In this document: piece after piece, positions 1 to 46,873 of the stretch | Layout of the letters: every line of letters begins with the position of its first letter | Numbering within the stretch: position 1 is the first letter of the stretch | Assembly: GCA_034687125.1 (NCBI GenBank) | Contig: JAQGBZ010000448.1 | Location: 1-46,873, forward strand | Origin: Neelides folsomi | Lineage: Eukaryota > Arthropoda > Collembola > Neelipleona > Neelidae | DNA: 46,873 bases | Direction of reading: 5' to 3' | Notes under the pieces: generated by a model | Seen by the model: the letters and a program-made list of their open reading frames with translations, nothing else | Told to the model about the DNA's origin: nothing | Database searches by the model: none | Translations under genes and position numbers: made by a program

Positions 1-125
1 GGACATTCCGGAAACGGTAAAATTTCCAGGTTCATAACCTGGAAGTTCGGACATTCCGGAAACGGTAAAATTTCCAGGTTCATAACCTGGAAGTTCGGAC
101 ATTCCGGAAACGGTAAAATTTCCAG
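1..125 (-). repeat. 48-bp tandem repeat coding for 16-residue units
   Basis: Two full near-identical 48-bp units (1-48, 49-96) and a partial third (97 to about 125) lie in frame in the last visible exon of copy A. Each encodes GNFTVSGMSELPGYEP, with a possible N-glycosylation site (NFT) per unit. The array continues beyond the left edge, so its length is unknown. Confidence 0.95.
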
Positions 126-2107
126 AATCAGTGCTTCCCTCACTACCACTTTCAGAACTTCCAGAATTTATGTTACCAGAAATTGCAGAATTTACTATAT
201 TTTCTCCACCGCTGCTAAAGCCTTCAGGATTATTTTCTTTAGAACCTCCAGAATTATTGTCGTCAGAAATTCCAGAAATGTCAGTACTGTTGCCGCTTGA
301 AGCAGTAAGCTCAAATCCACCAGAATTAACGCCTTGGAGAGAACTGAGACCGTCGGAAGTCTCAATCCTTCTTTTCAAACTTGGAATGAGTCGTTCGATT
401 ATTTTCCTCATTATTTCGATCTGTGGGCCTTTTTGAGTGGCTGAAAAATAATAAAAGCGTTTGTTGAATAAATTATAAATTTTAAATGGTTGCATTCTTT
501 CAATTAGGTTTGAACTGAACAAATTCAATTCAATGCTGATTTATTTACCGAAATGACTTCCAGTTAATCCAAATGTATCCCAACATCCTTCATCGTTTTC
601 ATCCGAACTTATAGTTTGAGGAAAAATCATAACAATGTTATTTGACTCCGCAACTTGTAAAAACCCGCTATTTTCAATATGATTTGTGCCATTAAACTCC
701 CTTGAAAATTGAACGGAATCGTTTAGAAATTCTTTTAAATATCACAATTGTATTTTTATATCTCAATAATAGTTGATTTTCAATTTTGTGAAATTTATTA
801 TTGATTAAATTCTTCATACCTTCCAGTCGAGCAACCGTGAAAGTAAAAATGAAGGAGACATTCAGCGCTAGAATCTCTGCAACCAGAGGGGATATACATC
901 AATCCGGTTTTATCCATAAAACTTTGTTCGTTCCTGATAAAAAATTCTGATTGATCGAAGTGCTCCAATGGATGAACTGCGACGTTTTCTTTAATTGCAC
1001 AAATTAACTATTTAATAATTTTTAATATATAAAAATGGCCATGGATTTACATTTTTGTAATGGGTATTTACTTTGCAACGATCTTAAGGAATTCTTTAAT
1101 AGAAATTGAAGACTTTCGTAAGCCCCGGGGAATTCACAATTGGCAATATGAAAATTTTCAGAAGCGTCGTCAAAGCAATCTCCTCCAAAATTATTTGTTG
1201 GCTGGAATTAAAATTAAATATATATTGATTTTAAAAGTAAATACAATCAGATTATAATTTATTATGTGAAATAACATGAGAAATTCATTATTAGTAAAAT
1301 ATATTTCGATTGATATAATTACCAAAATATTTTCTGCCACTTGAACAATAATCAAAATATTTGATTTGCTCACAATATGAGGTTCATAAATTTCCAAAAT
1401 TTTCAGACTTTGATCTTCAAATAAAAAGGAATATTAAATAAAGAAATTGATTAAAAATACTAAATTTTAAAATAATACGAACCTGTTGAAAATTTTGTAC
1501 TTTTAGTTCCAGTGTACACAAATAATCGTGTGTCCAATAAATTTTTAGGATTTTCAACCAGTTCATTTTTTGCATTTGTTTCAAATTCTGAAATTGCATT
1601 TGAAATTGAAATGTTGAAGCCTCGACGAAATCTTTGCTTTGAATTCAATTTTGTACAAGAAGTTTCGTAGTCTTCAATTCTTCCTGTTCCCGAACCACAA
1701 CCGTAATACGCTAATAAAATATTATTGATAAAAAGTTGGATTTATGATATAAAAAACATATCTTACTTGGGAAAACTAATACAGAAAAAATAATTTCTTA
1801 CTGTCAGAGAATACAGCAATTCCACTAAACAGACTCGAATAGGACAAATGGAATTGTTGAGCAAAAGCTCCACCGCTTGAAAATCCACTTAAAGTAATCC
1901 TATCACTATCGAGATTCATTGGACCTATTAAAATTATTAGATATAAATAATGATTTTAATTTGTGTCATCACATTAATTATAAAAACTTAAATAATTGGA
2001 TTAATTTTATTAAATTCACTTAATCTCGATGGAATTGTTCTCAGCCGCTGACAGTGGATTGTGTTAAGTAAAAATATGGAAATTATAATAGTTAAAAGGT
2101 ATTTCAT
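1..2107 (-). CDS. Secreted PHB depolymerase/esterase-like protein, copy A (3'-incomplete, 8 exons)
   Basis: Exons read on the minus strand: 2107-2020, 1924-1802, 1710-1483, 1414-1323, 1201-1072, 988-820, 700-549 and 440 to the window edge. All junctions are GT-AG and the phases match copy B exactly. The protein starts with a signal peptide (MKYLLTIIISIFLLNTIHC). It carries the nucleophile elbow SGFSSGGAFAQQF (Ser about residue 45), an FDQSEFF segment, CLLHFYFHGC and GCWDTFGLTG, which are landmarks of the extracellular polyhydroxybutyrate depolymerase/esterase family. At the position where the family carries GT-x-D, this copy has GTKSTKF, and the expected H-x-F-P site reads ENILPT, so Asp and His of the triad look missing. 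After residue about 340 comes a G/S/N-rich tail that enters 16-residue repeats (GNFTVSGMSELPGYEP) and runs off the window. 474 codons are visible and no stop is seen. Role: secreted; hydrolase activity doubtful. Family assignment is confident, function is not. Confidence 0.85.
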
Positions 2108-2248
2108 GTTTTTTCTTCTTTAATCACCTGATAAAATTAAAAATCTTCAAAAAATCTAAATTGTCATAAATTACAAATCATTCGCTAAATGTTTGAATTA
2201 ACTTCATCTATGAAGCTAAGAGTGATAGCATTGGGGTGGAAATGAAAG

Positions 2249-2290
2249 CTTTATATAATACGGAAAAGGGGAAAGGATTTAGGGAGGTAA
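2249..2290 (-). promoter_or_regulatory. Core promoter of copy A (TATA box with pyrimidine tract)
   Basis: On the minus strand TATATAAAG (2257-2249) sits about 140 bases upstream of the ATG. It is preceded by CCCCTTTTCCG and a longer pyrimidine-rich stretch reaching to about 2340. The same order, CTTTTCCG then a TATA box, occurs in front of copy B, which supports a real, co-duplicated promoter. The transcription start would be expected near 2220. Confidence 0.6.
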
Positions 2291-2340
2291 AAGGGAAGCA
2301 GAGGAAAGAATCTCTAAAGTTTCTAATGGAAACGGAAACA

Positions 2341-5300
2341 TAATTTTTACAGAAGAAGCATCTTTAATAAAGATTATCACTAAACTAGTTTATGCTTGAA
2401 AAAATGGAACCCTTTGTATGAAAAGAAGATGCCACATTAATAGTTTAATAGTCTTTCTTACGTTAACATGAAGAGGAGAAAAGGAAAGAAAACGCAGCGA
2501 AGATCACGCACAGCTTGAATCTTATGATAATTTAATTGTTTCTTTTTGGCATTAGCTCACAACATAAAAGGAAAAGTCATTTGACTCCATAACCATCAAT
2601 TACTATTTTTATTTTTGTGCTTTACAATCTTGGATATGAAGATATGATTTCCCATTCGAGTGGAGCATCTTTCCTGGGCTCTGTAATTGAATGCTACTAC
2701 AGTGCCATACATGAAGTGTTGGTAAAAACGAGTTTGAGATTAATAAAATTAACAATATGCACAATTTACATATGTCATTAAGCTTTATATAAGGAAATTT
2801 TCATGAGTAATGATTAAAGACAGGCAACTTAGCTTTATATGATCTTACAATTAACTTTTTACAATTTACCCAAAAGATGTTTTCTCAATTTTTTTAAAAT
2901 TCGCTAATAAAATTTTACAAGTAATTAGTAATTGCAAATAATTAATTTAAGTCAGTTATATTTTGTATATTGTGGGTGTGTGATATTTGCATTTGTTTAG
3001 GCTTTTAGGGCACGTTAATTGTCCTTAGGAAATTATCTGTTTAACTCTTTAATCTTTGCCTCGCCACTCGCAAATGCCAAATTATTATACGTTAATTAGC
3101 GAAGTTTCCGTCTAGTTTGGCTTTATACTTCCATACAAATTTATAGTCACAACTTTCATTTGCTATTTTGAGACACTTTATTCAATTTGCTAAAATGAAC
3201 AATTTTCTATTCAATTTTGACTTAAAGCTTGAATACTAAATAAATTATAGGCTTTTGACTATTAGGATGAAGCATCTAGAGTAAAAATTATCCTTCATTT
3301 CATTGGTTGGGTGAAGAGAGGGAAACCTATTTTAACTATCATAACAAAGTAATTGAAATGCTACTTTCTACTTATTCATTTGTAATATTCAATTTCTTGG
3401 TTCCTATGGTTGGCTGATTCGTGAGAGTAGAGAGTTCATTTGCATACGTGAATAGCTCAAAACATTTCCTAATTGAATTGCGTGGTAGCAAATGACATTG
3501 AGATGTCTGTATGATGAGTTTCCTAATCGGGAACTGAATTGAAGCATACTCTTCTTCCTCGCACATGTTCATTTTATGTTTATGATATAGGTGAATTTGA
3601 CAGACATGTAAACATACTTGACGACTTTGGGCAAAAAGAATGATTTTTTGTATGAATCCACTATAAAAATTCAATTTAATGGTTTTCATTATAGCTTCTA
3701 AGCAATTTCTTTTTCCATTAAGAAATAAAAAAAGTATAAGAATGAGAATTTCCAAGAATAGTAAAGAATTCAAGGATGATTCTTGTATTTGAGAACTCGT
3801 TTCACTAAATGAATTCCACCATCCAAGAAATTCATTTTATGACATTCATGCAATAAAGCTGTTGCATTAAAACAAGTGCTATTAATTATTAGACTGGAGA
3901 TGCTCAAATATGGTAATTATGGAGATTATCGGACGAGACACGTTAAATTAATTCCGCCAATTCTTCTTGAAAACCTTTTGCATAAATCTTTTATAAATGC
4001 AACCATTATTAATTGATCTTTAAAGTGATAAAATTAATTTAAAATATATTAATTTAAAATGATTAATAAAATTTACTTTAATGCTCTGCAAATTTGAAGG
4101 TAAGGTGGGATTGATTGGTTCCTAGTGGTCGGACGTCGTAATGCGTCTTCACATAAATCAGTAATGTGTAAGATTGTCGCACGTGGGAATCGAAACATTT
4201 TAATATGTAAGACTTTGATTTCAAGAAAAAAGTTATCCTATCCAAGAAGACTCTTTCCCTAATTATGCCTTGATTTCTTTCAATTTCTTCTATTAAAAGA
4301 AGTAAATTGACCCTATTTAACACCACTTATAACTTTAAGCCCTCACTTTTTGAAGCAATAAGTTTATGACCAAAATGATTTCTTTATGACCGGATTTTTT
4401 TATAAACACGTTGACACATTGGAGTTTAAATTGTCGGTATTTATAAAGCTACTAATAGCCAGTGCTTGTTCGGGCATGCCTGACAGCCCGATGCCTGACT
4501 CCCAATTTTGCTCGAATGCCCGACACTGTTGGGCGTCAAGTAAGCCTGAATGCTCTATATTCAAAAGATTGTTCAATTTCTTAAATATATTTTGCAGAAT
4601 TTCAAAAATGTTCAATTTATTGATTTCGTGAGACAAAATGCATCATCATACTAAGGGTAAATAGTGGAAACCATAAAAATTCATGTTCAAATAACGAGGC
4701 GAGATTGAAGCTTAATTTAATCTTCTTAATAATAACATATTTACAATTTCATCATCCAATAATTACAAAGTTCATCCAATAATTATGTGCCGGTTTAACT
4801 CTTAATCTTAGTAACTAATAAGGTATGACACGGCATGGCTTATAAATTATAATAAACTCAAAAATGAAGAAATTTAATAAAATCTTGAGAATAAATGAAA
4901 ACATTAATATTTAGGTATATAAATACAATTAGACATTGAGCAGGCAGATTGAATTTATAAGTCTCATCTTACCTCTGGCTGCCGAGCCCTGCTAATAGCT
5001 AACTTGATCAGTTGCCAACGTTCGTTTATAAGCACAAAAATTACTATTAGGTCATAAAGTTATGAAATTATTAAGTTATCATTTCGTAAACGATAACCGA
5101 TAACTATAACAGATCACCGCCCCTGAGTAATAACAATAAGCATTAATGTTCATGTATTCATTTTTGTAATAAATTATCTCATTTACCATCTGATATGGTT
5201 TAAGTTTAAATAGCAAATGCGCTTTTACATTGACAGCCAAATTTACATTTAATTTCTTTGAAATATATGATAACATTTAATTTTGACTAAGATTTGTTTG

Positions 5301-6177
5301 GAACCCCGAAGTTTACATATCTAATTATTGTGATCATTAAAACTCATAATGATTGATATTATAAATAGGTGATCAAATGTAAGAAATTAGAAGTTTTGAT
5401 AACATTCCATCATGTTTTCATGTACTCTTTCTACTCATTTATCTAACTTTTAGTCATTCAGGTTTTTTTAATCTTGACAAACTTACTCCTGTAGGTTCTT
5501 TCCTTTTTCCTACCTTCGACAAGAATTGTTTAACTCGCTTAATAATTCTCATCATCTCCATAGAAACATCCACAAAACAACTTTAAAGTAGAGCTCCGTT
5601 CGAAACGAAACCTGGGGGTCATTTCACAACAACTTGTCACTTTGAAAACAGATTTACGCTTGCCAAATGTAATATTAACCCTGAGTTTGCCCTAATTAAT
5701 TAATTACCTTGAGTATTAAAAATTATGAATAGTAAAAAAAATATAATTTAAAAAACTGGGCAAACTTAATAGTGAAGTGATCTGTAATTTTTGCAGACAA
5801 AAGCTAACTTTTTTCATCATTACTAATGATGGTCTTGTAACAATTATGAAAATGATTATTAAATGATAAAAAAGTACAAAAATGTACACTAAATTCAATA
5901 TTCATGGAATAGTGAAAAATCTATTGAAAACGGATTATAGGAAAATTGACGGATGAAAGGAAAGAGATAAAGTCAAAGGATCTCGTAATTAATTACATTA
6001 AACTAAATAGAAACTCATCATTTCTTATTACTCTCCCTACTTTGTTCAATATTTAATATGGTAAGGGTAAATTGGAAATAACGAAGTTATGTAAATTAAG
6101 AAGATTCCTAAAGTTTGTGAAACTTGTTACAATAACCAGACACATATAATTCACTCCATAAATGAACAGCTTGCATT
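2341..6177. other. Intergenic space between the divergent esterase-like genes
   Basis: About 3.8 kb of AT-rich DNA separates the two divergent promoters. I see no convincing exon. Short open frames at 3372-3773, 4078-4326 and 4386-4636 lack splice context, composition or motifs of a gene. A small GC-richer patch at about 4455-4545 contains GCCTGAC/GCCCGA words repeated at short distance, and another lies at 4965-5010; both may be worn transposon remnants. Confidence 0.5.
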
Positions 6178-6239
6178 TTGATGCATTTCCAACACTTCCA
6201 ATGCTTCAAAAAGCAGGAAAATTTTTATCTCGAGGCAGC

Positions 6240-6330
6240 TTCCCCTTTCCTTTCACTTCCTTTCTACTTTTATTTCCTTCTTTCCCACCCAAGTGCTTCA
6301 ATCGTTTCCGCTTTTCCGCTGTATAAAAGA
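6240..6330 (+). promoter_or_regulatory. Core promoter of copy B (pyrimidine tract and TATA box)
   Basis: A pyrimidine-rich stretch (about 6240-6320) ends in CTTTTCCGC, directly followed by TATAAAAG at 6322-6329. A start near 6350 would leave a leader of about 95 bases before the ATG at 6447. The arrangement mirrors that of copy A on the other strand. Confidence 0.65.
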
Positions 6331-6446
6331 CAACAATTCCTGAACGAACATCATTCGGAAGTTGGAAGATAAAAAATTGTTTTATATCAATTTGATACTC
6401 AATTTCAAATTTCTTTAAAATATTAAATATAATTTTATATAAGACA

Positions 6447-8938
6447 ATGAATTTGGTCACATTTATATTTTTATTATTTCTCCAGGCAATAAGTTCTCAA
6501 CGTCAAAGACCAACAAGATTAAGTGAGTTTTTATTTGGTCAAAATTATATTTTGTAATAAACAAATTTCTTCAAAGAATTAACTAATAAAACAATTAATT
6601 GATGTTTGATACCTTGTTAAAGGTCCCATGAGCCTCAATGCGAATCATATAACTTTAAGTGGTTTTTCAAGTGGCGGGGCTTTCGCCCAACAATTTCAGC
6701 TATCTTATTCAAATCTTTTCGATGGAATTGCCATTTTCTCTGACAGTAATTTTATAATTAATTTTTTTATAAATAAATGAATGGTGGGAATAATTGATTT
6801 TTCATTTTAGCCTATTATCGCTGTGGTTCGGCAACGGGCAGAATCGAAGATTATGAATCTGCGTGTACAAAATTGAGTTCAAACCAGAGGTCCCGCAGAG
6901 ATTTCAACGTTTCAAATGCAATTTCTGAATTGCAAAGGAATGCTTTAGCTGGATTGATTGATAATCCCGCAAATTTATTGAATACGAGATTGTTTGTGTT
7001 TGCTGGAACTAGGAGTTCAAAGTTTACAACAGGTTTACAATATTACATGAAAAAATACAAAGAAATTTTCAAAGTCGTTAATAACTTTTTTTGTTCCTAG
7101 ATCAAAGTCTGAGGATTTTAGACATTTATGAGCCATTTATTCAAAATTTATCAAACATTTACGTTGAAGTTCAAATTTCGGAAAACGTTTTGGTAAATCT
7201 GAAAAATTATCATCAATCCCATAAATGAGAAGATTAAAATTTCATAAATGGTTTATTTTTTAAATCGCTTTAACTGTTATTTTCCTTCTTCCTCAACAGC
7301 CATCTAATAATTTTGGAGGAAATTGTCACGAAGAAGCTTCGAGAAATTTCCATATTGCAAATTGTAACTTCTCAGGGGCCTATGAAAGTCTTAGATTTCT
7401 ATTGAGAAATTTATTACGCTTCCCTGAAAGTAATTTACTATTATATAATATTTTTTTAAATATAAAAACATTAAATGTTAATTATTTAACACCCATTCCT
7501 TTATCCATATAAATTACAATGTATTCAATATATTTATTTTTATTAATTTATATTTATTTATTTTAAGGAAACATAGCAGTTCATCCATTGGACCAGTTTG
7601 ACCAATCTGAGTTTTTTAACGGAATTGATGGCAACTATATGGATAGGATTGGTTTCATGTACATTCCATCCGGATGCAGAGATTCGTCTATTAACTGCCT
7701 GCTCCACTTTTATTTCCATGGTTGCTCAAATGGAAGGTATGTCCTTTTCACTAACAATTTTAACTTAACTTGCAAACATCTCTAATCATTAGAAAATCTA
7801 TATTCTCATATAAGGTCTTTAACAATTTAATTATCTTTCCAGGGAGTTTAATGGAACAAGTCATATTGTCAACAGCGGGTTTTTGCAAGTTGCAGAGGCA
7901 AACGACATTGTGATGATTTTCCCTCAAACTTTGAGCTCTGATGATAATGAAGAAGGATGTTGGGATACTTTTGGATTAACTGGAAAACTTTTTGGTACAT
8001 AAAATAAACATAAATTCTTTTAATTATAAAATAGATTTACTAGAATATTATTAATTAATAATATTAACTATTTAATTTAATTTAATTCAGCAACTCGGAG
8101 CGGGCGACAAATTGAAATTATGCGGAAAATACTTGAACGACTCATCCCAAGTTTGACTCGATCGAATCCTAGCGGAAGTGGTGGCACATCCTTACTCTCA
8201 AATAACCAAACTTTGATCAATCCAGCTCGCTTTGTCCTTCCCCCGCTTAACAGCGAGCTTCAGCCTGTCGGGATCAATGGGTTGGTTGGGGCGGAAGCTT
8301 TTGAATTTATAGATAGAGAAGATGGACGCGATTTGACTCCTAGACCCAGCAATTTCCAATCTCCCACGAACCAACGACAAGTTCCACAAACTTCCTCGTT
8401 GATGAGTCCATTTTTCCCAAGTCGGTTTCAACCCTTCCGACCACAACAAGGAAATTTCCAATCCCCTCTAAATGCCTTCGACTTCCAATCCTTCCAACAG
8501 CCTCAAGGAAACGCGCAGCCCGGAAATTTACAAACTGCTCTTCCCCAATTTAACAATTTAAATTTTCAATCTTTAGGACTCCAAAATTCCCAGCCAAATT
8601 CAAATCCCAATTTCCAATCTTTCGATTCTCGCCAACCGATTTTCAACCAAAATTTCCCGACATCTCAGGAAGGAAGTCCCCAAACGAGCAATTTCCAAAC
8701 AACTGATTCTCAACCAAACTTTGGAGATTTTAACGGACTCAATCCGGACTCGTTGGCGTTGGGCTCAGAGCCTAACCTGGAGGAAGTTCAGCTTGAGCAA
8801 TCCTTCCCTGAAGCTGAAACGAATTCCCAAACACCAAATGTTCAAATCTCACAGAGTTCTCCAAATTCACCAAAAATAATTCGAATTCGACTCCGCCGCA
8901 GATCAAAAAAACACGTGGAAAAATCTGTTATTGAATAG
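6447..8938 (+). CDS. Secreted PHB depolymerase/esterase-like protein, copy B (complete, 603 aa, 8 exons)
   Basis: Exons: 6447-6522, 6623-6745, 6811-7032, 7101-7192, 7300-7429, 7568-7736, 7843-7994, 8091-8938 (stop TAG). All introns are GT-AG and the frame stays open for 603 codons. A signal peptide (MNLVTFIFLLFLQAISS) is followed by the esterase fold: LSGFSSGGAFAQQF (Ser41), paired Cys at 71 and 85, FDQSEFF (225-231), CLLHFYFHGC (258-267), AEANDIVMIFPQ and GCWDTFGLTG (309-318). The residue expected to be Asp in GT-x-D is Ser135 (GTRSSKF), and the expected His near 169 is Asn (SENVLPS). Residues about 346-603 are a low-complexity Q/N/P/F/S tail with NFQSP, FQSFQQPQ and NFPTSQ words, ending in a basic RIRLRRRSKKH patch. 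In bacteria and fungi the family degrades extracellular polyester. Here the triad looks broken, so an altered role is likely. AATAAA at 9034 may be the polyadenylation signal. Confidence 0.9.
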
Positions 8939-9033
8939 TTAAATTGCTCAAGGATTTCAAGTTATTTAGTTCTTATCTTGTCTATCAGTAAATTTACTTC
9001 CAATGTCAATGTAAGTAGTCATTTTTAAATAAT

Positions 9034-9039
9034 AATAAA
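9034..9039 (+). terminator. Candidate polyadenylation signal of copy B
   Basis: AATAAA lies 96 bases after the stop codon of copy B and is followed by a T/G-rich stretch. It is the first canonical hexamer downstream. Confidence 0.45.
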
Positions 9040-9460
9040 ATTCTTGTTTGTCATTATTACTACTCCTAACTACATTTGATTTATATGAAGAAGTTTATGA
9101 AAATGAAAACATACAGACTTACAATTTTGATTTTCATACTCATTTTGGGTCGTTTGGCATCAAAGCATATGTAATATACATCTTAATGCAACTGGGTATA
9201 TATTATATATATTACAATGCAAGCGCACTTTCTAGACTATCAAAACTTAAGATTTACAATTAGTGTACGAAATTTATATGTAAATAAGATTTTTGACATT
9301 TTAATTAATATAAGGAGTTTGAACATTTTAGCTATTTAATAATATAAGTATGGAGGAGTAAATAATCTATTCAGTATTCAATACTTATAGTTAATTTGTA
9401 GTTTATATTCAGTTTTTCGACTCTACAATAATTTTAACTTGGTTAAATATATTTTTAGGC

Positions 9461-9610
9461 TGACTGAGGCTAAAAATAATTAGCATAAAGTTACAAAAAG
9501 CAGCCTTGAAATATGTTAACGATTTGAATTACTTAAATAGAGAAGATCTCGACAAAAACTGGTTTAGGTATTTTTATTTATTATTTTTCCTTTAAATGGA
9601 GAAAATTGGT
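9461..9610 (+). promoter_or_regulatory. Promoter of Cys/Q-rich protein C, duplicated with that of D
   Basis: GAGGCTAAAAATAATTAGCAT at about 9467-9485, ACAAAAACTGGTTTAGG at about 9552-9568 and TTTAAATGGAGAAAATTGG at about 9591-9609 recur in the same order and similar spacing upstream of gene D (14984-15140). There the TATA position reads TATATAAAGGAG. Conservation of these three blocks, while the DNA between them differs, suggests functional elements. The ATG is 70-90 bases further on. Confidence 0.6.
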
Positions 9611-9677
9611 GGTTCATTTATTAGTTCTCTGGCTCTATCGAAATATAAAGCAACTTGGGAATAATTTTAGAAATAAA

Positions 9678-10364
9678 ATGAATTTAAATATTTTATTTCT
9701 CGGAACTCTCGCTATTTCATTCTTTGATGGAACTTCAGCCCAAACACAAGACCGCTTTGCTGGGATGGGTCTGTTCGAAATATTCTTTTATAAAATTTAA
9801 TAATTAATTATCTCTAAATTATATCTTCAATTATCTCATTCATATAAAAATGACTTAAATTTATACAATTGTAATTTTTTAGAATGCACCGAAGGCTTTT
9901 GCCAAGGGCCAGGTCGAACTCACCAACAAGTTGTTTCATATTGCATTGGAGAAAATTTTGAAACTGCGATTGAATCAAATTTCTGCCGCAATTCTGAAGA
10001 TGGTTTTGAGTATAAATGTTGCAGACGCGTAGGATTCTTTGGCCAATCTCCAATAGAAAACGAAATTGACGGCAATTCTCAAAACCAACCTTTCCTTTTT
10101 CCACAAGGCCCTCAACAATGGCCTCAACAATGGCAACAAGGCCCTCAACAATGGCCTCAACAATGGCAACAACAAAGGCAACAACGGCAACAATGGCCTC
10201 AACAATGGCAACAAGGCCCTCAACAATGGCCTCAACAATGGCAACAACGGCAACAAGGCCCTCAACAATGGCCTTTAACACGTTCTCAGCCACCTCAGAG
10301 AATCCCTTCAAACAATATGCGTCCGTTTGGAAACCCTCAATTACCAAGACCATTTTCCAAGTAA
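9678..10364 (+). CDS. Secreted six-cysteine protein with PQQW repeats, gene C (190 aa, 2 exons)
   Basis: Exon 1 is 9678-9768 and exon 2 is 9883-10364 (GT-AG, phase 1), giving 190 codons and a TAA stop. Exon 1 encodes a signal peptide (MNLNILFLGTLAISFFDGTSA, then QTQD). Exon 2 begins with a cysteine module, C-x4-C-x13-C-x13-C-x10-CC, covering about residues 31-80. The rest is a repetitive tail of GPQQWPQQWQQ-type units (11 residues) followed by a Pro/Arg end. The tail is rich in Gln and Trp and lacks charged residues except Arg. The same plan recurs in gene D, so the reading frame and splice are well supported. I do not recognise the cysteine module. Secreted matrix, glue or cuticle protein is inference. 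AATAAA at about 10471 and 10499 could end the transcript. Confidence 0.85.
10104..10275 (+). repeat. In-frame PQQW minisatellite of gene C
   Basis: Imperfect 33-bp units built from CCTCAACAATGG and CAACAAGG blocks encode GPQQWPQQWQQ. At least three units are visible, with a variant part carrying RQQRQQ. Alternative frames stay open only because of the repeat. Confidence 0.9.
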
Positions 10365-10554
10365 AAAGTTCCAGCTAACAACTTTGAATTGGGGAAAAGG
10401 AGTTATTTTTTAAATTTAAACTTGTTTACTTAAGACAGAAGTAGCTTTATCATTATGTAGTTACGTTAAAATAAAATCTTAATAGTTTGATTGAACACAA
10501 TAAAATGATAATAAACAAAATTAAAGAATAAAATTAAATTTGCCAAAAATCATT

Positions 10555-10775
10555 GTTTTGCACGAAGCGCATCATATTTAAAAATAAAACGAGGGAAGGA
10601 GAAGAGGAAAGAGGAGAAAATGAGGACGAATGAGTTGGGTTAGGATAACAAAATGTGGAAGGAGGAAGTAGTTGAAATGAGAAAGAATGAAGTTAGAAAG
10701 CAGCAATCGAAATCGATGAGACTAGAGCACCAGCCCACCGAGTGGTATAGATCTCTGATTGAAATGAATAAAATA
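10555..10775 (+). mobile_element. Possible 3' end of a non-LTR retrotransposon
   Basis: A purine-rich, GC-richer block reads in one frame as a basic/acidic peptide ending in LEHQPTEWYRSLIEMNKIK and a stop, immediately followed by an AATAAAATAAAATAAAA tail at about 10765-10783. A short coding 3' end with an A-rich tandem tail is typical of a 5'-truncated LINE. No reverse transcriptase motif is present, so this is tentative. Confidence 0.35.
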
Positions 10776-11251
10776 AAATAAAATTGGAAGATTTTTCAAT
10801 TCATTTCATTTCTATTGTTTATTTCCAAAATATTTTGAAATATTTCGAAATAAACCGAAATGAAATGGAGCGGTTTCATTTCATTCGGAGTTCTAGAGTG
10901 GTTTATAGAAATACGTAATTCATAAGGCACCCGTATAAGTGATCGAAAATAAACTGCTCGAAACAAAGTGTTCGAAGACAAATTGCTCGAAACATTTAAT
11001 GCTCGAAGAATATTTTGCTCAAAACATAAAGTGCTTGAAGAATATATTGCTCGAATGTCAAATGCTCGAAAAAAATGTCCTAAAAATACAAAGAGCTCAA
11101 ACGATTATAGCTCGAAGGTGAAAATACTCAAAAATTATCGCTGTTCATCTATAATATAGGGATATACTTACATACTTGTAACATACTTAACTTCAGACTC
11201 CTAAATGGGTTTTGTAAAAAAAGTTTAGGGTTTTATTTCAAATATAATATA

Positions 11252-12371
11252 CCAAATTAAACCTTATAATATAGTAATTAAAGTGTGTAATAATTTATTT
11301 GAAATGGCCTCCCTTGTTCTTCACGCAGGCTTTGAGTCGTGGGATCCAATCTTTGATGGACTGACGAATTTGATCCATGGGAAAATCAGCCAATTTTTTG
11401 GTCAAAGATTTTTTGAGGCTGTCCAAATTTTTATGAGGTCTTGAACAAACACTGTTCTGAAGTTTGTCCCAAATTGAATAATCGAGGGGGTTCAAGTCCG
11501 GTGATGCCGAAGGCCATTCGTCCTTTGAAATGTAATCGGGAAATTGAGTTTTTCAACCAGGTCTGAACAGTCTTGGCTTTGTGGGATGGAGCCGAATCTT
11601 GCTGAAAAACCCAATTCTTGTCCTTGAGAAAACTTCTGTTTAAAGGTTCAACAACTGGTTTAAGAATATCCGAGAGATAATTCGTGGCACTCACTTTAAC
11701 ACCCTGTTTTACAAAATGAATTTTGGTTTTCCCCCACCAATTGACACCAACCCAAACCATCACACTTATCGGATGTTGATGTTTGGGAATATTTCTGAAG
11801 CAAGAAGGAATTTCTTTACTTGATCTGGCATATACTCTGTTGTTTTGTTTATTGAATTTTTGGTCGACAGTAAAGATTTTCTTGTCTGTGAATAGGATAT
11901 TTTTAAATCTTCCTTTTGCAAAACGCCGAATGAGTTTTGCACTTTTGATTCTCCGTCTAGTAATTTGGTCCTTGGTCAGAAAATGGCAATATCTTTTCTT
12001 GAAGGCTTTTAATTTCAAATCCTTTTTAATTGCTCTTGAAATTGTCATCTTGGAAACTTTCATTTGGATGGACAAATTTTTTTGTGAACGGCAAGGATTT
12101 TTCTTCAACCTTGCTTTTAAGTTTTCTAGAAATTTCTTCGTTCTCACCTTTCTTTTAATTTTAATCCCCTTTTTTATTTGCGGTTCCACTTGACCCGTTT
12201 CTTTCAATCTTTTTATTGTACTGTAAACCAATCTTCTGTTAACTCCGGTTGGCTCGAGAAGTCGGAAAATCTGCAAATCTGCTTTTTCCGCTTCGTGAAG
12301 AGCTTGAATTGCCGCGCGCTTTTTCATATTCACCATTTCTCAACGCCTTCCTTTTAAATTCTAATATTTGG
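11252..12371 (-). mobile_element. Tc1/mariner element nested in the fold-back element
   Basis: The element encloses the transposase pseudogene. Short inverted tips CCAAAT (11252-11257) and ATTTGG (12366-12371) are each flanked by TA, the duplicated target of this superfamily. The tips are short and otherwise diverged, so the exact ends are tentative, but the length of about 1.1 kb suits a mariner. Confidence 0.6.
11295..12336 (-). pseudogene. Tc1/mariner-family transposase, frameshifted
   Basis: The first frame (12336 down to about 11540) begins MVNMKKRAAIQALHE and contains helix-turn-helix regions (about residues 20-110). It also has ILFTDKKIFTVDQ with the first catalytic Asp (151), the block SVMVWVGVNWWGKTKIHFVKQG and FQQDSAPSHKA with the second Asp (about 247). 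After WLKN the frame shifts. SPDLNPLDYSIW, holding the third Asp, and the end RLKACVKNKGGHF lie in another frame (to the stop at 11295). D2 and D3 are about 33 residues apart, as in DD34D-type enzymes. One frameshift and otherwise long open frames point to a fairly recent, now inactive copy. Confidence 0.85.
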
Positions 12372-13126
12372 TACATTGAGTAATGATTGTATGTAGATTA
12401 ATGTTAGGCATGAACCAAACTTATCAGAAATCAATTTCGGTGAGAATAAAATTAAAGACGGGAGAGCGTGGGGGGTGTCGGAAGAAAAGTACGTTACTAC
12501 TATGTATAAGGAGGAAGAAGACTCCGAATGTACACTCCCAAATTCTTCTTTACCATCGCTCTCCACACAATAGATATTCATCTTATTCTTCCCCTGCAAC
12601 TAAAAAAATTACTAATATACTTATAATATACATCCGCTTCACATGCCATATTCATTCAGCTCAAAACCTGAGAGTTAAGTGGAAAGCCACCTATATTTAG
12701 GCTATTGACCACTTGCAAATTCAAAGAATCATCATAACTTTATATTATATATTATAGGTATTAGATCAATTGGTTGTTTTGAAGAGGACTATTGAATAAT
12801 ACAGTATAAAAATTAATCAATTTGGTCACTCTCTAATTAATTAAATTTCTACCGCGTCTACCTGTAACTAACTTCGAGCAAGAAATTAACTTTTATTCTT
12901 CATTCAGGTTATTACTTTTGGAAAATTAGATCATTTTCATATTCAAGCTTTTGTATATTAGAGCAAATCACATTTAGAGATTTTATATCTTCGAGCTATT
13001 TATACATTGAGCAATATATGCTTCGAGCATTATATTCTTCGAGCAATATATTCTCGAGCAAATTGTATTCGAGCAAAATATTCTTCGAGCAGTTTTTTTC
13101 GAGCAATTCATATGGAGCCTTTCATA

Positions 13127-14623
13127 ACATCTGTTCTCCCTATTTCTTCCACCTGAAATTTGGATGGCAAATAGGTCAGGTCAAGGAGACTTCACTGACA
13201 AATCCCTTCCTGTTAGAGGAACCATCCGATAAAATTCGTCAACTGGAAACAATGCATATTTTGCGATATTTTCTATTTGCTCAGTGGGCCAGATTTCAAA
13301 TTTGACCCAACAGGGATTGATTTATCCGAATAAAAATTTGATCCTTTTTTTCAAATTTCAATTGATGAAGATGAAAAATATTTTAATATACAAATTTGAC
13401 GACCAAAAAATTTTTGAATCCTGATCTAAAGAAAAATTGTTAAATCAAAATGGCATGTTTATTTCAATATTTAACTTCAAGCAATAAAATTGAAATTGGT
13501 GAATTCACTTTAACAACTAGCCAAATACATGTAAGCGAGAGATATTTGATGAATCCCACAGATGTTGCATTTTATGATTAGTGTGATGATTTTGATGATA
13601 AAACTTTTGTCAAATTTTCTGGAAACCAATTACTTCCATGATGTTTTACTTTAAAAAAATCGGATTTATCAAGTTGGTCAAATTCATCCCACAAGCAGTT
13701 TGGAAATTGCAGATCAATTATTATTATTAGAATTCAAATTAACTTTCATTCATCTTCAATGGTACATAGTTACTTTAGTTATCCTATAAATCCTGTTACA
13801 AAATATTTGAGAAAAGTAATTAATCGTTCATATTTAAAATGGAAATCTAACAATATATTTAATGTTTGGATATGTATTGAAATTATAACGATAAATTATT
13901 ATGAATCCTTAATAAATTTCTTATTTATTCATTAATAAATATTTAACTTTTTCTGTTAACTCTTAATTCTATAAAGAATAAATTATTTGTTTTATTAAAA
14001 CAAATTCATCACATTAATTTATCTATATACATCATTTTAAATAAAAAAAACTCAATTCTTTGGTACATTAATCTCATACTTAAAGTTCAAAATTGCTTAT
14101 CTATGCATATTGAAGCCAAATCGAAAATTTTTTTGAAATCTAAATATTAAAGAATCTGAAAATTACTACCTCGAGCAGTGGGAGTTTCAAAAATCTCTGG
14201 TTTACCTTCCTTATACCTCTTATCTCTTTATTCCTTTTATCTCTTTTGCCGATGATTCCTTACTTTAAAAATGGTAAAAAGTACACATACTTCATAAGAA
14301 CTTATTAATTTAACCAGTTTAAAGTTTTTAGAAAATTAGTGTTAAAAATATCCAAAGATTATTTATCCAATAAAAAAGAAAGGAAGGTAAACTAGATTAG
14401 TTAGGAGTAATTAGGTTAAGTAAAAACCTCTTTGAATATCAATTTTACAATAAATATATTTTGAAATTATACTCAGAAAAACCTTTTAATTTGACTACCA
14501 TAATAATCATTTAACTAATAATTTTATAAAATAATGAATCCTTAATTTATTTATAAATTTAATATATATTTAACTTTAAGTGGGAATTAAGGTATTAAGA
14601 AAAAGAAATACAAATAAATTTAC
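13127..14623. other. AT-rich spacer without a supported gene
   Basis: No gene is supported. A GC-richer part at 13130-13320 has open frames on both strands, of which the minus frame (to a stop at 13181) looks somewhat protein-like (WPTEQIENIAKYALFPVDEF). No start, splice partner or known motif is seen. The rest is A/T-rich sequence. Confidence 0.4.
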
Positions 14624-14935
14624 ATGAGCCAGAAGTAAGAGCACAGCACAATACTAGGTATTGGGAAATTACGTGTAATTGGAATATCACGTTTACCACA
14701 ATTCCTCAATTCCGAAAAAATTCAAAAACCGGGTCTATTACGGAATTTAGCGGGTTTTTGAATTTTTTCGGGGAGTTCCTGCAAGACGCTGCAGGAAATA
14801 ATTAGCCAGTGATATCTTGACCTGACCCGATTATCCTCCAAATTTCAGACTGGTAAATTGTGGTAAATGTGACATTCCAATTACACGTAATTTCCCTATA
14901 CATAGCATTGTGCTGTGCTCTTACTTCTGGCTCAT
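14624..14935. mobile_element. 312-bp MITE with 9-bp target duplication TAAATTTAC
   Basis: Terminal inverted repeats of about 80 bases begin ATGAGCCAGAAGTAAGAGCA at 14624 and end with its complement at 14935. The pair continues through GGGAAATTACGTGTAATTGG on each side. The 9-bp direct repeat TAAATTTAC flanks it (14615-14623, 14936-14944). There is no coding capacity. Inverted repeats with a 9-bp duplication are characteristic of Mutator-like elements. It inserted just upstream of the promoter of gene D. Confidence 0.85.
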
Positions 14936-14983
14936 TAAATTTACATAAATAATGAATTTACATATTTTAAAATTAGCTGATTA

Positions 14984-15140
14984 AGGCTAAAAATAATTTG
15001 CATATAGCCAAAAAAACTAACCTTTAAATTAAATATGGTAGTGACAATGAATAAAAGGAAAAATCCACAATACAAAACTGGTTTGGATTTTTATCCCTCG
15101 TGAATGTATTAATTTTCCTATATAAAGGAGAAAAATGTTG
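14984..15140 (+). promoter_or_regulatory. Promoter of Cys/Q-rich protein D
   Basis: Blocks AAGGCTAAAAATAATTTGCAT (about 14983-15003), ACAAAACTGGTTTGGATTTTT (about 15072-15092) and CCTATATAAAGGAGAAAAATG (about 15118-15138) match the three blocks upstream of gene C. TATATAAA is a canonical TATA box about 80 bases before the ATG at 15200, giving an expected leader of about 50 bases. Confidence 0.65.
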
Positions 15141-15199
15141 GTTAAATGTTACTTCTCCATTTCCTTTCAAATATTGATCAGCTTAAAAATAATAATAAA

Positions 15200-15930
15200 A
15201 TGAATTTAAGCATTTTATTATTCGGAACGTTTGTTCTTTCTCTCGGATTAAATGGAACTCAAGCCCAAACACAGGATCCTTATGCTGGGATGGGTTTGCT
15301 CAAATTATTATTATTATAAAAAACATTGATCAAAAAATTATTATATTTAATTATTATCAATGAAATATTTTACTAAAATTCTTTTTTTTAGAATGCACCG
15401 ATGAATTTTGTCAGGGGACAAGGAGAAGTGGAAATGAAGTTGTCCAATATTGCCAGACAAATGGTTTCGAAACGGCAGCCGCGGTGGGTTTTTGCAGAGA
15501 TCGTTCACAAAACGGCCAGTTTTCTTATAAATGCTGCAGAAGACCAGGGCAAAACAACCGATTGAATCTTTTGAACGAAATTAACGACAATCCATCGGCC
15601 CGAAGACAACTGCTGCGAAGTTTTAATACGCAAGTTCCACGCACTCGATCACAACAACAACAATTCCCAACGTTTTTCCAACAGCAACAATTTCCAGTGT
15701 TTTCACAAATTCAACCACTTCCAAACAATTTTGTTCCAAATCCCCAAAACCGCAGGCAACAATCTTTCCAGCCGCAATTTCCAACTTCGCAACAATCTTT
15801 CCAGCCGCAATTCCCAACTTCGCAACAATCTTTCCAGCCGCAATTCCCAACTTCGCAACAATCTTTCCAGCCGCAATTCCCAACTTCGCAACAATCTTTC
15901 CAGCCTCAATTTTTCTCTCCCCAATTTTAA
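15200..15930 (+). CDS. Secreted six-cysteine protein with QSFQPQFPTSQ repeats, gene D (210 aa, 2 exons)
   Basis: Exon 1 is 15200-15293, exon 2 is 15392-15930 (phase 1 intron, as in gene C), with a TAA stop. The signal peptide MNLSILLFGTFVLSLGLNGTQA is followed by QTQD. Then comes C-x4-C-x13-C-x13-C-x12-CC, with identical short motifs to gene C (ECT, CQG, GFETA/NFETA, YKCCRR). Residues about 85-150 are an N/R/Q-rich spacer. The tail has four and a half 11-residue units (QQSFQPQFPTS), ending SPQF. The cysteine module is conserved from gene C while the tails are unrelated in sequence but equal in unit length. It is a tandem-duplicate paralogue 5.5 kb from C with transposon insertions between. 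Role unknown; secreted structural or adhesive protein is inferred. A possible polyadenylation signal AATAAA lies near 16033. Confidence 0.87.
15757..15910 (+). repeat. In-frame 33-bp repeat of gene D
   Basis: Four nearly identical 33-bp units start CAACAATCTTTCCAGCCGCA and are followed by a partial fifth. Between-unit differences are single bases, implying recent unequal exchange or slippage. Confidence 0.95.
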
Positions 15931-17055
15931 ACCTCGCAAGGTCGTCCACAATTTCAGAGAGGAAATCGAAATTTAAATCGAGTTCCGACTAGTACTTTTG
16001 GTTAAATGTAAATTTTCATTTTAATCGCCAAAAATAAACGTACATTCAATTCTTTCTTTCTAGTTACAATAATTTCTTGTTCGATTGGATTAATTATGTA
16101 AACTCAACTACTGAGTTTAAGTTTGGGTCATATATATGAACAACACAAGCATGTATAATTGCTTTGGTCATTATTGAAATGATGAGCTTGGGGTTCATTT
16201 TGAACAATGATGCTGAAATTTTTCCCAAAGTTATATGTGAAAAAATTGGCAACCTTTTAAATTCAATAAATCTTCAAGTTACGCCGTACAATTCCTCCCA
16301 CTTTCAATTATCCATTATACATAACTTTTTATGGGAACAATTTTGCAATAAGATATATCGGCGGAATTCTTCGGCGTAACGAGATAGCAGTGTAATCGGG
16401 GCAACAAAGAGAAAAAAGGTCATTTTCTGGGGGGTAGTTCCTCCCACAATTTCGCAGTTGGCTTGGATAGGGTGATATGAATGAATGTTTAAATTTGAAT
16501 ATGTATTTATAATATGATGAATTAACTATGCGAATTTTTGGCAATCTTGCCTATTTGAATATTTTATTGTTGAAAATAAACAGTGAGCTATATTATGTGT
16601 GGTGCTTTATGAGTATTAGCTTTATATGTTATGCGAGTGGTTGTGTGGTAGATTTTCGATGTGTGGTATTTATGTGTGATAGATTTTTGTCAAAGCGATG
16701 TAAAAAGGGGGGCTAAGAGGATATGAGCGAATTATATTGAAGAAAAGGGTGATTTAAAGGTGATTCTGATTCGGCTTTATGAATATGGCCCTATAGATTC
16801 AATAGTTTAAAAAAATATGAAATAAATATTGACCGTACTTAAAATAGTAATAAATAATCGACTTAAAATGTATATTTCTGCATTTATTTTTCAATATTGG
16901 TAAAAAATCATTTATAGATACTATAAATTAATAATTATTACTTTATTAAAAATTCAAAGTTATTTTATTTTATTATGTATGTAAACTATTTTATTCAGTT
17001 ATTAATTTTATATTTACAATAAAACAATTTGCAAATTGCTGAAGGTAAATTAAAG
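15931..17055. other. 3' flank of gene D and unassigned sequence
   Basis: After a possible AATAAA near 16033 no gene is supported. A block at 16330-16800 is less A/T-rich (for example GGGGGGTAGTTCCTCCCAC at about 16430) and has short open frames on both strands without motifs, possibly a worn transposon. Confidence 0.4.
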
Positions 17056-17483
17056 AAGGCGGAATATTTCCCATGATGGAAGCCAAATTTCCTCTTTGAA
17101 TGCGATGGAGATTCTCTGACGAAGAAATTCTGTAGGACATTTTTCTCCAGTCTCCTTTGCGATTCTCCGGCCAATCTCAGAGATGAGATCTAACGCTGCT
17201 CCGCCGACTGCAAAGGATACAAAGATGTGGAAGGATTTGAAAGCCTAGTACTTCCTCCCCTTTGTTTCAGCTGACTCCGCCGCGGCTGTGGAAATTCAAA
17301 TATGAAGTGCAGAAAGTATCCACACATGTAGCATCTCACATCAGGCGACAACAGCAACCAAACATATGAGTGGAGGACGTGAATGCTCTGACGGCGTTGG
17401 AGATGGTCTGCGGGCGCAAAGAAACGAACTGGAACGGAACCCGATTCAACGGAACGAACTACTGGATCATCTGGACCGAACAT
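17056..17483 (-). pseudogene. Fragment of a non-LTR retrotransposon polyprotein
   Basis: A GC-rich island on the minus strand reads, with frame changes, AFKSFHIFVSFAVGG, then LISEIGRRIAKETGEKC and FLRQRISIA. A shift of one frame then continues RIQRGNLASIMGNI. The order (helix with GRRI..TG, then QRISIA.QRGN) resembles the C-terminal part of polyproteins from invertebrate non-LTR retrotransposons as I remember them. The frameshifts and lack of catalytic motifs mark it as a dead fragment. Assignment is from pattern memory only. Confidence 0.45.
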
Positions 17484-18014
17484 CTGGACTGAACTGTGCG
17501 TTAATTTAATTTATTAATTAATATTACGAAATGGGCCTATGCAAGAATCATAATTATATTATTTTAATACTTAATGTACCTCTATTGTTTTAAACAATTA
17601 TTTGGTTTCTTGCATAAGCGCATTCTGAGATCTAGCAAAATCCCATATATTTTAGACGGGACCAAAAAATGAAACTCAAAGTGCTGGAATGACCCTACTT
17701 TATTATTTTAAGATTAAATAAATAGATTAATAATGGAAAAACAAATTAATTTAAATAATATTATAATCAAAAAATACTGAAAAAGATTTTCATTCAAGTA
17801 TTCAAGTATGATATCACTAATTCTAGAAGAGCATGCATGTCAAAAACTCACATTTAACATTTGGAAAAACCGTAGTTGGGCGGGCCTAAGCAGATTAAAT
17901 TAGTTTAACTATGTTTTACTACTAAATCGATAGTGGAGATCACTAAAATGATGGTAATTAGAGGTGGAAAATTATAATCGTAAAGTTATAGTAATTAAAA
18001 GATTATTTATTAAA

Positions 18015-19285
18015 TTAATCTTCCATATCAGTATTACTGTTGTCATCTTCACTCACACGAGGAATATCGGCGAAATATAAGGAACAGGCAAATGTACAGA
18101 ATAAAGAGAAACGAGATAAATTTAAATATTTAGCCTTTTTAAAAAAACCCCAAAAAGTGTTTTTTGTCATTTCCTTGAGGAGCTGCTGTTTTTGCGTGTC
18201 TCCATGAAGCTTCAATACTGTTAGTGTGAACACCTGTCTCGGGATCTTTGAAGTGTAAGGAGTGATTCACTTGAAGTAGAACGAATTCAGGATCATCAAG
18301 TAACAAGCTGTAAGCTTTACAGCTTGTTACTTGCTTAATCCGCGTATATGGTGGTTCCAGGGTGAATCCATTACTTAACAAGGGGCACCAAAGCCGCAGC
18401 ATCTACAACCTCCATGAAAATTTCTCCGGTCTCCCTCTCAAATCCCTCGAAGACAATTGCTCCTTTAACATGATGACCCCGATGATGCTTCCGTTTGCCA
18501 AACTTTGACTCATCAATTTCGACTTTAAAGATAAGACAAATAACACATTTAAAGCAATAAGCACTACAAACATAACCTTACATAAGATAATGAAATAAGG
18601 AATAAAAACCTAACCTAAGATAATAAAATAAGGAATACAAACCTAACCTAACCTAAGTTATGAAATAAGGAATACAAACCTAACCTAACCTAAGATAATG
18701 AAATAAGGAATACAAACCTAACTTATCCTAAGATAATGAAATAAGCAATAGAGGAAATATAACAGGATAATGAATAAAAATTACATTCTCCCAGGTCCTC
18801 CAATCTTTTGTCTTTTTTGAACCATCCCATCGAACACAACCTCTCTGTAGAAGGAACTCCAATCAGTCGCTGTATTTTCACTGATTTCACATTCAATTTG
18901 AATCAAATTAAGAGGTGTCTTGTGAATCTATAAGTGAACAAAAGCCATAATTTGCCACAATTTCAGACGAGAACCAGAAAAGAAAGTGCCATTCCTTAAC
19001 CGTTGGCTAAATAATAAATTAGCAATAAGCAAAAGAAAAAAACAAAGTAAAAAATGAAATCCACAAATTAAGCTTAATAATTAGAATGAAATTAATACTT
19101 ACCTATGATTGCAACGGACTCGTTTTCTTCTTATAACCAAATAACCATCGAACCTAAACTTGAAGCCATCAATGGAATCCTCGTATTTTCTCAATTTAAA
19201 ATGCCCATTACAATTTCGAGGACATTTCAATTGACCACTTCTTGGAATTAAACCAATTTTTTGGATCTTTTAAACGAGTTTACCT
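18015..19285 (-). pseudogene. Merlin transposase, interrupted
   Basis: Pieces in order on the minus strand: LKCPRNCNGHFKLRKYED (about 19245-19190, metal-binding-like N-terminus); FFSGSRLKLWQIMAFVHL (about 18990-18930); SENTATDWSSFYREVVF (about 18890-18835); VEIDESKFGKRKHHRG (about 18530-18480, first catalytic Asp); HPGTTIYAD (about 18370-18345, second Asp); NHSLHFKDPETGVHTNSIE (about 18265-18205, catalytic Glu). These are the conserved blocks of the ISXO2/IS1595-type transposase. An in-frame stop before WIHPGTT, a frame change after YAD at a 35-bp palindrome, and a further shift near 18140 inactivate it. The gap 18560-18780 is probably an intron filled with tandem repeats. Confidence 0.85.
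18570..18750. repeat. Tandem repeat with CCTAA core inside the Merlin element
   Basis: Four to five copies of a 40-50 bp unit read AACCTAACCTAAGATAATGA followed by AATAAGGAATACA, with variable numbers of CCTAA. It sits between two transposase blocks and is probably intronic. Confidence 0.75.
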
Positions 19286-19789
19286 TTTCACTTTAACTCT
19301 AATATACTTTTAATATTTATTAAATCTGACATTTCAGAGATGAAAATGAAACATAAAATGAAACTGATAAAAATAGAAAGTGAAAGAGAAAGCAAGAGAA
19401 TATTGATAGAGGGCGAAATGAGAAATGAAATGCAAGTAGAGCCAAAATAAGTAAATAAATTCTTACAAAAGTTTTAAATGTTACTGATAATTTAACTATC
19501 TTTAAAAAAGTTTAACCTCATAAAAATAATTTTCCACCTCTAATAACCTTCAGATTCGTGATCTCCAATATTCATTTAGTAAAAAAAACAGTTGGCGCGT
19601 TGGGCCCGCCAACTGCAATTCTACCTTAACATTTTTATAGATAAGATAATTCATAGATTATAATTCATATAAAAACTGGAAATATGCACCGTTACAAGTT
19701 ATATGTGTATGATATTCGAAAACATTGTTTCTTATGGTTTTACATGCTGTAACCCGAATACGGTTAGCAAATCCCACTAGTGGCAAAGT

Positions 19790-19895
19790 GTTTTATAGAT
19801 GGCTAGTGCTGGCAAGTGATGGCAAATGTTGGCAAGTGATGGGTGATAGCCAGTTATGACAGGTGATGGCAAGTGATGGCCAGTTATGGCAGGTA
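19790..19895. repeat. Minisatellite of TGGCAAGTGA-like units
   Basis: About ten degenerate 10-bp units (TGGCAAGTGA, TGGCCAGTTA, TGGCAGGTAA) lie in tandem. Two further units with the same word occur at about 20502-20522. Confidence 0.75.
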
Positions 19896-19899
19896 ATAT

Positions 19900-22161
19900 G
19901 ATATTTTTTATAAACAGATATATTATACATAGGTAAATGTAATATGTTACTAATGATAAGTAAGTATTAGTAAAAGCATAAACATATTATGTACAAGTAT
20001 ATAAGTATATAATAATATGTAAGATGTGTATGACGTCATATGTAAAAGTAGACAAAGGGAGTGCAAAGAGATGGGTGTGTTGGTGATGTAATAAATTGAG
20101 TGGGAGATGAGGAGGGTTGTGGGAGAGATCCTTAAGGTCTCTGGTTTGACTTTTCCTCTCCCCACTTCCTCAGATCCGTTAAGACCGATCCTATTGAGCG
20201 CTGGGTTTCTTATATTTATAGAACACCTTAATAAATTGGGATATAACAAATACAGTCGGACGATTCAATATTTCACTTTTAGTAACAGTCCATTTAAACA
20301 TCTAAAGTAGTTGCATTTATAGTTAAAAGTATGAAGACTTTTAACTATACTTCGAGAACCTAGAAGTTAACAGAGTTTGATAATTTGGACTCTGACTTTG
20401 TGGCTGAAAGAGAGAAAGAGACAGGGCTTACAACACAATCGAAACCCATTTACACATCCATACCACTGCATAAACCAATTAAGCACATAAGAAACACATT
20501 ACAGGTGATGGCAAGTGATGGCAGATTAGTCAGTCGTTTACTATATATAGCTAATGCAAATTAAATTAATATAATAAATAAAAAATCTTGATCGTTAATA
20601 TAGGTATTGAATAAAGTGAAAATAAATATAAAGTTCAATAACAATTTAATTTAGCGAGAATATATAAATCTTTATTAAATTTCAATATAAGTAAATTGGT
20701 ATATAAAACACTTCTTAAATATTAGATAAATATTAATATAATATATTAATATTAGATAATATTTAAATATATTAACAATTAAAAAATTAATTACGGATTT
20801 TCTTTCTTGACCAGCGGACTTAGTTATTCCGAGTTTGATTAACTTTAAAGGCCTTCCAAGCTCTGCCAGGATCTTTCCCGTATCTTTCATTTTCTTTCAG
20901 CTGCTTCTTCCCGAATTTGTATCTCATCTTTAGCTAAAACATATTTCGTCATTAATTCCATATTTTATTTTTTTAATTAAAAATTAAATCCTAATTTTAT
21001 AATGCCTAAATGCTACGTGTTCCAATTATTTTATGAAAAATAAATAATTGATCGCTTTAATTACATTTAACAAAGTTAAATCCTTATTTGTCTTTTAGTT
21101 CAAATTCACCACATTAGTTAAAAACTATTTTTAAATCTAAAAATGAATCAAAAATCTTTCGTGTTTTTTTACTCGTCGTAAAATTGTTTGGTTCTACCAG
21201 TTCATTGAATGATGCTCAACGTCTATGTCTATCCAATATTAAAAAAGCTCCCGGTGCCGTGATAAAAGCTAAGGTACAATTGAATATGTTCAATATTTTT
21301 CTATCATTTTCATTAAAATATAGTCAGACTATGTTGTTTTGAATAATAAGGTCATGTTTTAAATGGTCATTTAATTTTTCATTTGTAGATGCTGTCTTTG
21401 CTCAGCAATAAAATTTACCTTCCGTTAATTCAAATCTCAGCCCTGATTTCTGCTGTACTTCAAATATTAAAATACCGAATAAGCAACATTTCACCATGGT
21501 TCATGCTGCCAGATATAGGAAAATTTACATTAGAAACATAAAGGAGTGCAGGTTTGCAGAATGTTAGCCCAAATGACCATGATGAGCCAATCTGATTTAT
21601 CCCACTTACTCACTACACTTTTGATAAATTAATCAGCTTTAAGCATAGACGGCCGCCTAGGGCCTCAAATCCCAAAGAGTAATATATTACTAGATATTAC
21701 GAGATTTTTTAAATTTAACATTTTTAATAAAAAAAAGCCTTCCCGCCTAAGGCCTCGAATTTTTTTAAATTTTTTAATACCAGCCCTGAAATTAATAATG
21801 GATTAATCTGACTATCTGTATTAAAAATAAATTTAAAATTATTCTTAACTTTTTTTATTCCAATTTTATAAGTGAGTTAATAATTCGATAGAAAAATTGA
21901 CAAGTGGATATTTAATATTAATAATTATAATATCAAGCAATATATTATTATTTGAAAATGAAAATGAAATTAATATCATCACATTGATCAAAATAAAAGA
22001 AGGATAATTCCAATTAATAAAAGAAATTTAATTTTTATCATCAATTTAATTGATAAATTGATTATTTTTGAAATTGTTCTCCAAAATTTTAATGAATGTG
22101 GAAAACAACAATAACATAGAAAAAGAGAAAGTTAAGATTTTACTTTTAAGAAATAACTAAT
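19900..22161. other. Unassigned region downstream of the transporter gene
   Basis: No gene is supported. At about 21140-21270 a frame reads IFRVFLLVVKLFGSTSSLNDAQ with a GT donor after IKAK and could join MLSLLSNKIYLPLIQ at about 21389 to a stop near 21541. No start codon in frame is seen, so I do not call it. 20100-20170 is a GC-richer patch with partly self-complementary GAGAGATCC/AAGGTCTC words. Confidence 0.4.
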
Positions 22162-25100
22162 TCAGTTAATATTATTAGAGCTTGTATTAACGGCAGCAGC
22201 AAACATAAGATAGTTCATTTTACTCGTATTCATATTTGAAGTGCTTTTCCCTATTGATTCGCGCGGTAACGAGGATGTTGACTTTGATTCTTCAACAAAT
22301 TCGTAGCTCCTGAATCCCAACTCAACCTGGTCAAGTCCCAAACGTTCGACCTGCACATTTTGATTAAAAAATGTAGGACATTTTACACATTTTCTTGGGA
22401 TTATTAAATAAGGAAAATTACCTCTGGGTCAACTCTTAAGCTCAATCCGGGAATTTTGTTCATTATAAACAAAATAATGTATGTGAGGACAAATGACCAA
22501 GAAAGCCCAGCCCCGGTGTCTACGGCCTGATAGGCCAATTGGATCCAATTTCCATCTAACCATCCACCTGGAATCAGCGTTCCATCCAGAGAGGCAATTG
22601 ATTGCTGGGCGAAAATCTGGTAAATTTAAAAATGTTTTTGTGTTAGATCTAAATGCGAATCAGATCAAATAGTTCAAATGTTTCTAAAACTGAAATTAAT
22701 TATTAATTATTGAATGAATGAATTTGGATTTATTGTTTGATAAAGCGACAGCGCCCTTACAAACAATTTTCTTATAATTTTTACATTTAAATCATATAGT
22801 ATAGAAATAATGTTGTGTATTATTGTAAATTTCTAACTTATTTGTCATTATTTGTGTGTATAATTTAAGACTAGTTTTTGCTAATGAAATGGGCCTATAG
22901 TTTTTGACATCTTTACTGTCATCTTTTTTGTATAAGGGGCTTAGGACTATCCTTGTCCAATTATCGGGGTAACTGCCATTATTCCAAAGGGTGTTAAATG
23001 TGCCCATAAAAGCTTTAATTTTAAAGGGTCATTTAAGTTTTTCCATATTTCATTGGGGATTCCATCATACCCAGGGGATTTATTTCTCGAAAGCTTCTTT
23101 ATAGCTATGTTTAACTCCTCAAGAGTAATATCACTATCGAGATTTTCTTCATAATAGTTATTTTTAAATATAAATTCTATTGATGGTGTTGGAGTATAAA
23201 AAACCTTTGCAAAATATTCCATAAATATTTTGGGTTCTAGTTGATCAGTTTCACTTTGATAAGGTTTGAATTTATTTACGGCTAAATAAAAGTCTTTGGC
23301 ACATTTGCTATTGTTGATCTGATCATTAATTTTTAAATAAAAATCTGCCTTTTTTATTTTACATAAATCTTTGAAACTTTTCTTACCAGTAAGGTAGTAT
23401 TTTTAATTGATATTGTTAAGTTCTTTCCTAAATATTCTCAATTGTTTATTTAAAAATGTGTTATTTTTCCTACATTCTGTGTCAAACCATGTAGATAGGT
23501 TGCCATTTGTATTACAAAGTGTACGTTTCGTAATTAAATTAACCTTTTCAGCTGCATTCATAATGCTACAAGACTTAGTTTAAAGTAGGATTAGTTAACA
23601 TATTTAAATCTTCTCCTTAAAATGTTAAGAAATCGCTTTTACTTGAATCTAACCTTTTTATCCTGTCGACTTTTAAGGATTTATTTACTTTGGCTTGAGG
23701 TTTACTAAAAGTAATTGATATTGGGTAATGGGCGCTATAATTAAGATTAAGTACTTTGAAATCTAAATTTAACAGATTAGAAGATAAAGCTAAATCAATA
23801 ACATTAGAACCATTGCTATTGTTGTGTACAAATGTAAATTCACCTTTAGGATCGCTAATCGTATTTCCATTTAATATGGTTAAATAAAAATTGTTAATAT
23901 ATTCAATTAGAAACTTTCCTCTATTTTTAATTAACTTATCTTTAGATTGTCTTTTAAACAAAGAATTAATATTATATTTACCTATTCTGGCGTTTAAATC
24001 GCCAACAATAATGTATTTTGTTAAATTATAAGGTTTAATTAATTTAAAAATCTTAACTATTTAATTATTAAAAATTATATAAAAGTTAAATTTATTAAAT
24101 TTTAAATTTAGAATAATAGAATACAATAGGTAAGTTATGACTCTTATATCTTACTCCTGTTAGGAGATTCCCAACAATTCCGCCTACTCCGTGAAGAGCA
24201 AATACCTGATTTAAATAAATTAATGGCTAGAATTTACTTATGCGGCACACCATGGTGCACCATAGAGTTACCATGGTGAACAATGGAGTTTCCATGGAGA
24301 TTTTATCATTCACCATGTTGAGCTAATGTAATTTTTTCTATAACTAACTTATGAGTATCCATGTTGATGGATTGAGACTCCAAGCTAAATCTTCTTTCAC
24401 CATGGAGTCAAATCTCTATGGTCAACTCCATAAATCTAACCATGCTCCACCTCAACACCTACAGGGAGTCACCATGGAGTCTTCATGGTGAACCAGATTT
24501 CATTAGCTACACTATTATGAACACTATATTGAAGTCTTCACCATGGTAAAGCCAATGCTAAAAGATAGGGAAAATCCTGGTGTTCTCTATGGAGTATAAA
24601 ATTCATCCATGAACAATTTATCACCCTTCACTATCCTCACCATGGTGAACTCACCACACCTCTCCATGGTGCAGACTTCTCTAAAGTGTACACCATGGTG
24701 TAGCTGGTGAAATCTGGTTCAACATGGAGACTCCATGGAGACTCCCTGGAGGTGGTGAGGTGGAGCATGGTTAGATGGAGTACACCATGGAGATTTGACT
24801 CCTTGGTGAAAGATTTAGCATGGAGTCTCACTCCATCACCAATACTCGTGAGGTGGTGATAGAAAAATTTACATTAGCTCATAGTGAATCAGAAAATCTC
24901 CATAGAAATTCCATGGTGCACCATGGTGTGCCGCATAAGTAAATTCTAGTAAATTAATGATTACAATATATGCGTAATGCGTAATCTGTTATATTTTTGA
25001 AGAAAAATATCACTCACATCAAGTGCATCATCAAAAGGAAATATATTTTTCAGTTTAAGAGCAAAATGGCAAGAAATGGCACCAAGAGAGCCAAATACAA

Positions 25101-27483
25101 GGGAAGATGCAGGGCTCACAAATCCCGAACCTATAAAGTATGTATTAATTATCGAATAAATTTAACACATCATTAATTTTGGATGCGAAATTATTTTTAA
25201 GATAAAAATGAATAAATATTTATGTATCAGAGCGTAAATATTTTTTAATTAATTTTAATATTTTAATTGTCTATAATACGTATTTTTAATTGTTTATTTA
25301 TTGTATATTTATTTAATTAGTACTAACCTGGAGTAATGCAAACAAGTCCAGCTATAGCTCCTAAAATAGATTATTTGCATATCAGTGAAATTTTTAATGA
25401 AAAATAAATCATTTAAATAAAAATTGGTCATGGCTTAATTAATGTATTTTAGAGACCTGAGCAAAAAGCAAGAGCTGAAAATTTTCTTTCATGTCTGTAA
25501 TCTAAAAGTGCCCAAGTTAAACCTCCAATGCTGGCTGACAAATTCGTTACAACAAGAGCCATCACTGATCGCTATAAATAGTAGGAATATTAAAAGTTAA
25601 AACAATAATTAGAAAATTAAAATTAACAAAAAAAATATTTACCATATTTGAAGCCAACGCTGATCCACCATTGAAACCGAACCAGCCAAACCTAAATTAA
25701 TTATAAGGATTTTCCAATTTGTATTAATTCTTTAATTCTAGTTTAAATCAAATACAACAAAATGACTTCAATTCTAGTTATTCTACCAAATAAGAGCTGT
25801 GCCAAGTGCGACATTTGCCATATTGTGAGGTTTAGTTTCCAATTTATCCTCATCAGCACGATGGCCAAGTACAACTGCATATGCAAGAGCTGCAGCTCCA
25901 GACGCTATATGAACTGTAAAATATTTAAAATAATTAAGTTTTCTATTATTTTACATATAAAAATTAAAATGTGGATAAAATAATAGTTAATTAAATATTA
26001 TATACAAAATGAACAATTTATATGTATATTCTTTACTGGAGATCCATTATAAATAAATAATAATTTTAATAATGACCTGGGGTTCCTCCAGCAAAGTCCA
26101 ATCCACCAAACTTAAAAGTCCAAGAATTCGGATTCCACGTCCACATTGCAGTAACATCATACACAACTGGATCAATAACAAATTTAAAATTATACCAATT
26201 TAGGGTTCGAGAATTAAGGAGATATTTTAATTAGTGAAATTACCTGTTGTCCAAATGAAAATAAAAACAATTGATGGCAAAAATCTTCCTCTTTCAGCGG
26301 CTGCTCCAATTGCCAATGCAGGAGTAATCGCAGCAAACATCACTATAAACAAATAAAAATTAATTAAATAAAATAAAATAAATAAACCAAATATATATTA
26401 AGATCGAAGTATTTTTCCTTTATTTTAATTTTTAATGTTCGTTGACATAACTGTGATAAAATTGAATCACTTACTTTGATAAACGCAAAAAACCAATTCT
26501 GGGATTTTTGCTCCTTCAACGTAAGGTTGAGCATTGACACCATTAAGAAACAAATGAGTGAAGTCTCCAATTATCATTCCGCCATTTCCACTAACGACAA
26601 ATCACATTTTTAATGCTTATTGAATTATTAACAATTCAATAATTTTTATGTATTGATGAGCAAAAATGAATAAAAAATTTAATCAAAACCTTTTGCTGAA
26701 TGTTAATGAATATCCAAACATAAACCACTAAAAATATCAAAACTGCACTATGAGAGCGAATGTATAAATATCATGAATGTTAAATGGTAAAAATCGTAAA
26801 ATTAAATATTTGAATACCTGAACTGAAACAATGGCCACAGACCACATTGACAACATGATGAGACTGAGAGAACTCTTACTCTTTGCGAGTCCACTTGAAT
26901 TAAAATGAATATTAAAAATTGAATGTTATAGGAATAATAATTAGTATTTTATTATTTTATTTAATATATAATAAAATATATGTAATATATGAAAATCATA
27001 AAATATGAAAGATTCATTAAACTCACCTGTAAAAATATCCAACACCTATTAATATAAAGAGTTATTTGTTTCAACAATGTTAAATATAAGTTAAAGATAA
27101 ACTTATAAATTCTAAAAATAATTGAAATAATAATTTTAGAAATTGTAAGTTCAATATACCTGGAATCATAAGGAACACAAGTGCAGTACTAGTCAAAATC
27201 TTAAATAAATAAAATTTAAATGTTATTTAAGCATACACTTAAATAATTTTGTTTAATAAACTTAATAAAGTTCAAATTAACAAAATACACGTATCTATTC
27301 TATACCATATATATATATATATTTCAAAATATTCATTTTCAAAATTTAATGATTAAATAATTTCTGTAATAATTTCCTCACCCATGCTACATCTCCAGAA
27401 TCATACACAGCTGGTTTAACAGTTGTATTATTTTGGCTAATTGCCAATGGTGTGACAGTTGTATTTCCAATTAAATTCGCCAT
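22162..27483 (-). CDS. Ammonium transporter, AMT/MEP family (483 aa, 16 exons, complete)
   Basis: Exons on the minus strand: 27483-27382, 27199-27160, 27045-27027, 26893-26818, 26727-26690, 26590-26475, 26342-26244, 26166-26077, 25913-25787, 25691-25643, 25571-25457, 25360-25328, 25130-25018, 24205-24155, 22616-22422, 22350-22162. All introns are GT-AG and the frame stays open for 483 codons. It conducts ammonium/ammonia across a membrane through about 11 helices. Signatures: PGIGYFYSGLAKSKSSLSL, WSVAIVSVQWFMFGYSLTF, ALAIGAAAERGRFLPS, GGLDFAGGTPVH (pore Asp187, His195), FGWFGFNGGSA and DVFALHGVGGIVGNLLTG (second pore His344). Both pore histidines are present, so it should be functional. The C-terminal VERLGLDQVELG resembles the conserved cytosolic tail. 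SGLAKSKSSLSL and QWFMFGYSLTF resemble MEP-type proteins of fungi and bacteria more than classical animal AMT. Introns 13 and 14 carry transposons. Confidence 0.95.
22711..24062 (-). mobile_element. Deleted CR1/Jockey-like LINE in intron 14 of the transporter gene
   Basis: The minus strand encodes an endonuclease end (IIVGDLNARIGKYN at about 24020, then RGKFLIEYINNF and NVIDLALSSN at 23960-23620). Reverse transcriptase start blocks follow: LSRNKSPGYDGIPNEIWK at about 23090, WTRIVLSPLYKKDDSKDVKN and YRPISLAKTSLKLY at 22960-22850. The catalytic part is absent: after about 22800 the sequence jumps to a 3' end closing with ATTCATTCATTCA (22711-22723), a microsatellite tail typical of CR1/L2-type elements. 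The 5' end is truncated inside the endonuclease. It lies in the same orientation as the host gene. Confidence 0.8.
24226..24949. mobile_element. Fold-back element with 300-bp arms in intron 13 of the transporter gene
   Basis: The whole 724 bp is nearly palindromic. The arms begin CTAGAATTTACTTATGCGGC at 24227 and end in its complement at 24949, and pairing continues for about 300 bases on each side around a centre near 24590. The arms are filled with CACCATGGTG, CCATGGAG and ACTCCATGG words. The direct repeat TAAATTAATG (24216-24225, 24950-24959) flanks it as a 9-10 bp target duplication. No protein is encoded. Size, arm length and duplication fit a non-autonomous Mutator-like element. Confidence 0.85.
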
Positions 27484-27552
27484 CTTTTAAGGGAATCAAA
27501 TAATTTGATCTCAAGGTGAAGTGAAAATGCAGTTTTGCCAGATAATTAAATC

Positions 27553-27560
27553 TGTTTATA
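27553..27560 (-). promoter_or_regulatory. Candidate TATA box of the transporter gene
   Basis: TATAAACA on the minus strand lies 70-77 bases upstream of the ATG at 27483. It is the best TATA-like match in the proximal 200 bases; no duplicate promoter is available for comparison. Confidence 0.35.
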
Positions 27561-27599
27561 CTAGGATGTAATATTGCCAAGTTAAAAATTTAAAAAGCC

Positions 27600-29330
27600 A
27601 GGATAAAATTATGAAGATCAGGAGATGATGTTACAAGAATTTCTCGAGAAACCTCAACGTATAAAGCTGGGCTTAGCTAGGTGATAGGAAATATATTCAA
27701 GCCTGTAGGGAATGCATATTACTGTTTATCATAATGAGATGAGATAATCTTATGATAAGTTTGAAAGTTATGAGTTAAGAATGGAATGAGCTCTAAATAC
27801 GATTTAAATGCAGGCCATGAGGGTGTATTAAGTTAAACATATTTTAAGGTCTAACAATGGAAATGTCACATAATTTACAAAATTATTCATCAGAATCGGA
27901 ACAAGACTTCCAAGAACCAATTATTAAAAGGGTCAGATTACAATTTGATTAAAAAACAGAGGCAATTGAAAATTTCTTTGAGGTAAAAAATTATATTAAT
28001 AAATAAGAACGGAATGTTTTTTTAAAAAGTTATACACATTTGCAAACACATTATTGGGTATCATGAATCAACTTATATTTATTACATCCTGAGATCCTGG
28101 CAGAAATACATTTAATTATCTAGTAAAAACTAAATTTTCAAATATCGGTTTAATCGATATCCATATATAAAATAATAAATAACCTTACTAAGCATAGTTA
28201 TAATTTTCATGACACAAAATATTTTAGTATAACAGGCGCATATAATATTACTTACTATGCTTTTCAAAAAGTCAAAAAAGGCATTTATTAACAAAATATT
28301 TTTTTGGAAATTCCAATTCCAATTACTTTATGTATGAACTGAACGAGTATGAAGTAAATACTTTTACTTATATAAATATAATTAATATATATATTTAAAT
28401 TAATAAATTTTTACACTCTAGTCTAGACCATGAGACGTACCTTTAAACCTGGAATACTCTAATGTTGGATGTTGCAAAGGTGCCAAGAGTAATGAAGATT
28501 TAAACAAAATTTTTTTTTAATCATTACTTTAGATTTAGATTAGAGGTATTTGAAGGACGAAAGTATGCACATCTCAAAATACAAATTACCAATTATATAA
28601 ATCTTCCTGGATAAATGGCTTAAAGAGTTCCACTGAACTTGAAATTTAAAAATTAAAATTGGGGAGTTTGTCACGAAAGTCTAGAAAAGATAATTGATGG
28701 CCATTCTCATTAGAATAATTATAAATAATTATACTTTCAACTTTCGATGTTTCTCCCATTTAAGTGAAAATCAACCTACTTACCATTACCATGGAAGCCA
28801 TGGATATACTCATCTCATAACTTTCAAGGTTCAGTAAATGCATATTTGAAAATGAAACATTTAATTGTATTACATTTTACCTAATGTCCTGACTTATTCT
28901 TATTTATGAAATTGGAGTCAAACGAATACGAGTTTCCTTTTAATGGAGAAATAAGTTAAACGAAATCTTGTGTACACTGTACACTTTCATATAATTGATA
29001 TTATAATTATATTATATATAGTTAAATAATGTTATTTTTACCATTGAGTTTCAGTAAGTTTTTATAAACAAAATGTGAATATAGAGTTGATATTATTATG
29101 CATCTGTAGAGACCTTAACTCCTTAATCTATATCCAATGTTTCAATTTTCATCGGCGACCAGCTAGAATAACCATAGCATTGGTGAATAAAACTTCTGTT
29201 CAACAAGCTAATTTACAATGAATTGAGGTGAGAGGTAATTAAGGTAATTTGACAAATCCTAGCACAATGAATGAAGCATGAAGCAACGGCTAGAAATTTC
29301 GAACCTGTGGTTCGAATGGAGAAAAGAAGG
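27600..29330. other. Upstream region of the transporter gene, no supported gene
   Basis: AT-rich. A 31-codon frame at 27857-27952 (MEMSHNLQNYSSESEQDFQE) reads into KTEAIENFFE past a stop and a GT, resembling a worn exon, but there is no second exon to support it. Nothing else is recognised. Confidence 0.4.
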
Positions 29331-29335
29331 ACGAC

Positions 29336-29964
29336 CAAAAACGGGACGTCGAAAAGCGGGACGACTATGGAATATATATTATATATAAAATTTATATAAA
29401 ATTGAAGTCACAAACGAAATATTTATTTTCTTAATATTATAATTTTTATAATTTTTTAACATTTTCTCACTTCCAAACTAATTTTACAGACAATTCTTTT
29501 GAAATTGTCATAAATCAATTTTTATATAGGGACAAAATAAAATCATTGTCAATGAACTAATATTCTATGAAATTGAGGTTAAAACCGACAAAGTTTAAAT
29601 AATTAAATATAAAAAAATAGTTTAAATCCATATTTTTAAAAACTTTAAATATGGATAATTTTGGATAATTTGAACCTTGGAAAGCGCATGATTTGCCTTT
29701 CTTATTAAAAAGTATTAGAAAATCACAATAGCAATTATATGCTTCCATCTTTATTTGTTCTAATCTGAATCTTCTCATGAATTATCTGGATTTAAATAAT
29801 TAGTAACAATATAACTATATGTAACATACATTATGAATTAGGTAGAAGAGAACAGTTTATCCGTTTGACCTCTTCATATTTTTGGCTTGTTGGGAAAAAA
29901 GCAAAAATATATATTTACAACTTTATTTTTATATGCAATTGTCTTTCGACGTCCCGTCTTTCGG
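29336..29964. mobile_element. Candidate non-autonomous element with ACGGGACGTCGAAA tips
   Basis: CCAAAAACGGGACGTCGAAA (29336-29355) and, inverted at 29943-29964, CCGAAAGACGGGACGTCGAA form short terminal inverted repeats around about 630 bp of AT-rich DNA. ACGGGACGTCGAAA is identical in both. No clear target duplication and no recognised protein. Its right tip abuts the next element. Confidence 0.5.
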
Positions 29965-30920
29965 GGAGCCTAAAATAATGGCTACATATTAAATGGCTAC
30001 AGATTTTAATGGCTACACACTAAAATGGCTACAGGCAATATATGGCTACACATTAGAATGGCTACAGGTAAAATATGGCTACACACTACATAAATAAATA
30101 CAGGTGATGTATGTATGCGCGATTGTGACAAAGAAAGCTACAGCCCTTAATTAACAGATGAATTAATAACATACTGCCATATATGTTTAAAATGGCCGTA
30201 GCCCCCAGTCCGAGTATTCCTCGAACCAATGAAAAAATTAACTAAAAAATAAATAAATAAAATTAAAAACTGATAATTAATAATAATTATAAATATGAGA
30301 GATTTATTTAATTATTAACAAAGTCAACAAAAGGGTGACTATAATTTTTATAAAAGAAAAGGTTTTATATATTCACATTTTTTATATTTTCACATCAAAA
30401 ATTATAAATACAATTCAAATTTATAGCCATGCAAAAAGGAAGTATTTTGTTCTAAAGTGTCGCAAATTAAACATCACCAAACTTCATTACATAAAAAATC
30501 TGTGGTTCTTTTGGATAAATCTGGGAAATCGATGCAATATTTACTCACATTGCCACCTCAAAAAAGAGATGACAATTTTAGCAGTCAATTGCATTCATCG
30601 CTGCTGAGATCCCATTTCACAAACAAAAAAAAAGGTTTTTGAAATTTTCTTGAGAAAATCAACATTAAAAAGTTACTTGAAAGGAATTATGTTATTAATT
30701 TATCTGTCAATAAGTTTATTAAGGGCTGTAGCTTTCTTTGTCACAATCGCGTATATCTACATCACTTGTATTTATTTATGTAGTGTGTAGCCATATTTTA
30801 CCTGTAGTCATTCTAATGTGTAGCCATTGTATTGTTTAGCCATTAAAATCTGTAGCCATTTAAATTTAGCCATTATGGTCTGTAGCCATTTAATATGTAG
30901 CGATTATTTTATGCTCTCAA
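29965..30920. mobile_element. Fold-back element with ATGGCTACA subrepeat arms
   Basis: Inverted arms of about 180-200 bases (29966-30150 and 30720-30918) carry 15-20 bp subrepeats with the core ATGGCTACA on the left and TGTAGCCAT on the right. The inner ends of the arms match closely (GCGATTGTGACAAAGAAAGC, TACAGCCCTTAA and their complements). The outer tips read GAGCCTAAAATAAT and GAGCATAAAATAAT. The 570-bp core has open frames 30335-30607 and 30457-30642 on the plus strand without known motifs. I could not find a target duplication. Confidence 0.8.
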
Positions 30921-31640
30921 TTTATTACCTCCGCAATCGTGATTTAAGTAAAATACCAACATAGCATAGAGTAACTTAACATCAAAGCTATTAAAATTTT
31001 ATTCGATAAAATTATGATTCTGCTCAAAAATCATATTTTGCATTTGCCTGACAAAATGATTAATTGTTTTTAAAAATATTATTTTATGTTTAACATTTTT
31101 TAATTTAAAACTCCATATCCATCTATTCATTTGATTTTTTTAAGATTAAAAACTAAATATCAATGCATCTTTCTTATTCTCATTCAATTAAATGTTTCAA
31201 ATACCTACAAGTATAAATGTATATGAGTATACAGGGTTATTGGAAATGATTGCTACCATGTGTAAATGATACTTTTGATTATTGCACAAAGTTGTAACAT
31301 ATAACATTCGAAAGAGCGTGCAAAAATACATCTTGGACGGAATTAATATTTAAACTTTAATTGTAATTCATTACCTGCTTAAGCAGTTCTTATTACCGCA
31401 ATCCGTTTAGGAAATTATTTCAACAAGTTTCGAAACAAATCAGTCTCTTTTTTAATTTCATTGCAAACCGTGGTAAAGCCAAATAAAAAAGTCAAATGTT
31501 GAATGAACATTATCTGGAAAGTCTTCTTATCATTTTAATTCGACTTCTTCAAATTTCATAACCTCTAATTTGTCTATTTTAGTCTCAATATTTGGGGATT
31601 TTTTCTCGAGACCCAGTTAAAAAGTTAATTACAATTAAAG
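30921..31640. other. AT-rich spacer
   Basis: No gene or element is supported. ATACAGGGTTATTGGAAATG at about 31230 resembles the tip words of some invertebrate repeats, but I found no partner. Confidence 0.35.
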
Positions 31641-32240
31641 TTTAAATATTGCCGAAGCTGCCGTGAAGGGACAACGAAATGATCTTCTTAAATGGTTGAC
31701 CCTCATAATAAAAACCGGGAAGAAAATGGCCCAAGAACATGAAGATCCGGAGACAGGACTCCCACAAGGAAACTTCCAATACATTGTTGATCTCGATGGA
31801 TTCAAACTCAGCCAAGTTACTTCAATCAGAGGTAAGGAAAAACAATATTTATCAGATCATACCAAATTACGTATCTTATTGTATTTATGAAGAAGCAAAA
31901 AAATTCAAAAATTCATTTAACTATTTAGAAACAACTACGGAATCAGTCAAAAACATAAATCGAAAATGATAATTTTTGATTTTTTTCGAATAGTTCAAAA
32001 AACTAATTGATTATTTTCTCTATGTAACCAATGTAAATTTGATTCTTGCATAAGACTAATAAGACACATAATTTGGTATAATCTGATATATTTTATTACA
32101 TTTTTAGTTAATTTTAATTACATTTAACCAATAATTTACAATTATTATCTTTAGCCCTTTCAACGGCCGTTGCTTGCGCTTCAATTTTCGAATCCGTTTT
32201 CCCGCTTTATCCAGCAAATATGTTTATCATCAGAGGCAAG
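31641..32240 (+). pseudogene. CRAL-TRIO (SEC14-like) domain fragment, two exons
   Basis: A first exon (about 31641-31831, GT donor) reads IAEAAVKGQRNDLLKWLTLI, later GLPQGNFQYIVDLDGFKLSQVTS. A second (32155 to about 32237) reads ALSTAVACASIFESVFPLYP then ANMFIIRG, joined in phase 1. The beta-strand FQYIVDLDGF and the helix ending in YPANMFII correspond to the core of the lipid-binding SEC14/CRAL-TRIO fold (D-x-x-G, then YPE-like followed by a beta strand). The usual N-terminal helical domain and the rest of the lipid-binding domain are not found on either side, and the second exon would need a GC donor (GCAAG). It is therefore probably a partial, decaying copy; a complete gene with distant exons is less likely. 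Confidence 0.55.
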
Positions 32241-32381
32241 AACAATTAATCTTACATTTGTCATTTTTCATGTTAATTACATGTAAATTATTTTAATGTT
32301 TCCATCCTTCGTACCAAATTTGATATAGTCCAGTTTCAAATAAATTCATAAATTGTTTTTCTAAATCTATGCATAATTTAT

Positions 32382-33000
32382 TTATAGAATAACAATAATA
32401 ATAAACTCTAGTGTGAAAATCTGTTTCATATCTTTTTGCTTCACAATATAATATTCTTTTGTTGAAATTAAATCAATTAGGTTATTAAAATAATTCAATT
32501 CATTTGCATCGTCAATTATGTAAAATGTACTGGGGACAACATTATCTGCATTCGTTGAAATTAATTTATTTTTGTTGATTAAAAGTAATACTTCTAAACC
32601 ACCCAATAGAGAGAATTTTAGAGATTTTATCCAATCTATTGAGCAACGAAAGTTTATTCAAAAAATTAAATCTATTAAATAAACTCTGGTTGGATTTATT
32701 TATTATAAAAATTTGCTAAATTCTTTTTTCACCGTTCAATTCTTTTAATAGCTTAAGAATTTCATAGTCATTTCCATGCTTTGATATTGTTAATATGAAT
32801 GCTTTTGAATTTGAAAATGCTTTAGAAAGTCTTTTAATTTGTCTATTGATATTTATTCTGATTAGCTTAGTTTTATCATTTCCAAATAATAAATATAAGA
32901 TTAAATATGATCCAAAAAAATTTGAAAATAGTTATAAATATTTAAAATCAATCAGTATTTGCGATGTTATTTTAGTACAACAATTAATGGCTCAGTTTAG
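32382..33000 (-). pseudogene. Decayed open frame of unknown family
   Basis: Minus-strand frames read LIRININRQIKRLSKAFSNS and ISKHGNDYEILKLLKELNGE at about 32900-32720. A stop and a frame change follow, then LLINKNKLISTNADNVVPST and FYIIDDANELNYFNNLIDLI at 32600-32470. Residue use is protein-like, but stops interrupt it. I do not recognise the family; a transmembrane receptor remnant is only a guess. The plus-strand frame at 32795-33004 overlaps it and is probably a shadow. Confidence 0.3.
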
Positions 33001-33009
33001 GTAATTCTT

Positions 33010-33125
33010 ACACGGAGCCAGAAGGAAGAATCGCTGCAGGAAGACTCTCTTCAATTCAAGGACCCCGGGTACTGTCGTCTCGCCGTTACAGTGTGTATTG
33101 AGTTACGCCCGTAACAGGCCTACAA
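33010..33125 (-). mobile_element. GC-rich LTR-like fragment
   Basis: A patch of about 115 bp that is strikingly GC-rich for this region. Read on the minus strand it begins TGTTACGGGCGTAACTCAAT near 33117 and contains CGGCGAGACGACAGTACCCG. A TGTTAC start and this composition are common in LTR ends of Metaviridae-type elements. There is no second LTR or coding region, so it is a tentative solo fragment. Confidence 0.3.
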
Positions 33126-33129
33126 ATTT

Positions 33130-34350
33130 TTACTAAATTCGATTAAATAAATTAGACATAGTTCTTTTTAAAATCTCTCTCTATTCAATTAACCGATCAT
33201 CCGCGTATCCTTTGACCAGTCACATACTTTCTTATCACCCTATTACAAAATCATTTGGGAATACTCTTTATTGGTTAAGATTTAATATAAAATTCTGTAA
33301 ATTTTTCCGAGAATATTACTCTAATAAAAATAAATCCAGGTTAACAAACATTTAATAATTATTAATAGTTAATATACATTTTTATTAATTGGTGAAATTA
33401 ATTTTTTGAATTTTATTTTTTTAATAATTTAAAGAAGATTAAACGATTTGTATTTATGTAGTAACAAGTGTTATATAGTCAAATGGAAGAGAAATAAAAT
33501 GGATTAGTTTTTTTCATTTCGTTTTATATTCTAGAAATTTTATTGTTAATTTGTAACAGATATTTTCAATCTTTTGACTTTCAGGCTTTGTATTTCAATA
33601 AGTGTTTTTTTGAATTAAATTATGAAATAAATATATAGTAAATTACTAATAATATTGCTAATAGTAATATTATTCTATTAACATTAAAATAAGTTATCTT
33701 TTAGATCTATACAATCCGTTATTAATTTAAAAAACACGGAAAGGCTGATCATACTGTGTTAGCATTGTTACTAACATGTTAGGATGGAATGGAATATTTT
33801 GTTATTTTACATATACTTAGTTGTATAGCCCTATTATGATTCCTTACTTAATGAATGGATTGTATAATCCAACACATGAATACTATAAAATGTACTTATA
33901 ATTTAATAAAAATAAGTAAATAATTTAATTTTTGTGCTTACAAATATAAATAGTAATTAATATTATACATATGTTTTAAATGAAATCTTAGGTAGTTATT
34001 TAATTATAATTAATTATTAATCTGATTTTGTCCTATAATTGACGTAGTGAGAAATAAAATAATTCTTACAAAAGCTGTAAAACCTGATTTACCACGAAAA
34101 GTTTCAACAACTTTCTGTGGGATTACAATGATATGCATGCATTCAGATAATGTCATTGGATAAAATTCATTCATAAAGGAGCTTAATAGTAAATTGTTTA
34201 TTTATATTATAGTTTTACACAATTTTTTTTATGTAAATGAGGTGTTACTATTATAATAATATTGTTCATTGTACATTAAATATAGTTTTTCAATTTTTTA
34301 AATGTGATACGATTAATTAAATTTAGTTATTTTTTCAAATTAATTTTGAT
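33130..34350. other. AT-rich spacer before the VMO-I genes
   Basis: No gene, repeat array or element is recognised. Proximal promoter motifs for the gene at 34351 are not distinct from the A/T background. Confidence 0.5.
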
Positions 34351-35975
34351 ATGTATTTGTTAAATTTTAAATTTGTATTATTCAATTTGAATTTTTTAAT
34401 TATTTTTGCTGAGCTCCAAAACGAGGATTGGGTTCTTCACGCCCCAAAAGAAAACCCAAATGGGATTTGGGGACCGTGGGAAAAGTGCAATCCTGGAGAG
34501 TTCGTTACAGGCCTGGCATTGAAAATACAAAAAGAGGAAAATCCACACTACGACGAATTTGGGATTTCAGGGCTGGAATTTTATTGCGGAAATCCAGGAG
34601 AAATAAATTTCCACACACTTCACAGCAGCATTGCAAAAGAAGGCCAATGGACAAAAAGCGTTTTCCCCTGCAAGGGATTCATCCAGGGATTTCAATTAGA
34701 AATCGACACAGATTTGGACAAAGAGGATTACGCGGGAGTTACAAATATTCGACTGTTTTGCACTGAAGGCAGAGTTTACGAACCGAAATCAAATTCCATT
34801 TATGGGGAATGGACAGAACCACAAATGTGTCGTAAAGGTCAAGCTATTTGTGGAATTCAAACAATGATCAAAAATCCAATTGAAAGTAAATTGAAATTAA
34901 ATAACTTTATTTTATTATTATTTTATATTTTAAGAGAAATTATAAATTTTACTAATTAAATTGTTTAAAAATATTTGTATTCAATTATTAATTATTTAAA
35001 GCGGGAGACCTCGTTGGAATAAATTCATTAAAAATGAAATGTTGTGAAATTTCCGATCAAGTGATTAATTGCTTTCCAAAGGACAATTGGGAAATTGTTT
35101 TCGAAGTCGACAACAGTCTCGGCTTTGTTCCAATCTCCTACACTTACACAAAGCAAATCGGAATGTCCAGAAAAGACGGGAAGAATTCTGGTAAAAAAGG
35201 AGATGCGACAGGTCAAGGAGAACAAGAATACAAACAAGAAAATAAAAGAGTTTTCTCAACAACATCATCCCCAGGAATGGTTTACAAAAATAAGAAAATT
35301 AAAAAAAATCCCCTGATTAATTTCAATGTTCCCGTTTCAAATAAAAAGCCAAATAAAAATTCCGGTCATTCTTCCAAAAACAAGCAAAAAGGTAGAAGCA
35401 GGAAAAATAAATTAAATAAAGGAAAAGCAAATAAAACTGATTTAGTGACTTCTTCCAAAGAATTGAATTCAGAAGGGAAATCCGATGAAAATTCACTAGA
35501 ATTAGCAAATTCAAATCACCAATTTGGAATTTCCGGTCTTTCAAATCGCCAAATCGGAATACCCAATCTTCCCCCTCCAATTGGCCCATCGCCGCCAGAT
35601 TCGTCCAATGACGGCAGAGACAACACGGAACGAATGGTTTATTTTTACCGCCAAAATTTAAAAATTTCCAAAACAACGGGATTCAATTGGATGACTGCTT
35701 CCGACGAAACTTTTTCTCCAATGAAATCCGCATATGTTGACATTAGCGTGGCTCCAGGTCATTATATTGCCGTTTATCAAGTTGTGGGGATTTGTGGGGA
35801 TTATTTTGTAAGGCCAGAGAAATTCTATCAAAATGGTTCTTACAACGATCCAGAGAAAAATAGAAGGGAAATTTCTTATTATGAATGGAGAAGTCTGTCG
35901 AAATTCACGAGAATTCTTGATAACATTTCATCAATGTATCAACACATGCTTAATATTGCAAAAGTATTTTGGTGA
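34351..35975 (+). CDS. Secreted VMO-I domain protein with C-terminal beta-rich domain, gene E (502 aa, 2 exons)
   Basis: Exon 1 is 34351-34885, exon 2 is 35002-35975 (GT-AG, phase 1), with a TGA stop. The signal-like N-terminus (MYLLNFKFVLFNLNFLIIFA) leads into a vitelline membrane outer layer protein I domain (about residues 25-195). Its three repeats are visible as IWGPWEKCNPGEFVTGLALK with ISGLEFYC, GQWTKSVFPCKGFIQGFQLE with GVTNIRLFC, and GEWTEPQMCRKGQAICGIQT with GINSLKMKCC. Then come FEVDNSLGFVPISYTYTKQI, a long K/N/S-rich basic spacer (about 240-390), and a conserved end, FNWMTASDETFSPMKSAYVD and APGHYIAVYQVVGICGDYFV. VMO-I is a beta-prism fold found in egg coats and secretions. The end domain is shared with gene F. 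It looks like a beta-sandwich, perhaps of aerolysin type, but this is unproven. The start codon is the first ATG of the open frame. Confidence 0.88.
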
Positions 35976-36915
35976 GATTTTTAAGATTTATATTTCATTT
36001 TAAGAAACAATTTTTTTAAACGTAAGTGTTTATTTTTATTGGTGAGCATTTATTTAATACATATGTATTAGTTTGTATAATTAATGTATATATTAAAATA
36101 TTTTTTATAATAATACATTAATAATTATTAATCAATTGATGAATAAAATTAAAATGTAAAATTATTCATTTGAATTAAATAATATAGTATTATATTTATT
36201 ACAAATTCAATATTTCAAAAATTTTAAATTTATGTGTCATTGTTTATCGATTCATAACAAATTTAAGAATGTAATATACTTTAATTCACTTAATTTACAA
36301 ATGTATCTCATATATGTAAACAATAGGTATTTAGGTTTCAAACATTAAGCTAAAAAACAGTTATTGTAAATCCCAATCTCCTCCAAATAATGAAGCTGTA
36401 TAATTACATGTTAATTTAAACCATCCACGGTCAAAAAGTTCAGTAAGGTGTTTCTTAATGACACTCGGCTAAGCAAGAAACTAATAATCCAAACATTAAT
36501 TTAATTCCATATAAAGTGGTTCTCAATTGTTGTTGAGTGAGTTTTGGGTGGTTCCGAGAGCGGCTCGGGTTTCGAATATAATTACCGTTTAAAACACTCT
36601 TCTTGTCTTTGTCACCTGTAAATTAACGGTTCTAACAAGAAAAACCGTTCGATTTTGTATTTCCACCTCCTTGAATTATTTTAGATCATCATGCATGGAA
36701 TTTAATCGGCCTTATAAAACGCATTCTTCCCATCACATGACAGACATTGAGTTGTAATCATTTATTGTCAACATATATATTATAGTTAATATCAAGTTTA
36801 AATACAAACGCAATGCATTATCAATCATGAGTTTAATTAAATTCCTTCTTGTCTGCATAAAGATTAATTCAAACTTCCAACAACCTCACGCTTCAACGGA
36901 GCGACTATTGGGAAA
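35976..36915. other. Spacer between the two VMO-I genes
   Basis: AT-rich. A short upstream frame at 36827-36931 (MSLIKFLLVCIKINSNFQQP to a stop) overlaps the start of gene F out of frame. No other gene is seen. GCATAAAG at about 36855 is the nearest TATA-like word to the ATG. Confidence 0.4.
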
Positions 36916-38808
36916 ATGGAAATTCGAATAATTTTAATATTCTTAATTTTAATCCATTTTAAATTCAAATACACAAATTGTGAAATTAAACAATATATTT
37001 TGCATGGGCCTTCAGAAGAAAAAGACTTGCCTGGCTTTTGGGGCCCTTGGGAAGAATGCGAACCAAACACGTACGTTATTGGGTTCAAAGTTAAAAGCGA
37101 AAATTCCCGGGTTTTGAGGAAGAACGAGGTCGAAAGCGGGGACACTTTTGGGCTTTCGGGCATCGAATTAATTTGTGGGATTGCGGGAAACTTAACTTAT
37201 TTGAAAAAAATCACAAGTAACGTTGCCGCGGAGGGGGAATGGTCGAGGGCTAAATTCTGCGAGGGATACGCGGTGGGATTTGAAGTTAAATTGGAAGATG
37301 AGAAAAAACAGAAGAAAGGAGATTTTGTTGGGGCAACAAATGTCCGAATGCAATGTTCGGCCCGGAGAGAAATAATTGAACATCATTTGGATTACCAGCC
37401 GGGCTTTTGGTCGGAGCCGGAATTGTGTTTAAGAAATCAAGCTGTATGTGGTTTAAGAACAAAAACAAAAATTGCTTTTGAAAATGGTAATAAATTATTT
37501 TTACTTTCAATTGTTATTGTTTATTGATTAAATTATTTATTGTAAAATTTCATAAATTACTATTTAACAATAATTTAAATAATGGCTAACAAGATGATTT
37601 ATACATTAGTTATTTAATCATAAGTTTAATTAAAATTATAAATTTACAATTATCTGTAGGTAATAATCAATTTCTCATTTCAATTTCTAATTTCTGATAA
37701 TTTTATTTATCTTTTAATTTGCTATTTATATTTACTTGATCTATTTAATAATTATTTTATTTTTTACGCAGAGGATCTTGTTGGATTGAGTTCTTTAAAA
37801 CTGAAATGTTGCAATTTAAACTTCCAGTCTGAAATTTGCATTCCCAGAGATGGATTGGAACTTTTATTCGATTACGACAACAGACTCGGCCTTCAGACTG
37901 TGACCTACAGTTATACCTTGACTGTTGGGGTTTCTCAATCAACTTCCGTCTCTGACTCAAAGCACAAAGACGTTGTTGGGAATGGGATGTTGGGAGTTGA
38001 ATACCAAGTTGGAAACGGCACAAGGGAAGTTCAAGGAAGGCGAAAAAGAAGTTTGAAGATTCCAAGAAAAATCAGAAACAAAAACAAAGACAGAATTCAA
38101 GATGATTTGAAAAACAACATTTATGAAAATATGCAATTCAATTTACGTCAAATGGGAAATCCGTTTCCGGTTCCTCCACCCGATCCAATTCCCCCTCCGA
38201 TAAATCCCGCACCCGCTCCTGCAATTCCACCCGGCACTTTTCCTATTCCGACACCACCAGTTGGGACAGTACCTGTACTGCCAATGCCACCAGGTGGAGC
38301 TGTGCCTGTGATGCCACCTGGCGGTGGTGGCGGGGCGCCAGTAATGCCGATGCCACCTGGGGCCGGAAATGCCACCCAGCCAGCCCAACCAGTTGTTTGC
38401 GCTCCAATGATGATGCCACCGGCCATTTTTAACCCATCGGTCAATACAGAAATGCTCAGGATTTACACGCTGAATGCTTATGGGACTTTGAGCACTGGCT
38501 ACAATTGGGGAACGAGCGGATCTAGCACGTGGAGTCCCGCACGAACAACAAAAGTTTCTGTTAACATTCCGCCAGGACATTCGATATCAATTTATCAAGT
38601 TGTGGGGGTTTGCGGGGATATTATCATAAGACCGGAAAAAATATTCCAAAATGGGACGTATTTAGAAGAGAAGGCAAGATCAGCGACAGAAGACAACAGT
38701 TGGGGAGGATTTCTTTATTTCAATAACTTTGTAAATCAAATGCCCTCAATTTTGAACGACTTTTTCAATGTTGGGAAAAAATTTGCAAAAATTATAAAAT
38801 TATTATGA
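36916..38808 (+). CDS. Secreted VMO-I domain protein with proline-rich linker and C-terminal beta-rich domain, gene F (535 aa, 2 exons)
   Basis: Exon 1 is 36916-37486, exon 2 is 37772-38808 (GT-AG, phase 1 at the same codon position as gene E). The signal peptide (MEIRIILIFLILIHFKFKYT) precedes a VMO-I domain: FWGPWEECEPNTYVIGFKVK with LSGIELIC, GEWSRAKFCEGYAVGFEVKL with GATNVRMQC, and FWSEPELCLRNQAVCGLRTK with GLSSLKLKCC. The next segment, FDYDNRLGLQTVTYSYTLTV, matches gene E. GRRKRS at about residue 280 is a candidate furin site. A proline/glycine/methionine-rich linker (PVPPPDPIPPP, PPGGGGGAPVMP) replaces the basic spacer of gene E. The shared end domain follows: YNWGTSGSSTWSPARTTKVS and PPGHSISIYQVVGVCGDIII. 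It is a tandem paralogue 0.9 kb after gene E. Likely secreted; target unknown. Confidence 0.9.
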
Positions 38809-40048
38809 TAGGGTTTAAAGACTAAATAGCATACGTTATAATATGTACGAGTGCATTATGGATTTATTGATTATAGATTGATTTAATTAAATAACTCGAT
38901 TTACTATTATTATCATGAATTATTTTATTATTCTATTGGCAAGTTATCTTTAATCGAGTTAATAGATTTTAGAGAAGAGGTAATAGTTTGTATTAAATTG
39001 AAAATTAAATTTGGACAATTTACAGTGTAATATATAATTCATATTAATTAAATGTTATTATTTATTCAATTCTATGTATTATAGTTTAATAAAGAATAAA
39101 AAAAATTTCATAATTTTATTTAAAAATGTATTTGAATTTTGGTCAATTTGAAACGATAGAAAATAATTTCAATAGGTTAGGTTAGATTAGGTTAGGTTTA
39201 GGAGAATTTCCCCTAGTTAAGCTCCTATCCGAGTCACTGGTGACTCGGAGTCACTCGGTGACAACTTAATTTGCATGGTGGCTGTAAAGCTTTTATTAAC
39301 TGTAAGTACATTATTTACTCGACCGTGTCAATTAAGTTATATTTTAAGGCTACCTTTTTTTGTAATGACAAACTTATATTTAAATCAATTTATATATGTT
39401 TATATTTCAATATTTTTAATCATGTTAATATCCAGTATATATATAATTATAATATTGATGTATAAGTTTATAATATCCCTTATAATTCATTTTAACTAGA
39501 AATTTGACAAATTTATTGATAAAATTCTCATGATTGTTATAGCTTATATAAACAATAATATAAATATACACATTATCTTATTAATATATATGACATGTTT
39601 GATTTTATATATTAGATTAGTTTAGGTTAGATTAGGTTTACTTGTTATATTTATTGTTTGATTTATAAATTCTCTAAATCAAACAAAACTATAAAACTCT
39701 GAATGCACATCTGTAAAAACCTAACTTTTTAAAAAAAGTTAAATTCCATGATATAAATCAACATAGTTTGATTTAATTGTTTAATTCACATATTATCTAA
39801 ATCAACCAAAAGTTTAAAACTCTGAATGCACATTTGTAAAAATCTAACTTTTTTTAATGTTTGATCGTTGGAGACGAGCCGGTTAAGTTTTATTTACTTG
39901 TATTAGAATAGGCTTATGATTATGTAATGAAAACATGCATATTTAATGATTGATCTATTACAAGATTGTCCAGATGAAATGAAATTTATAAGTTCAATAT
40001 TTCCTGAAGAATGTATTATTTATTTACAGAAATAATATTAAAATACTT
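38809..40048. other. AT-rich spacer with short telomere-like tract
   Basis: Holds a degenerate TTAGG tract at 39175-39205 and the word GAGTCACT repeated around 39233-39257 (GAGTCACTGGTGACTC is self-complementary). A direct repeat at 39674-39855 is listed separately. No gene is recognised. Confidence 0.5.
39674..39855. repeat. Direct repeat of about 58 bp, two copies 123 bp apart
   Basis: Copies at about 39674-39732 and 39797-39855 share AAATCAA followed by TAAAACTCTGAATGCACAT and TGTAAAAA(A/C)CTAACTTTTT. This is a local duplication or a two-unit satellite. Confidence 0.7.
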
Positions 40049-40156
40049 CTAATAAATACCCGCCACAGTAATCATCGATGTCCCTGGAGATGGAGGGTAC
40101 TTGTAACGGCGATAAAATTGAGATGAACGGTTTGAACTTCTTTCACTATTTGACAT
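40049..40156 (-). CDS. Small open frame or exon, 35 codons
   Basis: ATG at 40156 to TAG at 40049 encodes MSNSERSSNRSSQFYRRYKY then PPSPGTSMITVAGIY. The stretch is GC-richer than its surroundings and has Ser/Arg/Tyr/Pro-rich, protein-like composition. It may be a terminal exon or a tiny gene. There is no conserved motif and no identified upstream exon. Confidence 0.3.
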   Translation of the reverse strand: MSNSERSSNRSSQFYRRYKYPPSPGTSMITVAGIY

Positions 40157-40159
40157 AGT

Positions 40160-41026
40160 TGGATGGGAGAAAACTGTGATTAAAAATTTAATTTTAAAGG
40201 AGGAATGAAGAGAAAAAGCTTTGACGCCTTTGAGCCTGAAACTTTGAAATGGAATATGGAACTGCGACTTACAAATGTAGTTGCATAGAAGAAGAACAAA
40301 CCTATTTGTAGAATGAAAAACATTCTAGAAATCTTCCATGCCATGCTATGCGCATGCGGACAGAAAAGAGCATGAAAAATTGAGAAATACAATACACAGA
40401 TGTCTCTGGTTATTATTTAGATGTCTTCATGCGCATGCATTTGAAATATATACTTTCTGCTTCTGCTATGTTAAAATTTTACCAAAATTTTTAATGATTT
40501 AAAATTGGAAACGCGAAAATTATTGAGAATATTAATTGCTTATTTAATTTAATGGATTTATATAAAAAAATTAGCGTAGAGTAGTTTTGATCAATTAAAT
40601 AAACTCTTCGAACTGAATTTATTTCTGTGAATTTAAATTGAATATTTTATAATTTTTTTATATTTAATGAATTTAATGATTGGATATATTTTTAAATATT
40701 AAGCACGTTCTATAATAACCATAAAAGTTATGAGCATACACTATTTAAATTGATGGAAATTTTTTTTGAATTTCAATTATCTTACGTTCAAATTCAATTG
40801 ATAATAACAATCTCTCAATCACTTCAAAAACATTATTATAGATTCATATTTAATTAATGGCACCATTATTAATAATTTGATTTTTATGTATTTTTTAAAG
40901 AAATAATTGCTTAATATTGTTCCAATAAAAATTATTTAAGAAACTGTTGTTTTTTAAAAAAATATATAATTTTGTCAATTCTTGGAAATTGAAAATTTTA
41001 ATTAATAAAAACAATAGATTAATATT
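40160..41026. other. AT-rich spacer
   Basis: No gene supported. The minus frame at 40180-40392 is hydrophobic but has no coding support. GCGCATGC words recur at about 40348 and 40430. Confidence 0.35.
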
Positions 41027-41086
41027 TTGTATATTAAAAGCTCCGAAACTTTAAGCAAATTATTTTTTAAATTTATAATTACTAAA

Positions 41087-42526
41087 ATGAAATGGAAAAA
41101 TTTTTTTTACAAATTTTATATTTTGATAACCATATATTTAAAATTTTCGCAATCTTCAATAATATTATTTAAAACCCGTAATATTATAAACGTTTCATTA
41201 AATTTAGCTTCTCTTGGAGAGTGTTTAATAGAATTGGTTGGAGACGTCATTGAAAACAATAGTGAAGACGGAGAAATTTTCGAACATTATCTTTATTTAT
41301 TTATAAACTCTACTTTACTTTTGGAGAAATTCAGCAGAAATTTTAATGAAAATTGTTTCAATAAATCGATAAGATTTTATGATAAAAAATCTAATCGAAA
41401 TAAACATTTAAAATGTTCAGTCAAATTTCTGATTTTTTCTCCCCTTTCTGACTCTTATAACGATAATAAAATATATCGAAATAAGTATTTTAAAAGATAT
41501 TCTTCAAAACAAAAAAAGTATTATACTTCATTTCATCCATCATTTACTATTATTGCTTTTAGCTTATTTAGTGAAATAAAAGATTTACAGGAAATTGGAG
41601 ATACTATTGAATCATTAATAGGACAAAACACAATTACTAAATATCTGGCCTCAACTTACAATTACAATAACGGGACTTCAACGCTTTATCAATTTAAAAG
41701 TAGCGCCTTAATAAATATCAAATTAAATCTTTCTTTTGAGGAGTTAATTTACATCGAAGAACCTAGCAATTTTTTCAATTCTAACAATAAGAATTGCAAT
41801 TTGAAACAATTGGAAATTATTTGGAAAAATTCCATATCGGATCTTAAATATTTAACTATTCGTAAAGATTCAGAATCTCCCTCCCATCCTTGCAGAGTTC
41901 GGATAACTCGAAAAAGTGACCATGATAAGAGATTTAGCATGGATAACTGCATCAAAGAAGAAGCTGCGATTAGATTCAACACAAGCAGTAAAAATGCGAA
42001 ATTCATTATATATGACATGTTTTCTCCAATAAACATCAATTCTCGAGATTCCCAGAATTTAGTCAAAAATAATTATGAATCTTATTTAAGTATTCTCAAG
42101 TATTAAATATACAAAAGAACATGTTAAGAAATGGTATTATTATAACCTAATATATCTATTCTTTAATATAAATATTCGTCCTTTAACATTTTTGTTTGAT
42201 TTTCAGAATGGATTTTAATTATTGGTGATCGTTTGTCAATAAAGCATAATAATATTGAAGACTTTTGTTTGTTATACTCAAAATTGTTTGGACTTAAATT
42301 AAATAAAAATATTATTAAACAAGAGAATATGATCTATTTGGATTTGTATTATAATTTACTTCTCAAGTGGGCCAACAAAAGAGAAACTGGAATCTCAATA
42401 CATTTTGTATTAATAGAAATATTGCGACATGATTTAAAATGGACAATTTTCGTTGAATCGATTCCAGTAATAAATAATTTTATACTAATCCAAATATATA
42501 AAATATTATTATTAATACGCTTATAA
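41087..42526 (+). CDS. Unrecognised secreted or membrane protein, 2 exons, about 440 aa
   Basis: A long frame starts at ATG 41087 (an upstream in-frame ATG at 41027 would bury the signal sequence). It begins MKWKNFFYKFYILITIYLKF, a signal peptide or membrane anchor. Splicing 42089 to 42207 (GT-AG, phase 1) removes the stop at 42104 and continues KWILIIGDRLSIKHNN to a stop at 42526, giving 440 codons. Four asparagine-linked glycosylation-type sites (for example NVS, NST, NGT) and scattered cysteines suit an extracellular protein. Asn, Ile, Lys and Ser dominate, partly reflecting A/T bias. No domain is recognised. The extracellular part of a divergent chemoreceptor is conceivable, but no membrane pore follows within the window. 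Confidence 0.55.
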
Positions 42527-43160
42527 ATTTATCATATAAATATTTTAGAATGAATGGGCACCTAAAAGATCCAATGTTCAACTAATAAATGCGTTTATAT
42601 GTATTTTTGTAAATTATGGTGTTTACTTTGTATATTATAATATAATGATATTGTATATAATATTATTATTGTATTTTATATTATTTAAATTATTCAATCT
42701 AGGATTTGCTTTAAAATTAGATTCAATTATTTCAACACGCCACGTGCAATATACAGCCGCCTTCAGGTATATTCACATACCATTCCCACCCGTCATATAT
42801 ATGATCTTAACTTTTTTATATTTCATTTTATCTACTCATAATTTTAACTCAAGTTTACCTATTATATGAACTAATAAACAGCCAATTATTAGGCAAATCG
42901 ATTAACAAACAACTGAGTTAAAAATTGTATGGTGGGGAAAATATAAATTTTGGCGCTTCATGAGTATTCACATACTTGAGTCTTTATACAATTTATAATA
43001 GAAACGTTTGCAATCTATTGGTAGTTTTAAAACATAACAGTAAGTATATTTTTAATATATATTATATAAATACTATCATTATATAATATTATTTTTAATT
43101 AACATTATTTAAATTTTATTATATAATATTTTTTTAATTAATATTTTAACTTATTTAAAT
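42527..43160. other. Spacer and possible leader exon
   Basis: AT-rich. A GTAAGT donor at 43040 and AAATATAAATT at about 42940 could belong to a non-coding first exon of the gene ending at 43263. There is no supported coding sequence here. Confidence 0.3.
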
Positions 43161-43164
43161 ATAG

Positions 43165-43263
43165 GCAAAACTGGTGACAGAAGCTTACCGAGGACTCACC
43201 AATGTTGTGATCATCTCAAGTGATGAAGAATGGGAAAATCCCAAGAATGGAAAGAAAAAATAA
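43165..43263 (+). CDS. Orphan 3'-terminal exon (32 codons)
   Basis: After an AG acceptor at 43163-43164 a GC-richer open stretch encodes AKLVTEAYRGLTNVVIISSD then EEWENPKNGKKK and TAA. Composition contrasts sharply with the flanks, and an acceptor with a donor (43040) lies close upstream. The exon that would supply the start is not found: the stretch before 43040 has stops in the needed phase. It could be a real small gene with a distant first exon or an exon remnant. Confidence 0.4.
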   Translation, partial: AKLVTEAYRGLTNVVIISSDEEWENPKNGKKK

Positions 43264-43458
43264 TTTACACCTTCGTAAAATGTTATGGCAGAGCAAAATT
43301 TTGATTTTGTTGAGTTGAGAAAATATATGTTTGTGTTTTTTAATAATCAATATTGTGTTTAAATATTTTATTCAATTTATTCAAGTGTTAAATAATTTAA
43401 GGTATTCACGATTTTATTTGGAATTTAAGCTATTATAAGGCCAAAAGGTTTAATGGCA

Positions 43459-44343
43459 TTAATCTGTGGAGAATGGATTAACATATAAATTATTTGGTAT
43501 GCCATTTACGACATCTTCTCCAACTACTTCCCAACGATGTTCGACCTTAGGTAAAATTTCTGAAACTGTATCTACAATTAGAAAATTTTTTATTTGTTTA
43601 TTTATAAATCAGGATATTTTCATTGACAGCCCAATTTCAAAAAAGTAATATAATGAATTAATCAATAATTAAAATAAACATAATCTATAAGGCAATTATT
43701 GTAAAAGAGTTTTTTGGGTCGATCTTAGTTACTAGGGCCAAATAGGGTATATATCCGATGATGTTCCAACAAAACGGGAACATCATCGACTTCTCACCTT
43801 ACCTATCCTAACCTAACAATCGGGTATATACCCGATGAGAAGGAACAATTCCTTAAACGGAACCAGATGTTCCCGTTTTGTTGAACATCATCTGGTATAT
43901 ACCCGATTTGGCTCTAGTAACTAAGATCTACCCGAGTTTTTTTAATATTAATGCTTTCTTTCTTTATACTTAATCTTGTAAAACACATTTGACTGAATAA
44001 TAAAAGTAATATTTATAGATATTCAATTCTTATGATTTCTAATATGATTTAATTTTTGTTTTTGTTGTAGGTATGCGTTTATAATTTTAATGTTTATAAT
44101 ATATTTAAAAAATTAAATACCTTCTGGAGCATTAAATGCATAAGAAAGAACTTTCTTCACAGGTTGTAGGTTAACACTAACAATCTAATAAAATAAAATT
44201 AATCGTTAAAACTTTATCGTATATTATTATTTATAATTATCATTATTTACGTTATCATTATTTAAAGGTTTTCCATTCGAAATATTTATAATGTTCAAGC
44301 AAAAAAAGACCAAAACTGTTAAAGTCAAAATTTTGGAAGACAT
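43459..44343 (-). CDS. Small secreted protein, 89 aa, 3 exons
   Basis: Exons on the minus strand: 44343-44251, 44184-44121, 43571-43459; both introns are GT-AG and the frame is open for 89 codons with a TAA stop. Residues 1-24 (MSSKILTLTVLVFFCLNIIN then ISNG) form a clear signal peptide. The mature part of about 65 residues starts KPLNNDN and contains SVNLQPVKKVLSYAFNAPED, EHRWEVVGEDVVNG and NPFSTD. It has no cysteine, so it is not a disulfide-stabilised peptide. The family is not recognised. Precise splicing across three exons and coding-like composition support a real gene. Intron 2 carries a 218-bp MITE. A TATA-like TATATAA lies about 80 bases upstream. Confidence 0.75.
43716..43933. mobile_element. 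218-bp MITE with 9-bp target duplication GAGTTTTTT
   Basis: Terminal inverted repeats of about 70 bases begin GGGTCGATCTTAGTTACTAG at 43716 and end CTAGTAACTAAGATCTACCC at 43933. The internal words GGGTATATACCCGATG and GATGTTCCCGTTTTGTTG also pair. The 9-bp repeat GAGTTTTTT (43707-43715, 43934-43942) flanks it. It is nested in intron 2 of the small secreted protein gene, and its centre contains CCTAACCTAAC. Confidence 0.85.
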
Positions 44344-44417
44344 GCTTTTAAGATTAAAGCGCCTGACTTGTCAATTATTCAATCGTAAAAATTCTATTAT
44401 ACTTTCGAATGAATTTT

Positions 44418-44434
44418 CCACTATTATATAGTGG
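44418..44434 (-). promoter_or_regulatory. Candidate core promoter of the small secreted protein
   Basis: CCACTATATAATAGTGG on the minus strand (44434-44418) contains TATATAA within a near-perfect palindrome, 75-90 bases upstream of the ATG at 44343, a normal distance for a TATA box plus short leader. Confidence 0.45.
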
Positions 44435-44439
44435 TTTTT

Positions 44440-46190
44440 ACCGTGATTACAAATTCTAAAGCACGATTTTAAAATTTGATAAATTTAAAATTTAATAAGC
44501 TTTTATTTCATATCACATTAGAATATTTGATATAAATATAGATTTTAGAATACATAAATTCTATTGTTTTCTTCATTTATTTATGTATTTACAATATAAA
44601 TATGCTAAAGCCATTGAAAAATTTATTATTCAACGTCAGTTTGACGTTGATTGTTTTTAATGGAAAAATTTTTGTTTCATAAAAGAATGGAATAATTTAA
44701 TATTTTATGACAAGTAAAATTTCACGCCTATATCTAATTGTATAATCTTGATATACCGTTATTACTCAAAAGAACGCCAACTGCTTTCTTTTAAAAATCG
44801 GAGTCTAATCGGAGCGTTCTTTGAAAATTTTCTAAACTCTTTTTCAACTGTCTTTTGTCTGATAAAATAATAAGCTCTTTTTTTGAAATGAAATTTAAAA
44901 TAATGTCCAATTCGTTCAAATGTTGTACTTTATAAATAATGTAAAATGAATTTGCAACAGCCTTTATTCCTATAGAGGTTGAAATTTAATTATTTTTGTT
45001 TAACAATAAAACTAATCGAATACGAGTGATCATAGAAAAGTGGATAATTTTTTTAAATCGCTTAATAAGATTACTTGAAGTGTTTATGTCAATGTATTTA
45101 ATAAACGGCAATGTTTACAATTTATGTCAAAATTCATCTTTTAAAAATCGGAGGCTTACTTTGAAAATTTTGTTCGGTTTATAAAATTTAAAAAATAATT
45201 ATCCATATAAATATTAAAAACAATATTAAAAGTGAACCAAAACGTGATTATCTTTTCCAATTCTAATAATGTTATTGGATTTTGACCACTACTTTTAAAA
45301 TAAGAGATTTTAAATGAAATATTCCAATAAAAAGGTTTAGCTAATTTATAGCTAAAATATTAATGTATATAAAGAATGGGTAATCCTAAATAGACTCATG
45401 GGTTCTTTTGAGCCCCGGCGGTCTTTAAATATCTCACTAATGATCCCCGTCGTTCTTTTGAGCAATATTGGTATTAATAAAATTCATCATGTTATGATAT
45501 TGATTCAAATTAAATAATTTTTTGATTCTTCACGTTTGTTACAAGAAGACAATTTGAAAAGAATATTGGAGAGCATGGATTGTTTTAATTATTCTTTGCA
45601 TGAATAATGAAAATGACATTGACATTGACTTACTTGTATAACCTAATAATAATTTAGATAATCATGGTCAAAAATTCTATATATTATTGTATCACACTTC
45701 ATTATCTCATAACTATTCCACATCAAGTCATCAAATATTTGAAAAATGCAAGAGCAATATAAAAATTTAAAGTAACCCTGAATTACTCGTTAAGAGCAAC
45801 TTAAAAATTCCTAAAAGAAACTCTATATTTCATTAAAAATAAATTAACTAGCTTTAGATGTTCAAAGATGCGAATTAAGGATATATGAATATAGTATGAA
45901 TATTAACAGAATATTAAAATGTAATATTTACTTTTACTATGTAAATTAAACAATTAGAGAACTGGCAAAATTAATTAAAGGCAATTTGTTGAGCGAATGA
46001 TTAAAAAATACTATGATTGAAAATATAATTGATAAAAAGGTCAAAATATATATTTTGTATATAAAATATTGGGAATTTCAATGAGGAACGATTTAAAAGT
46101 AGGGTAGTGTTTCGGAGTTGTTCCGTTTGCCATTTAATTGGAGTCACTCTATTTGAAGTACTTTTCAAAGTTTGGAACAATTGTCTTCAT
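44440..46190. other. AT-rich spacer with dispersed repeats
   Basis: CTTTTAAAAATCGGAG and TTGAAAATTTT occur at about 44788-44835 and again at 45137-45170. CTCAAAAGAACG at about 44766 recurs inverted at about 45452, and TTCTTTTGAG also at about 45403. CAACGTCAGTTTGACGTTG at about 44632 is a perfect small hairpin. No gene is supported. Confidence 0.4.
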
Positions 46191-46191
46191 T

Positions 46192-46218
46192 AGGTTAGGT
46201 TAGGTTAGGTTAGGTTTG
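46192..46218 (+). repeat. Short TTAGG tract
   Basis: About five TTAGG units in the same orientation as the terminal array, 530 bases before it. Confidence 0.9.
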
Positions 46219-46749
46219 AAGGCGGAAATAAAGTAAAATTTCCTATCCCAAGTATAATTCTAATCCCTAACAGATTCTAAAAGTTCAATTCCTATAATAA
46301 ATTGAGTTTAAATGCAAATCTTAAACTAATTCTGAGCTTTTGGGTGAAAATTTCAAGCTCTTTGGTTATAAAATCTTCGTGTGATTTCTTTGGGTATTTA
46401 GATAATAATTAATTTTTAACTTTAAAAAAATATAATTCTACTTTGATGTAGCTGAACTTTGTATGCAAATTTTATTATAATTATTTATTTATTTCATATT
46501 TTTGATACATATATTTGATAGTGTTACAATACCGTCACTCATAATTTCATTTCAACAGTTTACTATTTTTAAAGGATTTGGATGCATCATAAATCTTAAC
46601 ATTATATTCATTTTGAATTATTTTACCTATAATGATTTTCAATTTAACCTATCCATTTATAAATATTATAGTGTCATTTTATTTGATTTCCTATTATTTC
46701 TTTTAATCCTAAACCCTAATTATGTTCCTTTGTGATATTATAGTTTACA

Positions 46750-46873
46750 TAGGTTAGGTTAGGTTAGGTTAGGTTAGGTAAGGTTAGGTTAGGTTAGGTT
46801 AGGTTAGGTTAGGTTAGGTTAGGTTAGGTTAGGTAAGGTTAGGTTAGGTTAGGTTAGGTTAGGTTAGGTTAGG
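46750..46873 (+). repeat. (TTAGG)n telomere-type array reaching the window edge
   Basis: About 24 units of TTAGG, the arthropod telomere repeat, run to the last base. Two variant TAAGG units at about 46780 and 46835 are exactly 55 bases (11 units) apart, indicating a duplicated block. The G-rich strand runs 5' to 3' towards the right edge, the orientation of a right-hand chromosome end. Confidence 0.9.

What the first reader, a model, noticed from the sequence alone, without database searches (positions are those of the whole stretch)
1..8938. Two PHB-depolymerase-like proteins that keep Ser but appear to have lost the catalytic Asp and His
Seen: both copies have the nucleophile motif GFSSGG and all flanking landmarks, but where the family normally has GT-x-D they read GTRSSKF (B, residues 132-138) and GTKSTKF (A). 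Where H-x-F-P is expected they read ENVLPS and ENILPT. Known: the extracellular depolymerase/esterase family uses a Ser-Asp-His triad. Inferred: the same losses in both paralogues suggest the loss predated duplication and that the fold was kept for a non-catalytic role, such as polymer binding or structure.
Basis: partly seen in the sequence, partly recalled or inferred. Interest (0 to 1): 0.75.

Follow-up and report, generated by a model that had tools for sequence, protein, structure and literature searches.

The report
Springtail pseudo-depolymerases that kept Ser
Two neighbouring springtail genes look like enzymes that digest a bacterial plastic, but they and all their close springtail relatives found here lost two of the three catalytic residues while keeping the third and much of the pocket, which suggests an enzyme turned into a binding protein.

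Summary
Both are eight-exon genes (B complete, A cut by the contig edge) whose domain aligns almost end to end with Penicillium funiculosum PHB depolymerase (PDB 2d80). Ser41 and the oxyanion HGC are kept; the Asp121 position is Ser and the His155 position is Asn.

The loss is much older than this gene pair. All 31 rows of one clade (6 from this genome, 14 from Allacma, two Orchesella and Folsomia, 11 unnamed) lack both residues; all 46 canonical relatives on the same tree keep both. The window's genome also holds three canonical paralogues (C287, C316, C104) and two nearer ones with Asp but a shifted or missing His (C234, C5).

The clade has not simply decayed: pairwise dN/dS is 0.05-0.13, Ser shows no change, and pocket positions carry clade-specific residues, while the former Asp and His columns change at a roughly average rate. 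Best reading: a springtail-wide secreted pseudoenzyme family whose old hydrolase pocket binds a ligand, somewhat as GID1 does. Ligand and role are unknown.

The parts
6447..8938 (+). Gene B: exons 6447-6522, 6623-6745, 6811-7032, 7101-7192, 7300-7429, 7568-7736, 7843-7994, 8091-8938; 603 aa, hydrophobic N-terminal signal-like peptide, type 2 PHB-depolymerase-like domain to about residue 343, then a low-complexity tail
   Evidence: PDB 2d80 match; signal peptide judged by eye, no predictor run
1..2107 (-). Gene A: exons 2107-2020, 1924-1802, 1710-1483, 1414-1323, 1201-1072, 988-820, 700-549, 440-1 (runs off base 1 of the contig); same domain, 68% identical to B over 358 aa
   Evidence: same exons from the spliced aligner
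6667..6669 (+). B Ser41, nucleophile of GFSSGG (2d80 Ser39); 28 of 28 clade rows that reach the column
7014..7016 (+). B Ser135 in the catalytic Asp column (Asp of GSSD in 2d80)
7184..7186 (+). B Asn169 in the catalytic His column (2d80 His155)
7723..7725 (+). B Cys267 of HGC, oxyanion-zone residue (2d81 C250 contacts the ligand according to PMC7034887, passage seen)
7862..7864 (+). B His278, clade-specific His (30 of 31; canonical rows have Tyr or Phe in 44 of 46)
8156..8938 (+). B C-terminal tail, about 256-260 aa, rich in S, Q, P, N and F, with stop codon
1..125 (-). End of A's tail as far as the contig goes: 48-bp tandem repeat coding GNFTVSGMSELPGYEP, 2.6 copies

Best explanation
A and B are members of a springtail-wide family of secreted pseudoenzymes derived from type 2 extracellular short-chain PHA depolymerases. 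Shown: the catalytic Asp and His are absent throughout one well-supported clade, the fold is under purifying selection, and the nucleophile Ser, the oxyanion-zone HGC and GCWD stay invariant while neighbouring pocket positions carry new conserved residues. Inferred: the pocket no longer hydrolyses by the canonical triad but still holds an ester-, carboxylate- or lipid-like ligand with Ser41 and the oxyanion zone, much as the plant receptor GID1 uses its inherited hydrolase pocket. The long C-terminal tails of the copies in this genome would then tether or assemble the protein outside the cell. The ligand and the tissue are not known.
For: Near full-length match to 2d80 and to NCBIfam NF050059: 199 bits for B over residues 28-339, below its cut-off of 280, while the three canonical animal rows tested score 312-337. 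Clade of 31, support 100/100, with the two motif regions left out of the tree. Asp 0 of 31 and His 0 of 31 versus 46 of 46 and 46 of 46. The Ser column has 0 changes against a median of 7 per column, while the Asp and His columns have 6 each, so they now change at about the average rate. Clade-specific pocket set: Val to Phe at 138 (31 of 31; the position of 2d81 V124, a ligand contact), Gly to His or Asp at 66 (27 of 29), Ala to Ser at 65 (27 of 29), Trp to Thr or Ser at 313 (31 of 31), Tyr/Phe to His at 278 (30 of 31). Omega 0.05-0.13 in 15 of 15 pairs, 2dlnL 115.8-222.5 against omega=1. GID1 precedent: loss of the catalytic His, with gibberellin contacting the Ser and Asp (PMC3531792, passages seen).
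Against: No ligand, expression or activity data; ligand binding is inferred from conservation alone. Invariance is not special to the Ser: 35 of 335 columns have no change in the clade, and a Ser within GxSxG could be held for folding of the elbow. GID1 keeps its Asp, here lost. A relocated catalytic base is not excluded. No three-dimensional model could be made. The tails are not conserved across the clade.
Confidence: 0.55

Rival explanations
1. Purely structural scaffold: the fold is kept as an inert secreted module (cuticle, mucus or egg coat), and Ser41 and HGC persist only because the elbow and disulphides need them.
For: Cysteines and several glycines invariant; Ser41 is one of 35 invariant columns out of 335; long low-complexity tails in B, C20, C259 and C710 and a Ser/Gly-rich one in A; the former Asp and His columns drift.
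Against: Ser (28 of 28), HGC (31 of 31), Trp311 (31 of 31) and a set of new clade-specific pocket residues are held through the clade, which an inert pocket would not obviously need.
Confidence: 0.25
2. Rewired hydrolase: the base moved to a clade-specific residue, His278 or, in most members, His at position 66 after strand beta6, so the protein still hydrolyses an ester.
For: Ser and the oxyanion zone invariant; His278 in 30 of 31 and His66 in 22 of 29. The end of strand beta6 lies beside the nucleophile, and in four of 40 alpha/beta-hydrolase families compared the catalytic acid sits there (residue XIV; PMC7034887, passages seen).
Against: Neither residue is invariant: P0014 lacks His278, and position 66 is Asp in A, B, C20, C259 and C710, Ser in P0145 and Tyr in P0146, a row with a truncated N-terminus. 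By the 2d80 alignment position 66 is XIV+1, not XIV. Geometry untested.
Confidence: 0.17
3. Artefact of gene modelling or alignment: wrong splice sites hide the real Asp and His.
For: An intron (phase 0, between residues 171 and 172) lies two residues downstream of the His column.
Against: The same losses are in 31 of 31 rows, 14 of them database proteins from four named species; intron positions 67/1, 141/1, 172/0, 271/2 and 322/1 are the same in the canonical own-genome copies C287, C316 and C104, which do show Asp and His. From 6 residues before to 8 after the His column no position has His in more than 1 of 31 rows.
Confidence: 0.02

Closest known systems
Penicillium funiculosum PHB depolymerase (PDB 2d80/2d81), type 2 extracellular scl-PHA depolymerase
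   Same: Colinear match over nearly the whole domain; GxSxG before the oxyanion HGC (type 2 order); GCWD kept
   Different: Asp121 and His155 positions hold other residues in all 31 clade rows; Val124 position is Phe; Trp after GCWD is Thr or Ser; some members carry a long C-terminal tail
Canonical springtail PHB-depolymerase-like proteins, several with CBM14 (for example Folsomia P0033, Orchesella P0037/P0038; own-genome C287 groups with them)
   Same: Same fold and same animals; in the window's genome five intron positions shared with the canonical copies
   Different: Complete Ser-Asp-His; many carry a chitin-binding CBM14 domain; no CBM14 was found in the clade members scanned
GID1 gibberellin receptor (alpha/beta-hydrolase turned receptor)
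   Same: Catalytic His lost, nucleophile Ser and pocket retained (PMC3531792, passages seen)
   Different: GID1 keeps Asp and descends from the hormone-sensitive lipases of plants (PMC3531792); no relation closer than the fold is claimed; no ligand known here

Membership tests
Type 2 extracellular scl-PHA depolymerase (NF050059 / 2d80 family) | Full-length sequence similarity | tested here: met
   B residues 28-339 cover model 4-305 of 305 at 199 bits; 2d80 E=1.9e-19
Type 2 extracellular scl-PHA depolymerase (NF050059 / 2d80 family) | Curated equivalog score (280 bits) | tested here: not met
   B 199, P0007 196, P0001 191, P0014 195; canonical animal rows P0033, P0019, P0015 at 337, 312, 313
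Type 2 extracellular scl-PHA depolymerase (NF050059 / 2d80 family) | Oxyanion hole C-terminal to the lipase box (type 2 order, PMC2666664, passage seen) | tested here: met
   GFSSGG at 39-44, HGC at 265-267
Type 2 extracellular scl-PHA depolymerase (NF050059 / 2d80 family) | Ser-Asp-His triad | tested here: not met
   Ser 28 of 28, Asp 0 of 31, His 0 of 31
Type 2 extracellular scl-PHA depolymerase (NF050059 / 2d80 family) | PHB-hydrolysing activity | not testable with these tools
   needs purified protein
Pfam PF10503 Esterase_PHB | Gathering score 23 bits | tested here: not met
   A 12.6 bits; B not listed at E<=1; no six-frame hit in the whole genome, where exons are searched singly. Some canonical animal rows also stay below it (P0033 18.8, P0019 13.1 bits), so this test discriminates poorly
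GID1-like hydrolase-derived receptor (works like) | Catalytic His lost, Ser kept | tested here: met
GID1-like hydrolase-derived receptor (works like) | Asp kept and contacts ligand | tested here: not met
   Asp 0 of 31
GID1-like hydrolase-derived receptor (works like) | Ligand binding in the old active site | not testable with these tools
   no structure prediction available

The most novel reading that the evidence does not exclude
Early in springtail history a PHA depolymerase swapped its catalytic apparatus for a new one: Ser41 and the oxyanion zone stayed, the old Asp and His were dropped, and a new base (His278, with His or Asp at position 66) took over, giving a lineage-specific hydrolase or covalent ligand receptor that expanded to at least six copies in the window's genome.
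Probability: 0.15. Interest if true: 0.78.

Novelty: new variant of a known kind. Interest (0 to 1): 0.52.

Why it matters
It looks like a single-origin case of an enzyme losing Asp and His but keeping its nucleophile and oxyanion zone, with canonical (C287, C316, C104) and possibly intermediate (C234, C5) paralogues still in the same genome. That makes the enzyme-to-binder step open to direct test. It also warns about names: Orchesella dallaii P0009, called 'Poly(3-hydroxyalkanoate) depolymerase C' in UniRef, and O. cincta P0141, whose listed name begins the same way, belong to this clade and lack the catalytic Asp and His.

Tried and rejected
Pfam Esterase_PHB search of the whole genome gave nothing; a protein search found the copies exon by exon. 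The position six residues after the lost Asp column is acidic in 24 of 31 rows, so not invariant. Papers: six searches joining springtail, Collembola or Folsomia with depolymerase, polyhydroxy- or pseudoenzyme terms and one on metazoan PHB depolymerase and gene transfer listed 0, 0, 1, 1, 3, 0 and 1 papers, none of which by title and start of abstract concerns this family; they were not opened, and most subscription papers are not held. Hisano 2006 (2d80) was not read, only its use in PMC7034887. tRNA and Rfam scans of the window found nothing.

Rows left out: the searches returned 153 distinct proteins; one search listed only the best 120 of 420. The tree has 80 rows = 11 own-genome models and 69 of the 153 proteins, picked by hand before the counts to thin out near-duplicates; short fragments (P0017, P0103-P0106, P0152) and the weak, partial matches P0108-P0138 were left out. 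The wider 111-row alignment (all of P0001-P0106 of 250-560 aa plus the 11 models, counted) shows the same pattern: in 20 of 20 clade rows neither Asp nor His, Ser 20 of 20; in the 91 others Asp 91 of 91 and His 89 of 91, the exceptions being C234 (His one residue off) and C5.
Full report
WHAT IS THERE. The window is base 1-46873 of contig C448 of an unnamed 75.1-Mb genome in 840 contigs. Two genes are transcribed away from each other: B on the plus strand (8 exons, 6447-8938, 603 aa) and A on the minus strand (8 exons from 2107 to base 1, where the contig begins and the gene is cut). Both were modelled by hand; a spliced aligner recovered the same exons. They share all seven intron positions and phases and are 68% identical over 358 aa. 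That the animal is a springtail is inferred from the family tree and agrees with a (TTAGG)n array at 46750-46873 (that this is the arthropod telomere repeat is recalled).

THE MOTIFS. Aligned to the solved Penicillium funiculosum PHB depolymerase (2d80), E=1.9e-19 for B alone and 1.6e-43 for a 16-row profile, the Asp of GSSD stands opposite Ser and the His of VHTFP opposite Asn in B. PMC7034887 lists Ser39, His155, Cys250, Thr123 and Val124 of 2d80/2d81 at the active site (passages seen); the number Asp121 is recalled and fits the alignment.

HOW OLD IS THE LOSS. Three protein searches and nine further loci in the same genome supplied 80 rows for a tree built without the two motif regions. Thirty-one rows form one clade with 100/100 support: six from this genome (A, B, C20, C259, C710, C578), 14 from Allacma fusca (2), Orchesella cincta (4), O. 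dallaii (4) and Folsomia candida (4), and 11 from unnamed sources. Not one of the 31 has Asp (17 Asn, 13 Ser, 1 Gly) or His (19 Leu, 7 Gln, 3 Asn, 1 Thr, 1 Phe); 46 of 46 canonical rows have both. The nearest branches are from the window's genome and Allacma: C234 and Allacma P0107 (Asp kept; His one residue off in C234, present in P0107, which is a partial protein) and C5 (Asp kept, no His at the column). The enclosing 34-row clade has 99/96 support; the order of C5 and C234/P0107 is weak (80/50 and 86/0), and C5 is a long branch. Canonical own copies C287, C316 and C104 fall elsewhere, near CBM14-bearing springtail proteins and fungus-gnat proteins. Introns 67/1, 141/1, 172/0, 271/2 and 322/1 are common to A, B, C20, C259, C287, C316 and C104; C578 has the first four (its model ends early), C5 lacks 172/0, C234 has 62/1 in place of 67/1 in a badly aligned stretch, and C710 was not mapped. 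Pseudoenzymes and canonical copies thus come from one intron-bearing ancestor.

DECAY OR NEW CONSTRAINT. Over 335 columns the median has 7 parsimony changes within the clade. The Asp and His columns have 6 each, so they behave as average columns. The Ser column has 0 (28 of 28 rows that reach it), as have HGC (31 of 31), Trp311 and Asp312 (31 of 31). As a caution, 35 of the 335 columns have no change, so an unchanged Ser is not unusual by itself; its meaning comes from the contrast with its two former partners. Positions fixed or nearly fixed in the clade but different in the canonical rows include Val to Phe 138 (31 of 31), Trp to Thr/Ser 313 (29 and 2 of 31), Tyr/Phe to His 278 (30 of 31), Ala to Ser 65 (27 of 29) and Gly to His (22) or Asp (5) at 66 of 29. 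By the 2d80 alignment 65 and 66 are residues XIV and XIV+1, beside the nucleophile, and 138 is the ligand-contacting Val124. Pairwise omega is 0.05-0.13 for all 15 own-genome pairs over 309 codons, far from 1; synonymous divergence is high (dS 0.72-4.80), so single values are rough.

WHAT IT LIKELY DOES. By the canonical triad these proteins should not hydrolyse esters. The invariant Ser and oxyanion zone with a re-specialised pocket fit a binding protein somewhat better than an inert scaffold. The best mechanistic parallel is GID1, which lost the His and binds gibberellin with the Ser and Asp of the old site (PMC3531792, passages seen). In this genome B, C20, C259 and C710 carry long tails rich in Q, N, P, S and F, and A a Ser/Gly-rich one of at least 121 aa. 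Among 19 database rows read, tails run from 24 to 122 aa in 16, with 175 and 186 aa (Ser/Thr/Pro-rich) in Orchesella P0009 and P0010 and 260 aa of a different kind in Allacma P0140. The tail is thus a local elaboration, perhaps for assembly outside the cell. Signal peptides were judged by eye.

WHAT SPEAKS AGAINST. His278 is a real candidate for a new base: it is the only nearly invariant His that is specific to the clade. Its absence in P0014 and the variability at 66 argue against, not conclusively. His220 and His265 are unlikely as substitutes.

KNOWN OR NEW. No Pfam family reaches its cut-off for A, B, P0001, P0007, P0009 or P0142. NCBIfam NF050059 recognises the domain, but the four clade members tested stay below its cut-off (191-199 against 280) while the three canonical animal rows pass. 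The paper searches named under Tried and rejected listed no description in the held library. I file it as a new pseudoenzyme variant of a known enzyme family.

Noticed in passing
window 46750-46873 and 46190-46216: (TTAGG)n arrays, 24.8 copies at the very end of the window: looks like an arthropod-type telomere, which would put the gene pair about 38 kb from a chromosome end.
   Followed up: no
window 34351-34959 and 36916-37527 (+), with following ORFs 35034-35975 and 37786-38808: Two neighbouring ORFs with a vitelline membrane outer layer (VOMI, PF03762) domain, each followed by an ORF with a similar C-terminal part; no Pfam hit for the latter.
   Followed up: partly
window 11431-12336 (-): ORF of 301 aa that looks like a Tc1/mariner-type transposase (by eye); only an HTH_11 domain passes in Pfam.
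   Followed up: partly
window 10103-10274: Tandem repeat (33/42/75-bp readings) coding NGLNNGNKAL-like repeats next to a Cys-containing stretch.
   Followed up: no
window 15484-15930 (+): Gln-rich ORF with 4.7 copies of a 33-bp repeat (QQSFQPQFPTS), 98% alike; no Pfam hit.
   Followed up: no
L023 (G000:C234:59000-63000) and L024 (G000:C5:166600-171000): Closer paralogues that keep Asp but have His shifted by one residue (C234) or no His at the column (C5): possible intermediates of triad loss; the C5 model is uncertain.
   Followed up: partly
P0020, P0022, P0027, P0029, P0030, P0033-P0035, P0037, P0038, P0041, P0042, P0044: Canonical PHB-depolymerase-like proteins with a chitin-binding CBM14 domain, named ones from Folsomia and Orchesella, the rest unnamed; fungus gnats (Bradysia, Pseudolycoriella) have canonical relatives without it.
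   Followed up: no
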